A program made the translations under genes and the position numbers. A stretch of 52,081 nucleotides of DNA from an uncultured bacterium. GTDB lineage: Bacteria > Cyanobacteriota > Vampirovibrionia > Gastranaerophilales > Gastranaerophilaceae. Shown here in pieces: positions 1 to 52,081 of the stretch. Each line of letters opens with the position of its first letter. Position 1 is the stretch's first letter. The stretch lies in NCBI GenBank assembly GCA_903868125.1, contig CAIPUE010000041.1, forward strand, positions 1 to 52,081. The letters are read 5' to 3'. A model generated the notes under the pieces. That model was given only the letters and a program-made list of their open reading frames with translations. It ran no database searches and was not told the origin of the DNA.

Positions 1-33
1 ATTAAAATCCACAATAATAAAAAAGATTTCGCA

Positions 34-200
34 GTCATTGCGAGAAATAAAATATCGAATGTAACAAAAAGTGTCCACCGAAGCAATCTTGAGTACATTT
101 TAACCATAAAGCAATGTTGAATATTATTGCAAAATTTAAACAAGATTGCTTCGTTCCGTCAAAAAAAAATTAATCTAAGAAACCTTCGTCTCGCAAAGAC
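34..200. repeat. Long imperfect palindrome, copy A
   Basis: The ends are GTCATTGCGAG (34-44) and CTCGCAAAGAC (190-200), which are inverted repeats of each other. Inside lie GTCCACCGAAGCAATC and AAGATTGCTTCGTTCC, a second nested inverted pair. A clearly related copy sits at 28395-28536 with the same ends and the same internal arms but a different loop. There is no coding capacity. The pattern fits a non-autonomous interspersed element; similar GAAGCAATC-type intergenic palindromes are common in bacteria. Confidence 0.75.
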
Positions 201-228
201 GACAAGGATAAAAAGTTTTTAATGCACT

Positions 229-263
229 TGCCCGACCTACTGCCCAAAGCAAAGTCAGGGTTT
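229..263. repeat. Fragment of the hairpin repeat family
   Basis: TGCCCGACCTACTGCCCAA followed by CAAAGTCAGG matches the right half and tail of the complete hairpin at 10585-10635, but the left arm is missing here. It is probably a decayed copy. The rest of the gene-free stretch up to position 482 is very AT-rich; it holds a weak inverted repeat AAAAAGTC (396-403) with GACTTTTT (423-430) just ahead of the first gene. Confidence 0.6.
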
Positions 264-482
264 AATATTCAATTATATTAACTTTTTACTAACTTATCTG
301 TTGAACCCTCGGCATTAATTCAAATTACCCCCCAAAAGATTAACAAAACGAGTAATTTATTTTATTTAGAACATTTGTAGAATAGAGTGAGGTGGAAAAA
401 GTCGATTTTTCTATGAAATTTTGACTTTTTGACCAAGTCGGTATTAAAAAAACACAAAAATCCCCAATTTAGTAAGGTAAAT

Positions 483-2093
483 ATGTATAACGAAATTCCG
501 GTAACTTCATACGAATATGACGAGTGTCTTGTTAAAGGGCTCTGCTCTATAAATCCTACTTTATCTTCGATTCAGGAGGTTATTTTGCTTTATTTAAGGC
601 AATTGGCTTTTTATCTTTTGAAATTGAAGGAGTTTGGTGTTACAAATAGGCCGGTTCAAGAAATCATTCTAAATTCTCTTTTTAATATTGTAACCAACGC
701 CGATTATAATCAAGAGCAATTTTATAATCTTATTTCTAAGCTTGATAGTAGCATTGTAGAGGCAAAAAGTATTTATGAGCATGTTTGTGAAAACAAAGAG
801 GTAGAACTTGAATCGCTTAAAACATATTTTAAGTGCAGTAAGAAATTTAATCTCACTGATGCGATAAAGAAAGGGGAGAAATATTTTCTAAAAAAAATCA
901 GTACGTTTACTCCGAAACAAAAAGATTTGTTTGATATCTTACTTTTTTTTATAAAAAGTATCAGTATAAAAATAATAGAACTTCAAAGGCTTGGAAAAGA
1001 GCATAATGAGGGATATAATGCTGTATTGACTTTGTTAAACGCTATGAATTTGAAAAAGTTTTGCGAATCTGAAATCCTACAAGAATTGGATAGAAGTGTC
1101 GATATTTACTATGATTTGCTTAAAGCCATATTTAAAACTCAGGTTGAGCTTTACGGTGAACCTTCAACTACAAGCGTTTCCCTTTCCATTGAACAGGGTA
1201 AGGCTATTTTAGTTTCCGGATTTGATTATAATACACTGGAATCACTATTAAAGACCGTTGAAAATACCGATATACAAATTTATACCCATGGGATGGAAAT
1301 GCTTATGGCTCACTCTTTTCCTAAATTCCGCTCTTATAAAAATTTAAAAGGTCATTTCGGTTTAGGGATACATAATTCAATGATAGATTTTGCAAAATTT
1401 CCCGGTTCTATTTTGATGACAAAAGGTTGCTTGCAAAAATTTGAATATTTATATCGTGGAATGCTATTTACGCTTGACCCTATTGCGCCTACCGGTGTTG
1501 TAAAAATAAAAAACAATGATTATGAGGCTTTGATAAAATCAGCGCTTAATGCAGAAGGTTTCACCACCGCAATTCAAAAACCACCTTTAACTGTTGGGTT
1601 TTCATTTGATGAAGTTGAAAATAAAATTGAAGAGATTCTTGATAAAATAGTAAAGAAAGAAATTGAAAATATTTATATTATTGGACTTTTAAATTTTCAA
1701 AACGGACATAAGCAGTATTTTGATGATTTTTTTGAATTGGAACATAAAAATTCTTTTATATTTTCGTTCAGTCACAAAAAAAGCGGCGAAAATATTTTCC
1801 ACTTAGATTCTGTATATGATTATTCTTTGGTGTATAAAATTCTAAAAGAAATACAATTAAGAATTCCGTTAAATGAACTTAATATAAGTATATTTTTAAC
1901 AAGTTGCGATAAACATACAATTTCCAACCTCCTTTATCTGAGACATTCGGGGATAAAAAATATTTACATGTGCAAATGTCCTCCAAGTTTGATAAACCCG
2001 TCTCTGGTAACGACTTTGTTAAATACTTTTGGTATAAAAGAATTTTCTGATCCTAAAAAAGATTTAAAAGAAATAAAGGAAACTACATTATGA
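483..2093 (+). CDS. Hcp (hybrid-cluster protein/prismane) fold protein, degenerate ligand set, copy 1
   Basis: The C-terminal two thirds match the Hcp/hydroxylamine reductase family: an AILVSG strand, a YTHG motif followed by AHSFPKF, GHFG, FPGSILMTKGC, PTGVV, and GIKNIYM near the end. Hcp reduces hydroxylamine or NO at an Fe-S-O hybrid cluster. Compared from memory with Hcp, only the last two Cys of the N-terminal cluster motif remain (C15 and C21, with five residues between). One hybrid-cluster Cys (MTKGC) survives, but the other Cys ligands and the His in the VSGHD motif are gone, and the C-terminal Glu/Lys pair reads Asp/His. The ATG at 483 is chosen because AAGG precedes it and because the protein then begins like copy 2; a TTG at 429 is the longer alternative. 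It overlaps copy 2 by 4 bp (ATGA). Enzymatic function is doubtful. Confidence 0.75.
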   Translation: MYNEIPVTSYEYDECLVKGLCSINPTLSSIQEVILLYLRQLAFYLLKLKEFGVTNRPVQEIILNSLFNIVTNADYNQEQFYNLISKLDSSIVEAKSIYEHVCENKEVELESLKTYFKCSKKFNLTDAIKKGEKYFLKKISTFTPKQKDLFDILLFFIKSISIKIIELQRLGKEHNEGYNAVLTLLNAMNLKKFCESEILQELDRSVDIYYDLLKAIFKTQVELYGEPSTTSVSLSIEQGKAILVSGFDYNTLESLLKTVENTDIQIYTHGMEMLMAHSFPKFRSYKNLKGHFGLGIHNSMIDFAKFPGSILMTKGCLQKFEYLYRGMLFTLDPIAPTGVVKIKNNDYEALIKSALNAEGFTTAIQKPPLTVGFSFDEVENKIEEILDKIVKKEIENIYIIGLLNFQNGHKQYFDDFFELEHKNSFIFSFSHKKSGENIFHLDSVYDYSLVYKILKEIQLRIPLNELNISIFLTSCDKHTISNLLYLRHSGIKNIYMCKCPPSLINPSLVTTLLNTFGIKEFSDPKKDLKEIKETTL

Positions 2094-3688
2094 ATCAAAA
2101 TCAAATAAATAAAATAGATTATAATGAATGTGATTCAGTGGGTGTTTGCTCCATTAGTCCATCTTTGGCTTTCTTACACGAAGTTATAAAGTCTTATATT
2201 GCGGAATTAGCTTTCTATCTCTTAAAGCTAAAGGGATTTGGTATAACTAATTCAAAAATAAAAGGGAATATTATAGAGGGAATTTCGGGGATGCTTATAG
2301 GGGTAAGCTACAGTGAGGAACAGTTTTCTAAAGTTATAACAAAATTTTCTGCAGATTTAAAAGAAGCTAAGGAACTATATACTTTATTATGTGAAAAAAA
2401 TAAAGTAAAACCTGAATTTATAAAATCCCAATTAAAAGTCGGTAGAATAATAAGTATTTCAGAAGCAATAAGGCAAGGTCAAAAAATTTTCACTTCTAAA
2501 AACATAAAAATTACTGCCGAAGAAAAGAATTTATTTGAACTAATGTACTACGTTGTAAAAAGCATTTGTATACACTTAATTGAATTACGAACGCTTGATT
2601 TTGATGATGAAGAGTACTATGGCGCCTTACTCGGATTATTTAATGTAAGAGACTCCAGCTTGAATTCATTGGAGAAATCACAAGAAACATTAGAAGAAGC
2701 TGTTAAGTTGGATCATCTTCTTTTATTGAAATTACAGGAAAAAAGAGAAGAAAAATACGGGCAAATAGTTCCAATTGAAGTTTCTCGTTCAACAAGACCT
2801 AATAAAGCTATATTGGTCTCCGGTACAAATGTGAGGGAATTGGAATTAATCTTGGAAGCTACAAAAGATAAAGGCATAGATGTTTACACACATGGGCGTA
2901 TGATTATGGCACATGCATTTCCAAAGCTAAAAAAATATCCCAATCTTGTCGGACATTTTGGGGCAGAGCCTGAAACTTATTTGCTTGATTTTGTGGGATT
3001 CCCGGGCGCTATTTTTATGACAAGACATTCTTTTCATAAAGTTGAGGGGATTTGTAGAAGCAGACTTTTTACAAGTGATGCCATTGCCCCGATGGGGGTT
3101 ATTACAATCAAGGATAATAATTATGAGCCTTTGATTAAATCTGCTCTTTCAGCTAAGGGCTTTACAAAGGGAGTGCAAAAACCTTCAGTTAAAATCAATT
3201 TAAACGAAAAGAAAATTCTCAATAAAATTACTGAAGTTGCGGAAAAAATAGAAAATGGTGAAATCAAACATTTTTTTGCGATAGGAATATCTAATCGTAC
3301 CAAAAATCAAAAAGAGTATTTTGAAAAATTCTTGAACTTATTGGGGGATGATTGCTTTGGACTTTCTTTTTCTTACACCAATGATAAAAATAATATTTTG
3401 TTGGTAGAATCAGATTACGGATTTCCTCTGCTTTATAAAACCTTAGAAATATTAACAAGGAAAATAACGCTTTCTGATTTAAAACCAATTATCCTTTACA
3501 CAAGGTGCGAAGCACACACGATTTCTAACGTGCTTTATATGAAATATATCGGTATAAATAAGATTTATTTCACAGATTGTTCGCCTAATTTAATTAATCC
3601 TTCACTGGTTCAGGCAATGCGAGAGATGTGTGGACTGAAAAAATATAAAAATCCACATGAAGATTTTAAGGAAATGATAAGTGAGTGA
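2090..3688 (+). CDS. Hcp (hybrid-cluster protein/prismane) fold protein, degenerate ligand set, copy 2
   Basis: This is a paralogue of the preceding gene along its whole length and overlaps it by 4 bp, so the two are co-translated. It keeps C14 and C20 of the N-terminal CX5C, the YTHG motif, GHFG, FPGAIFMTR and a GINKIYF segment that corresponds to GIKNI in Hcp. It lacks even the cluster Cys kept by copy 1 (RHSF instead of an NC-type motif). The Glu of YTHGE is Arg, the motif His is Thr, and the C-terminal pair is Glu/His. No other Cys lies where the persulfide Cys should be. The likeliest reading is a heterodimer or a repurposed scaffold; a role in nitrogen stress is inferred only from the fold. 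No redox partner gene is adjacent. Confidence 0.75.
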   Translation: MNQNQINKIDYNECDSVGVCSISPSLAFLHEVIKSYIAELAFYLLKLKGFGITNSKIKGNIIEGISGMLIGVSYSEEQFSKVITKFSADLKEAKELYTLLCEKNKVKPEFIKSQLKVGRIISISEAIRQGQKIFTSKNIKITAEEKNLFELMYYVVKSICIHLIELRTLDFDDEEYYGALLGLFNVRDSSLNSLEKSQETLEEAVKLDHLLLLKLQEKREEKYGQIVPIEVSRSTRPNKAILVSGTNVRELELILEATKDKGIDVYTHGRMIMAHAFPKLKKYPNLVGHFGAEPETYLLDFVGFPGAIFMTRHSFHKVEGICRSRLFTSDAIAPMGVITIKDNNYEPLIKSALSAKGFTKGVQKPSVKINLNEKKILNKITEVAEKIENGEIKHFFAIGISNRTKNQKEYFEKFLNLLGDDCFGLSFSYTNDKNNILLVESDYGFPLLYKTLEILTRKITLSDLKPIILYTRCEAHTISNVLYMKYIGINKIYFTDCSPNLINPSLVQAMREMCGLKKYKNPHEDFKEMISE

Positions 3689-3741
3689 ACAGTTGAAAAG
3701 TTTTGCACTTCTTGCTTACATTTTCCTTTTTGTTTTTTGTT

Positions 3742-3768
3742 GTAGGGCTGGAAAGCCCTACCTACTTT
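3742..3768. repeat. Hairpin repeat with CTACTT tail
   Basis: GTAGGGCT (3742-3749), loop GGAA, AGCCCTAC (3754-3761), then CTACTTT. It is one of at least seven copies in the window whose stems differ in sequence but whose left flank (T-rich, ending TGT) and right flank (CTACTT) are alike. The remaining gene-free DNA to 3867 holds short tandem-repeat remnants: GTTCACC, TCTCACC and GTTTACG at about 3852-3872, partly overlapping the upp stop. Confidence 0.7.
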
Positions 3769-3867
3769 GGGGGTTAAATAGTTAAAAAGTCGAATAGTTT
3801 TACGGTTCTCGCAATCTCTTTATCCTTTGCTCGTTACGGCTTATTGCCACCGTTCACCTCTCACCGT

Positions 3868-4539
3868 TTACGTATTAAAAATTCTGTCCCCCGCATCGCC
3901 CATGCCAGGGATTATATATCCGTGTTCGTTTAGATGAGAATCTACCGCAGCCGTGATAATTTCAACTTCAGGGAATTTCGTCTGAATATTTAGAATTCCC
4001 TCTGGAGCCGCAATTATGCTGATTACTTTTATATTTTCAATCGGAATATTTTTGTCTGCATAAAGTTTTATGGCTTCGATTAAAGAATTTCCCGTTGCAA
4101 GCATTGGGTCTGTGATGAAAATCTGGAATTTATGAGCATCTTTCACCGCCATAGGCACTTTGTTGTAATACCAAACCGGCTTCAAGGTTTTTTCGTCTCT
4201 GTACATGCCAATATGCCTAATGCAAGCTTGAGGCAAAATATCAATGGCTTCATCCGTAAAAATCAAACCTGCTCTCAATATTGGAGAAATAATTATATTT
4301 ATATCCGGATCAATAGTTTGAGATTTAAACGAAGCTAATGGGGTATTGATTATTTTTTCAACCAGAGGTAAGTTTTTAGATGCCTCATATAAAAGTATTC
4401 GGGTAATTTTTCTTGTTGCAATTCTCACTTCTTGAGAATTTGCATTTTTGTCTCTCAGAGTACATAAATTTTGTAAAATTATAGAATTTTCAATTATGCG
4501 TATTTTATTCTTATTCATTTTTTCCATCACTTTTTCCAT
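3868..4539 (-). CDS. upp: Uracil phosphoribosyltransferase
   Basis: This pyrimidine salvage enzyme makes UMP from uracil and PRPP in the cytosol. The PRPP-binding loop reads ITDPMLATGNSLIEAI, and the region HIGMYRDEKTLKPVWYYNK is characteristic of Upp. The C-terminal PGMGDAGDRIFNT closes the uracil site. At 223 residues it is slightly longer than the usual 208-210; ATGs at 4527 and 4518 would give 219 and 216 residues. The ATG at 4539 has AAGG eight bases upstream, so it is kept. The start lies inside the end of the MCE gene upstream (overlap 4511-4539), which suggests translational coupling. Confidence 0.95.
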   Translation of the reverse strand: MEKVMEKMNKNKIRIIENSIILQNLCTLRDKNANSQEVRIATRKITRILLYEASKNLPLVEKIINTPLASFKSQTIDPDINIIISPILRAGLIFTDEAIDILPQACIRHIGMYRDEKTLKPVWYYNKVPMAVKDAHKFQIFITDPMLATGNSLIEAIKLYADKNIPIENIKVISIIAAPEGILNIQTKFPEVEIITAAVDSHLNEHGYIIPGMGDAGDRIFNT

Positions 4540-5170
4540 TAATTAAGCCTTTCTTTCTATTTTGTAATTTATCGTTAAAGCCATCGCATTGTTTCTGCAA
4601 TTTATCAAGCCAGTTATTTGAGGAGTTAAAAAATCCATCAATAGATTTTTGATTATGTACGTTTTCGGGCATTTCACTGCTTTTAATTAGTCCTACTTGA
4701 TCCATAAAATTAGAAACGCCATAAGTGATATCTATAATTTTATCAAACATATCATTTAATAATCCTAAAGAATCGTGGATTCTTTTAGGACTTTGAGAGG
4801 TAATTAATCTCCCCGAATAATTTTTATTTGACACAGGCGGATAAAGTTCAAGAGCCTTGGAGCCTCCAAGTCCTGAAAATTCAACTGTTGCAACAGAGCC
4901 TGCCGGAATTTTTACGTTGGGCTCGGTGATAACAAAATTAACATAAACATCCTCGCCAACAATATCAAGTTGGTTTATGTAACCTATCTGTATCCCCATT
5001 ATTTTTACGGGCGAACCGCTTATAAGTCCATTTACATCGGGTAAAAATATTTGATAGGTTTCAACGTTTTTTTTATAATTATATTTGAAAAACATCATTC
5101 CGCCCGAGACTAAAAATAGTACCAGCAGCCAAATAAAAAGTTCGACTATCCAAAATAAATGCCTTTTCAT
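4511..5170 (-). CDS. MCE/MlaD-family lipid transport protein (short form)
   Basis: Residues 8-28 form one N-terminal membrane helix. An MCE domain follows, with YQIFLPDVNGLISGSPVKI, GIQIGYI and PAGSVATVEFSGLGGSKALELYPP. MlaD-type proteins form periplasmic hexamers that carry phospholipids between inner and outer membranes, so the cell is likely diderm. At 219 residues the helical tail is short compared with the second MCE protein at 47100-48005. No permease or ATPase partner is adjacent. The 3' end overlaps upp. Confidence 0.85.
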   Translation of the reverse strand: MKRHLFWIVELFIWLLVLFLVSGGMMFFKYNYKKNVETYQIFLPDVNGLISGSPVKIMGIQIGYINQLDIVGEDVYVNFVITEPNVKIPAGSVATVEFSGLGGSKALELYPPVSNKNYSGRLITSQSPKRIHDSLGLLNDMFDKIIDITYGVSNFMDQVGLIKSSEMPENVHNQKSIDGFFNSSNNWLDKLQKQCDGFNDKLQNRKKGLINGKSDGKNE

Positions 5171-5286
5171 AAGTTTTATTATACAACATTTTAAAAAGTA
5201 TTGCTAAAAAACTTTTTGTGTTGTATAAATATAATATGTAGAGTGTATTTTATTGCATTAAAACAATAATAAAAAGGATAAATATA

Positions 5287-5526
5287 ATGGATCAAATAAT
5301 AAAAGTAGCATGGGATTTAAACGAAAATACAGAAAACAGATATCAATTAGTTTATGAAATCGCAGAACTTGCTAAAAAACTTGTTGATGAAACCCAAGCA
5401 AAAAAATCTCGTGAAGAATTTGGATTTGAAGAATTTTATGATAATTCTTATAAAAAAGAAAACCCTGTTGAGCATGCCATTATGGTAAAAGCATCCGAAG
5501 CTGATGACAACAGACTTGTTGGGTAA
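5287..5526 (+). CDS. Small acidic protein, possibly RNA polymerase omega subunit
   Basis: This 79-residue protein has the pattern NRYQLVYEIAELAKKLVDE followed, after a variable linker, by NPVEHAIMVKASE. That resembles the NRYELV...A..A helix and the K-P-x-x-A-I-x-E segment of the RpoZ omega subunit, which helps assemble the beta-prime subunit. The length is right for omega, but the match is short and judged by eye, so it is tentative. A TATAAT-like -10 box lies at 5230-5235 and AAAAGGATAAAT provides a ribosome site before the ATG. It is followed by purine nucleoside phosphorylase 42 bases later. Confidence 0.5.
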   Translation: MDQIIKVAWDLNENTENRYQLVYEIAELAKKLVDETQAKKSREEFGFEEFYDNSYKKENPVEHAIMVKASEADDNRLVG

Positions 5527-5568
5527 ACAGTGAGAGGTGAAAAGTTAAATCTTTTCAACTAAAGTTTT

Positions 5569-6369
5569 ATGCAAAATACGATAAATTTCATTAACGAAAA
5601 AACAAACAATTTTAAACCTGAAATCGGGGTAATTTTAGGTTCCGGACTCGGCGATTTTGTTCAGGATTTTAAATCAATTTCCATTCCATATGCTGATATC
5701 CCCAATTTCGAAGTCTCTACTGTTCAGGGGCATAAAGGGCAGTTGATTTTTGCGCAAATTAAGGGCAAAAATGTTGTTTTCATGCAGGGACGTTACCATT
5801 TTTACGAGGGGCATTCAATGGATAAAATTGTTTATCCGATTAAGGTGATGAAAAAACTTGGGGTAAAAACTCTTGTCATAACTAATGCTGCGGGTGCTGT
5901 TAATAAAGAATTTAAGCCTGCTGATTTGATGGTTATTACCGATCACATCAATTTTATGGGAACTAACCCGCTAATCGGAGAAAATGATGAAAATTTCGGG
6001 ACAAGGTTTCCTGATATGAGTGAGATTTACAAGAAAAATTTAATAAAGATTGTGAAAGACTGTGCCCAAGAACTTGGGATTGGGCTTAAAGAGGGTGTTT
6101 ATGCGGCATTTTCGGGTCCGAGTTATGAAACACCGGCAGAAATTAATATGATTTGCAAACTCGGTGCGGATGTTGTCGGGATGTCGACTGTCCCTGAGGC
6201 TATTGTCGCAAATTACTGCGATATGGCAGTTTTAGGCATAAGCTGTATCACCAATGCCACGGCAGGAATTAAAACAACGCCCCTATCTCATCAGGAAGTC
6301 GTCGAAACCGCTAATATCGCTAAAAACAAATTTCAATCACTGCTTTTGAAAGTGTTGGAAAAGATTTAG
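5569..6369 (+). CDS. punA: Purine nucleoside phosphorylase (inosine/guanosine type)
   Basis: This enzyme cleaves inosine, guanosine and deoxy forms with phosphate to release the base, part of purine salvage. The phosphate-site glycines ILGSGLGDF are near residue 23, followed by HKGQ, MQGRYHFYEGHS, and ITNAAGAVN. FSGPSYETPAEI and GADVVGMSTVPEAIVA form the purine site, and ITNATAG carries the base-contacting Asn. The length of 266 residues suits the trimeric PNP class. No clear Shine-Dalgarno precedes the ATG. The spacer upstream contains a small hairpin GTGAAAAG/CTTTTCAAC (about 5537-5559) from the short repeat family. Confidence 0.95.
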   Translation: MQNTINFINEKTNNFKPEIGVILGSGLGDFVQDFKSISIPYADIPNFEVSTVQGHKGQLIFAQIKGKNVVFMQGRYHFYEGHSMDKIVYPIKVMKKLGVKTLVITNAAGAVNKEFKPADLMVITDHINFMGTNPLIGENDENFGTRFPDMSEIYKKNLIKIVKDCAQELGIGLKEGVYAAFSGPSYETPAEINMICKLGADVVGMSTVPEAIVANYCDMAVLGISCITNATAGIKTTPLSHQEVVETANIAKNKFQSLLLKVLEKI

Positions 6370-6394
6370 CACATTTTAATTTTCTATGAAATTC

Positions 6395-7420
6395 CTAGCC
6401 GTTTCTGTAACCGATTCCTGCTCTGTAGCCGGAAATTGAATACAAAATAGGTAGGGCTGGTTCAATCCATTTTAATCCAGACATAACCGCAACGGTTGCG
6501 ACATCATCGACATGTAAACTGACATCCAAAACTTCGGGGGTTCTTTCAGAATTATTTTTTTTATTAAAAAATGAATCGATAAAAGTTTTCCCAACCCAAT
6601 TTGCCACCGTGCTTCCCAAAACTAATCCCATCAAAAGTATTCCGCCAATCATTCCTGTCGCTCGGGCAGCTTTTGAAGTGATTTGTGCCTTTTCTAACGC
6701 CAATAGTGCCACTCCCGCGCCTATATTACACGAAAATATGTTTGCAAGGTATTGATACGAGCCTTCTTTTATCTTGTCGGGGATTTTTTCTTTCCAGTCT
6801 CTGTCGGTTAATTTGTCTCCGATAATTCCGCCTGCAATCCCACCTAAAACGGGCATTAATCCGAGAATTGAAATTCTGCCTATTTCTGAAAATATATGTT
6901 TTGAATCAATGTTTTCAGGATTGGGGATCAATTTATTCAAAAACCCTTGCCCCTGCTTTGTTTCCCAAATTTTTTCAAATAAGGTTTTAATTTCTGAAAA
7001 CTTTAAAACTTTTTCTTTTGCTTTGTTCAAAATATCTGAAATTTCAATAGAGATATCGTTATTTTTTAAAAAATTATTAATTAATTTGGTGTTTTTTTCT
7101 TTTAATTCTCCAAAATCAATTTTTGCGCCGTGTTCATGCTCGTGGTAATGGCAGTGTCCATGAGCATGGGCATGAACATGGGTATTCTTCATTATTTTTA
7201 AAGCTATTTTAGGGGCAAGAAGTGCACAGGTTATTGTTCCGGTAAGTACCGCAATAGTTTTTATAAATTCTTTTCTTTTTTCTTTTTTCGGGGTTTTTTC
7301 AACATGGTAAATGGTATAAGCACTCCCTCCTGCAATGAGAATCGCAGGAACTGCCTTTGCAAAGTGCCCGATTAGTCGTGGTTGATCCAAATATTTTCCA
7401 AATACAGATAAATTATTCAT
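6395..7420 (-). CDS. Orphan membrane protein with a histidine-rich cluster
   Basis: No family is recognised. The protein is 341 residues long. It has a hydrophobic segment near residues 22-40, another near 52-70, then a cluster HVHAHAHGHCHYHEHEH at about residues 81-97 with nine histidines and one Cys. Further hydrophobic, glycine-rich stretches follow (GLMPVLGGIAGGIIG and a TGMIGGILLMGLVLG segment). The His cluster could bind Zn, Ni or Cu, but such runs are also found in disordered linkers. Gly-rich membrane segments of this type recur in the orphan proteins at 28656 and 49557. It stands alone on the minus strand. Confidence 0.8.
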   Translation of the reverse strand: MNNLSVFGKYLDQPRLIGHFAKAVPAILIAGGSAYTIYHVEKTPKKEKRKEFIKTIAVLTGTITCALLAPKIALKIMKNTHVHAHAHGHCHYHEHEHGAKIDFGELKEKNTKLINNFLKNNDISIEISDILNKAKEKVLKFSEIKTLFEKIWETKQGQGFLNKLIPNPENIDSKHIFSEIGRISILGLMPVLGGIAGGIIGDKLTDRDWKEKIPDKIKEGSYQYLANIFSCNIGAGVALLALEKAQITSKAARATGMIGGILLMGLVLGSTVANWVGKTFIDSFFNKKNNSERTPEVLDVSLHVDDVATVAVMSGLKWIEPALPILYSISGYRAGIGYRNG

Positions 7421-7534
7421 GGGCTTTATTCTCTTATATAAATCAAAGAAAACAACTTGCCCGATTGGTTACTTTTTTTGTGGCGATATTAATAAAAAAT
7501 TTGCTATTAAATCTGTAGATTTTATAATAGTCTT

Positions 7535-9262
7535 ATGCAAATATTCGCTGATAAAAAATTTAAAAATCCTATAAAAATAATTCAAGCTTTTGATAACGAA
7601 AGTTTTCTGGAGGCGTTTTCGCAGATTGAAAATCTGCGAAAACGCCCTAATCATTATTCGCTCGGATATATAAGATACGAAGCCAAAGAAATTTTTTTAG
7701 GGAAAAAAATTAAATCGAAATTACCGATATTGTATTTTGAGGTATTTGAAAACGTCAAAAGCAAAGAGCAAAAAGCAAAAAGCAAACGAGAAGTACAAAA
7801 CTGTTCACCTGTTCAGCTATTCACCTATTCACCTAAACCACAGATTAATTACAAAATCTATTCAAAAGCTATTGAGCGAATAAAACAAGAAATCGCATGT
7901 GGAAATACTTATCAAGTGAATTACACCTACGATTATAAAATTAAAACACAGATGGATGGATTTGATTTGTATAATGCCATTTTACCCAATCAGATAACGC
8001 CTTTTAATGCCTATATTAAAAATGAATACGAGGAAATTCTTTCTTTTTCGCCCGAGCTGTTTTTTGAATTAGAAAACAATAAGATTAAAACGAAACCAAT
8101 GAAAGGCACCGTAAAAAGAGGGGAAAATAAGGTTCAGGATAAGGCAAACATTGACTTTTTAAAAAATGATACTAAAAACAGGGCTGAAAATGTTATGATT
8201 GTGGATTTGTTGAGAAACGATTTGGGTAAAATTGCCAAGACAGGTACAGTCAAAGTCGATAAACTTTTTGCGGTGGAAACTCATAAAACGCTTCACCAAA
8301 TGACCTCAGAAGTCAGTGCAGAATTGGAGGAAGATATAACACTTTTTGAAATATTTGAGGCAATTTTTCCTTGCGGCTCAATAACAGGCGCTCCAAAAAT
8401 TAATACAATGGAGATTATTGATGAGCTTGAAATTGGCTCACGCGAGGTTTATTGCGGGGCAATCGGTTTAATCTCACCTGAAAAAACTGTTTTTTCGGTT
8501 CCTATAAGGATTTTACAGAGGAAAAACAATGAAGATTTTTACTCATGTAGGGTGGGCGGTGCGATTGTTTGGGATTCAACTTCAGAAGATGAGTGGGACG
8601 AAACTTTGACGAAAATTAAATTTCTTTCTACATCCGACGTAGATCGGACATACTTGCCCGAAAACATTAAGCTTGTAGAAACAATTCTTGTCGAAAACGG
8701 AAAAATCAAGTATAAAAAGGAGCATTTTGAGCGCATGCGAAAATCTGCAAAAGATTTGGGATTTGAATTTAACCTTGAGAACTTAAATTTTCCGATTTTT
8801 ACTTCTTCGACTTTTCTGATTTTGCGGATTTTACTTTCGCGCGAGGGCGTTTTTGAAACTCAAAATTTGCCGCTAAAAGAAATTACTACAAAAAAAATCT
8901 TTATTTCAAAAACGCCCGTAAATAGCAAAGAATTATTATTAAAATACAAAACAACTTTTCGTCCTTATTACGATGAAGCAATGAAAAAAATCAAATCGGG
9001 TTTGATTTTTGATGAGATTTTTTTCAACGAAAAAGAAGAGTTGACCGAAGGTGCAAGAAGTAATATAGTTTTGCAAATCGGGGGTGAATTATTTACGCCA
9101 CCTGTTAAATGTGGACTTTTAGGTGGGATTTTAAGAGAAAAAATGATTAAATCGCGTAAGATTAGAACGAAAAAGTTGTATTTATCGGATTTAAAAAAAT
9201 CAGAAAAGGTTTTTTGCATAAATTCCGTTCGGGGAATTGTGGAGGTGGAAGTTGATAGGTAA
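7535..9262 (+). CDS. pabB: Aminodeoxychorismate synthase component I fused to 4-amino-4-deoxychorismate lyase
   Basis: The two-domain protein makes p-aminobenzoate for folate. Residues about 105-365 are the chorismate-binding domain: GNTYQVNYTY, SFSPELFFE, KPMKGTVKRG, RAENVMIVDLLRNDLG, IFPCGSITGAPK, and YCGAIG with the VGGAIVWDS motif. Residues about 375-575 are a PLP fold-type IV lyase: VETILVENGKIKYKKEHFERM, then LTEGARSNIVLQIGG and GLLGGILRE near the end. The same fusion is known in other bacteria. Two repeat patches lie in the N-terminal part: a 35-bp palindrome (codons about 26-38) and tandem 7/8-mers (codons about 75-100), both in frame. No clear ribosome site is seen. pabA overlaps its 3' end. 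Confidence 0.93.
   Translation: MQIFADKKFKNPIKIIQAFDNESFLEAFSQIENLRKRPNHYSLGYIRYEAKEIFLGKKIKSKLPILYFEVFENVKSKEQKAKSKREVQNCSPVQLFTYSPKPQINYKIYSKAIERIKQEIACGNTYQVNYTYDYKIKTQMDGFDLYNAILPNQITPFNAYIKNEYEEILSFSPELFFELENNKIKTKPMKGTVKRGENKVQDKANIDFLKNDTKNRAENVMIVDLLRNDLGKIAKTGTVKVDKLFAVETHKTLHQMTSEVSAELEEDITLFEIFEAIFPCGSITGAPKINTMEIIDELEIGSREVYCGAIGLISPEKTVFSVPIRILQRKNNEDFYSCRVGGAIVWDSTSEDEWDETLTKIKFLSTSDVDRTYLPENIKLVETILVENGKIKYKKEHFERMRKSAKDLGFEFNLENLNFPIFTSSTFLILRILLSREGVFETQNLPLKEITTKKIFISKTPVNSKELLLKYKTTFRPYYDEAMKKIKSGLIFDEIFFNEKEELTEGARSNIVLQIGGELFTPPVKCGLLGGILREKMIKSRKIRTKKLYLSDLKKSEKVFCINSVRGIVEVEVDR
7612..7646. repeat. Perfect 16-bp-arm palindrome inside pabB
   Basis: GGCGTTTTCGCAGATT (7612-7627), loop GAA, AATCTGCGAAAACGCC (7631-7646). 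The outer sequence GGCGTTTTCGC is shared with the palindrome that interrupts the aminopeptidase at 50268-50294. It is read in frame as part of pabB (AFSQIENLRKR). The encoded peptide is plausible for PabB, so the element may have replaced rather than lengthened native sequence. Confidence 0.75.
7760..7832. repeat. Tandem 7-mer and 8-mer patch inside pabB
   Basis: Four AGCAAAR heptamers occupy 7760-7787 and four CTRTTCAS octamers occupy 7801-7832. Both patterns resemble short tandem repeats otherwise found between genes in this window (GTTTACC, GTGAAAA, AGTTGAAT). They encode a Lys/Ser/Gln-rich linker between the PabB N-terminal segment and the chorismate-binding core, without breaking the frame. 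Confidence 0.8.
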
Positions 9263-9827
9263 ATGTATTTTAATTGATAATTACGATTCTTTCACTTATA
9301 ACATTGTTCAGTATTTAAAAGAGCTTGGGGTAATCCCGAGAATTTTCAAAAACGATGAAATATCAATTAGTGAGCTTAAAAAACTTAATTTTTCGGACAT
9401 AATCATCTCTCCTGGCCCTAAAAACCCTAATGAGGCAGGGATTTCGCTTGCGGTTATCGGGGAATTTTACAGAACAAAAAAAATTCTTGGGGTTTGCTTG
9501 GGCCATCAATGTATCGCACAATATTTCGGATGCAAGGTTGTAAGGGCGAAAGAGCCTGTACATGGCAAGGTTTCGCAGATTTATTTCGAGAATGATTTAA
9601 TTTTTAAGGGATTGGAACAGGGCTTTGAGGCAACAAGGTATCATTCTTTGGTGGTGGATAACGAGTCGATTACACCTTGCATAAAACCTTTGGCGTATGC
9701 GGGGGATAAAATACTTATGGCACTAAAACACCGCGATTATCCAACTTACGGAGTGCAGTTTCATCCCGAGGCGATTTTGACGCAAGAGGGGAAGAAATTG
9801 CTCGAAAATTTTATCAAAATATGTTAA
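9252..9827 (+). CDS. pabA: Aminodeoxychorismate/anthranilate synthase glutamine amidotransferase subunit
   Basis: This subunit releases ammonia from glutamine for PabB. The class I amidotransferase triad is visible: the nucleophile in GVCLGHQCIAQ, and the His and Glu in YGVQFHPEAILT. The N-terminus ILIDNYDSFTYNIVQYL and the SPGPKNPNEAG oxyanion strand are typical of PabA/TrpG. The TTG at 9252 is preferred because GGAGG lies about six bases upstream; another TTG at 9237 would add five residues. It overlaps pabB by 11 bp, so assignment to folate rather than tryptophan synthesis follows from context. Confidence 0.92.
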   Translation: MIGKCILIDNYDSFTYNIVQYLKELGVIPRIFKNDEISISELKKLNFSDIIISPGPKNPNEAGISLAVIGEFYRTKKILGVCLGHQCIAQYFGCKVVRAKEPVHGKVSQIYFENDLIFKGLEQGFEATRYHSLVVDNESITPCIKPLAYAGDKILMALKHRDYPTYGVQFHPEAILTQEGKKLLENFIKIC

Positions 9828-9930
9828 TAATTGTATCATTTTAGTTGAAAAAAATAAAAAATCAGCAACTTAAAATATTCAGCATTTTTAAAGCAACTGT
9901 GAGACATAAAATTTTTGAAAGGACACATCA

Positions 9931-10449
9931 ATGAACGTTACACCAAGTCAAAACCAACCCCAATACCGCCAAACCAATGCAAACCCTGCGTTTAAAGCAT
10001 TGGCAATTGGTTTAAAAAATATCCCACAGGAATTGCAACCGACATTAGTAAATGCAATCAAAGCACAAGTAGGCGACGGTTATGAGATAATATTGCCAGA
10101 GTTAAAGCAAGAAGGTATTACAAAAGCTTTTATTGGTTTTAATCCTGAGGAAATTATTATTGCAATAAATACTGCACACGCAAAAATAAAACAATCAGTT
10201 ATGCTTCAATTAAAACAAATTCTTGATGGATTAAACATTCACAATGCTGAAGGAATTCCTAAAAATACTGGAAAAGACGAAATTAATGGCCTACGAAACT
10301 TCACTACAGTTGAAACGAATTTGGGTAATGATAAATACATAGCACATAATTATGGCAAAATAGGTGATAAGTATGCATATATTGATACTGAGCATATTGG
10401 ATATGAACCAAAAAATAAAGTTTCAAATCTTGTAGGTGCAACAAATTAA
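9931..10449 (+). CDS. Orphan small protein with Asn/Gln-rich N-terminus
   Basis: This 172-residue protein is not recognised. It begins with an Asn/Gln/Pro-rich stretch (MNVTPSQNQPQYRQTNANPA) followed by FKAL. A similar polar start precedes an aromatic residue in other orphans here, such as those at 44159 and 44632. The remainder is mixed alpha/beta with no signal peptide or membrane helix; a stretch FNPEEIIIAINTAHAKIKQSVMLQ looks helical. GAAAGGA lies upstream of the ATG at good distance. It is a single gene between pabA and the alcohol dehydrogenase. Confidence 0.75.
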   Translation: MNVTPSQNQPQYRQTNANPAFKALAIGLKNIPQELQPTLVNAIKAQVGDGYEIILPELKQEGITKAFIGFNPEEIIIAINTAHAKIKQSVMLQLKQILDGLNIHNAEGIPKNTGKDEINGLRNFTTVETNLGNDKYIAHNYGKIGDKYAYIDTEHIGYEPKNKVSNLVGATN

Positions 10450-10555
10450 ATAAATTGATAGGTATAATGCACATCGCCTTTAGTTTTTCATTTTAATGAT
10501 TAAACTTCCACGCCTCCTCTTCCATTTTTTTATTGAAGTGTTAATCTTATACTGA

Positions 10556-10644
10556 GTTGCATCCAAAGCATAACGAAATTTTATGTAGGTCGGGCATTCC
10601 TGCCCGACCTACTGCCCAAGTCAAAGTCAGGCTTTGATCGCAAC
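10556..10644. repeat. Nested hairpin repeat
   Basis: The inner arms GTAGGTCGGGCA (10585-10596) and TGCCCGACCTAC (10601-10612) are perfect 12-mers with loop TTCC. An outer, weaker pair GTTGCATCCAAAGC (10556-10569) and GCTTTGATCGCAAC (10631-10644) encloses it. The tail TACTGCCCAAG..CAAAGTCAGG also occurs at 229-263. It fills the 225-bp space before the alcohol dehydrogenase gene. Confidence 0.75.
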
Positions 10645-10674
10645 TTAATATTAATAAAAAAAAGAGGAGAGATT

Positions 10675-11829
10675 ATGAATAATTTTGAGTTTTACTGTCC
10701 AACAAAAATGGTCTTCGGTAAAGGCTCCATCGCTAAATTGTCCGAACTTATCGATAAAAATAAAAAAATTTTAATGGTTTACGGTGGCGGGTCTATCAAA
10801 AAAAACGGGGTGTACGACCAAGTAAAAGAAGCACTTAAAGGTTTTAATATCACCGAATTTTCAGGGATTGAACCAAACCCGACCTACGAAACCTGCATGA
10901 AAGCAGTCGAAATCGTTAAGCGCGAAAATATTGATTTTCTACTCGCCGTAGGCGGAGGTTCTGTGCTTGACGGAACAAAATTTATTGCAGCCGCTTCAAA
11001 ATATGAGGGCGAAGAACCTTATGATTTAGCCTCAAAAGAACTTGCGGTAAAAGACGCTTTGCCTTTAGGATCTGTCATGACACTTCCGGCAACAGGTTCA
11101 GAGATGAACTGTGCCTCTGTTATTTCAAGAATTAGTACCCAAGAAAAATTTGCGATGCGAAGCCCAAAAGTTTACCCGCAATTTTCGATAATCGACCCAG
11201 AAACAACTTACAGTTTACCGATTGGACAGGTCAGAAACGGGATTGTCGACACTTTTGTCCACGTAATGGAGCTTTATGCCACTTACGATGTAAATACCCC
11301 GCTTCAAGACTCTTGGGCGTTGGGATTAATCAAAACCTTAATTCAAGAAGCACCAAAAGTACTTAAAAACAATGAAGATTACGATGCAAAAGCCAATATT
11401 TGCTGGTGTGCCACTTGCGGGCTAAACTACTGGCTTTCTGTCGGCGCCGTCCAAGACTGGTCAACACATAGAATAGGACATGAATTAACAGCATTCTACG
11501 GACTTGCACACGCTCAAAGCTTGGCAATCGTTCTGCCAAGACTTTGGCAAGAAAGAAAAAAAGATAAAGCTTCAAAACTTGCCAAGCTGGCAAGGGTCGT
11601 CTTTGGATGTCAGGAACTTGATGATCTTAAAGCTTCCGATTGTGCGATTGAAAACACCGAAAATTTCTTTAATTCACTCGGTATGCCAACAAAACTTTCC
11701 GATTACGACATAAACGCTCTTGAAACGGCACAAAGGGTTAAAGAAAGATTTGAAACCCGCGGAACACTCTTGGGCGAAGATCTTAAGATAACTCCGCAGG
11801 TTGTTTATGAAATTTTGAAAAATTGTTAA
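10675..11829 (+). CDS. Iron-containing alcohol dehydrogenase (butanol dehydrogenase/YqhD type)
   Basis: It reduces aldehydes to alcohols with NAD(P)H, a way to dispose of electrons in fermentation. The nucleotide-binding motif AVGGGSVLDGTKF starts near residue 91. Metal ligands can be placed at D192 and H196 (DTFVHVMEL), H265 (DWSTHRIGHE) and H279 (GLAHAQS), in the spacing of YqhD. LPATGSEMN is also typical. The length of 384 residues is normal for the group. AGAGGAGAG precedes the ATG, a strong ribosome site. Substrate range cannot be told from sequence. Confidence 0.93.
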   Translation: MNNFEFYCPTKMVFGKGSIAKLSELIDKNKKILMVYGGGSIKKNGVYDQVKEALKGFNITEFSGIEPNPTYETCMKAVEIVKRENIDFLLAVGGGSVLDGTKFIAAASKYEGEEPYDLASKELAVKDALPLGSVMTLPATGSEMNCASVISRISTQEKFAMRSPKVYPQFSIIDPETTYSLPIGQVRNGIVDTFVHVMELYATYDVNTPLQDSWALGLIKTLIQEAPKVLKNNEDYDAKANICWCATCGLNYWLSVGAVQDWSTHRIGHELTAFYGLAHAQSLAIVLPRLWQERKKDKASKLAKLARVVFGCQELDDLKASDCAIENTENFFNSLGMPTKLSDYDINALETAQRVKERFETRGTLLGEDLKITPQVVYEILKNC

Positions 11830-11885
11830 AATAGTTTGGCCCCAAACCCAACGACCTAAATCACCTTGTCACATTCCATTTCCAA

Positions 11886-11914
11886 TTGCGATTTTTTTTT
11901 GTTCACGGTATAAT
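11886..11914 (+). promoter_or_regulatory. Sigma-70-type promoter for gltX
   Basis: TTGCGA (11886-11891), a 17-bp spacer, then TATAAT (11909-11914). The ATG of gltX is at 11960, leaving a leader of about 40 bases with GAGG before the start. Confidence 0.75.
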
Positions 11915-11959
11915 TTGCTTAACTAGTTTGCTAATTAAACAAAAAGAAATCGAGGAAAA

Positions 11960-13396
11960 ATGCCACAAGAAATCAGAGTCCGTATAGCTCCGTCACCGAG
12001 CGGAAATTTGCACATAGGAACGGCAAGAACCGCTTTGTTTAATTATTTATTCGCAAAAAAACATCACGGAAAATTCATTCTAAGAATTGAAGACACCGAT
12101 ATGGAGCGTTCGGACAATGAATATATTAAAAATATTTTTGACAGCTTAAAGGCACTCGGACTCGCTTGGGATGAAGGTCCCGATGTAGGTGGAGAATACG
12201 GGCCTTACAGCCAATCAGAAAGATTTGATATTTATCCTAAATACGCTCAAATATTAATCGAAAAAGGTTATGCTTATGAATGTTTCTGTACGCCTGAAGA
12301 ATTAGACGCCGAAAGAATTTTTTCTCAAGAAAAGAAAATAGCTCATGTTTATTCAGGCAAATGTAAAAATTTAACTGAAAACGAAAAAGAAGAATTAAGA
12401 AAACAAGGTAGAAAACCTGCGATAAGATTTGCCGTTGAAGCTAAAAATTTAATTTTTGATGACCTTGTAAAAGGGGAATTGAAGTTTGATACAAGCCTAA
12501 TCGGAGATTTTGTGATTATGAAATCAAACGGTTCTCCGACTTACAATTTTGCGGTGGTGGTTGATGATATCCTGATGAAAATTTCTCATATTTTAAGAGG
12601 CGAAGACCATATTTCAAACACCCCAAAACAGATTTTAATCTACGAAGCTTTGGGGGCAAAAATACCTGAATTTGGGCATTTAGGTATGATTTTAGCACCT
12701 GACAGAAGTAAGCTTTCTAAAAGACATGGTGCAACAGGGGTTAGCGAGTTCGTTGAAAAAGGTTATTTGATAGATGCTTTGGTGAATTTCGTTGCACTTT
12801 TGGGCTGGTCGCCTTCTGATGGAGTAGAAATTAAAACTGTTGATGAAATAGCTCAAGATTTTAGAATTCGTGAGGTATCTTCGAGTAATTCAATTTTTGA
12901 ATACGACAAATTAAACTGGATGAATTCCCAATATATCAAAAAGCTTTCAACAGAAGAGTTAAAACAAAAACTGTTGCCGTTTTTAGGGCAGTATGATTTG
13001 TCTGAATTGAGTGAGAACAAATTCACCAGAATGGTCGAAGTCACACGTGAACCTTTAGTAATTCTTTCTGATATTACGGATGCGGTTAGTTATTTCTTTG
13101 GAGAAAGCGTGGAGATTGAACCTGAGGTTCAGTCAGAGGTTTTGGATAAAGATGTTTCTCAAATAGTATTAAAAGAGGTTCAAGAACTTGCTAAAAATTG
13201 GAATTTTGATGATGAAGATGCGCTTCATCATACTTTAGAAGAATTAAGAACTTCGCTCAAAGAACGTTCAATAAAACCGAAAGAAACAATGTGGGCAATC
13301 AGAGCTGCTGTTACCGGCAGAGTAAAAGGTGCCGATATTTGCGCAGTCCTTGCCATTTTGGGTAAGGAAAAAGTTTTGAAAAGGCTCAGAGGCTGA
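11960..13396 (+). CDS. gltX: Glutamyl-tRNA synthetase
   Basis: This class I aminoacyl-tRNA synthetase charges tRNA-Glu (and possibly tRNA-Gln, later amidated). The HIGH motif reads HIGT (residues 18-21) in PSPSGNLHIGTARTALFN, and the KMSKS motif reads KLSKR in DRSKLSKRHGATGV. RIEDTDMERS and LRGEDHISNTPKQ complete the active site. The length of 478 residues is normal. SAFE codon use and context give no sign of transfer. Its own promoter lies just upstream; no operon partner is evident. Confidence 0.97.
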   Translation: MPQEIRVRIAPSPSGNLHIGTARTALFNYLFAKKHHGKFILRIEDTDMERSDNEYIKNIFDSLKALGLAWDEGPDVGGEYGPYSQSERFDIYPKYAQILIEKGYAYECFCTPEELDAERIFSQEKKIAHVYSGKCKNLTENEKEELRKQGRKPAIRFAVEAKNLIFDDLVKGELKFDTSLIGDFVIMKSNGSPTYNFAVVVDDILMKISHILRGEDHISNTPKQILIYEALGAKIPEFGHLGMILAPDRSKLSKRHGATGVSEFVEKGYLIDALVNFVALLGWSPSDGVEIKTVDEIAQDFRIREVSSSNSIFEYDKLNWMNSQYIKKLSTEELKQKLLPFLGQYDLSELSENKFTRMVEVTREPLVILSDITDAVSYFFGESVEIEPEVQSEVLDKDVSQIVLKEVQELAKNWNFDDEDALHHTLEELRTSLKERSIKPKETMWAIRAAVTGRVKGADICAVLAILGKEKVLKRLRG

Positions 13397-13479
13397 AAGT
13401 TTTTGTAAATTTTTTTTAATTTTTGTGCAATATTTTTTTTTACAGGCTTTATATCATAAGAAGGAATAAACCAAAAAAA

Positions 13480-14637
13480 ATGATTAGCAGTGTGCAAAAT
13501 TGTAATAATACATCCCAAATCGCATTTTGTAGCAAATACATGTCAAAAAAAGATGCGATGGAGTTGTATCGTAAACTCTCCGCCACAAATGTCAAAACAG
13601 TAGATATTTGGCCTCACCGCTCGCCTGATGACGATGCAATAAATTCGGCTACGGTTATTTATCGTCTGCTTGAAAAACTGGGTAAAAAGGTTTCTATTTG
13701 TTTACATCTGGATGGAACCGAAGGATTACTGGGATTTAATTGGGGCAGATATAATATAAAAAATAATTCCCATCCTGCCGATATGGCTATTTTAGTGGAT
13801 TGTAATGAATTGGGCAGGTTGTCAAAAACACACGAAAATACATTTAGGAAACAAGTACCAAAAACCGTCATAGGTATTGATCATCACAAAGCTGATAATG
13901 CTGTTGAAGGTAAATTCTATATAGATTCCAGCTCCCGTTCTTGTTCTGAACTGGTTTATATGTTTCTCAAACGAATAGGTGCAAAATTGAACAAAGAAGA
14001 TTTAAAAAATCTTTTTTGCGGGATAATAAGTGACTATCAAAAATCGGGTTATGTGAAAATCGAATCTTCGCTGGAGGGAACATTGTTTATAAAAATGCCT
14101 GCTTTAAAAGAAGATAAAAATGCGGATAGAATCTTAGAGGAAATTAAAAAAACTCTAAGTCTAAAAGAGCGAAAAAAAATCTATAAATATTTGGATATAC
14201 TCTCAAATCTTAACAACAAAGAAAAGGCTTTTAGAACCCAATTATCATCAGAGGTAAAGCTTACTTCAAACAAAAAACTAGCATATGTAATCATTGCTCC
14301 GCAAGATAAGCAATGGGAAACGATTGGAATGGACAACACAAGAACCAGTGCTATTTTGGGGGAGTTGCGCCGAAAGTTGCTCGATACAAATAAAGACCTA
14401 CAAGGTGCAATAATTTTTTATAGAACCTCAAGCCTTCCAAACAGTACCTATCGAATGAGTATAACTTCAAGAAACGGATATGCCGATACTTTGATTAAAC
14501 ACATTAAATCAAGCATTAATCCTGATTTAATTGCAGGTGGGCATACAGACCGTGCCGGTGGAAAGATCGAGTCACTTGAAGCATCGGATGTGAAAAAATT
14601 TGTTAGTGATTTTTTACAAGCGGCTGAAGAAAATTAG
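13480..14637 (+). CDS. DHH-family phosphoesterase (nanoRNase/c-di-AMP hydrolase-like)
   Basis: The DHH domain supplies Mn ligands: HRSPDDDAI near residues 46-54, a DCNELGRL motif near 107, and the family signature DHH at 134-136 (GIDHHKAD). The C-terminal DHHA1 domain carries GGHTDRAGG, which binds the nucleotide. Such proteins degrade oligoribonucleotides or cyclic dinucleotides; which of these cannot be decided by eye. It lacks N-terminal CBS, GAF or membrane parts. The ATG at 13480 follows AAGGA; an upstream start at 13423 would add an unlikely 19-residue extension. The N-terminal 20 residues are Asn/Gln/Ser-rich, as in several orphan proteins here. Confidence 0.88.
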   Translation: MISSVQNCNNTSQIAFCSKYMSKKDAMELYRKLSATNVKTVDIWPHRSPDDDAINSATVIYRLLEKLGKKVSICLHLDGTEGLLGFNWGRYNIKNNSHPADMAILVDCNELGRLSKTHENTFRKQVPKTVIGIDHHKADNAVEGKFYIDSSSRSCSELVYMFLKRIGAKLNKEDLKNLFCGIISDYQKSGYVKIESSLEGTLFIKMPALKEDKNADRILEEIKKTLSLKERKKIYKYLDILSNLNNKEKAFRTQLSSEVKLTSNKKLAYVIIAPQDKQWETIGMDNTRTSAILGELRRKLLDTNKDLQGAIIFYRTSSLPNSTYRMSITSRNGYADTLIKHIKSSINPDLIAGGHTDRAGGKIESLEASDVKKFVSDFLQAAEEN

Positions 14638-14706
14638 CATCTAATCTGAATTTTTTAATTTTTGCGTGATTTGTAAAGTTTTTCCAGAGGGTTTAAACTA
14701 ATTGCA

Positions 14707-15894
14707 CTAAAACGGCAAATCGTCATGTCCGCCCGTCCAGTTATGAATTTCTCCCAAATCATCCTCGAGCCTTACAACAACTTCACTATCACTATTGAAA
14801 AATATTTTCTTACCATCTTCAATTCTTTGCCAGATTTCTCCATTCAATTTATCTTGTTTGTTTAAAATTGCATCTGTTTCTGCGTCATTCTTTTTATCCC
14901 ATCTAAATTCAGGATGCTCGTCAAAGTATCTTCTAAATCGATTAACCTGTTTATCAATAATTCGTAAACGCTCCTTTTCTAGTAATTGAAATGCGGTGTC
15001 AACTTCTTCTTGAGTGAATCCATTATTATCAAGCAATTCCTGAGCTTTTGCGACATTTTTTTCTATGATAGGTAAATATTCTTCTTGTTGTGCCATATAA
15101 TTTCTTATTTCCCCAATTTCTTCAAAATATTTATTGAACCTGACAACCTCACGTGTTCCCTGAGGTTGTGCCAAAAACTCGGACACTCTACTAAAATAAG
15201 AAGATACATCAATATGACGAAATATACTCAAAAGAGAAGTCGTTTCGGCTTTGTAAATTTCTTCACTTTTAGCACTAAGCTTAGGAAACATACTTTCAGG
15301 ACTTAAATTAACAAGCCCGTTTTTTATATCTTGTGCTGTTTTATAATATTGAGACATAATCGGGCTAAATGAACTTAAATAAGGCGTTTTTTTGTGCATT
15401 TCGCTAGCAATACGCGTCGCATATTCTTGAACATCATCAGAAACAAAATATTTTTGGCTTTTACCTCTTAAATAATTATACTCTTGAATATTTTGTTCAT
15501 AAATCAGTGGTTTTTGAAGATGTTCAGCTACAAAGTCAATTTTTTCGAGTTCAAAACCTTCTCTAATTGTTGTCCAAAAATCATCTCGTTTCTGACTAAA
15601 AATATCAAACATTTCTTCACTTTTTTGATGAATCGATAAAGTTTGATTGTTTAATTTCTTATGCTTCTTCAAAAACGGCTCAATCTCATCCGCTAAAAAT
15701 TTTTGGAGTGTGGCAATTTTTTCAGTTACGTTAGAAGTCGCATTACCAAAAGCAATATAACGACCATAATACTCTCTACCATCCACAAAAGATTTTTTCG
15801 AATTATCATTTCTATTAACAATAACTGTCATTTTTGATTTCTGAGAATAATTTTTGTTTTGGATATTATTAAATATCAATGGCGTAACTTGCAT
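14707..15894 (-). CDS. Orphan helical protein
   Basis: No family is recognised in these 395 residues. The start MQVTPLIFNNIQNKNYSQKS is again polar and Asn/Gln-rich. After it comes a short beta-like segment (KMTVIVNR) and then a long, charged, mostly helical region with probable coiled coils, for example around KATLQKF, LEKERLRIIDKQ and NKQDKLNGE. The C-terminus is acidic (VVVRLEDDLGEIHNW). No signal peptide or membrane span is visible. GGAGG precedes the ATG. It could be a secreted effector or a structural protein; this is not shown by the sequence. Confidence 0.75.
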   Translation of the reverse strand: MQVTPLIFNNIQNKNYSQKSKMTVIVNRNDNSKKSFVDGREYYGRYIAFGNATSNVTEKIATLQKFLADEIEPFLKKHKKLNNQTLSIHQKSEEMFDIFSQKRDDFWTTIREGFELEKIDFVAEHLQKPLIYEQNIQEYNYLRGKSQKYFVSDDVQEYATRIASEMHKKTPYLSSFSPIMSQYYKTAQDIKNGLVNLSPESMFPKLSAKSEEIYKAETTSLLSIFRHIDVSSYFSRVSEFLAQPQGTREVVRFNKYFEEIGEIRNYMAQQEEYLPIIEKNVAKAQELLDNNGFTQEEVDTAFQLLEKERLRIIDKQVNRFRRYFDEHPEFRWDKKNDAETDAILNKQDKLNGEIWQRIEDGKKIFFNSDSEVVVRLEDDLGEIHNWTGGHDDLPF

Positions 15895-15997
15895 TTTACC
15901 TCCAAACGTCTAGTAACTTATATTACAGCACAAATTCAAACATTTTGGGATGATTTATAAAGTTTTTTTAAGATTTAGAGATTGCTCGCTTATTGTC

Positions 15998-16050
15998 GGT
16001 GCGGTTAAATCCGCACCCTACTGTTCACCGTTTACCGTTTACCGTTTACC
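15998..16050. repeat. Hairpin repeat followed by GTTTACC heptamers
   Basis: GGTGCGG (15998-16004), loop TTAAAT, CCGCACC (16011-16017), then CTACTG. Directly after come GTTCACC and three GTTTACC heptamers (16023-16050), ending four bases before the accC stop codon. The two repeat families are thus joined here, as they are again near 28555-28680. Confidence 0.85.
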
Positions 16051-16053
16051 GAC

Positions 16054-17406
16054 TCAGACCTTGCCCTTACGTGCATAGTATTCTTCTATAAATCCTGTGT
16101 TAAAATTCCCCGATATAAATACATCGTCTTCAATTATGTCTTGGTGGAAAGGAATTGTTGTTTCAACGCCTGTTATAACATACTCTTTTAAGGCACGGTA
16201 CATTCTTCTGCGTGCTTCTTCTCTGTTTCTACCCCAGCAAATCAGTTTTCCTATCATTGAATCATAATAAGGCGGAATCGAATACCCCGGATAAGAGTGC
16301 GAATCTACTCTTACTCCAAATCCACCAGGGGCAACGTATCCGTCAATTTTACCCGGATTGGGCATAAAATCTTTAGCAGGGTTTTCAGCATTAATTCTAC
16401 ATTCAATAGCATGACCTCTCAATAAAACATCTTTTTGGGTGAAATCTAATTTTTCGCCCGCAGCAACTAAAATTTGCTCCCTGACAATATCAATATTAGA
16501 AATCATCTCAGAAACGCAGTGTTCTACCTGAATACGAGTGTTCATCTCCATAAAATACCATTTTTTATCGCTGTCAAGCAAAAATTCTATTGTTCCCGCA
16601 CCCTCATAGTTAATCGCTTTTGCAGCACGAATAGCCGCTTCGCCCATTTCTTTTCTTGTTTTTTCGTCAATCGCAGGAGACGGAGCTTCCTCAATCAATT
16701 TCTGGTGACGTCGTTGAATTGAGCAATCTCTTTCGCCCAAGTGAACAACATTTCCGAAACTGTCGCCTAAAATTTGAACCTCAATGTGTCTTGGGTTTTC
16801 CAAATATTTTTCGACATATACATCAGGATTTCCAAACCCGTTTTTAGCTTCTTGTTGGCACATTGTCATCAATGATTCCAGTTCGTCATCTTTTCTGACA
16901 ATTCTCATCCCTTTGCCGCCCCCGCCAGCGGTGGCTTTAATAATTATCGGGTATCCGACTTTTTTAGCAAACGCGCGAACCTCGTTAACATCCTTTACCA
17001 GCCCCGTACCCGGAGTTACGGGAACATTATGTTCCGTCATTGTTTTTCTTGCAGTAGCCTTGTCGCCCATTTTTCTCATAGCATCCGCCGAAGGCCCGAT
17101 GAATTTTATCCCATGCTGTGTGCAAATATCTACAAAATCAGCTCTTTCCGCCATAAATCCATACCCCGGATGAATAGCGTCCGCACCACACATCAAAGCA
17201 GTTGAGATAATCGCAGGGATACTCAAATAACTCTTTGTACTCTGTGCAGGACCTATGCAGTAAGCCTCCGTCGCCAAACTTACATGTAATGACTGTGCGT
17301 CCGCCTGCGAATATATCGCAACCGTCGGAATTCCCAACTCTCTACACGCTCTAATTATTCTAACGGCAATTTCGCCGCGATTTGCTATTAATACCTTTTT
17401 GAACAT
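16054..17406 (-). CDS. accC: Biotin carboxylase subunit of acetyl-CoA carboxylase
   Basis: It carboxylates the biotin on AccB with ATP and bicarbonate, the first step in making malonyl-CoA for fatty acids. The start FKKVLIANRGEIAVRIIRACRELGI is diagnostic. The ATP-grasp glycine loop reads KATAGGGGKGMR, and the active-site region includes EYLENPRHIEVQILGD, RDCSIQRRHQK, MEMNTRIQVEH. The length of 450 residues is standard. It lies downstream of accB and efp on the same strand. The 213-bp gap to accB is unusual for an accBC pair and is filled with repeat DNA. Confidence 0.97.
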   Translation of the reverse strand: MFKKVLIANRGEIAVRIIRACRELGIPTVAIYSQADAQSLHVSLATEAYCIGPAQSTKSYLSIPAIISTALMCGADAIHPGYGFMAERADFVDICTQHGIKFIGPSADAMRKMGDKATARKTMTEHNVPVTPGTGLVKDVNEVRAFAKKVGYPIIIKATAGGGGKGMRIVRKDDELESLMTMCQQEAKNGFGNPDVYVEKYLENPRHIEVQILGDSFGNVVHLGERDCSIQRRHQKLIEEAPSPAIDEKTRKEMGEAAIRAAKAINYEGAGTIEFLLDSDKKWYFMEMNTRIQVEHCVSEMISNIDIVREQILVAAGEKLDFTQKDVLLRGHAIECRINAENPAKDFMPNPGKIDGYVAPGGFGVRVDSHSYPGYSIPPYYDSMIGKLICWGRNREEARRRMYRALKEYVITGVETTIPFHQDIIEDDVFISGNFNTGFIEEYYARKGKV

Positions 17407-17619
17407 TTGTTTATACCATTACACCTACTTGTATTATTGGCGCCTTTATTAACTTTTTCGAATTACTACTTTACTTTTTAGAATTATCGGCAGTTCGGGA
17501 AAGTTTGATTTCCCTCACAGGGACGAGTTTCGCTTCTCTTACTCTTGCCGAAATTCGCTCGCATATACTTTGTTAGAGAAACCTTGGGCTTGTTGCCGCC
17601 GTTCACCGTTGACCACTAA
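17407..17619 (-). promoter_or_regulatory. accC leader with shared block and structured repeat
   Basis: Positions 17441-17491 match 25126-25176 (leader of the DUF151 nuclease) with about four mismatches in 51 bases and no gaps; 21024-21062 (leader of the nucleotidyltransferase) is a third, shorter match. Next to it, 17484-17560 resembles the accB-efp spacer (18137-18223): both have an arm CGGCA or TGGCA pairing with TGCCG or TGCCA and an inner hairpin whose stem varies (GGGAAA/TTTCCC versus GGAAAA/TTTTCC). GTTCACC-type heptamers lie at 17601-17620. No terminator is obvious, so accB may still read into accC. Confidence 0.6.
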
Positions 17620-18069
17620 CTATTCCACGTACATCAAAACTTGTCCGAACTCAACAGGCTGGCCGTCTTCGACACAAATTTCAACAATTTTCCCACTAAC
17701 ATCTGATTCGATTTCGTTCATCAATTTCATCGCTTCAATAATACAAACGACTTGACCGTCCGCGATAGTTGAGCCGACTTCGACAAAAGGTTTTGAATCC
17801 GGCGACGGAGATTTATAAAAAGTCCCAACCATCGGCGAAGTTATTGGCTTGCCTTTTTTAACTTCCATCGGAGTGCAAACAAAAGCATCAGCAGATGCGT
17901 TCATTCCTTGCATTGTAGAAGCTGAAACAACCGTAGAGGCAGCTCCTGCAACCACTTCTTTTTCTTTCTTGAGCACGATTTCTTTATCGCCGTCTTTTAA
18001 TGAAATTTCAGTTAATTCATTTTCAGTCAACAAATCTGCTAATTCTTGTATGTATTTTTTTTCAAACAT
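17620..18069 (-). CDS. accB: Biotin carboxyl carrier protein of acetyl-CoA carboxylase
   Basis: The C-terminal biotinyl domain carries the carboxyl group between AccC and the carboxyltransferase. The biotinylation motif EAMKLMNE places the modified lysine at K115. [25 protein letters not shown] is the usual thumb-containing sequence of bacterial AccB. Residues 1-35 are the conserved N-terminal helix region and 40-62 an Ala/Ser-rich linker. The length of 149 residues is normal. It sits between efp and accC, an arrangement common in bacteria. Confidence 0.97.
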
Positions 18070-18092
18070 TTTTTAATCCCCTTTTAATGTTG

Positions 18093-18223
18093 TTGGGTTA
18101 GAAAACCCAACCTACTTGACTTAATTTTGTCTTGGATTATTGGCAGTTCGGAAAAATGTCATTTTCCTCACTAGGACGTGCTGGGTTCGCTTCACTCACA
18201 CGGCGCACTTGCCAAAATCCGCT
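18093..18223. repeat. Hairpin repeat and structured repeat between efp and accB
   Basis: TTGGGTT (18093-18099), loop AGAA, AACCCAA (18104-18110), then CCTACTTG form one member of the CTACTT hairpin family, 24 bases before the accB start in transcription order. From 18137 to 18223 runs the second copy of the structured repeat also present before accC; it ends exactly at the efp stop codon. Confidence 0.7.
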
Positions 18224-18779
18224 AACATCTATCTAAATACTCGTTTGTTCTTGTATCAACTCTTATTTTATCTCCGTTTTGAACGAAGAAAGGAACGTTA
18301 ACAATCGCACCTGTTTCAGTTGTTGCACGTTTTGTGCCGCCTTGTGCCGTGTTTCCTTTTTCAGCTGGCGGGGTGTCAACAATTTCCAACTCAACCTGCA
18401 TAGGTAAATCAACCCCGATAACTTTACCATCGTGGAGCAGTACGGAAAGATTCATATTTTCTTTCAAATATTTTATGCCATCACCGATTTGAGCCTGCGA
18501 AAGTGAAATTTGTTCATAATTTTCAGTATCCATCATTACGAAATCAGCACCCTCTTTGTACAAATATTGCATTGCACGTCTATCCAACATCGCTTTCATA
18601 ACCTTTTCACCGGCTCTGAAAGTTTTTTCTACAACGTTTCCGCTTGAAACATTTTTCAACTTTGTTCTGACAAACGCTGCGCCTTTACCCGGTTTTACAT
18701 GCAAAAACTCTATTACAGCCCAAAGCCCGTTATCAAGTTCCAATGTCAAACCCGTTTTTAAATCGTTTACCGAAATCAT
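18222..18779 (-). CDS. efp: Translation elongation factor P
   Basis: EF-P relieves ribosome stalling at polyproline. Domain I carries the loop PGKGAAFVRTKLKN with the modifiable lysine at K32, and the C-terminal OB domain has GDGIKYLKENMNLSVLLHDGKVIGVDLP and ends in VDTRTNEYL. At 185 residues it is a normal EF-P. No epmA or epmB is seen in the window. The ATG follows TAGGAGTAAAAG, a strong ribosome site, and a TATAAT lies close upstream on the same strand (about 18803). It is probably the first gene of efp-accB-accC. Confidence 0.97.
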   Translation of the reverse strand: MISVNDLKTGLTLELDNGLWAVIEFLHVKPGKGAAFVRTKLKNVSSGNVVEKTFRAGEKVMKAMLDRRAMQYLYKEGADFVMMDTENYEQISLSQAQIGDGIKYLKENMNLSVLLHDGKVIGVDLPMQVELEIVDTPPAEKGNTAQGGTKRATTETGAIVNVPFFVQNGDKIRVDTRTNEYLDRC

Positions 18780-18900
18780 CTTTTACTCCTATTAGCTATT
18801 ATAATATTATTTTTCAATGGTATCATAAACAAGCCGATTTTCAAATTTTCTTAACAATTAGGTTGCTTGTCTTAAAAAAATGGAGTATTATTAGTTGAGT

Positions 18901-18928
18901 GTGAAAAGTGAAAGGTGAAAAGTGAAAG
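18901..18928. repeat. GTGAAAR heptamer array overlapping the rsgA start
   Basis: Four exact-length units GTGAAAA, GTGAAAG, GTGAAAA, GTGAAAG. The last unit supplies the GTG start codon of rsgA, and the purine-rich units AAAGGTG provide the ribosome site, so repeat number could affect translation. Confidence 0.85.
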
Positions 18929-19950
18929 GACAAATCCTAAAAATACATTCGGATTTTTATTATGTGAAATTCGCAGATAATGCGGAGGTTTTTGAATGTA
19001 AAATCAGGGAGGTTTTAAAAAAGCAGAAACAAAAAGTTCTTGTCGGCGATTTTGTTGAATGTACAGACATTAATTTGAACAAAAAAACTGCAGTTATTGA
19101 AAAAATCTTCTCGAGAAAGAATTTCCTCACTCGCCCGAGTGTCGCGAATGTTGAACAGGTTATAATTATTTCGTCAATAAAAGAACCTGATTTGGATTTT
19201 GAACAACTTAATCGCTATATTTCCTTGGCGAAATACCACAAGATTAAGACAAAATTGTGTTTTAACAAAAATGACCTTGCCGAAGACGACAGCATTATTG
19301 AAAAAATCTTCGGGATTTACGAGCCTTTGGGATTTGAGATAGTTTTCACCTCGGCGTTGGAAAAACTTGGGATTGAAGATTTTACGGAAATTTTGGGAAA
19401 TAAAATGACTGTATTTTGCGGAAATTCAGGCGTCGGAAAATCCAGCTTGATAAATTCAATTTCTCCTAATTTGAACATAAAAACAAAGCAGGTTAGCGAG
19501 AAAACAAGTCGCGGAACCCACACGACAAGACATTGCGAAATAATTGAAATTAAACGCGGGAAAAAAAATATAAAAATAATTGACACCCCTGGATTTAGTA
19601 ATTTAAAGTTTGATTTTTTACTTCCAAATCAGATTGATGAATTATTCGATGAGATAAAAAAACACAAAAGCGGATGCAAGTTCAAAGACTGCCTGCATAT
19701 TAAGGAAGAAAACTGTAACGTGCTTGCAAACCTTAGCGAAATAGATATTTCAAGATATCAAAGCTATCTTTCGTTTGTTCAGGAGGCGAAAGAGTTTAAA
19801 GAAAAAATAAAAATGCAAGGAACAAAAAAGGAGACTTCGCAAAAGCAAGGATTAAACAAACAAGTCGCCAAAATCAGTACACGCAAACGCCAATCTGCAA
19901 GAAATACGCTTAGACAGAATATTTATAAGGATTTTGAGTCCGTTGAATAA
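18922..19950 (+). CDS. rsgA: Ribosome small subunit GTPase RsgA (YjeQ)
   Basis: RsgA is a circularly permuted GTPase that checks 30S maturation. An N-terminal OB domain (residues about 1-75) precedes the GTPase core in the order G4-G5-G1-G3: FNKNDLA near 114, GNSGVGKSS at 167-175, and DTPGF. The Zn motif is CKFKDCLHIKEENC. The last 40 residues are strongly basic (KISTRKRQSARN), suited to rRNA binding. The start is GTG at 18922, in the heptamer array; no ATG fits better. At 342 residues it is of usual size. Confidence 0.94.
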   Translation: MKGQILKIHSDFYYVKFADNAEVFECKIREVLKKQKQKVLVGDFVECTDINLNKKTAVIEKIFSRKNFLTRPSVANVEQVIIISSIKEPDLDFEQLNRYISLAKYHKIKTKLCFNKNDLAEDDSIIEKIFGIYEPLGFEIVFTSALEKLGIEDFTEILGNKMTVFCGNSGVGKSSLINSISPNLNIKTKQVSEKTSRGTHTTRHCEIIEIKRGKKNIKIIDTPGFSNLKFDFLLPNQIDELFDEIKKHKSGCKFKDCLHIKEENCNVLANLSEIDISRYQSYLSFVQEAKEFKEKIKMQGTKKETSQKQGLNKQVAKISTRKRQSARNTLRQNIYKDFESVE

Positions 19951-19983
19951 TATCACTATATTTTCAGATTCTATCCCGAAAAA

Positions 19984-20991
19984 TCAAGTATAAACCCCTT
20001 GAGAAATTATTTTGTTAGGACCAATAACTTGATTTATCATATCAGTTTTAATCTCGCTATGAGATGCAATAATGCAATTCTCAAGCTTTACATCATTTTT
20101 TATTTCAACATCGTCCCAAATTATGCAATTTTCCAATATAACATTTTTCCCAATTATACAATTATCGCCGATTGTGTTAAATCCAATAAGCGAAGCACTC
20201 GGAGCAATATAGCTTTTACCGCTGATATAAGTACCATTTGAAGCTTTTATTATTCCTGAATGATTGATTTTGTATAAATTATTAAATAAATCCTGCGTCG
20301 ATTGGGCATATTGAGCAATCGTTCCTATATCACTCCAATAATCATCTACGGAAAAAGTATTTATTTTTACTCCCTGAGCTAAAAGATTAGGAAATACATT
20401 TTTAGCAAAATCATAAAATACATTTTCAGGGATATAATCAAAAATTTTGTAATTAAAAATGTATATTCCCGTATTAATACAATCACTTTTTGCTTCTTTT
20501 ATTGACGGTTTTTCTTGAAATTCGGATATAAAACCATCCTCATCAGTTACAACTACTCCAAAATGAGGAATTTCCTCCATAGCTATTTTCTTAACCCCGA
20601 TGGTTGCAATAGAGCCCGACTTTTTGTGGGAGGCTATCCCTGCCTCTAAATCTGCATTTGAAAGTCCATCTGCGGATAAAATTAAAAAATCCTCTCCTTC
20701 CTCAAAGAAAAATTGGCATTTTTTAACCCCACCTGCCGTTCCCGACAATTTATGCTCGTGAACATAACTAAAATTTATCCCCATATCGTTGTCTTTATAA
20801 CGTTCTATAATTTTTTCCGCTTTATAATGAGTATTTGCAACGACATCTTTTATGTCAATCGCTGATAATTTTTCGAGTAATATATCCATAATAGGTCGAT
20901 TTGCAATAGGCACAAGTGGTTTTGGAACCTCTTGTGTCAACGGATCCAATCTTGACCCGACACCTGCCGCCATTATCATCGCTTTTTTCAT
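19984..20991 (-). CDS. Sugar-1-phosphate nucleotidyltransferase
   Basis: The N-terminal domain has the nucleotidyltransferase signature MAAGVGSRLDPLTQEVPKP (residues 8-26), NRPIMDILLEKL, and SADGLSN for metal binding. After about residue 240 there are hexapeptide-like repeats forming a left-handed beta helix (IAPSASLIGFNTIGDNCIIGKNVILEN is partly regular). It probably activates mannose or glucose phosphate for polysaccharide. The ATG at 20991 is chosen over 21006 because the nucleotide-binding core starts there and GAGGTG precedes it. Its leader shares sequence with two other genes. Confidence 0.88.
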   Translation of the reverse strand: MKKAMIMAAGVGSRLDPLTQEVPKPLVPIANRPIMDILLEKLSAIDIKDVVANTHYKAEKIIERYKDNDMGINFSYVHEHKLSGTAGGVKKCQFFFEEGEDFLILSADGLSNADLEAGIASHKKSGSIATIGVKKIAMEEIPHFGVVVTDEDGFISEFQEKPSIKEAKSDCINTGIYIFNYKIFDYIPENVFYDFAKNVFPNLLAQGVKINTFSVDDYWSDIGTIAQYAQSTQDLFNNLYKINHSGIIKASNGTYISGKSYIAPSASLIGFNTIGDNCIIGKNVILENCIIWDDVEIKNDVKLENCIIASHSEIKTDMINQVIGPNKIISQGVYT

Positions 20992-21062
20992 TTTACACCT
21001 CAACACGAATTCTTTTGTTTTCGCGCCTTTACAAGTTTTTTCGAATTACTGGTTTACTTGGC
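20992..21062 (-). promoter_or_regulatory. Leader shared with accC and DUF151 nuclease genes
   Basis: On the plus strand CGCCTTTACAAG..TTTTTTCGAATTACT..TTTACTT (21024-21058) matches 25126-25165 and 17441-17480. The part nearer the gene, ACCTCAACACGAA (20996-21008), is identical to 25099-25111. The match therefore extends from upstream DNA into the ribosome-site region of two genes. Confidence 0.55.
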
Positions 21063-21092
21063 TGAAAAGGTGAAAAGTTGAATGGGTGAAAA
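21061..21092. repeat. Octamer array GGTGAAAA/GTTGAATG
   Basis: Four 8-bp units: GCTGAAAA, GGTGAAAA, GTTGAATG, GGTGAAAA. It continues into a T-rich stretch with CCTTTTT units to about 21125. It lies between the divergent nucleotidyltransferase and TadE genes. Confidence 0.75.
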
Positions 21093-21162
21093 GTTTTGTC
21101 TTTTCCCTTTTTACTTTTGCCTTTTTCTATTTTCTCATGAAATATTAATTTTTTCAAATATT

Positions 21163-21190
21163 TTAGACTTTTTTTTAAATATAGTATAAA
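21163..21190 (+). promoter_or_regulatory. Probable promoter of the TadE/TadG genes
   Basis: TTAGAC (21163-21168), 16-bp spacer, TATAAA (21185-21190). The TadE ATG is at 21199, so the transcript leader would be very short and no Shine-Dalgarno fits before the ATG. Confidence 0.45.
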
Positions 21191-21198
21191 ATTAAGTC

Positions 21199-22314
21199 AT
21201 GAATCTGGTGGAAAAAAGAAAAAAGAAGAAAGCTCAACAATTAGTTGAATTTTTATTGGTTGTTCCTTTTATTGTTATAATTTTAGGGATACTAACCGAA
21301 TATGCTTATGCTTTGAATATTAATATGACGCTGAATGATGCTTTGAAAACAGTTGCTTCATCAATTTATGGGAATATCAAACCCGGAATGACGCAAAGTG
21401 ATATTAAAACCGCCTTACAAAATAATCTCATAACATATTTAAACGATAATAGGGTTCCGACAAATAGCGAAAATAATGTAACCGTAGGTTATTTTATTAG
21501 TGGTCAAACTGCTGTATTTATGGCATCTTATACTTATATTCCGGCGTTCACTCTGCCTAATGTTTATTTTAAAGTTCTACCGGATAAATTCAATTTTTTC
21601 ACCACATCTGCTGTTCCAAGCGCTTTTTTGAATGAAAATAACTATAACACAAGTATTGATTCTTCGGTTCTGGATGGTATTTGGTCAAGCACTGCAAGTT
21701 TTTCCAGCCTTGATAGCTTCAATGACTCCAAAAAAGGAATTATGAAAGACACCGATGGGCGTGAAAATATGATTTTTTTAGTTCCAACTACAGCGCCCGA
21801 CTTGACAAAAGCTTATATACTTGTGGATTGGGATGGAGCTATGAAAAAAAACTTTGGCGGCGACGTATATGTCTTAAATGCTGACGATGGCGGAGTTTAT
21901 GAATGTTCTTCATCAGCTTGTACCTCTGCCAGCAAAACGTTTTTTAGTTATCTGACAGAAAACAATTATTACAATATAACCTTTGTTCATGATAATGAAA
22001 CGCCAAATGATTTGAATACGTTGAGCGATTATTGGATTGAACCGTCGGGTTCAACGGACATTTCTGCCAATTCTGTCGACGGGATTTTAAAAAGAGCCTT
22101 GAGTTTAATTAATGCAAGCAATTTAAGTATCGGAAATTACGACAATATAAATGTTTCAGCTTATAATAGTGATATTTCCAATTCGAATGAATATCAGATG
22201 AGTAGTTTTGGTTCTATGGTATTTATTTATAATTCAGAAGACAGCATTGGTGATATAATAGGTGGAGAATCTGCGCCGGCTTATGATTATGATTTTGGAA
22301 GCAAGGTGAATTGA
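21199..22314 (+). CDS. TadE-like pilus/secretion protein
   Basis: The N-terminus has the TadE pattern: a short basic lead (MNLVEKRKKKKAQQ), the Glu of LVEFLLVVPF, and a single hydrophobic helix to about residue 40. After it comes a long, Ser/Asn/Asp-rich extracellular part of about 330 residues that is not recognised. TadE/TadG are minor pilin-like proteins in Flp pilus systems. At 371 residues it is larger than typical TadE (about 150-200). It overlaps the start of the TadG-like gene by one base (TGATG). No Tad ATPase or prepilin peptidase gene is in the window. Confidence 0.75.
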   Translation: MNLVEKRKKKKAQQLVEFLLVVPFIVIILGILTEYAYALNINMTLNDALKTVASSIYGNIKPGMTQSDIKTALQNNLITYLNDNRVPTNSENNVTVGYFISGQTAVFMASYTYIPAFTLPNVYFKVLPDKFNFFTTSAVPSAFLNENNYNTSIDSSVLDGIWSSTASFSSLDSFNDSKKGIMKDTDGRENMIFLVPTTAPDLTKAYILVDWDGAMKKNFGGDVYVLNADDGGVYECSSSACTSASKTFFSYLTENNYYNITFVHDNETPNDLNTLSDYWIEPSGSTDISANSVDGILKRALSLINASNLSIGNYDNINVSAYNSDISNSNEYQMSSFGSMVFIYNSEDSIGDIIGGESAPAYDYDFGSKVN

Positions 22315-23440
22315 TGAGTAAAAAAAGTGCAAGCGCAACTGTTTATATAATATTTTTTATAGTCATATTTTTGGCTCTAACGACGTTTGCAGTAGACGGA
22401 GCAATTGTACTGACAAACAGGGTAAAACTACAAAACTTAACAGAATCAACAGCACTCGCCGCCGCTGCTGAATTTAATTATTCATCAACTGCCTCTGCTG
22501 CTGATATCAGGCAAAAGGTTTCAGACACGGCAAACGAAACTTTTGAACTTCTCAATAAAGACGGCTTACAAGTTGCAATGATTAATGTTGATGTGAGTGA
22601 TACATCAAATAAAGTTTTAATCAAAACAAGTATGGTTTCACGTCCATTTTTCTTAGCTTTTCTAGGCGTTAGCGGAATAAATCTGGAAGCAAAAGCTTGT
22701 GCGGTAAGTGAAATACTGCCAATCAGCGCCAACTATTCGGGAATAAACTGGCTTAGCGCCGGCGCGGCTTATTTATCCGATATCTTATCCAAAGACTTGA
22801 ATCTAAACGATACAGCTATATTAATCCCATTGGGTGATTTTGCATCTGCCAGCTATGACTTGGCTGCAGGATACGTAAATTTTGGTTTAATCGAGTCTCA
22901 AGACGATAACCCTTTAAGTTTAGGTCCAGGGGGCTTTATAACAATAAAACTTCCCGCTCCGATTGTTGATAAGCCGGGTGCTGATTTATTTATTAAAGAA
23001 ACAGGCTCACTTGAAGGCTATTTCGTTTTTGCAGGGCTGGATAATAACCCTGCAAATCCTTATGTGCACAGCAATCAACCTGGAGACGGAATTGCTTGGC
23101 TTAATATATAAGTTGCTCGGGAACACCTGAAAAAGCAGACTCGGGTAATCTTATCGGAGCTTACACTGCCGCAACAGAAAGCGCTACACTCGGAAATCAG
23201 GATAAATTTTACGGAAGTGGATATTTTGATATCGGTGCAAGTTGTGTCGATGGAATTTCCATGGCGAAATATATAAGAATTGTCGATGATAATAACGAAA
23301 GTGCTTTTGTTACAAGTGATGCAAGCACATATTATAAGACAATGTTGTACGGAGAAGCTTCCAGCACAACTTCAGGCGCAGATATAGATGCCGTAAGCGT
23401 CTTAAACCATGTTAAACTAATAGCTGCATCAAGTTTTTGA
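22314..23440 (+). pseudogene. TadG-like protein, frameshifted
   Basis: The first part (22314-23111) has the TadG N-terminal helix and the motif AVDGAIVLTNRVKLQNLTESTALAAAAEFN, where TadG loses its first transmembrane segment into pseudopilin-like packing. The frame then stops at TAA 23109-23111. In another frame, coding continues without a break from about 23105 to TGA at 23438-23440 for roughly 110 residues, with similar Gly/Ser/Asp-rich composition (CSGTPEKADSGNLIGAYTAA). Removing one TA from AATATATAAG at the junction restores a single protein of about 374 residues. Either the gene is broken, it is a switchable TA tract, or the base call is wrong. Confidence 0.75.
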
Positions 23441-23478
23441 AATTCAAAGACCTGAAACCCAATTCGCCGTTTGTCCCT

Positions 23479-23745
23479 TTATTCGTTTTCATCCTTTTGT
23501 TTATTTATAAGTGATTGGATTTTTTCCATTATTTCGTCACTCTTTTTCTGTAAATCAGAAACGACTGTATCGGCTTTGTCTTGAATATCTTTTACCGTTT
23601 TATCTGTTTTTTTGACAACTTCTTTTGAAGCATCCAGCAACAAATCTCTTGTTTCTTCACCGGACTGAGGCGCAAGAAGTATCCCCGCGATTGCACCAAG
23701 TGCACCGCCTACAACAAAACCTGCTAAAAATTTACCTGCTGACAT
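23479..23745 (-). CDS. YtxH-domain protein, copy 2
   Basis: This 88-residue protein has one Gly/Ala-rich membrane helix (AGFVVGGALGAIAGILLAPQSGEETR) and a charged helical, probably coiled-coil tail. That is the YtxH pattern found in stress-linked small membrane proteins. It is the third gene of a three-gene operon with the DUF948 protein and the other YtxH protein. AAGGAGAAA precedes the ATG. Its biochemical role is unknown for the family. Confidence 0.85.
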   Translation of the reverse strand: MSAGKFLAGFVVGGALGAIAGILLAPQSGEETRDLLLDASKEVVKKTDKTVKDIQDKADTVVSDLQKKSDEIMEKIQSLINKQKDENE

Positions 23746-23780
23746 ATTTTTCTCCTTTTTTTATATTTCTGCTTGTAATT

Positions 23781-24161
23781 TTATTTTTTCAAAAATAATT
23801 TTGCTACTGTTACCAACCCCTTAACAAAGCCTTTTATTAAGCCTCCGGAAAGATTTTTGGCACGAGTAAAAGCTAAAGTACCCACCCCTAATACATTTTC
23901 AAAAAGTTTGGCTAGACTATCTACTTGTTTATCCGCATTTTGTGCTATAGAATTTATACTTTTAAGTGTATTATTAAGTTCTTGCATCGTTGGTTTCAGT
24001 TCAGACTTAACAATGGTAGTAGTTTCATCTATATTTCTTGTTAATTTCGATAAATCAAATAACAACTTCACCAAAAACCCACCGATGATTATGAACATAA
24101 CTCCGGTTGAAATTATTAAAAAAGCCAACCCTTGACTCAAAAATGTTTGTGATATATCCAT
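23781..24161 (-). CDS. DUF948-like membrane protein
   Basis: A membrane helix at about residues 11-35 (GLAFLIISTGVMFIIIGGFLVKLLFD) is followed by a long heptad-rich helix (LTRNIDETTTIVKSELKPTMQELNNTLKSI) and a short Gly-containing, Lys-ending tail. This agrees with DUF948 proteins, which typically neighbour YtxH genes. It may form a membrane-anchored coiled coil. It sits between the two YtxH genes with small gaps, so the three are very probably co-transcribed. Confidence 0.8.
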   Translation of the reverse strand: MDISQTFLSQGLAFLIISTGVMFIIIGGFLVKLLFDLSKLTRNIDETTTIVKSELKPTMQELNNTLKSINSIAQNADKQVDSLAKLFENVLGVGTLAFTRAKNLSGGLIKGFVKGLVTVAKLFLKK

Positions 24162-24188
24162 TATTGCCCTTTCCTAAATATAATGACC

Positions 24189-24500
24189 CTAGTTAAAATC
24201 ATATTCGGTATCTTCAAGTTCTTTTGCTTTTTGCAGTTTTTTGGATTTCAGCATATAGTTTAACTTTCTATACTGTCTTTCCATTTTATATTTAACCAAA
24301 TCTATTGATTCTAATGCTTGTTTTTTAGCTTCTTTAACTTCAGGGGAATGTTTTTCAGCCAAATCAGAAACAACTTCTTTAAGCTCATTTCTTGATTCTT
24401 CTCCTGGCTTTGGAGCATACAAAACACCGGCAATAATTCCGCCGATAACTCCTGCGAAAAGCCCTAGACCAAAGCTAATCGAATTATTTTTTTTGCTCAT
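24189..24500 (-). CDS. YtxH-domain protein, copy 1
   Basis: The N-terminal SISFGLGLFAGVIGGIIAGVLYAPKPGEESR is the YtxH transmembrane signature with its PGEE turn. The following 70 residues are charged and helical. It is the first gene of the operon with DUF948 and a second YtxH protein. The ATG follows GAGGTGAACA. Confidence 0.85.
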   Translation of the reverse strand: MSKKNNSISFGLGLFAGVIGGIIAGVLYAPKPGEESRNELKEVVSDLAEKHSPEVKEAKKQALESIDLVKYKMERQYRKLNYMLKSKKLQKAKELEDTEYDFN

Positions 24501-24584
24501 TGTTCACCTCGTCTTTCATTTTTCAACCAGTATAACATGCTTTTATAAAAATACAATCACCAAAACAGTTGAGTGATTGAAGTA

Positions 24585-25094
24585 CTACTGCTCAGAATCA
24601 GGGTAATCTTTTAACAATTTTTCAAAATCAGACGGTTTAACACTTTGGATAAAATCTTTAAATTCCTTTGATTCTTCTTCATCTTTGGCAGAATCCGTAG
24701 AAACAGAACCGTTAGCTAGCACATTTGCGGTAACAAAAATAGGCGCATCAATTCTTATAGCAACGGCAATCGCATCAGAAGGTCTTGCATCGACTCCGAC
24801 TTCTTTTCCGTCTTTGTCAACCAAAACAAGCGTCGCAAAATAGGTTTCTTTTTCAACGTCGTTAATCTCAATCCTATCCAGCTTATAACCTGTTTTCTGG
24901 ATAATATTGATAACCAAATCATGGGTCATAGGCCTTGCAACGGCAATATTTTCAATTTTTCTTATAATCGCGCTCGCTTCGGCTGAACCAATCCAAATAG
25001 GCAAAGCCTTTCTGTTCTCCTTGTCGTGCAAAACTACAATCGGCGAACCTGTTCTTGTATCAAGGGCAATACCCATTACTCTCATTTCTATCAT
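24585..25094 (-). CDS. Bifunctional nuclease family protein (DUF151)
   Basis: The DUF151/BFN fold is visible: VLHDKENRKALPIWIGSAEASAI, then MTHDLVINIIQKTGYKLDRIEIND, and the conserved VDARPSDAIAVAIRIDAPIFV. Plant and Thermotoga members cut DNA or RNA, but the physiological role is not settled. Homologues are common in cyanobacteria and other phyla. The C-terminal 35 residues are acidic, of the type ESKEFKDFIQSVKPSDF. The leader carries the block shared with accC and the nucleotidyltransferase. Confidence 0.92.
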   Translation of the reverse strand: MIEMRVMGIALDTRTGSPIVVLHDKENRKALPIWIGSAEASAIIRKIENIAVARPMTHDLVINIIQKTGYKLDRIEINDVEKETYFATLVLVDKDGKEVGVDARPSDAIAVAIRIDAPIFVTANVLANGSVSTDSAKDEEESKEFKDFIQSVKPSDFEKLLKDYPDSEQ

Positions 25095-25176
25095 TTTTCA
25101 CCTCAACACGAAATTGTTTAAATTTCGCCTTTACTAATTTTTTCGAATTATTACTTTACTTTTTTGAATTATCGGC
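25095..25176 (-). promoter_or_regulatory. Leader of the DUF151 gene with the shared block
   Basis: The block 25126-25176 matches the accC leader (17441-17491). On the gene strand it contains two related 21-base units beginning ATAATTCAAAAAAG and ATAATTCGAAAAAA. Between block and ATG lies a small hairpin CGAAATT/AATTTCG and GTGTTGAGGTG, which includes the ribosome site. Confidence 0.55.
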
Positions 25177-25254
25177 TTACTGGCTTTATGCACTTGGGTT
25201 TGGTTTCGCTGACCCTCAAGCATTAAACTCCTCAACTAAATTATATCATTAAAA

Positions 25255-26361
25255 TTATTTTCCGCCACGCCTAATCAGATAGGCTGAAATGATAGCCGTA
25301 ATCGGTACACACAAAACAATTGCGATACTTCCGATTAAAGCGGATGAAATCTCCGTTGCCACCTGATTGAGGTTGAAAAATTTCTGTAAATCAATATTAC
25401 TTGAAAGTAAAGCTAAAGAGAATGCCCCTCCAAGATAAGCTAAAATTAACGTATTAGCCATTGTCCCGATTATGTCGCGACCAACATTCATACCGGATGC
25501 AAATAAATCTTTTACTCCCATATCAGAACTTGAAATAAAAATTTCATTAACCGTGCTTGAAATTGACATTCCAATGTCCATAACCGCCCCCAACGCTCCT
25601 ATTATCATAGCCGAAGCTAAAATTCCGACAAAATTCAAATTAGGATGAGCCGAGAACAAAAACATGCTTTCTTCTGACGAAAAGCCTGTTAAACTTGCAA
25701 ATTTAATGCTCAATATCGACAAAAAGCCTGCAATGCCGAGGCTTAAAACTGTCCCCAAAATAGCAGCACTGCTTTTTGAATTTAAGCCGCCAACAAGATA
25801 AATAGCAACGATTGAAGCAAGAACACAGATCAAAACAGTAGCTAAAATTGGATTTATCCCGCTTAAGACAAGTGGCGTAAGAACACAAAAAATAAGCCCC
25901 AATGTAACCAAAATAGAAATTAAACTGAAAAATCCTTTTTTCTTTCCGATAACCACCAACAACGCGAAGAAAATCCCCGAAAGAAAATATAAAACATTTA
26001 CCCGTTGTTTATCAGCTATGAAAAAATTAACTCCTCCATCGGCTTGTTCTGCATGAAGGATTACTCTGTCACCAATTTTTAAACGAATATCATAAGCAGG
26101 ATTTCCCATAAGCATGTTATCGATTAAAAATTTTTCGCCCTTATGCGAACCCGTTAAAATTTTTACCTCAACGCTTTGTTTTACCTGATTTAATTCACCT
26201 GTTGGCGAAAATTTTGACTCCCCGAAAGTTTCGATTGACTGCACCTGACCTATTTCGGAGGGCAAGACAGGTTTTTGGGCGTTCTCTTCGGCAAATACGG
26301 GCAGGAAAACCCCGCAAAAGATTAAAAAAAGTAAAATTAAAACCAAAAATCTCTTTTTCAT
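25255..26361 (-). CDS. YibE/F-family membrane protein
   Basis: An N-terminal signal or anchor (residues 5-23) leads to an exported domain of about 100 residues, then several hydrophobic segments from about residue 128 to the end, with VISIxVTLGLIF-like and GALGAVMDIGMSISSTVNEI motifs. That matches the YibE/F family, integral membrane proteins of uncertain function that may act in transport. The 368-residue length and the glycine-rich helix patterns agree. It lies six bases downstream of ruvB, so it is probably in the same transcript. Confidence 0.85.
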   Translation of the reverse strand: MKKRFLVLILLFLIFCGVFLPVFAEENAQKPVLPSEIGQVQSIETFGESKFSPTGELNQVKQSVEVKILTGSHKGEKFLIDNMLMGNPAYDIRLKIGDRVILHAEQADGGVNFFIADKQRVNVLYFLSGIFFALLVVIGKKKGFFSLISILVTLGLIFCVLTPLVLSGINPILATVLICVLASIVAIYLVGGLNSKSSAAILGTVLSLGIAGFLSILSIKFASLTGFSSEESMFLFSAHPNLNFVGILASAMIIGALGAVMDIGMSISSTVNEIFISSSDMGVKDLFASGMNVGRDIIGTMANTLILAYLGGAFSLALLSSNIDLQKFFNLNQVATEISSALIGSIAIVLCVPITAIISAYLIRRGGK

Positions 26362-26367
26362 CTTTGT

Positions 26368-27438
26368 TTAACTCTCCTCAAACAACTTTTGCTGTGAATT
26401 ATTTGTTTTATACCCTAAATACCTCAAAGCTTCGGGCGAAACCTTTCTTCCGCGCGGAGTCCGTTGAAGAAATCCTGCCTGCAAAAGATAAGGTTCGCAA
26501 ACATCTTCAATTGTACGAACATCTTCGCCCAACGCCGCAGAAAGTGTTTCCACTCCGACAGGCCCGCCGTCAAATTTTTCTATAATAAGCTTTAACAAAC
26601 ATCTGTCCGTATTATCCAGTCCAAAATCATCTATTTTTAGACAATCTAAAGAAAGTTGAGCAATTTTCTCGGTAATTTCTCCGTCATGCCTGACAAGTGC
26701 GTAATCGCTTACCCTTTTAACCAGCCTGTTCGCAATTCTTGGTGTACCACGAGAACGTTTTGCAATCGCTATTGCACCATTATCTGTAATTTTTATATTC
26801 AAAATCGAAGCTGTTCTTTTTACAACCCGAGTTAATTCTTCTGTTGAATAAAATTCAAGTCTGTGAATTATCCCAAATCTGTCTCTTAAAGGTCCTGAAA
26901 GTGCCCCTGCTTTTGTCGTAGCACCAATTAAAGTAAACTTGGGAACAGGAATTCTCAATGTTTTTACCGATTGGCTTTTGCCCGTGGTCATATCAAGGAA
27001 AAAATCCTCCATCGCAGGGTAGAGAATTTCTTCTGCAACCTTGTTAAGACGATGAATTTCATCAATAAACAAAATTTCTCCGCCTTTTAAAGACATTAAA
27101 ATCCCGATAATATCCCGCGGTCTTTCTAATGCGGGTGCCGAAGTTATTTTTATATCGACATCCATCTCGTTTGCGATAACCCCCGCAAGAGTCGTTTTTC
27201 CAAGCCCCGGAGGTCCGTAAAAAAGCAGATGGTCAAGCGGAAGTTCACGTCTCTTTGCCGCCTCGATAGAAATCTGCAAAGTCTCTTTTAATCCGCTTTG
27301 TCCTATGTAGTTTTCAAAAGTTTTTGGACGAATGTTATTCTCAAAACTCTTATCAAACTCAATAACTTCAGGTTTGACATTGAGACTTTTTTCTTCTCTT
27401 ACGTTTTCAAATTCATCATCATCAGAAATAATTGCCAT
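26368..27438 (-). CDS. ruvB: Holliday junction branch migration helicase RuvB
   Basis: The AAA+ motor drives branch migration with RuvA. Walker A is [18 protein letters not shown], Walker B is [11 protein letters not shown], and sensor 1 is [11 protein letters not shown]. The arginine-finger region GPLRDRFGI and the winged helix [22 protein letters not shown], ending in [12 protein letters not shown], complete the family profile. At 356 residues it has a somewhat acidic N-terminal extension of about 20 residues. It is divergent from era. Confidence 0.97.
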
Positions 27439-27481
27439 ATTTTAATTTTAGCATATAAATATTTTATGTTAGTATAAACCT

Positions 27482-28387
27482 ATGAATAAAAATTATAAAT
27501 CAGGATTTGTAGCAATAATCGGTAGACCAAATGTAGGAAAATCAACGCTTTTAAACCAAATTTTAGGTCAAAAAATAGTTATCACAACTGACAAAGCTCA
27601 AACAACAAGAAAAAGAATAAAAGGTATTTTAACCAACGACGAGGGACAAATAGTTTTTATTGATACTCCCGGCGTACATAAACCGCTCAATAAATTCGGG
27701 GAATTTTTATTAGACGAAGCGAAAGTGTCCGTTCCCGACGCGGATTTAGTTTTGTTTTTGGTTGATGGCTCAGAGCCAGCAGGCAGAGGCGATAAATGGA
27801 TTGTTGAAAACATTTTGTTAAATGTCAAAGCTCCGATTTTACTTGTGTTGAATAAATTGGATAAACTCAAAAACCCTTTAAAAATAGAAGAAAATCTTTT
27901 AACATACAAGATGTTGTTTGAACAAAATATTCCGACGGTAAAGATTTCTGCAAAGACAGGGCGAAATAAAGACACTCTTATCGAAAATATTATGAAAAAA
28001 TTACCGCAGGGCGAACAGCTTTATCCTGAGGATGTCGTGACAGAAGAGACAATGCGCCAAGTTGCAGAAGAAATTATCAGAGAGAAAATTTTAATCAACA
28101 CAAAAGAAGAAATTCCCCACTCTGTTGCGGTTTTGATTGAAAAATATGAAGAAACAGAAAAAATCGACAGAATTTATGCCTCCATTTATTGCGAACAAAA
28201 GAGCCAAAAGGGAATTTTGATAGGCAAAGGCGGCTCGCTCTTGAAAGTTATCGGGACACAGGCGAGATTGGAACTTGAAGAAATTGTTGGCAAAAAAGTT
28301 TATCTTGAATTAAACGTAAAAATCGAAAAAGATTGGCGCAAGAACAACAAGGCATTGAAGACTTTAGGCTATGAAGTAAAAAAATGA
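27482..28387 (+). CDS. era: GTPase Era
   Basis: Era binds the 3' end of 16S rRNA and aids 30S maturation. G1 is GRPNVGKSTLLN, G2 includes TTRKRIKG, G3 is DTPGVHKP, and G4 is LNKLDKL. The C-terminal KH domain ends in the GKGGSLLKVIGTQARLELE loop. The length of 301 residues is normal. The region before the ATG has no Shine-Dalgarno (GTATAAACCT), so translation may rely on another signal. It is divergent from ruvB, with only 43 bases between them. Confidence 0.97.
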   Translation: MNKNYKSGFVAIIGRPNVGKSTLLNQILGQKIVITTDKAQTTRKRIKGILTNDEGQIVFIDTPGVHKPLNKFGEFLLDEAKVSVPDADLVLFLVDGSEPAGRGDKWIVENILLNVKAPILLVLNKLDKLKNPLKIEENLLTYKMLFEQNIPTVKISAKTGRNKDTLIENIMKKLPQGEQLYPEDVVTEETMRQVAEEIIREKILINTKEEIPHSVAVLIEKYEETEKIDRIYASIYCEQKSQKGILIGKGGSLLKVIGTQARLELEEIVGKKVYLELNVKIEKDWRKNNKALKTLGYEVKK

Positions 28388-28394
28388 ACAAATT

Positions 28395-28536
28395 GTCGTT
28401 TTTGCGAGACATTAAGTCTCGGATGTGACCAAGAATGTCCACCGAAGCAATCCCCCCGCATTATAGCAAAAGGCGAACAAGATTGCTTCGTTCCCTCAAG
28501 AATTTTCTACCTAAGAACCCATCGCCTCGCAAAGAC
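28395..28536. repeat. Long imperfect palindrome, copy B
   Basis: It begins GTCGTTTTTGCGAG and ends CTCGCAAAGAC (28526-28536), with internal GTCCACCGAAGCAATC and AAGATTGCTTCGTTCC. This is the same element as at 34-200, shorter in the middle. It starts eight bases after the era stop codon. Confidence 0.75.
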
Positions 28537-28554
28537 CAAACTGAGTTTGCTGAC

Positions 28555-28680
28555 GGCGGGATGGCAATCCCGCCCTACTTAGCGATTTTGTTCATATTTT
28601 AACAAAAAGCGAAAAGTTGAAAGGTCAAAAAAGCTTGCAAGTCACCTCTCACTTTTCACTCTTTACCTATTCCAAACATT
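28555..28680. repeat. Hairpin repeat and short tandem-repeat arms
   Basis: GGCGGGAT (28555-28562), loop GGCA, ATCCCGCC (28567-28574), then CTACTTAG. After 28609, units like GCGAAAA, GTTGAAA, GGTCAAA oppose ACCTCTC, ACTTTTC, ACTCTTT, ACCTATT on the other side of an A-rich middle, forming a weak inverted pair that reaches the end of the next gene. Confidence 0.6.
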
Positions 28681-29084
28681 TCTTGTGCCAAGAAAATTCC
28701 GCCATAAGCCAAAAGTCCCGCTCCACAGAATTTGGAGAAAATTCCTTTTCCAACCAGTGTTCCTGCCACCAAGCCCAAAGGAATAAAGTTTTTCACCATC
28801 ATTGAGCCAAAACCTTTTGCATAGCCGATTATACTTGTGAAAAATCCTGATAAATTTTCATCTACATGATGTCTGAAAATCGACTTTTTAACTGTAGCCT
28901 GAATAATACTCGGGCTGTCGAGTTTTTGTTCATTAAAAAAATGTTTTTCTAAACTTTCGGCTTTATGATTTTTTTCGTATTTTGGTGCTTCAAGTTTACC
29001 CGCAATATGAGAATCGTAGAGAATTAGCCCTAAAGCTGCCCCTCCGACGGATTTTGTTAAAAAATTTGCAACACTTGAATTCAT
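28656..29084 (-). CDS. Orphan small membrane protein
   Basis: This 142-residue protein is not recognised. A hydrophobic Gly/Ala-rich segment lies near residues 10-24 (TKSVGGAALGLILYDS) and a second long one from about 95 to 138 (MMVKNFIPLGLVAGTLVGKGIF, then FCGAGLLAYGGIFLAQ). The stretch between them is polar with several His. It resembles the C-terminal glycine-rich part of the orphan protein at 6395. It is three bases downstream of the 29088 gene and presumably co-transcribed. Confidence 0.7.
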   Translation of the reverse strand: MNSSVANFLTKSVGGAALGLILYDSHIAGKLEAPKYEKNHKAESLEKHFFNEQKLDSPSIIQATVKKSIFRHHVDENLSGFFTSIIGYAKGFGSMMVKNFIPLGLVAGTLVGKGIFSKFCGAGLLAYGGIFLAQEMFGIGKE

Positions 29085-29087
29085 AAA

Positions 29088-29738
29088 CTATGCCTTTTTA
29101 CTTTCTTTTTCGGGTTTTTCTTGAACCTCAAATTCTTTTTTCACCGTATTACCCGACATTTTCAGCAAGATACTAGAAGCTTTCAGTGAATCTTCGCCAT
29201 AAGCCGTTTTTTGTTGTTGAATACTTTGTAAAAGAGTTTTACTTGTATCGTTTCCGCTTGCCACTCGAGATTCCAATGCCGCCATTGCTATAAATTTAAT
29301 CGGTTGATGTGGATCTTGAAGCATTTTGTTAACAAGTGCATTTAGTCCAACGTCATTTTTTCTGCTGTCATCTTCTTGAAGCCTTGATAAAACTTCTTTT
29401 GCACCCATCAATCTTACTTCTTTGTTTGAGTTATTCAAATAACCCTCCAACGTTTTAATATAATCATCTGTTAATTGGACTATTTCACGTTTTTCAATCT
29501 TTTTCTTTGTCGGTTCTGCAGTTTGCGGTTCTATCGGAGCAGGAATTGGCGGCTGGGAAAGGTTTTGGGTGTAATAATTCTGAGGATAAGCAGGCATTGT
29601 AGCATAATTTGTCGCATTAATGTTTGATGCCGGAACATTCGCACCAGGCGCAGCAACAGAAGGGTTAAATATTTGAATATTTACTCCCGAATAGTTCGGT
29701 ACTTGAACGTTTTGAGCTTGTCCAACCATATTTTCCAT
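29088..29738 (-). CDS. Orphan protein with Pro/Gln-rich start and HEAT-like helices
   Basis: Residues 1-75 are low-complexity, rich in Asn, Pro, Gln and Tyr. From about residue 85, helices such as LEGYLNNSNKEVRLMGAKEVLSRLQED and LVNKMLQDPHQPIKFIAMAALESRVA look like HEAT repeats, which mediate protein contacts. The C-terminal 20 residues are charged (QEKPEKESKK). No signal peptide or membrane span is visible. The gene leads a likely pair with the small membrane protein after it. The HEAT call is by eye only. Confidence 0.7.
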   Translation of the reverse strand: MENMVGQAQNVQVPNYSGVNIQIFNPSVAAPGANVPASNINATNYATMPAYPQNYYTQNLSQPPIPAPIEPQTAEPTKKKIEKREIVQLTDDYIKTLEGYLNNSNKEVRLMGAKEVLSRLQEDDSRKNDVGLNALVNKMLQDPHQPIKFIAMAALESRVASGNDTSKTLLQSIQQQKTAYGEDSLKASSILLKMSGNTVKKEFEVQEKPEKESKKA

Positions 29739-29851
29739 GCACTTACCTTTCGCCTATTTATATTTATAAAGTATAAAATCACAAAATAATTGCGTTTTTT
29801 AAGGGTTTTTTAAGAATTGTAAAGCCCGAACGAATTAGCCGAAACTTTCGG

Positions 29852-31114
29852 CTAATCTAGCTTAAATCCTTTCAATTGAGCCTTGTCATAATAGTTTTGC
29901 TGTTTATTTTGCATCTCTTTGTCGTATCTGTATTGAGTAAAAAATCTTGACATGCCCGCAACGAAAAGCCCCATAAAACCAATACTGAATAAAAACGGAG
30001 CCAAAACTATCGTTGATTTCTGCTTGAATAAATTCTTATATTCGGCTTCAATTGTAGTTCCTTTTCTGGTTGCTATTTTTTGTGCTAAATCAGGCAGTTC
30101 TGAAAGTTTCGGAACGGTTAAATCTTTGGCGATTATGTCTTTAAAAGAAGCTTTTTTGTGCAAAATAGCCTTAAAGCCTTTTTCAAACATCTCGCTGCCT
30201 GTTATTACATAAAAACCGACAAGCGGATATCTGTAGAGAACTTCCAATAAATTTTGTTTACCTCTGTCGTTTGCCGAACCGGTATAACCAAAAAATCCTG
30301 CAACCACGCAAGCCGTTAATTGACCTCTTGACAGTCCCAATTGCCCTTTGTTGTCCCTAAAATCAATACTGAAATATTTGTTGAAGGTCGCTGCTTTTTT
30401 AACGTTATTTTTGAATATTTTATTCCCCGGTGCTAAAATCCCTTCGCTCAAGGAATGTAGGGATTTTGAATTTTTACCCTTAGTTACAAGCAAAGCCGAC
30501 AACGCCAAACATCCTGCGAAAAGTCCGCCTGCCAGTTTAATATGTTTTTGGGCACTTTCTCTTACTTTGGACTGGTGTTCCGCGCTTTCTTTCTTGTCTT
30601 TGTTCAAATTAGCAATATTATTAAAATTAGCCTGTTTAAATACCTTCATAGTTAAAAGATTTTTAAGGTAACTGAGAGCATATATAAATAAAGGAATCGC
30701 AAGAGTTGAAATAGCGATAGCTGCCTTTGTCGGTATAAGCTGTTTCATATCCTCGCTTTTTACATTGCTCTGCAAAAGTTGTTCCGCAGGAGTCGAAATC
30801 ATTTTTTTAAGATTAGCGTCAAGTTTTTTGGAATAAAGTTTTCTGAAAAGTTTTTCACCCAAAATTTTCGGTCCATAATAAACCGCTATATTTTCTCCGA
30901 ATTCCTGAACTGACATATCTCCAAAATCAGCTGAACTGCGGACAAAAGGAACTTTAGGCCCCCAGTTTACTGCAATGTCTTGAGCACATCTGATATTAGC
31001 AAGTTCAGCATCAGACTCGTGCATCGTAATAAATTTTGCAACATACTGAGCTTTTTTTGAAAGAGTTTCTATTAAATTTTTAGAAGTTGGTATCGAACCG
31101 GTGGTAATTTTCAC
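29852..31114 (-). CDS. Orphan multi-spanning membrane protein
   Basis: This 420-residue protein is not recognised. It has hydrophobic segments near residues 130-150 (AAIAISTLAIPLFIYALSYL), 197-213 (GGLFAGCLALSALLV), 270-285 and 370-390 (LAPFLFSIGFMGLFVAGM). The N-terminal 110 residues are polar. Several groups of segments suggest an integral membrane protein, though nothing shows a transport role. It follows the peptide-gene unit at 31148-31334 on the same strand; whether the terminator there lets transcription through is unknown. Ribosome site AAAAGGATT precedes the ATG. Confidence 0.75.
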   Translation of the reverse strand: MKITTGSIPTSKNLIETLSKKAQYVAKFITMHESDAELANIRCAQDIAVNWGPKVPFVRSSADFGDMSVQEFGENIAVYYGPKILGEKLFRKLYSKKLDANLKKMISTPAEQLLQSNVKSEDMKQLIPTKAAIAISTLAIPLFIYALSYLKNLLTMKVFKQANFNNIANLNKDKKESAEHQSKVRESAQKHIKLAGGLFAGCLALSALLVTKGKNSKSLHSLSEGILAPGNKIFKNNVKKAATFNKYFSIDFRDNKGQLGLSRGQLTACVVAGFFGYTGSANDRGKQNLLEVLYRYPLVGFYVITGSEMFEKGFKAILHKKASFKDIIAKDLTVPKLSELPDLAQKIATRKGTTIEAEYKNLFKQKSTIVLAPFLFSIGFMGLFVAGMSRFFTQYRYDKEMQNKQQNYYDKAQLKGFKLD

Positions 31115-31147
31115 TTGAATAATCCTTTTTATGTTAAATATTTTGAT

Positions 31148-31186
31148 AAAAAAACAGCCTGTAACTTAAAGCACAGACTGTTTTTT
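31148..31186 (-). terminator. Intrinsic terminator after the 24-codon peptide ORF
   Basis: On the minus strand AACAGTCTGT, a 10-base loop and ACAGGCTGTT form a 10-bp stem with one G-U pair, followed by seven T and preceded by an A-run. It lies 20 bases beyond the peptide stop codon and 34 bases before the start of the 31114 membrane-protein gene. Confidence 0.85.
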
Positions 31187-31205
31187 CATTAGTTAAAACT
31201 TTTAT

Positions 31206-31280
31206 TTAACGCCAACAAAATTCGCCTGCACCAATTTGCAAGCTCCACCAATTATTCATATTTTGTTGTTGGATATTCAT
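31206..31280 (-). CDS. 24-residue Trp-rich peptide
   Basis: The ATG at 31278-31280 is preceded by AAAAGGAACATT, a clear ribosome site. The peptide starts MNIQQQNMNN, then a WW pair, SLQIGAGEF, and ends CWR before TAA (31206-31208): three Trp codons in 24, plus one Cys. A near-consensus promoter lies 26 bases upstream and an intrinsic terminator follows, so the unit is complete in about 150 bases. It could be a leader peptide that controls the downstream membrane-protein gene, a secreted or modified peptide, or a small structural RNA with a chance ORF. Trp clusters are the hallmark of Trp attenuators, but no trp gene follows. Confidence 0.6.
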   Translation of the reverse strand: MNIQQQNMNNWWSLQIGAGEFCWR

Positions 31281-31292
31281 AATGTTCCTTTT

Positions 31293-31334
31293 CTACGTAC
31301 GTAGCATTGTAACTAGAAAAAAAAATTTTGTCAA
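31293..31334 (-). promoter_or_regulatory. Near-consensus promoter with palindromic start region
   Basis: Read on the minus strand: TTGACA (31329-31334), exactly 17 bases, TACAAT (31306-31311). Immediately downstream, at the expected transcription start, is the perfect 12-bp palindrome CTACGTACGTAG (31293-31304), which could be an operator or the foot of a 5' hairpin. This is the strongest promoter in the window. Confidence 0.85.
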
Positions 31335-31371
31335 GAGGTTCGGACAACAAATCAGAATAAAATTTTATGTC

Positions 31372-31395
31372 GGTGCATATAATGCACCCTGCTTG
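31372..31395. repeat. Hairpin repeat, short copy
   Basis: GGTGCAT (31372-31378), loop ATA, ATGCACC (31382-31388), then CTGCTTG. The left flank AAATTTTATGT equals that of the hairpin at 10585, which supports one family despite the different stem. Confidence 0.65.
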
Positions 31396-31468
31396 TTAAT
31401 TGAGTGATACATAAATTCTAAAACCCCTAAAACGTAAAATTGCCTCGTAATGCGTTGGAATTACAAAA

Positions 31469-31497
31469 TTGTTACATAAAAAAAATATATGTAACAA
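31469..31497. promoter_or_regulatory. Inverted repeat TTGTTACATA/TATGTAACAA
   Basis: Two 10-bp arms (31469-31478 and 31488-31497) with an A-rich 9-base centre. The spacing is that of a dimeric repressor site or a weak hairpin. It lies in the long gene-free stretch between the peptide promoter and the putative plus-strand RNA. Confidence 0.4.
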
Positions 31498-31542
31498 AAT
31501 GTTGCAAGTTTTTTAAATTAGCTAATAACCGGTCAATTTTTA

Positions 31543-31628
31543 TTATGCTTGAATCTTTATGAAAGCATAAAGCTCTCTCTTCTTATTTAAACGGACAGGT
31601 CTTGTTATATAACAGGGCCTTTTTTTTT
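31543..31628 (+). ncRNA. Candidate small RNA ending in an orphan terminator
   Basis: A hairpin TTATGCTT/AAGCATAA (31543-31550 and 31563-31570) is followed by an unpaired pyrimidine-rich stretch and a long stem centred on 31608 (AGGTCTTGTTAT with ATAACAGGGCCT) that ends in nine T at 31620-31628. The terminator points rightward, but no plus-strand gene lies upstream within the window for more than 2 kb. The neighbouring genes are on the minus strand. The 5' end is not defined. Confidence 0.45.
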
Positions 31629-31694
31629 AGTTGAACAGGGGAATAGTATTCCAACTCTTGTCACCTCTCACTATTCACCATCCACAACTCACTT

Positions 31695-32228
31695 TTAGTA
31701 ATCGCCCGCAGAGACTTCTTCATCATCATCTTTTAAAGACGATAAATCGTCGCTATAAGTCGAATCAAAATCTTCAGGAAGCATCTCCGGTTCAGGCCAA
31801 ATCGTTTCCTCATCAAATCGACACGCATTCAAATTATAAGCGCCGGCAAAATCAGAGTTCGTTAAATCCGATTCCAAAAACACCCCGCCCGCAACATCAG
31901 CATCAGTAAAGTTGCAATAATGTATCGTTGCATAACTGTATTCAGCGCCGTTTAAAAGTGCCTCCGTAAAATCACTCTCCAAAACTGTTGCTCTTGTAAA
32001 TTCAACAGAGGTTAAATCTGAACCGCTAAAATTTATTAAAGCTAAATGAGAATCAGCGAATGAACTTGCATTCAAATCCACCCCCGAAAAATCTACATTC
32101 TCAAGTGTCAAATATGAAAAATCAGATTCACTCAAATCAATGTCTTCTTGATTTTTTTTCCATTTATTAAATTCCTGCGGTGATTTTTTAATTAAATTGT
32201 ATAACTCTTCTTTTGTATAATCGCTCAT
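31695..32228 (-). CDS. Pentapeptide-repeat protein
   Basis: From about residue 33 to 130 the sequence has a five-residue period with central Leu or Phe (DFSYLTLENVDFSGVDLNAS and onwards), which folds into a right-handed quadrilateral beta helix. The last 40 residues are strongly acidic (DDDEEV near the end). Such proteins can mimic DNA or act as scaffolds; acidic charge is compatible with DNA mimicry, but this is inference. The ATG follows GGAGAAAGGCAAT. It is 177 residues long. Confidence 0.85.
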   Translation of the reverse strand: MSDYTKEELYNLIKKSPQEFNKWKKNQEDIDLSESDFSYLTLENVDFSGVDLNASSFADSHLALINFSGSDLTSVEFTRATVLESDFTEALLNGAEYSYATIHYCNFTDADVAGGVFLESDLTNSDFAGAYNLNACRFDEETIWPEPEMLPEDFDSTYSDDLSSLKDDDEEVSAGDY

Positions 32229-32303
32229 ATTGCCTTTCTCCTTTTACTTATATTATCTTTATTTAATTTATTTTGTAAATCATATTTTTGGATGTTTTGT
32301 CAC

Positions 32304-32942
32304 TTATTTATTAATCAAATTCATCTGCATTGCCAAAAGAACAGCCTGAGTCCTGCTTGTAACTTTTAGTTTCTTAAAAATACTGTTCAAGTGAGTCTTT
32401 ACCGTAACTTGTTTCACAAAAAGCTTATCTGCAATAGTCTGGTTATTCGCCCCTTGAGCCACCAGCGTAAGCACTTCTATCTCTCTTAAGGTAAGTGGTT
32501 CAACTGGTTCGTCGGAAGCAAAAAGAAGGTCAGTCGCCTTAGCATCGTTCTTTTGCCACAGTGAGCGTCTTAGTACAGCTTCAATACGGGCAAGAAGGTT
32601 CGGAAGAACAAACGGTTTTACTATATAATCATCCGCACCTATTTTCAAACCCGAAACCATTTTTTGCTCCTCGTTTATCGCAGTTAACATTATTATCGGG
32701 ATATGTTTTGTCTTTTCGTTACTTCTAATCGATTTTAGGGTGTCCCAACCGTTCATATTAGGCATCATAACATCAAGCAAAATCAACTCAAAAGGATTCT
32801 TGCTTAAATTTGTTTTTGAAAGGATTTTCAACGCCTGAACCCCATCAGTCGCAACAGCAACTTCATATCCATACATCGGCAAGGCATCTTGCAAATATTT
32901 TGGATTATCATCCACTATTAATATTCTGGCTATTTGACTCAT
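32304..32942 (-). CDS. Response regulator, REC plus LuxR-type HTH
   Basis: The receiver domain has the acidic pair DD at 11-12, the phospho-acceptor D57 (LLDVMMPNMNG) and the conserved K in DDYIVKPF. The C-terminal HTH (PLTLREIEVLTLVAQGANNQTIADKLFVKQVTVKTHLNSIFKKL) is of the LuxR/NarL type. At 212 residues it is a standard two-domain regulator. No histidine kinase is encoded in the window, so its partner is unknown. It is downstream of the 33063-37068 operon, separated by repeat DNA. Confidence 0.93.
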   Translation of the reverse strand: MSQIARILIVDDNPKYLQDALPMYGYEVAVATDGVQALKILSKTNLSKNPFELILLDVMMPNMNGWDTLKSIRSNEKTKHIPIIMLTAINEEQKMVSGLKIGADDYIVKPFVLPNLLARIEAVLRRSLWQKNDAKATDLLFASDEPVEPLTLREIEVLTLVAQGANNQTIADKLFVKQVTVKTHLNSIFKKLKVTSRTQAVLLAMQMNLINK

Positions 32943-32962
32943 TTTTTATGTCCTTTACTTTT

Positions 32963-33054
32963 GATTGAACAGTTGAATAGTCGAATAGTTGAAAAGTTAT
33001 TTTGGTTTTACTATTCACTGTTTACCGTTTACCGTTTACCGTTTACCGTTTCCT
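32963..33054. repeat. Octamer array AGTTGAAT and heptamer array GTTTACC
   Basis: Three AGTTGAAT-type octamers (32971-32994) with a weaker unit before them, then after a short A/T-rich middle ACTATTC and four GTTTACC heptamers (33020-33047) and GTTTCCT. The two parts are roughly complementary in sense, so they may form a hairpin between the two regulator genes. Confidence 0.8.
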
Positions 33055-33062
33055 CGCCCCCG

Positions 33063-33710
33063 CTAAACTATTTTATTTTTCAACGCTTTAAGCGCTGCCT
33101 GCAACCTATCGTCCACTTCAAGTTTTTGTAAAATACTTGCCACATGGGCTTTGGTAGTATTTATACTTACGAAAAGTGCTTTTGCTATTTCATTATTACT
33201 GTAACCTTCCGTAATTAATTTTAAAATCTGGGCTTCTCTTGATGTTAAATTATAATCATTTTTCGTCGGAACTTCAGGGATACTGGAATTCGTAGCAGCT
33301 TTCAAAACCACATGAGCAATACTTTGATCAAACCAAGACGCTCCGTCAAGAACTGAACGGACGACTTCAACAAGTCTTGAAGGATTAATCTCCTTTGAAC
33401 AATAAGCGTTTGCTCCCGCTTTTAAGCTTTCCAATACTTCTTTTTCATCGTTGTGAGAAGTTAAGATTACAATTTTTACATCTTTATTCTTAGAACGAAT
33501 TTTCTTCGTAGCATCAATCCCGTTTATATTCGGAAGCCCTAAATCCATTATTATTAAATCGATTTTATTATTATTAACTATATCAATAGCTTTTTGCGCA
33601 TATTCGGCTTCAAAGACGGCGTCAATAAAGTCCACACCGTCAAAAGTCGTTCTTAGCCCGAATCTTGTCAATTCATGATCTTCTACTATTAAAATATTAT
33701 TTTTCTTCAT
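33063..33710 (-). CDS. Response regulator of the NarL family
   Basis: The receiver has ED at 10-11, phospho-acceptor D56 in IMDLGLPNING and a switch-region Thr (ILTSHNDE), with a Lys (YCSKEINPS) near 110. The HTH reads LTSREAQILKLITEGYSNNEIAKALFVSINTTKAHVASILQKLEV. It starts on the last base of the TPR gene (TAATG), so it is translated with it. The cognate kinase is not in the window. Confidence 0.93.
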   Translation of the reverse strand: MKKNNILIVEDHELTRFGLRTTFDGVDFIDAVFEAEYAQKAIDIVNNNKIDLIIMDLGLPNINGIDATKKIRSKNKDVKIVILTSHNDEKEVLESLKAGANAYCSKEINPSRLVEVVRSVLDGASWFDQSIAHVVLKAATNSSIPEVPTKNDYNLTSREAQILKLITEGYSNNEIAKALFVSINTTKAHVASILQKLEVDDRLQAALKALKNKIV

Positions 33711-35329
33711 TATATATTATCCTGTAAAGTTACTGTTTCTGAATTTAATATATTTTCCAAAGCTATTTGCGCTTCTTTAAAACCCGAATTAAGTTTTAGA
33801 CATTTTTTAAAATTATACTTTGCTTGAGCCAAATCACCCAACTTATTATTTACTACCCCTTGATAATAATAATATCTAAAATCATTTCCGTCAATATAAA
33901 AAGCGTTAGCCAAATATTTTTGAGCGATATTATAATTACCTTTATCAATATCAATTTTTGCAAGCTCAATCCAAGCATCCTCAAATAAAGGATTAACAGC
34001 AAGCGATTTTTTTAAGTATACAGACCGCTTGTCCTTATCTAAAAGTGCCATATTATAATATGCTTCCCAACTATCGGAATGGGTTTTAAGTATTTTTATA
34101 TAAATTTCCTTAGACTTTTTTGTATTTGAAAGTTTTTGGTACGCTTGAGCTTCTTTTATCAAGGGTTTGTAAGATTTTTTATCCACAGCGGAAGCATTTT
34201 TATAATAATTCAAAGCTTGTTTGTAATTTTTTCCCCTGTAACTTAAATCTCCCAATGTTAAAAGTGCTTTAGGGGAATTTTTATTACTTTTATACGCTTT
34301 ATTTGCAGTATCTGCGGCTTTTTCAAATTCTTTCATACTTAAATAAACTTCGCTCATTAATGCATATATCATGCTTTTATTTGCTTTTTTAGGCGTAGAC
34401 AGTGTCGTTTGCAAAGTTCTAACAGCCTTTGATGAATCATTTTCAAGGTAGTAATAGTAACCTAAATGATAATTTTTTTCCCAATCATATTTTTTTGTTT
34501 TGTATAAAATAAATTGTTCCAATGAATCTATTTTTCTTTCATATTCAGAAGAATACAAATGCTGTTTCTTAAGATTTTCAACTATTTTAAGCGCTTCTTC
34601 GGGTTTATTGTCATCCGCCAGAATTTCTGCTTTGAGTTTTTGGTAATTAAGATTGGCGGGGTTTTGGATTATTGCCAAATTTATGTATTTTGCGGCTCTT
34701 GAGAACAAATTAGACTTGTAAGAACCCAGCGCAACGAGGTAATTTGCATAATCATAGTCGGGAAAAATATTTTCTTTTGCCAACAGCTCATTTGTCGCTT
34801 CAGAACTTTGATTATTATACACAATATTTGAATAAATTTCCGCCAAAAACAATTCATCTTCAAGTTTTATTTTTTTTCTCGGATAATAAAATTTTTTCAT
34901 TGAATCTATTGAAATACCGGCAATATCTTGGTCTTGGATTTTTATTGCAGCAAGGTTTGCAAGGTCAAAAAGTCCCAAATCCGCCATTTTGTTTGCGAGA
35001 GAAATATATACAAAATCGTTCGGTTGCGTGCTATTTATAAGCGTTCTAAAATCTTCCCAAGAGGCTCTTATATTACACTGTACAAATCTGTCCGTAGCAT
35101 TCATAAAATTATAAAAAGCGTCATTTTTACTCAAATTAATAGTTTGGGAATTCCCTTTAATTTGATTTAATTGAATATTAAGTTCGCTTTGAATCTGATT
35201 GCTTTTATCAGTATTTATATTTTTTATAGACGTAAAGGTAGTATTAGGTATTTCAGCAAAACATATATTTGTTCCCAAGAAATACATGAAAGAAAAAATT
35301 ACAATTTTGGCAAAATAATCATTGCGCAT
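33710..35329 (-). CDS. Exported tetratricopeptide-repeat protein
   Basis: A signal peptide (residues 1-25, ending CFAEIPN) precedes an otherwise helical protein. From about residue 190 to the end there are TPR-like repeats, for example ALLTLGDLSYRGKNYKQALNYYKNASAVDKKSYKP and FRYYYYQGVVNNKLGDLAQAKYNFKKCLKLNSG. TPR superhelices hold partner proteins; here it may work in the periplasm with the sensory genes around it. It is coupled by one-base overlaps (TAATG) to the GAF/HD-GYP gene before it and the NarL regulator after it. Confidence 0.88.
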   Translation of the reverse strand: MRNDYFAKIVIFSFMYFLGTNICFAEIPNTTFTSIKNINTDKSNQIQSELNIQLNQIKGNSQTINLSKNDAFYNFMNATDRFVQCNIRASWEDFRTLINSTQPNDFVYISLANKMADLGLFDLANLAAIKIQDQDIAGISIDSMKKFYYPRKKIKLEDELFLAEIYSNIVYNNQSSEATNELLAKENIFPDYDYANYLVALGSYKSNLFSRAAKYINLAIIQNPANLNYQKLKAEILADDNKPEEALKIVENLKKQHLYSSEYERKIDSLEQFILYKTKKYDWEKNYHLGYYYYLENDSSKAVRTLQTTLSTPKKANKSMIYALMSEVYLSMKEFEKAADTANKAYKSNKNSPKALLTLGDLSYRGKNYKQALNYYKNASAVDKKSYKPLIKEAQAYQKLSNTKKSKEIYIKILKTHSDSWEAYYNMALLDKDKRSVYLKKSLAVNPLFEDAWIELAKIDIDKGNYNIAQKYLANAFYIDGNDFRYYYYQGVVNNKLGDLAQAKYNFKKCLKLNSGFKEAQIALENILNSETVTLQDNI

Positions 35330-37068
35330 TAAGCTTCGTTTTCCTTATTTGATTTTGCGGTGTAGTAAAATTGGAATACATCTATAAAATTTCTCTCATC
35401 GTCGTCTAAATCATTATATTCTTTTTGCGTCAAAAGATTATATAAATTAATCATTGAATATTTTTCAAGGATTTTGCAATGAACATCTTCCAAAATAAGC
35501 TTATTTTCTGTTAGAAACACCCTGATAATATTATCAGTTGACACCGCTAGAAAAGCATCCACAATCATTTTGTCAAAATGTGTTCCCGAGTCTTTCAACA
35601 AAATACAGATAACGTCCACTATAGGCATTTTATCACGATAATGCCTTTTTGAGGTTATGGCGTCAAATACATCAGACACTGCCAAAATTCTGCCACCCAG
35701 AATAATATTGTCGCCATATAATTTTCTATAATAGCCGGAACCATCATACTTCTCATGATGAGAACATGCAATTTCACTAACTAATTTAAACTCATCAGAC
35801 ATGTGTATTTTTTCCAAGATATGATGAGTTATTTCGACATGTTCTTGAATATGCTTGTATTCTTCCTCTGTCAATTTACCCTCTTTTTGCAAGACGGAAT
35901 CCCTTATCCCGATTTTTCCTATGTCATGAAGAGTGGCTGCTTTTTCTATTATCTCAATAAGCTTTTCATCCAAATTAAGTTTGCGCGCAATAAGCTCTGA
36001 ATACAGACGCACTCTACTTGAATGACCTGCAGTTATCTTATCACGAGCATCAATGGAAGCCGCTAGCGTATCGATAAAACTATCAAAAGCATGCTTTTGT
36101 TCGATAAACATTTCTTGTTGGATTTTGAACAACTGGGCATTTTCAAGCGCAATACCGGCACTCGAACCTATCGCTATGAGCAAATCTTCGTCTTCTTCAC
36201 TGAATTCGCCGTTCAATTTATTTAAGACCTGAAAAGCTCCGATTATTTCTTGATTAAGATTTTTTATCGGCATACAAAGAATAGTTGCAGTTGTGTAACC
36301 TGTTTGAATATCAATTTCTTTGTTAAACCTATCATCAGAGTAAACATTTTTAATATTAATAGTTTCTCCGGTTTTAACAACATGTCCGGCAATCCCTTTA
36401 TCTGCTGGGAATCTTATTTCTTGACTGTTCATTCCCAAAGCGACTTTTGACCAAAGTTCGTCCTTGTTTTTATCATAAAGAAAAACGCTGCATCTATCTG
36501 CCTGAATTGCGGATTTTGTTTCTTCGGCAATAACCTTTAACAATACATCAATATTCGTTTCAGCAGAAACCGTTTGACCTATTTTTAGCAATGCAACCAG
36601 AGGATCGCCTTTTGCCATGCTTTTATTTTGTAATTCTTTTAAACGTTCGTTAATCAATTGACCAAGCCCATATTCATCCTGTATTTGCGCGTAATGATTA
36701 GCTTTTTGGTAATGTAATACGGCGGTGTTGATATTAAATTCTGCAAAATCAATCATTGCCAACGCAAATTCATTTATAAGTTTCGCCGTTATATTTTTTG
36801 AAGACTCGGCTAAATATGTTCCGTCGTTAAGATACGTCAAAGCCTTAAAATACCTGCTTTTATTCTGTGAATATTCAATGAGTCCAATCAAGCTCAAACA
36901 AATCGAAATATTTTCATAAGATTGTTCCTGTTTAAAAAGTTTTTGGGCTTCCAAAATCATCGGCATACATTCGTTGTAGTTTTTATTGATAAACTGCTCA
37001 ATTACTGATTTAACAATGGATTCGCCTCTAATTACAGCCTCATTTTTCACATCTTGCTTAATATTCAT
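35329..37068 (-). CDS. GAF plus HD-GYP domain protein
   Basis: N-terminal helices (residues 1-150) look like TPRs. A GAF domain (about 175-320) has the FPADKGIAGHVVKTGETINI and MPIKNLNQEIIGAFQVLNK motifs. The C-terminal HD-GYP domain (about 330-535) has HSSRVRLYSELIARKL, the HD pair in LHDIGKIGI, and HHEKYDGSG followed by YY where active enzymes usually have YP. HD-GYP enzymes hydrolyse c-di-GMP. The GYP to GYY change may weaken or alter activity. It is the first gene of a three-gene operon with the TPR protein and the NarL regulator. Confidence 0.9.
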   Translation of the reverse strand: MNIKQDVKNEAVIRGESIVKSVIEQFINKNYNECMPMILEAQKLFKQEQSYENISICLSLIGLIEYSQNKSRYFKALTYLNDGTYLAESSKNITAKLINEFALAMIDFAEFNINTAVLHYQKANHYAQIQDEYGLGQLINERLKELQNKSMAKGDPLVALLKIGQTVSAETNIDVLLKVIAEETKSAIQADRCSVFLYDKNKDELWSKVALGMNSQEIRFPADKGIAGHVVKTGETINIKNVYSDDRFNKEIDIQTGYTTATILCMPIKNLNQEIIGAFQVLNKLNGEFSEEDEDLLIAIGSSAGIALENAQLFKIQQEMFIEQKHAFDSFIDTLAASIDARDKITAGHSSRVRLYSELIARKLNLDEKLIEIIEKAATLHDIGKIGIRDSVLQKEGKLTEEEYKHIQEHVEITHHILEKIHMSDEFKLVSEIACSHHEKYDGSGYYRKLYGDNIILGGRILAVSDVFDAITSKRHYRDKMPIVDVICILLKDSGTHFDKMIVDAFLAVSTDNIIRVFLTENKLILEDVHCKILEKYSMINLYNLLTQKEYNDLDDDERNFIDVFQFYYTAKSNKENEA

Positions 37069-37156
37069 CCAAAATCCTTAACAAATTTACTACACAGCTT
37101 ATTTTATTGTACAATATTTTTAGAAATAATACAAATATTTTTAAAGAAAGAATAAC

Positions 37157-37849
37157 ATGAACAAAATTACAGTACTTATACCGATTTTTGACGAAGTAAA
37201 TACTCTAAAGCTTATTTTGCAAAAAGTAGAAGAAGCAAGCTTTTGCGGGCTTGAAAAGGAGATTATTTTAATCGACGATTTTTCAACCGATGGAACAAGA
37301 GAAATATTAAATGAACTTGAAAAAAAATATAAAGTTTTTTATCATGACAAAAACATGGGTAAAGGTGCCGCTTTAAGAACAGGTTTTGAGCATGTAACCG
37401 GCGATATTGTGGTAATTCAAGACGCAGATTTAGAGTATGATCCTGTCGATTATGAACCGCTAATAAAGCTGATTTTGGAAGACAAAGCCGATGTAGCCTA
37501 CGGCTCAAGGCTCACAGGCGGTAAACCTTCGCGCTCGTTTATGTTCACACATTTACTCGGGAATAAACTTCTCACACTAATAACAAATATCTTGTACAAC
37601 ACAACTCTAACCGATATGGAAACTTGCTACAAAGCTTTCAAGACTGAGTTTATCAAAGGTATTGAAATTAAATCAAACAGGTTTGATTTTGAACCTGAAA
37701 TAACTGCGAAAGTCTTAAAAAGAGGGGCAAGATTGTACGAACTCCCAATCTCGTATTACGGCAGAGAATATGATGAAGGTAAAAAAATCACTTGGAAAGA
37801 CGGTTTTCACGCTATTTTAGCACTTATAAAATTCAGATTTACGGACTAA
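37157..37849 (+). CDS. Family 2 glycosyltransferase (dolichyl-phosphate mannose synthase-like)
   Basis: The GT-A fold motifs are clear: VLIPIFDEVNTL at the start, IILIDDFSTDGT, DKNMGKGAALRTGF, and the metal DxD as QDADLEYDP. YGSRLTGG and DMETCYKAF follow. The 230-residue length and absence of membrane helices match soluble polyprenyl-phosphate sugar transferases that charge undecaprenyl phosphate. Donor sugar is not deducible. It lies four bases from the next gene. Confidence 0.9.
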   Translation: MNKITVLIPIFDEVNTLKLILQKVEEASFCGLEKEIILIDDFSTDGTREILNELEKKYKVFYHDKNMGKGAALRTGFEHVTGDIVVIQDADLEYDPVDYEPLIKLILEDKADVAYGSRLTGGKPSRSFMFTHLLGNKLLTLITNILYNTTLTDMETCYKAFKTEFIKGIEIKSNRFDFEPEITAKVLKRGARLYELPISYYGREYDEGKKITWKDGFHAILALIKFRFTD

Positions 37850-37853
37850 TATT

Positions 37854-38381
37854 ATGATTAAAAAGTTTTTTTTATTAATTTTAATAATATTTGCGACAAC
37901 TCCTTTTGTTTTTGCGGGTGAGAGTTACACGCTCAAAGCCGGAATTTCAATAGACAAAATCCCCCAAGAATTCTACGGAACTTGGCGTGTAACCTCAACA
38001 CTAATCTCATCTAATAATGACGAAATCTTCAGAAAAAATAGCGTCGATTTGTGGAACTTATCAAGGGTAGGCGACGTCATAACTTTAGATAATCCTTTTT
38101 CAGGAGCACATGCTTCTATTATGGTTGATGAAGTAAACAATAGGCTAATTAAATTTAAAAAAATTGGAGCCTACGATAATAGCAAAAAATTAACCGATAT
38201 AGTAGAATTAACGTTGGCAAAAGAGACATTCACAGGGATAAATAAATTGAAATTTGACACAATATCAGAAGTTGACGGGCATGTTATAAAGAGCGATACA
38301 GCAACATATGGATTGACAGGAGAGAAGATTTCGGGGGATAGCATTAAACCGCAAAAGAGGACAAAATTGCCATCCCACTGA
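37854..38381 (+). CDS. Exported orphan protein
   Basis: The start MIKKFFLLILIIFATTPFVF is a typical Sec signal peptide with cleavage near AG at residues 21-22. The mature part (about 150 residues) is unrecognised, beta-rich in appearance (GTWRVTSTLISSNN, VITLDNPFSG). It ends in a basic tail. It is four bases downstream of the glycosyltransferase and so probably in the same transcript. Confidence 0.8.
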   Translation: MIKKFFLLILIIFATTPFVFAGESYTLKAGISIDKIPQEFYGTWRVTSTLISSNNDEIFRKNSVDLWNLSRVGDVITLDNPFSGAHASIMVDEVNNRLIKFKKIGAYDNSKKLTDIVELTLAKETFTGINKLKFDTISEVDGHVIKSDTATYGLTGEKISGDSIKPQKRTKLPSH

Positions 38382-38423
38382 TGATAAAGTTTAGATAAAA
38401 GAGATTAATGAGGATTTAAAAAT

Positions 38424-39386
38424 ATGATAAAAACATACGAATTTGATACAGTAATATTAGGCGGAGGACCTGCGGGTTTATCAGCGGCAATATACGCAGC
38501 AAGAGGCGCTTGTTCAACCGCGATAATCGATACAAGCATGTTGGGCGGGCAACCGACAAATTATTTGGAACTCGAGAATTACCCCGGATTCGGGATTGTC
38601 GACGGGTTCGACTTGATGGAAAAATTTGAACAACACGTTGATAAGTTCAAAGTGGCAAAATTCCCTATGCAAGAAATCGAAAGTATAGACTTAAAATCCA
38701 AAATTAAGATAATTACGACAAAAGAAGCGACATTCAAAGCCAAAACAGTCATTATTGCAACAGGGGCGCAATCAAAAAAACTTGGAATTCAAGGCGAAAA
38801 AGAATTTATTGGACGCGGAGTAAGTTATTGCGCCGTCTGCGACGGCGCATTTTACAGAGACAAAACCGTTGCAGTTGTCGGCGGTGGAAATGCGGCTGTG
38901 GAAGAAGCAATATATTTAACCAAATTTGCCAACAAAGTTTATATAATCCACCGTAGGGATACACTTAGAGCAGATAAAATTGTTCAGGAAAGAGCGTTTA
39001 ATAACGAAAAAATTGAATTTATCTTTGATACAATCCCAAAAGAAATTTTAGGCGAAAATTTGGTAAGCACATTCGTTTTAGAAAACATTAAAACAAACAA
39101 AGCCTCCAATCTTCAAGTCGATGGCGTTTTCCCATACATCGGATTTAGTCCTAATGTTGATGCGTTCAATGGTCAACTTAATCAAGATGAAACAGGATTT
39201 ATAATTACGGACGAAACAATGCAAACATCAGTTGACGGAGTTTTTGCAGTAGGAGATGTCAGAAAAACCCCGCTTAGACAAGTTATAACAGCAGCCTCCG
39301 ATGGCGCAGTCGGCGCAGTTTATGCCGTAAAATACCTCGAAAAAGCAGGGGAGAAAATTGAAAAAAGTACTATATACAAACTTTGA
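38424..39386 (+). CDS. trxB: Thioredoxin reductase
   Basis: This FAD enzyme passes electrons from NADPH to thioredoxin. The FAD motif is VILGGGPAGLSAAIYAARG, the redox-active pair is C136 and C139 in YCAVCDGAFY, and the NADPH loop is VVGGGNAAVEEAIYL. The GVFAVGDVRKTPLRQVITAASDGA segment is standard. The 320-residue length is normal. It supports an anaerobe with a working thiol system. It overlaps the DUF721 gene by 29 bp. Confidence 0.97.
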   Translation: MIKTYEFDTVILGGGPAGLSAAIYAARGACSTAIIDTSMLGGQPTNYLELENYPGFGIVDGFDLMEKFEQHVDKFKVAKFPMQEIESIDLKSKIKIITTKEATFKAKTVIIATGAQSKKLGIQGEKEFIGRGVSYCAVCDGAFYRDKTVAVVGGGNAAVEEAIYLTKFANKVYIIHRRDTLRADKIVQERAFNNEKIEFIFDTIPKEILGENLVSTFVLENIKTNKASNLQVDGVFPYIGFSPNVDAFNGQLNQDETGFIITDETMQTSVDGVFAVGDVRKTPLRQVITAASDGAVGAVYAVKYLEKAGEKIEKSTIYKL

Positions 39387-39693
39387 AGATGTAGGCAGTA
39401 TAATTAATGAAATGTTGTCTTCCAATGATTTAAAAAGAGCTGTTACCAGAAACAACTTATACAAATTTTGGAATAAAATTGTGGGTAAAAAATTTTCCGA
39501 AAAATCAAAACCATACGGTATGGGTGGTAATGGCGTCTTGATAGTTGCGTGCCAAAATTCCTCCGTAGTGCAAGAACTTTTGCTTCAAAAACCACAGATT
39601 TTAGAAAAATTCCAACCATACCTAAAATCACTTCATTTAACAGTTAAAGATATAAAATTTGACCCCAAGAAGTGGGAAAATTTGACGGAGTGA
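39358..39693 (+). CDS. DUF721 (DciA-like) protein
   Basis: This 111-residue protein has the DUF721 features: a helical N-terminal part with FWNKIVGKKFSEKSKP, then a beta segment GVLIVACQNSSVVQELLLQKPQILEKF. DciA members act in loading of the replicative helicase, but short DUF721 proteins are poorly studied. The TTG at 39358 follows GGGGAGAAAA. It overlaps the trxB end, so the two are coupled. Confidence 0.8.
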   Translation: MKKVLYTNFEDVGSIINEMLSSNDLKRAVTRNNLYKFWNKIVGKKFSEKSKPYGMGGNGVLIVACQNSSVVQELLLQKPQILEKFQPYLKSLHLTVKDIKFDPKKWENLTE

Positions 39694-39712
39694 ACTGTAT
39701 CTGATTTATATT

Positions 39713-39913
39713 CTAGCCCCCGCCAAAGAAGCCGACTATTTCAATACTGTCATTTTCTTCAATATTAGTTTGCGAATATTTTTCTTTTGGCACAATTTCA
39801 AGATTTTTTTCAACCACATACATAATCCCCGTAACATTTCGTTCTTGAAGCATTTGTGTTATTGTTGAAGATTGTTCAAGCTCTACGTCGTTTCCATTTA
39901 TCTTTATGTTCAT
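39713..39913 (-). CDS. ThiS/MoaD-like sulfur carrier protein
   Basis: A 66-residue ubiquitin-fold protein that ends in GFFGGG, giving the essential C-terminal Gly-Gly for thiocarboxylate. NGNDVELEQSSTITQML resembles the ThiS start. In thiamine synthesis ThiS donates sulfur for the thiazole; no thi or moa gene is adjacent, so the pathway is open. The leader shows no TPP riboswitch. Confidence 0.85.
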   Translation of the reverse strand: MNIKINGNDVELEQSSTITQMLQERNVTGIMYVVEKNLEIVPKEKYSQTNIEENDSIEIVGFFGGG

Positions 39914-39975
39914 TTTATTCCTATTATCTTTCTGGTATATAATTCACCAAAAGTTTAACATAAAAACAATGTTTT

Positions 39976-40212
39976 TTACATAAGCCCTTCTCTAACTGCC
40001 TTTACAGCAGCCTGAACCCTATCACTTACAGACATTTTTTGCAAAATTGAACAAACATGTGCCTTTGCCGTATGAACACTTATCAGTAATTCTTTGGCAA
40101 TTTCATTATTACTTTTGCCCATAACAACGAATTTCAATACCTCAAGTTCTCTTTCAGTGAGTGATTTCCCGCTTCTATTATCCAATAGAAAAGAATTATT
40201 GTAATCTTCCAT
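39976..40212 (-). CDS. Stand-alone LuxR-type HTH protein
   Basis: The 78 residues contain only a LuxR/NarL DNA-binding domain: LTERELEVLKFVVMGKSNNEIAKELLISVHTAKAHVCSILQKMSVSDR. It resembles the HTH of the regulator at 33063. With no receiver it would respond to nothing by phosphorylation, so it may bind DNA constitutively or pair with another protein. The ribosome site TAGGAGAAGT precedes the ATG. The gene lies about 120 bases beyond the RNA-like unit at 40333-40430. Confidence 0.88.
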   Translation of the reverse strand: MEDYNNSFLLDNRSGKSLTERELEVLKFVVMGKSNNEIAKELLISVHTAKAHVCSILQKMSVSDRVQAAVKAVREGLM

Positions 40213-40324
40213 TACTTCTCCTAAATTTTGTTCCAGCCAAAGTATTACTTGTAATTATAGACTGTTTTCAAAAGAAATAAATAATGTATTTTCGGTTTTA
40301 CTTTTTAATTAAAAGTTTTTTAGT

Positions 40325-40378
40325 TTATGGGCAAAAAAAAGGCCTTTTTAGAAAAAAGACCCGGAATTCTTGTTTCAT
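40325..40378 (-). CDS. 17-codon mini-ORF overlapping a terminator
   Basis: The ATG at 40376-40378 follows GAGGAATT. The ORF (MKQEFRVFFLKRPFFCP) runs through the terminator stem and ends just beyond its T-tract. A hairpin GGAATT/AATTCC covers the ribosome site and start. It could be a leader peptide or chance. Confidence 0.35.
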   Translation of the reverse strand: MKQEFRVFFLKRPFFCP

Positions 40379-40430
40379 AATTCCTCGTGTGTAGAAGGTT
40401 AGTGTGTGGTAGGTTAGTGTAGTAGGTGTT
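40333..40430 (-). ncRNA. Candidate small RNA with C/A-rich repeats
   Basis: On the minus strand the 5' part is an unstructured repeat of CACCTACTACACTAACC, CTACCACACACTAACC and CTTCTACACACG (40385-40430). The motifs CCTAC and CCTTC are complementary to Shine-Dalgarno-like sequences. A hairpin GGAATT/AATTCC follows, then an intrinsic terminator (stem GGTCTTTTT/AAAAAGGCC, 40341-40361, with eight T at 40333-40340). The upstream start is not clear; a very AT-rich stretch precedes it. The rest of 40431-40607 holds one hairpin of the repeat family (TTGGGTT/AACCCAA, about 40546-40568) and no gene. Confidence 0.5.
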
Positions 40431-40607
40431 AATTTATTATGTTATCTTTTAAATATATCTTTCTTATATATTAATAAAGTATTTTAGATATACAAAATTG
40501 CGTAAATAGCCTAATCTATTTACAATAGTTTACAAATCAAATATTGGGTTTGCCAACTCAACCCAACAACATGAAATCAGTTATGCGTTAACTTAACTAA
40601 AAGATGC

Positions 40608-41372
40608 CTAACAAAAAGCATCCTGCATAATGTCGGTGCTTTTAAATTTTTTGGTGCAGTGCGTTTGGACATACTCTTTTAAAAGTTCACAACAAACTGA
40701 GCAAACTTTTTCTGTTGCTTTTTTGTCATAATCGCTTTCATAGTTAAAGTCAAATTGCAGCATTGCAAGTAAAAAGTCTCTCAATTTCGGGTGTAATTTT
40801 GTTTTAACAGCTAAATGCTTATTACATTCTTCGCAGATTACGCCGCCCATTTTGGATGAAAAATACATATTTTCTGCCAAAATTTGTTCTCTGCAACAAA
40901 GGCAAGTGTCCAATTCTACTCCAAATCCAGCGATTTGCATTATTTTGAGCTGAAATTTGATAACCGCTAATAAAAGTTCTTTTTTATCCTTTGCATTTGC
41001 CGTTCTTTCCAACGCTTTGTATAATAAATCATAAATTTCAACAGAACAAGGGTCGTCTTCAACTCCAAAGTTATGTACGACTTCTGAAATATACATTGAA
41101 TAAAATATTTTATCCATATCCTGACGGGTGTTTTTAAAAGTATTGAGAGCTTTTGCTTCACAAATTGTATCTAGATTTTTGCCCTTATAGAGCATAAGTC
41201 TATTTGCAACGAGCAAATCCATGCGCGCACCCAACTTACTTTTCGGCTTCTTACAGCCTTTAGCAACACCTTTCATAAGGCCCCTATCTTTAGAATACAT
41301 AACAATAATTTTATCAGATTCGCTCAAATTATAAGATTTTAGATTTATAGCATCGGTCATAAAATTATTCAT
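40608..41372 (-). CDS. recO: DNA repair protein RecO
   Basis: RecO assists RecA loading through RecFOR. The N-terminal OB region reads TDAINLKSYNLSESDKIIVMYSKDRGLMKGVAKGCKKPKSK. The C-terminal part has a Zn site, CLCCRE, followed by CEEC. At 254 residues it is typical. The ATG overlaps the 3' end of pilT by 8 bp, so the genes are coupled. A weak stem GATGC/GCATC spans the stop codon, with TTTT after it. Confidence 0.92.
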   Translation of the reverse strand: MNNFMTDAINLKSYNLSESDKIIVMYSKDRGLMKGVAKGCKKPKSKLGARMDLLVANRLMLYKGKNLDTICEAKALNTFKNTRQDMDKIFYSMYISEVVHNFGVEDDPCSVEIYDLLYKALERTANAKDKKELLLAVIKFQLKIMQIAGFGVELDTCLCCREQILAENMYFSSKMGGVICEECNKHLAVKTKLHPKLRDFLLAMLQFDFNYESDYDKKATEKVCSVCCELLKEYVQTHCTKKFKSTDIMQDAFC

Positions 41373-42474
41373 GGATTAAACCTTTTTGATTATTTGTGCC
41401 GTGGAAAACCCCTCTTAACATCTGCCTAAGCTCATTTTTGTTGTCTGAGTGCTTTAGTGCTTCCTCCTCACTAATAATATCGTCTTTGAACAACTTAAAT
41501 AAAGACATATTCATTGTTAGCATTTCATTAAACGAACCTTTCCTGACTAGGGTATAAATTTGTTCAAGTTCATTTTTAATAATAAAATCTTTGATTGTAG
41601 GAGTGGCAACAAGAACTTCACATGCCGGATGTCTTCCTGTACCTGCTTTACCTGTAACTAATTTTTGAGAAATTGTGCCTCGTAACGTAGAAGCCAGTTG
41701 ACTTCTTATATGTTGCCTATCTTGAGGATCAAACATATTAACAATTCTGTTTATTGTTTGAATTGCATCGTTTGTGTGTAAGGTCGCAAAAACTAAATGA
41801 CCTGTCTCTGAGGCTTTTAGGGCACTTACAATTGTGTCTCTATCTCTTATTTCTCCGATTAAGATTACATCGGGATCCTGACGCATCGCATATTTTACCC
41901 CGTCAGGAAAAGATGGAGTATCAATTTCAACTTGACGTTGAGATATAATAGATTTTTTGCTTGTAAATATAAATTCTATCGGATCTTCTATTGTTATAAT
42001 GTGTTTAGGATAATTAATATTGATATAATTGACTAAGGATGCTAATGTCGTTGACTTACCACTTCCTGTAGGTCCTGTAATTAATACTATTCCATTATTT
42101 AGACGCGCAAATTGTTCAATAGACAGAGGTAAATTTAAGTCTTCAATACCTTTTATAACAAAAGGTATATTTCTTATAACAAGTGCGCTTTTGCCGAGTT
42201 GTTGACTTAAGTTTACCCTAAATCTTGAAACATCTTTTATTTCATAAGAGAAATCTAAATCAAATGCTGAATTGGCTTTGGTTTTGACTGTTTTGGGCGT
42301 TATGATGTTTACAATATTGGCAATGTCCTCTTCTGTTAATTTAGGCATGTCAATTTTAATTATTTTTCCGTCTTTTCTTACAATAGGTCGTTCATCCACT
42401 CTTAAATGCACATCAGAAGCGCCTATAGAAATGGCTTTTATAAGGAAACTATTTATATTAAATTGTGTCAGCAT
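41365..42474 (-). CDS. pilT: Type IV pilus retraction ATPase PilT
   Basis: PilT powers pilus retraction and twitching. Walker A is LITGPTGSGKSTTLASLVNY and Walker B is DPDVILIGEIRDRDT; the Asp-box ITIEDPIEF and His-box ATLHTNDAIQTINRI are present. RQDPD and GTISQKLV also match. The 369-residue length is usual. It is the only type IV pilus gene here, so the pilus itself lies elsewhere. It precedes recO on the same strand. Confidence 0.95.
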   Translation of the reverse strand: MLTQFNINSFLIKAISIGASDVHLRVDERPIVRKDGKIIKIDMPKLTEEDIANIVNIITPKTVKTKANSAFDLDFSYEIKDVSRFRVNLSQQLGKSALVIRNIPFVIKGIEDLNLPLSIEQFARLNNGIVLITGPTGSGKSTTLASLVNYININYPKHIITIEDPIEFIFTSKKSIISQRQVEIDTPSFPDGVKYAMRQDPDVILIGEIRDRDTIVSALKASETGHLVFATLHTNDAIQTINRIVNMFDPQDRQHIRSQLASTLRGTISQKLVTGKAGTGRHPACEVLVATPTIKDFIIKNELEQIYTLVRKGSFNEMLTMNMSLFKLFKDDIISEEEALKHSDNKNELRQMLRGVFHGTNNQKGLIHE

Positions 42475-42565
42475 TAATTATCTTTTCCTCCAGTGATTGC
42501 TAGTTTATATAATAGCATTTTTTTAAATAAAGTACAATAAATTTACAAAAAATATTAATTTGCTC

Positions 42566-42593
42566 TTGACACCGTAAAAGTTTAGGATAAAAA
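42566..42593 (+). promoter_or_regulatory. Possible promoter of gcvT
   Basis: TTGACA (42566-42571) and, 16 bases later, TAAAAA (42588-42593). The -10 is weak. The 157-base leader has none of the features of a glycine riboswitch that I can find. Confidence 0.35.
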
Positions 42594-42631
42594 TTTAATA
42601 GTAAGCAATTCAATATTAGAAATGAGAGATT

Positions 42632-43744
42632 ATGACGAAAAAAACATTTTTACATGACGAGCAGGTAAAACTCGGAGCCAGAATGATTGAATTTGCCGGT
42701 TGGATGATGCCTGTTTCATATTCTTCTATTATTGATGAACATAAAACAGTTAGAGAAAACGTTGGACTTTTTGATGTTTCGCACATGGGTGAAGTTTACG
42801 TATATGGCAATGATAGTTTGGCTTTTTTAAACAAACTTGTTCCTCAAGAAATATCTAAACTGATAGCCTCAAAAGCAGTCTACTGCCAATTATTAAATAA
42901 ACAGGGTGGAATTATTGATGATTTAATTATTTACAAAATCGAGGATGAAAAATATTTATTAATTGTTAACGCTTCAAGAATTGATGAAGATTTGAACTGG
43001 ATGGTTAGAAATTCGCTCGGATTTGATGTTAAGATTGATAACCAATCTCATAATTACTCGCTTTTGGCTTTACAAGGTCCAAGGGCTCTTGACTTAATGG
43101 ATAAAATGGGAGTGAAAAAAGAAAATCAACCTGAATTTTTCTCAATTAAGAGAGCTGAAATTTTCAATATAAACCTTTTTGTTTCAAGAACCGGCTACAC
43201 AGGCGAAGACGGGTTTGAAATTCTTGTGAAAAACGAATTTTCTGAATTATTATGGAATTACATAATAGAAACGGGAAAAGAATTTAACCTAAAACCAATT
43301 GGACTCGGAGCAAGAGATACACTCAGGCTGGAAGCCGCTTTACATCTTTACGGCAACGACATGGACGAAGTAACAACTCCGATTGAAGCCGGACTTGCTT
43401 GGTCGGTTGCAAAGAACAAAACGGCGGATTATAATGGAAAAGAAGTTATTAAAAAGCAGTTGGAAAACGGCGGAGAAAAAAAATTGGTGGCTTTAAAAAT
43501 GCTTGAACGGGCTATTCCGAGACACGAATATGAAATATTTTACAACAATAAAAAAGTAGGTATTATCACCAGCGGCGGGGTTTCTCCGGTTCTAAACGAA
43601 AATATTGCACTTGGATATGTTAACAATATTAAAGAAATTTGCCTCGGTAGTATAGTTCAAGTTAAAATAAGAGAAAAACTTTACAAAGCTGAAATAGTCA
43701 AAAAACCATTTGTACAGAAAAAGAATAAAGAAACACAGAAATAG
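42632..43744 (+). CDS. gcvT: Glycine cleavage system T protein (aminomethyltransferase)
   Basis: GcvT releases ammonia and passes the methylene group to tetrahydrofolate. It has MIEFAGWMMPVSYSSI, the DVSHMGEV motif, RTGYTGEDGFEI, and GLGARDTLRLEA near 225. The length of 370 residues is standard. Folate needed as acceptor could come from pabB/pabA in this window. gcvH follows 13 bases later; the ribosome site ATGAGAG precedes its own ATG. Confidence 0.97.
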   Translation: MTKKTFLHDEQVKLGARMIEFAGWMMPVSYSSIIDEHKTVRENVGLFDVSHMGEVYVYGNDSLAFLNKLVPQEISKLIASKAVYCQLLNKQGGIIDDLIIYKIEDEKYLLIVNASRIDEDLNWMVRNSLGFDVKIDNQSHNYSLLALQGPRALDLMDKMGVKKENQPEFFSIKRAEIFNINLFVSRTGYTGEDGFEILVKNEFSELLWNYIIETGKEFNLKPIGLGARDTLRLEAALHLYGNDMDEVTTPIEAGLAWSVAKNKTADYNGKEVIKKQLENGGEKKLVALKMLERAIPRHEYEIFYNNKKVGIITSGGVSPVLNENIALGYVNNIKEICLGSIVQVKIREKLYKAEIVKKPFVQKKNKETQK

Positions 43745-43757
43745 GAGAATAATAGGT

Positions 43758-44138
43758 ATGAGTTTAACAGAAGGAATTTTATGCAGTAAATCACATGAGT
43801 ATCTGCTTGAAAAAGGCGGGAAATATATTATCGGGTTGACTGATTATGCGATAGAGCAATTAGGTGATATAGTTTTTCTTGAATTGCCGGATATCGGAGC
43901 GGAATTTGTAAAAGGTGAAGTTTTCGCAACGATTGAATCTGTTAAAGCCGCATCTGAAATTTACATGCCGATTTCGGGTAAAATTGTAGAAATAAATGAA
44001 GCAGTTGTTGATAATCCAGAAATTTTAAACGAAAGCCCTTATGAAAAAGGTTGGCTGGTTAAGGTTGAAAGCGAAACAGCACATATAGATTCCATTGACT
44101 TGTTGGAATATGAGGATTATAAAGAAGAAATCGCTTAA
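43758..44138 (+). CDS. gcvH: Glycine cleavage system H protein
   Basis: The lipoyl carrier holds the aminomethyl group. The lipoylated lysine is K63 in TIESVKAASEIYMPISG, preceded by GDIVFLELPDIG. At 126 residues it is normal. The ATG at 43758 is preferred because AGGAG precedes it; an upstream start at 43710 would overlap gcvT and add a basic tail not seen in GcvH. gcvPA should follow but lies beyond two inverted genes. Confidence 0.96.
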   Translation: MSLTEGILCSKSHEYLLEKGGKYIIGLTDYAIEQLGDIVFLELPDIGAEFVKGEVFATIESVKAASEIYMPISGKIVEINEAVVDNPEILNESPYEKGWLVKVESETAHIDSIDLLEYEDYKEEIA

Positions 44139-44158
44139 TCAAGTTGGTGAGCATTAGA

Positions 44159-44635
44159 TTACATATTTTTAGGTATAGATGGTTTTTGATATTGTAATGC
44201 TTCCGACTGCCTGATTAATGACCATGCAGTATTATCATTTATACCTTCTTCTACAATTTTTAATAAAGTAAAGAAGAAAGATTTTCCTCTTTCTACCATT
44301 TTAATAAAATCATTTTCATCGCTCGGATCATATTCATCCAAAGAGAAGCTAGATGTTTTTTTGTCGTTAGTTAACGGAGAGAATTTTATATTAACTCTTT
44401 GCTGATATTTAAGGTGTTCCCTAGCTGGAGTAGGTTGAATATCTATATTTACATTTTCGGCTAATTTTTTTAAACGGGGCTCTACTGTTCGCAGAAAGGT
44501 TTTCAACTCAAGATTTTGAAAATCTTTAATATTTAAATTTAACTTTTCAAAAGATGGACGGGCATGCGTGTTTTGCTGTTGATTGTTTTTCGCCGTTGTA
44601 ATTTGATTTGTGGCAGTTTGTAATTGTACTTTCAT
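44159..44635 (-). CDS. Orphan protein, paralogue with conserved N-terminus (copy 2)
   Basis: This 158-residue protein is not recognised. It begins MKVQLQTATNQITTAKNNQQ, then NTHARPSF, almost the same as the gene before it, but the rest diverges. The body is charged and mixed helix/strand, ending KPSIPKNM. The start at 44635 overlaps the preceding stop (ATGA) with AAAAGGA upstream; a longer frame to 44668 is unlikely. It sits, inverted, between gcvH and gcvPA. A conserved N-terminus before a variable body suggests a sorting tag or a duplicated leader, but this is inference. Confidence 0.7.
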   Translation of the reverse strand: MKVQLQTATNQITTAKNNQQQNTHARPSFEKLNLNIKDFQNLELKTFLRTVEPRLKKLAENVNIDIQPTPAREHLKYQQRVNIKFSPLTNDKKTSSFSLDEYDPSDENDFIKMVERGKSFFFTLLKIVEEGINDNTAWSLIRQSEALQYQKPSIPKNM

Positions 44636-45099
44636 AATTCTATTCCTTTTCCTTTTATGATATCCCAAAGCGTTTTTATTTCAATTCTTGATTGTGTTGT
44701 TCGTGGCTTCATTAAGTTATCTTTTAGCTTGTTTGCTTCTTGAACAATATAATTTGAAGAGTTTAAGTCGATTCCGTAAAATAAAAATGCCTCCTCCTTA
44801 GGTGATTTTTCCAAGAAAATCCAAGATTTAAGCTTTCCAAAAAAAGTTGGGGTCGCCTTTAAGTAAATCACATCATGGCTTATTCCAGTCATTGCACTGG
44901 CTGTAAGGTTAATCTTTTTGCTAATGTCTATTAAATCAGGAGCAGCCTTAGTAAGAAACTTAAGTATATTCGGATCTAAGTTTTCAAAATCGGAAGAGTT
45001 ATATCTAAATGTACCCAGAAATGTCTGTGCATGTGTGTTTTGCTCTTGATTGTTTCTCTCCGTTTTAACTTGATTTGTAGTTTGTAATTGTACTTTCAT
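44632..45099 (-). CDS. Orphan protein, paralogue with conserved N-terminus (copy 1)
   Basis: This 155-residue protein is not recognised. It begins MKVQLQTTNQVKTERNNQEQ, then NTHAQTF, matching copy 2 except for one deleted residue and conservative changes. A hydrophobic patch VIYLKATPTFFGKLKSWIF lies near the middle. It is first in the two-gene unit. On the minus strand a TATAAT lies about 125 bases upstream of the start, and a 17-base AATGTAAATGTAAATTT-like motif shared with the 48389 gene is next to it. Confidence 0.7.
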   Translation of the reverse strand: MKVQLQTTNQVKTERNNQEQNTHAQTFLGTFRYNSSDFENLDPNILKFLTKAAPDLIDISKKINLTASAMTGISHDVIYLKATPTFFGKLKSWIFLEKSPKEEAFLFYGIDLNSSNYIVQEANKLKDNLMKPRTTQSRIEIKTLWDIIKGKGIEL

Positions 45100-45237
45100 A
45101 ATTTTCCCCTTTTTTGTTAAATTGTCGTTTTACAACTGCTTTAAAAACCGTAAAAATATTTTTTGCTAGCAGTGTTTTTATCTTGTTCGTTTTGATTTCG
45201 CTACATGTGTTATTATAACTGCATTTTGAGAACGTTA

Positions 45238-45258
45238 AATTTACATTTACATTTCGCA
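45238..45258. promoter_or_regulatory. TTTACATTTACAT direct-repeat motif, copy 1
   Basis: AAATTTACATTTACATTTCG (plus strand) recurs as TTAATTTACATTTACATATT at 48475-48494. Each copy is upstream of a minus-strand orphan gene (45099 and 48389). The motif also lies just 5' of the gcvPA promoter here, between divergent genes, so it may serve either side. Confidence 0.35.
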
Positions 45259-45262
45259 ATAA

Positions 45263-45291
45263 TTGTAAAAAAAATATAATTTTGGTATAAT
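45263..45291 (+). promoter_or_regulatory. Extended -10 promoter of gcvPA
   Basis: TTGTAA (45263-45268), 17-bp spacer, TATAAT (45286-45291) with an upstream TGG giving an extended -10. The gcvPA ATG is at 45315 with AAAGGGA before it. An own promoter agrees with gcvPA being cut off from gcvTH. Confidence 0.75.
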
Positions 45292-45314
45292 TTTCTAAAA
45301 GAAAAGGGATTATT

Positions 45315-46619
45315 ATGCAAAATTTTTTGGCACTTACAGATGAAAACAGAGAACAAATGCTTGAAAGCATTTCGATGAGTTCAATCGAGGAATTGTTTGA
45401 TAAAATACCTCAAGAGGCAAGGGTTAAGGACTTTAATTTATTTGATGCGTTAAGCGAAATGCAGGTTCAAAAGGAAGTTAAAGCTCTAGCTAAAAAAAAT
45501 AATGTTGAGACGATAAACTTTTTGGGTGCAGGAGTTTACAATCACTTTATTTCCGCTTGCGTGGGGCAGGTTGCTCAAAGGTTTGAATTTTTGACTGCTT
45601 ATACTCCTTATCAGCCCGAGATTTCCCAAGGGACTTTACAGGTTATGTATGAATTTCAGTCAATGATTTGTAACCTAACAGGTATGGATATTTCAAACGC
45701 TTCTGTTTATGACGGGGCGTCTGCTTGTGCCGAGGGGATTTTAATGGCATCAAGAATTACAAAACGAAGCAAGGTTCTTGTTTCAGATGCGATTAATCCC
45801 GAATACAAGGAGGTAATAAAAACTTACGCTAACGCTATCGGGATTGAATTAGATTTTATTGATGTAATAGAGTTGCAAACGGATTTTGAAGCTGTTAAGA
45901 ATAAAATTAAATCTAATGAATACGCTTGCGTTTTAATTCAAACTCCAAATTACTTTGGAACTATTGAGGATATTAATTTAACGGAGATTTTGGAATCTTC
46001 CAAAACACTTTTGGTTGTGTGCGTGGATATTTCCTCGCTTTCCGTTTTAAAAGCTCCGTCTGAGTATTCTGCTGACATTGTTGTCGGGGATATTCAACCG
46101 CTTGGTATTTCAATGTCCTTTGGCGGACCGCATGGCGGGTTTATGGCATGCAAAGAGAAATTTATGCGTCAATTACCGGGGAGAATTGCCGGTAGAACGC
46201 TTGATATTGAAGGAAATCAGGCATTTACTCTTACTATTCAAACCAGAGAACAACACATTAAGCGTGAAAAAGCCACGAGCAATATTTGCTCAAATCAGGC
46301 TTTGATGGCACTTTGTGCAACTTTATATTTAACTTTAATTGGTGAAAAAGGCTTCAAACAGGCGGGCTGGCTTTCGGCACAAAACGCTCATCAATTATCC
46401 CAGATGCTTTTAAATAAAGGGATTAAGACATTAAACAAAGATTTTTATAATGAATTTGTTATTGAGGTTGATAATGCCGATGAATTTTTGGCAAATTTAA
46501 AAGGAAACAATATTATCGGTGGGTTTAAATTGGACGAAACGAGAATATTGGTTGCGACAACCGAGATGAATTGCGAAGATGAATTGAAGCTTTATTGTAG
46601 CTCAATATTACTATACTAG
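45315..46619 (+). CDS. gcvPA: Glycine decarboxylase subunit 1 (N-terminal half of the P protein)
   Basis: With GcvPB it decarboxylates glycine by PLP. The sequence has NFLGAGVYNHFISACV, TAYTPYQPEISQGTLQVMYEFQSMI and YDGASACAEGILMA, diagnostic of GcvPA, plus GDIQPLGISMSFGGPHGGFMACK and GRIAGRTLDIEGNQAF. The length of 434 residues is normal for the split form. The lysine-bearing GcvPB partner is not found downstream in the window. It is followed by a terminator with two hairpins inside. Confidence 0.96.
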   Translation: MQNFLALTDENREQMLESISMSSIEELFDKIPQEARVKDFNLFDALSEMQVQKEVKALAKKNNVETINFLGAGVYNHFISACVGQVAQRFEFLTAYTPYQPEISQGTLQVMYEFQSMICNLTGMDISNASVYDGASACAEGILMASRITKRSKVLVSDAINPEYKEVIKTYANAIGIELDFIDVIELQTDFEAVKNKIKSNEYACVLIQTPNYFGTIEDINLTEILESSKTLLVVCVDISSLSVLKAPSEYSADIVVGDIQPLGISMSFGGPHGGFMACKEKFMRQLPGRIAGRTLDIEGNQAFTLTIQTREQHIKREKATSNICSNQALMALCATLYLTLIGEKGFKQAGWLSAQNAHQLSQMLLNKGIKTLNKDFYNEFVIEVDNADEFLANLKGNNIIGGFKLDETRILVATTEMNCEDELKLYCSSILLY

Positions 46620-46628
46620 ACACAAAAT

Positions 46629-46733
46629 AAAAAGCAGATTTTTTGTTGTCGGCATGGCAATGCCGACCTACTTTAAATTCTATCTTAGGGCGGGATTGCT
46701 ATCCCGCCATCTTAAGTTTGAAATCTGCTTTTT
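46629..46733 (+). terminator. Terminator with two nested hairpin repeats
   Basis: AAAAAGCAGATTT (46629-46641) pairs with AAATCTGCTTTTT (46721-46733), ending in five T, giving a 13-bp outer stem. The loop of 79 bases holds GTCGGCAT/ATGCCGAC (46648-46655 and 46660-46667, followed by CTACTTT) and GGCGGGAT/ATCCCGCC (46689-46696 and 46701-46708). This would be an ordinary terminator enlarged by two insertions of the hairpin family. Confidence 0.65.
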
Positions 46734-46795
46734 ACCTAAGGAGGAGTATAGCACGATAAAATTGAAAATCTTTTTTTTTCTTGTAGAATACAATT

Positions 46796-47092
46796 ATGAA
46801 GAAAATGATTGTGTTGCTTACTTGCATATTGTTGCTTTCAGCTTATTCTCGAATTGTTGTCAGAGCTGATGAGGATTATTGTGACAATCCGAATTGGGGA
46901 GTGCCGCAGATTAATCAAAATGAGCAAAATATAGGTGAATTTAGCTCTGCTGAAAGTGTATGGGATGAGGAACGTGACGAAAATATTTATGAAAACTACG
47001 GTTCTAATAAAAGCCCGACCTTTTTAAGCAGGGAAAATATAGAACCTGACGATGATTATTCAGGAGATAGTGAAATGTATGATCCAGATTAG
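46796..47092 (+). CDS. Small exported acidic protein
   Basis: This 98-residue protein begins with a signal peptide (MKKMIVLLTCILLLSAY, cleavage near VVRA) and then a strongly acidic, Asn/Glu/Asp-rich mature region (EDYCDNPNWGVPQ, DEERDENIYENYG) with one Cys. No family is recognised. It is likely secreted or periplasmic and mostly disordered. No strong ribosome site is obvious before the ATG. Confidence 0.65.
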   Translation: MKKMIVLLTCILLLSAYSRIVVRADEDYCDNPNWGVPQINQNEQNIGEFSSAESVWDEERDENIYENYGSNKSPTFLSRENIEPDDDYSGDSEMYDPD

Positions 47093-47099
47093 AACCTCC

Positions 47100-48005
47100 C
47101 TATTTAGAGCATTTCCCGAGACATTTATTTTTATTTAGTGGTTTGCCGAAGATTATTCTTAGTCCCGCAAATCTTTTGCTTAGTGTTTCACAAAAACCAC
47201 CGGTTATAATTTTTACGTTTGAGGCGATTGCTTTCGTTTCTGATATTGTGCAGTCAATTTTGGCTACTGTTTTATCAAGGTTTTTTGTCGCATTTTTTAT
47301 ATCGCCGGTTATATTTTTAATATTTTCTGTCGCAACCCGAATATTGGTAGATGATTTATCCACGTTTGAAGTTGTATTATTAAGCTTATCTTCGGAGATG
47401 GAATTATCAAACTTTGAGGTTATTTTGGTGAATGATTTTGCACTGATGGCAAAGTTTTTTGTTGTTTGATTTAAATTTTGCCTGTTGTCTTTCAGAGTTG
47501 AACGCATATCAGAAAAGAAATTTTTTATTTCGCCACTTGTTTTATTGGCACTGACCAAAACATCAGAAAAATTTTGCAACAGTGGAATTATTATATCCGA
47601 ATCTGCTATATCAGACAAAAAACCCTCGACGTCAAATGCCGGTTCGCCTTTAATTATACCGCCATTTTTTAATAATGTGGTGGACGGCTCATCTGAAATT
47701 ATTAAATCAATATAGTCTTTTTTAATGCCGAGTTTTTTTGCTTTTGCGACTATATCATCTGGCAATTTAGGTTTTTGAGGATAAAGCCGGATTTTGACCA
47801 ACGTATATTTATAGTCTTCGCTTAGTTTAATTGCTTTTGTTATGCCGATTTTGTACCCTTTATAATAGACTGGCATGTTAATATATAAAGGCCCTGAGTC
47901 TGAGAATTTTGCGGTTATATGATACTCAAAAAATCTTTCGTACGAAATTAAACTAAGTATCGAAATTAAGATTAAGGCTAAACATGCTAAAATATATTTT
48001 TTCAT
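47100..48005 (-). CDS. MCE/MlaD-family lipid transport protein (long form)
   Basis: One N-terminal helix (residues 4-22) is followed by an MCE domain with ITAKFSDSGPLYINMPVYYKGYKIG, then from about residue 130 a long heptad-rich helical tail (SGEIKNFFSDMRSTLKDNRQ and onwards, to NVKIITGG). This matches MlaD-like substrate-binding subunits with extended tails that bridge the periplasm. The C-terminus has two Cys (KCLGKCSK). No MlaE or MlaF gene is adjacent. Two separate MCE proteins in the window support an outer membrane. Confidence 0.82.
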   Translation of the reverse strand: MKKYILACLALILISILSLISYERFFEYHITAKFSDSGPLYINMPVYYKGYKIGITKAIKLSEDYKYTLVKIRLYPQKPKLPDDIVAKAKKLGIKKDYIDLIISDEPSTTLLKNGGIIKGEPAFDVEGFLSDIADSDIIIPLLQNFSDVLVSANKTSGEIKNFFSDMRSTLKDNRQNLNQTTKNFAISAKSFTKITSKFDNSISEDKLNNTTSNVDKSSTNIRVATENIKNITGDIKNATKNLDKTVAKIDCTISETKAIASNVKIITGGFCETLSKRFAGLRIIFGKPLNKNKCLGKCSK

Positions 48006-48095
48006 ATAATTTAGTCTATTACTTAAATAGATTTTATAATGCTCTAAGTGGGTAGTGTTAAGAGTTATTTATGATTGTTTCGATAGAAAAATAGC

Positions 48096-48389
48096 CTAAT
48101 TTAAAGGGAGTTGTATTTGTTTAGTTTCCAAATTGGAACTTATGCCAGATAACTTTGTTAAAAAAACATCACGATTTTTTTTTGCATAGTCTCGTATCCA
48201 AGAATTATCTGAATTCAGTAAGTCATTATAAGTATTTGCCGCTTTTCTTACAAGCTCTTGCGTTATTTGAGATTCATCAAAACTTTCATTAGGACGGGAT
48301 ACTGTTAAGTGTTCTATAGGTGTTCTACCTTTTCGACATACATAGGCACAAGGTACTTTATCACATAAGCTTAATTTTAGTATGGTCAT
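48096..48389 (-). CDS. Small orphan protein
   Basis: This 97-residue protein is not recognised. It has two Cys in the first 20 residues (LCDKVPCAYVCRKG gives three in all), then a helical, polar body. It starts MTILKLSL and has no signal peptide. AAAGGAAAC precedes the ATG. Upstream lies a TTGACA box (about 48451-48456) and the TTTACATTTACAT motif shared with the 45099 gene. Confidence 0.6.
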   Translation of the reverse strand: MTILKLSLCDKVPCAYVCRKGRTPIEHLTVSRPNESFDESQITQELVRKAANTYNDLLNSDNSWIRDYAKKNRDVFLTKLSGISSNLETKQIQLPLN

Positions 48390-48472
48390 TTTAGTTTCCT
48401 TTCATTATATAGTTCACAATTACATAAAATGTCTAAAAGAAAATTATTGTCAATATTTTGTATGTTTTTAAC

Positions 48473-48493
48473 ATTAATTTACATTTACATATT
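48473..48493. promoter_or_regulatory. TTTACATTTACAT direct-repeat motif, copy 2
   Basis: TTAATTTACATTTACATATT at 48475-48494 matches 45238-45258. It lies about 85 bases upstream of the minus-strand gene starting at 48389, between it and the methyltransferase end. Confidence 0.35.
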
Positions 48494-48517
48494 TTGGCAA
48501 ATTTTTATAAAAATAGG

Positions 48518-49291
48518 TCAACACGAGGGATTTATTGATATTGCATAGAGAGAAACGCCGACAGAAATGCTTAAGTTTAAAGATTCGACTTCGTTATTTG
48601 TCTTAATAGTCACTTTTTGGGTCGAAAAATCGATTAAATCTTGACTTAATCCCTCGGCTTCCGAGCCGAACATAATCAGATAAGGCGACTTTGCTTTGAA
48701 GTCTTTTAAGCTGATAGTGTCTTTTGATTTTGGCAAAGTCGCCACTCTCTCATAATCTTTAAAAACAGATTTTAAAACCGATAAATCTTTAATTTGAACA
48801 ACGGGGATTTTCCACAAATTTCCCACAGCGGAACGAACGCATTTTGGATTGTACAAATCCACCGTATCCCCGAAAAGGATTACGGCGTCTTGCGAAAACG
48901 CCTTGGCAGTTCGCAAAATTGTCCCCAAATTACCCAAATCCTTTATGTTTTCAAGTAAAATAACTTTTTTTGCTGATTTTATATCATCAAGAGTAAATAT
49001 TTTTTGTTTTGCAATCGCAACGGCTTCAGGTGGTGAATCTGTTGTTGAGATTTTCTTCAAAATAGCCTCGGTTGTAAAAATTAGTTTTTCAGATAAAAAA
49101 TCATATTTTGAAGCCTTTTCTTTCAGCACAAAAACTTTTTCAATATTGATTTTGGCTAAAAAAGCTTCTTCAATCGGCTTAAACCCTTCAAGCAAAAACC
49201 TTTTTTCTTCATCTCGATATTTTTTCTGCTGAAGTTTTACAACCTGCTTTACCAGTTCATTATTTACACTTGTGATTTCTATGTTTTGCAT
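48518..49291 (-). CDS. SpoU/TrmH-family RNA 2'-O-methyltransferase
   Basis: The N-terminal substrate-binding part (residues 1-95) has RFLLEGFKPIEEA. The SPOUT catalytic part carries NIKDLGNLGTILRTAKAF (motif 1), IMFGSEAEGLS (motif 2, where GNE is more usual than GSE) and ESLNLSISVGVSLY (motif 3). Members methylate 23S rRNA or tRNA; the target cannot be told. At 257 residues it is typical. It stands alone. Confidence 0.92.
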   Translation of the reverse strand: MQNIEITSVNNELVKQVVKLQQKKYRDEEKRFLLEGFKPIEEAFLAKINIEKVFVLKEKASKYDFLSEKLIFTTEAILKKISTTDSPPEAVAIAKQKIFTLDDIKSAKKVILLENIKDLGNLGTILRTAKAFSQDAVILFGDTVDLYNPKCVRSAVGNLWKIPVVQIKDLSVLKSVFKDYERVATLPKSKDTISLKDFKAKSPYLIMFGSEAEGLSQDLIDFSTQKVTIKTNNEVESLNLSISVGVSLYAISINPSC

Positions 49292-49312
49292 AAAATTATT
49301 TTACCTCAAAAA

Positions 49313-49541
49313 TGAGACCACTGCACAAGTATAGAAAATTTGTTTTGACTGCTTTCTCCGAAATCTTTGATTTCGAGAGAAATGTCCCTATGCGGGTTCT
49401 TGCTTGGGCAGTGGTCGAGCTATCGGAGGTGAGAATAGCTAAATCGGCACGAGTAGGGCCGTTTAGCTATTCGACACTGGACGTCATGAGACTTTGCTCA
49501 AGGACATTTTTGTAAGAAAATGGATTTGTGCATTAGTCTCA
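49313..49541. mobile_element. Candidate non-autonomous element with terminal inverted repeats
   Basis: TGAGACCACTGCACAA at 49313-49328 is an imperfect inverted copy (13 of 16) of TTGTGCATTAGTCTCA at 49526-49541. A further partial copy CAGTGGTC lies inside at about 49411. GAGAC ends of this kind are known from IS4/IS5-like transposons. No transposase fits in 229 bp. The AAT flanking each end is a possible but unconvincing target duplication. The 67-codon frame inside is not a credible gene. Confidence 0.6.
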
Positions 49542-49556
49542 ATAATTCATAATCGG

Positions 49557-49889
49557 CTAATCTTTTTTCTTGAATAAAGAAAAAATTCCATTCAAAAAGC
49601 CAGCTATTCCTACCGCTATAAACGCTCCTATTAATGCCTTTGTACCAACATGTGCCATATTTATTTTATTTGAGTTAAAAATATCTTTTAACAATGTTAT
49701 ATTGATTTTGTTCGCTTGCTTGGTGGCTTTATCTGCAAACACTGCTATATCCATTTTAGGCTCAGTTTTAATAAAATTTAAAACTTTTGATTGTTCAAGG
49801 TAGTCTTTTGTGCCTGCAATGCCTGCTCCAATTACTCCAGCACCTAATGCTAACCTACTTGATAAAAAATCTGAATCATTATTAATCAT
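49557..49889 (-). CDS. Orphan small membrane protein
   Basis: This 110-residue protein has a Gly/Ala-rich segment near residues 10-24 (SRLALGAGVIGAGIAGT) and a second hydrophobic, Gly-rich stretch at the end (ALIGAFIAVGIAGFLNGIFSLF) before a KKKD tail. It is not recognised. The architecture recalls the orphan proteins at 6395 and 28656. GGAGG precedes the ATG closely. Confidence 0.7.
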   Translation of the reverse strand: MINNDSDFLSSRLALGAGVIGAGIAGTKDYLEQSKVLNFIKTEPKMDIAVFADKATKQANKINITLLKDIFNSNKINMAHVGTKALIGAFIAVGIAGFLNGIFSLFKKKD

Positions 49890-49996
49890 TAAATTTTACC
49901 TCCTACACTTACACATATATAATAAAACCAGTCTATCAATAAAATTGCTATCATTCAACAATTATCTTAACAATTATTAATCCAAAAATTTCGCAG

Positions 49997-50069
49997 ATAA
50001 CTAATCACCAGAAATCTTAATATATTGCAAATACACTTATAGCCATGTTAATTTCTGGTGATTAGTTAC
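49997..50069. mobile_element. 73-bp miniature element with 8-bp target duplication
   Basis: The ends ATAACTAATCACCAGAAAT and ATTTCTGGTGATTAGTTAC are 19-base inverted repeats with one mismatch. Both sides are flanked by TTTCGCAG (49989-49996 and 50070-50077), an 8-base direct repeat. It contains no gene. The right end supplies the TAA now used by the aminopeptidase gene, so insertion was at its 3' end. Confidence 0.85.
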
Positions 50070-51706
50070 TTTCGCAGTTGTCTTTTTTCTGTCGGGGTCA
50101 ACAAATTGAAATCAATCAATTTTTCCTCAAAACACATCTTAGAAAAAGATTTTATGATTAATTTTTCGTTTTCTTCCGCCAGATAACATGAATTTTCGAG
50201 CCTGACCCCGCCGAAAGTCTTTTTATAAAGCCCGGGCTCAATTGTGAAACACATATTTGGCTGTAGAGGCGTTTTCGCCGTAGGCTAAAACGCCAGACTT
50301 GGGGGAGTTTCATGAACGCTTATTCCAATCCCATGCCCCAATGAGTGCGAAAACTCAAATCCTGAAGGTTTATGAGTGTTTAAAACTTTTCTTGCCGCCT
50401 TGTCAAGGGCGAAACCCGTTGTTTTTTTTGTTATTTTTTTATTGAATGCTTTTAAAAAGCCTTTCAGGACAATGGTATAAACTTTTTTTTGCATTTTAGA
50501 GGGCGTGCCCTTGACAAAAACTCTCGTGCAATCAGTGGCGTAGCCACCTTCATAATAAGCCCCGCAATCAATCAACACAAGCGAGCCGTCCTGTAAAATC
50601 TCTGTTTTTGAACTCTTTGAATAGTGAGCGAGTGCAGAATTTTTGTCTTTCGCCACAATCGGTTTAAAACTGAGAGATTTTGCCCCGAATGTAAGAAAGT
50701 TTTCTTTCAGATTTTGGGCAATGTCGTATTCAGAAATCTTATCGTTTTGTTCAATAAATTTTCTTGTTGCGCTGAGTGCTTCATCGGTTTTTTTAAAACA
50801 TTTTTTGTAATGTTCAATTTCGGAAGGTGTCTTAAGCGATTTCATTGTTTTGAGTTTATTTTCCGGCAGAAATGAGGTTTTTTCGCCCAAAATCCCGTAA
50901 TCATAAGCGTTTATTGAAGTTTTATCAATAAAAATCTGATTAACAACTTTTAAATGTTTGATATATTTTTCAAAATCTTTTAGTTTTAAAACCTCAAAAT
51001 TTTTGCCTATGTTTTTGACGGAACCGCTTGAAAATAAAACGGCAAAATCCTTTTTTACAATGCATTTAGCTTCTATTTTTGAAGAATATTCAGTCGAAAA
51101 ATCTCTCAAATTGCAAAGATATGAAATTTCTTCCAAATTCGTGATTAAAATGGTTTGATTTTTGTTTAAGTTCTGAGAAATCAAACGTAATTTTTCATCG
51201 GCGCAAGTTCCTGTAATTTCCGTTTCAATTTGTTCTAGCTTATATTTTTTTTCAAAAGGTTTTCCAAGAGGTGCATTTATTAAATCCATTATAGGATCAG
51301 AATTCAGCAAACGAATTTCAACATTTTTTTTATCAAAAGCATTTTTCAAAATTTCATATCGCCCCTGAGAATTTTTTTTAGCTACCATTGCAAGAGTTTT
51401 ATTGGATTTGATTTTTTTTGTCAGCAGATGAGAGAGACTTTCCCCAAGTTTCATCCTAACAACCGTCGTTGAATTTTTATCAATTTCTAAATCCGCCTGC
51501 TCGTAGTATCTTCCATCCACAAAAAGAAAAATATTCTTTTGTGAAATAAGGGCATCACCCGTTGAGCCTGAAAAGTTCGTCAATAAAAATCTTGAATTTT
51601 CCCTCAAATCAGCATATTCCACCAAAAATTCGTTGGTCGAATTAACAAGCAGATAATCGAGGCGGTTATCTTTTAGAAATTGTCTGACTTCTTTAATTAA
51701 ATCCAT
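50066..51706 (-). pseudogene. M24 aminopeptidase (Xaa-Pro type), interrupted by in-frame TAG
   Basis: Two creatinase-like N-terminal domains (1-300) lead to the M24 catalytic domain. Metal ligands Asp in LVLIDCGAYY, Asp in ATDCTRVF and His in SHSLGHGIG are before a TAG at 50285-50287; the two Glu in CFTIEPG and GVRLENS come after it, in the same frame. Deleting the 30-base palindromic insertion gives HETPPSLQPNMCFTIEPG, a perfect M24 sequence. The first part (473 residues) alone cannot bind both metals. The downstream part has its own ATG (50254). The C-terminal end is also altered by a 73-bp element. TAG ends other genes here (5569, 45315), so recoding is unlikely. It begins directly after the parvulin stop. 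Confidence 0.88.
50267..50294. mobile_element. 28-bp palindromic insertion (with AG duplication)
   Basis: Arms GGCGTTTTCGCC (50268-50279) and GGCTAAAACGCC (50283-50294) with loop GTA; AG is present on both sides (50265-50266 and 50295-50296). Net insertion is 30 bases, ten codons, one of them TAG on the minus strand. The outer GGCGTTTTCGC agrees with the pabB palindrome. Confidence 0.8.
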
Positions 51707-51988
51707 TTATTGCTTGTCTGTTACCAAAATCAGGTGCCATCCAAAATTTGTTCTGACCGGTGCAGAAACTTCTCCGACATTCAAATCAAACGCAGCTTCT
51801 TCAAATTCGCCGACCATTTGACCTCTGCCGAAAAAACCTAAATCTCCCCCGTTGGCTGAAGAAGGGCAAAGAGAATGTTCAGCGGCAATGTCTTCAAACG
51901 CTGTACCTGATAAAATTTCTTCTTTTAAATTGATAGCTTCTTCTTCTGTTTCAACCAGAATATGGCTTGCCTTAACTTCTGTTGTCAT
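51707..51988 (-). CDS. Parvulin-type peptidyl-prolyl isomerase (single domain)
   Basis: The 93 residues hold one rotamase domain: KASHILVETEEEAINL, FEDIAAEHSLCPSSANGGDLGFFGRGQMVGEFEEAAF, then FGWHLILV. It catalyses proline cis/trans isomerisation in folding. No signal peptide is present, so it acts in the cytosol. The aminopeptidase gene begins directly after its stop; both concern proline-containing peptides, though this link is inference. Confidence 0.95.
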   Translation of the reverse strand: MTTEVKASHILVETEEEAINLKEEILSGTAFEDIAAEHSLCPSSANGGDLGFFGRGQMVGEFEEAAFDLNVGEVSAPVRTNFGWHLILVTDKQ

Positions 51989-52018
51989 CCTAAACTCCTT
52001 TGTTTAAATATTTCTCAT

Positions 52019-52056
52019 GAGATTGCGGAAAAATTAGGAATTTTTCTCGCAATCTC
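52019..52056. repeat. Hairpin at the right edge
   Basis: GAGATTGCG (52019-52027) pairs with CGCAATCTC (52048-52056), with a further AAAAATT/AATTTTT inside. TCTCGCAATCTC also occurs near 3811, so it is an interspersed motif. What follows to 52081 is cut by the window end. Confidence 0.6.
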
Positions 52057-52081
52057 CCTTGTCCGGCTCGCACCCATACCA

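Follow-up and report, generated by a model that had tools for sequence, protein, structure and literature searches.

A compact unit on the minus strand of DNA from an uncultured, gut-type bacterium of the order Gastranaerophilales is very probably a ribosome-mediated transcription attenuator of the trp-leader type, which controls the membrane-protein gene at 29852-31114. This reading draws on the sequence parts of the unit, its conservation, the covariation of its RNA helices, constrained folds, synteny and the composition bias of the proteins encoded behind such leaders. The window, a stretch of 52,081 nucleotides analyzed as a whole, belongs to a 1.9-Mb assembly of 60 contigs, whose nearest named relatives are the 'Candidatus Gastranaerophilales' (phylum Melainabacteria in the NCBI taxonomy). 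A sequence-only reading had described a self-contained Trp-rich peptide unit and offered an attenuator leader, a signalling or bacteriocin-like peptide and a small RNA as options. The first of these is upheld, as the Trp codons and helices 1:2, 2:3 and 3:4 are conserved and the rest of the peptide is not, always 5' of the same membrane-protein family. The unit is not self-contained: it is the 5' leader of the membrane gene.

The promoter, ribosome site, 24-codon ORF and terminator of that reading were all confirmed in place. The sigma-70 promoter (31306-31334, minus strand) combines TTGACA (31334-31329), a 17-base spacer and TACAAT (31311-31306), and a TTGACA-type -35 is also seen 5' of related leaders. 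With 11 of 12 consensus positions it is strong, but it is not the single best promoter of the window, as had been claimed, being tied with two others that score 11/12 (20180, minus strand, and 5051, plus strand). The 12-bp palindrome reported at the presumed start site is present (CTACGTACGTAG, 31293-31304), but it is restricted to the window genome and its sister genome G001 and therefore lies outside the conserved unit. An SD-like AAGGAA (31285-31290, minus strand) serves the leader ORF, and SD-like sites occur in 55 of 110 Trp leaders. The ORF itself (MNIQQQNMNNWWSLQIGAGEFCWR, 24 codons, 31206-31280, minus strand) runs from an ATG at 31280 to a TAA stop at 31208-31206. Its tandem Trp codons UGG UGG (codons 11-12, 31245-31250, minus strand), the presumed stall site, lie directly before strand 1 of the RNA structure described below.

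Searches with the 24-aa peptide and with DNA showed that further genera and families of the order have the unit, likewise beside the same gene. We then surveyed upstream regions drawn from 113 genomes with group-1 orthologues of the membrane gene, and a Trp leader precedes the orthologue in all 113. The leader is a WW ORF starting from ATG in 109 and from TTG in two (those two identified by eye), and the remaining two (G009 and G061, also by eye) carry a single Trp; the Trp pair is kept in 111 of the 113. A WW pair by itself is not rare, occurring in 5 of 474 short ORFs of the window, and the leader unit stands above chance through its conservation and covariation and not through the motif. 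The leader peptides fall into a long type, …WWxL…G.(F/L)(C/S)W(R/Q)-stop, ending for example in FCWR-stop; a short type, …NWWRL-stop, with the stop codon inside strand 1; and a third type, …NWWRGLV-stop. Outside the Trp codons these types bear no resemblance to one another. Strong matches of a covariance model of the Trp leader are confined to positions upstream of group-1 genes.

The leader RNA folds with z = -4.1, better than all 200 of 200 shuffles, and its pairing strands can be followed along the minus strand. Strand 1 (GCUUGCA, 31237-31243) faces strand 2 (UGCAGGC, 31224-31230), which can pair either with strand 1 or with strand 3. The core of strand 3 (GUCUGUG, 31172-31178) is both the 5' arm of the terminator and the antiterminator partner of strand 2, and strand 4 (UACAGGCUGUU, 31163-31153) is part of terminator 3:4. 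This intrinsic terminator with its U run spans 31146-31189, with a core at 31182-31153 and the U run reaching 31146. We measured covariation in an alignment of 20 long-type leaders, using as a control the same alignment with one side slid by 1-3 columns. Pairing in helices 1:2, 2:3 and 3:4 is kept at 89, 87 and 91%, against 25-47% in the slid controls, and pairs changed on both sides number 5 of 7 in helix 1:2, 5 of 7 in the antiterminator 2:3 and 8 of 11 in the terminator 3:4. Strand 2 covaries with two different partners, which is the mark of a switch. Across 48 dissimilar Trp leaders of all types, the strand-2 region that follows the Trp codons paired more strongly with its own downstream region than with swapped ones (mean -23.5 versus -18.0 kcal/mol; z = -9.1, 0 of 5000 permutations), in a measure that counts 1:4 pairs besides 2:3.

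Constrained folds separate the two states. With W11 or W12 masked as if occupied by a ribosome, RNA made as far as strand 3 adopts 2:3; with the ribosome placed at the stop instead, the terminator results. Over its full length the leader RNA favors the terminator at equilibrium even when a ribosome is stalled on it, which means that the switch would have to act kinetically. By a strict rule, a terminator is present in 71 of 110 Trp leaders and absent from 39, some of which may act differently. The 5' and 3' ends of the long-type ORF (31206-31280, minus strand, in the window) can also pair in the free fold (CAACAAAA with UUUUGUUG), so that the Trp codons and hairpin 1:2 lie inside; this pairing may stabilize the untranslated state.

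From these parts we infer a stall at the Trp codons and a response to Trp, as follows. RNA polymerase would start at the 31334-31306 promoter, with a ribosome following on the 24-codon leader ORF. When charged tRNA-Trp is ample, the ribosome would pass W11-W12, reach the stop codon and cover strand 2, so that terminator 3:4 forms and transcription ends at about 31146. When Trp-tRNA is scarce, it would stall at the two UGG codons and cover strand 1, allowing 2:3 to pair before strand 4 is made; no terminator would then form and the membrane gene would be transcribed.

A complete small transcription unit, with a strong promoter, an SD and a terminator, is what one would look for if the peptide itself were the product (a signal, a bacteriocin or a membrane-active peptide) and the terminator just ended its transcript. 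We nevertheless consider this extremely improbable, since the peptides vary in length and sequence at the same place and the RNA architecture stays constant, and no maturation or export gene was recognized alongside the leader. That peptides of quite different sequence and length substitute for one another would not be expected if the peptide itself were functional, and this disfavors the signalling or bacteriocin-like option; an independent small RNA is disfavored by the constant synteny with the downstream gene. Very unlikely, too, is a nascent-peptide arrest leader resembling TnaC, in which the C-terminal FCWR-stop would stall on a small molecule such as free Trp and not on uncharged tRNA-Trp. 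The 24 codons, the Trp pair at 11-12 and the (F/L)(C/S)W(R/Q) end, conserved at the stop in the long type, fit such a leader. However, orthologues in other genera are preceded by …NWWRL-stop or …NWWRGLV-stop without that C-terminus, Trp codons and helices are the only features common to the leader types, and runs of Met stand in for Trp in paralogues. In the free fold the two ends of the long ORF pair with each other, and this may itself account for the C-terminal conservation. The arrest sequence reaching to the stop that a TnaC-type peptide would conserve was not found, short-type leaders of orthologues differing at the C-terminus or lacking it.

Two further alternatives keep the ribosome as the sensor or add to its action. 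Translational attenuation, with a stall that exposes the start of the membrane gene in place of a transcriptional decision, would suit those genera that keep 2:3 pairing without a clear U-tract terminator; in the window, however, the 3:4 hairpin carries a long U run and stands some 30 bases 5' of the start codon, and we give this reading little credence. It is also unlikely, if less so, that the released leader RNA or peptide acts in trans on other genes besides attenuation in cis. As long as Trp suffices, termination should release a leader RNA of about 150 nt, and one study reports trans activity of the Sinorhizobium trp leader peptide (PMC7298713), but strong model matches lie solely upstream of the membrane gene. 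Transcription attenuation in cis, set by the ribosome at the Trp codons, remains the reading that we prefer.

The controlled gene (29852-31114, minus strand) encodes a 420-aa orphan helical membrane protein and has a GTG start about 30 bases past the leader terminator, with an SD-like AAGGAT at 31127-31122. The claim that the unit precedes an orphan membrane-protein gene holds well beyond the window, with orthologues of this protein downstream of the leader throughout. A profile of the protein detected the family in 212 of 383 genomes of the order Gastranaerophilales. Pfam and NCBIfam hold no family for it, and the PDB no sequence relative. Its structure model (pLDDT 88.6) consists mainly of helices, about three of them strongly hydrophobic, and a PDB fold search with this model gave no credible match; middling VIA-align scores (best Z 6.4, rmsd 9.1) were set aside as within the chance range for helical bundles. 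A transporter acting alone would be expected to have more membrane helices than three. Our guess, drawn from regulation, gene absence and composition, is that the protein helps a Trp auxotroph obtain, scavenge or recycle Trp. The genes downstream (29088-29738 and 28656-29084) were discarded as a guide to operon function, as they adjoin the membrane gene only up to the sister genome.

The gene absence concerns trpA, encoding tryptophan synthase alpha, which was found above the cut-off in 8 of 39 genomes, all from families f2-f4 and f7; no hit in the window genome, or in any f1 or f6 genome tested, reached the family cut-off. The Trp-leader gene is present in 19 of the 31 genomes without trpA and in one of the eight with it (G034), a contrast confounded by phylogeny. 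For Met, only f2 yielded MetE, and no genome searched yielded the MetH activation domain. All such gene counts are bounded by incomplete assemblies and shared ancestry, and one missing gene, trpA, does not prove auxotrophy.

We further investigated whether relatives of the membrane gene carry leaders of their own. A second group of the family, 45% identical, has a member in the window genome (G000:C16:17748-19088; L061, L183, L387) behind a Met-rich leader, MMITNDTIEIMMTIMMMPDKGGRGCLS, and a terminator, and an orthologue in another genome also has a Met-rich leader, MQNNTMMMQMMMMQNLMSGGRCYACRMC. By a Met-rich criterion we gathered 38 second-group leaders, with one further locus lacking such a leader. 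The strand-2 regions of Met leaders favor their own downstream partners (n = 22, z -8.6). One of the weaker full-length matches of the covariance model is a leader rich in Cys (MKIKNSTSSNICCCCKILQGFYGYLC), which has a terminator of its own and precedes another orphan family. The second orphan family is represented in the window genome by G000:C29:28162-29673 (L343, L390), with a Cys-run leader, MKIKNSKSNNICCCCKIPQGFYGYLC, and its orthologues have leader runs of either Cys or Ser (UCN). Its structure model gave no PDB match, and kinship of the two orphan families was not accepted, profile comparison yielding weak N-terminal similarity alone (E 0.07). In G079 and G076, a Met-leader gene and a Ser- or Cys-leader gene are divergent neighbors (L398, L399). 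Scanning about 330 kb of the window genome for more attenuators, a sample in which the Met and Cys stretches were deliberately included, returned the Trp, Met and Cys units as the only convincing ones.

Distant homologues of the membrane protein occur in class family f9 (L392-L395, L397; E 1e-20 to 1e-55). There, WW leaders of unrelated sequence (…NTFCWWCLAIEGPPFSR, …NLMNWWWSALCRPPCSC and …SLCWWPCLYRPPVSR) show strong 2:3 pairing, and one homologue has a Met leader followed by a strong hairpin. Some f9 genomes hold tandem copies of the membrane gene. A third group of the family (L306-L313), with proteins of about 350 aa, is leaderless and often lies just 3' of a gene read as tatC; in several genomes it has a promoter-like motif, TTGACTGATAnnnnCTATCATCATTTAAT, with an inverted repeat.

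The proteins tend to avoid the residue sensed by their own leader. Trp stands at 0.2 per 1000 residues behind Trp leaders, where 28 of 30 proteins have none, and at 6.8 behind Met leaders; Met falls from 13.7 per 1000 behind Trp leaders to 7.1 behind Met leaders, and Cys from 9.6 to 3.8. The other ORFs of the window have 4.8 Trp, 18.6 Met and 11.1 Cys per 1000. Members of the second family contain less Cys when a Cys leader precedes them (p 0.008) and less Ser when a Ser leader does (p 0.001), both p values being optimistic as the sequences are related. As proof of Trp starvation, the avoidance of Trp is weakened by the distant leaderless group, which is also nearly Trp-free, and by some f9 homologues behind Trp leaders that hold 8-9 Trp. 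Better evidence comes from the Met/Cys contrast and from the Cys/Ser contrast inside one family, although both rest on related sequences that are not independent. Altogether, this composition pattern is the cognate bias expected of starvation proteins.

We tentatively propose, at somewhat less than even confidence, that the class to which the Gastranaerophilales belong has undescribed membrane proteins that starvation induces; every paralogue would answer through its own leader-peptide attenuator to another amino acid (Trp or Met here, Cys or Ser in the second family), help an auxotroph obtain or recycle the one that is missing and contain little of it. Leader-peptide attenuators reveal which amino acid a gene answers to, and they give a functional handle on widespread orphan membrane proteins of uncultured bacteria from the gut and the environment, pointing to Trp in one group, to Met in its paralogue and to Cys or Ser in the second family. 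They also show paralogues and orthologues re-wired between amino acids, with protein composition following, and make amino-acid acquisition by these reduced, apparently auxotrophic relatives of cyanobacteria testable.

The E. coli trp leader, trpL, consists of a short ORF with tandem UGG, a pause hairpin 1:2, an antiterminator 2:3 and a terminator 3:4. The present unit shares its tandem-UGG ORF and its 1:2 / 2:3 / 3:4 layout, but its target is an orphan membrane protein and not trp biosynthesis, the window has no Rfam match and trpA was not found in the window genome. At gathering score, Rfam, including Trp_leader and T-box, gave no match in the window, and at an E-value threshold over 31050-31700 it gave sub-threshold matches only, none credible. 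The position of the ribosome decides the outcome in the E. coli trp operon attenuator (PMC1183508). Actinobacterial trp, trpS and leuS attenuators and cys leader peptides carry double or triple UGG or runs of Cys codons (PMC1262725). The leaders described here resemble them in these runs, and some of the actinobacterial leaders precede genes outside biosynthesis. Their targets are nevertheless biosynthetic or tRNA-synthetase genes, unlike our orphan membrane protein, and terminators are missing from the actinobacterial cys leaders but not from the Cys leader in the window genome, behind which a strong one lies. In Streptococcus suis, the TrpX Trp-uptake system is under a T-box (PMC9382623), so that an RNA element senses Trp limitation and governs Trp uptake, much like the logic proposed here; as described there, however, it pairs a T-box riboswitch with the binding protein of a transport system, in place of a leader peptide and an orphan protein. 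Proteins needed during starvation for an amino acid are known to contain little of it (PMC4209129). Unlike the biosynthetic enzymes of that work, the proteins studied here are not known biosynthetic enzymes, and their bias tracks the codon run of the leader, across paralogues as well as within one orthologous family. A search of the open-access literature, with subscription papers outside its scope, found nothing relevant on leader peptides in Melainabacteria. The attenuation mechanism is of a known kind. What is new, within the reach of our searches, is its target family, the way in which paralogues and orthologues are wired to different amino acids, and a conservation that spans at least two families of the class.
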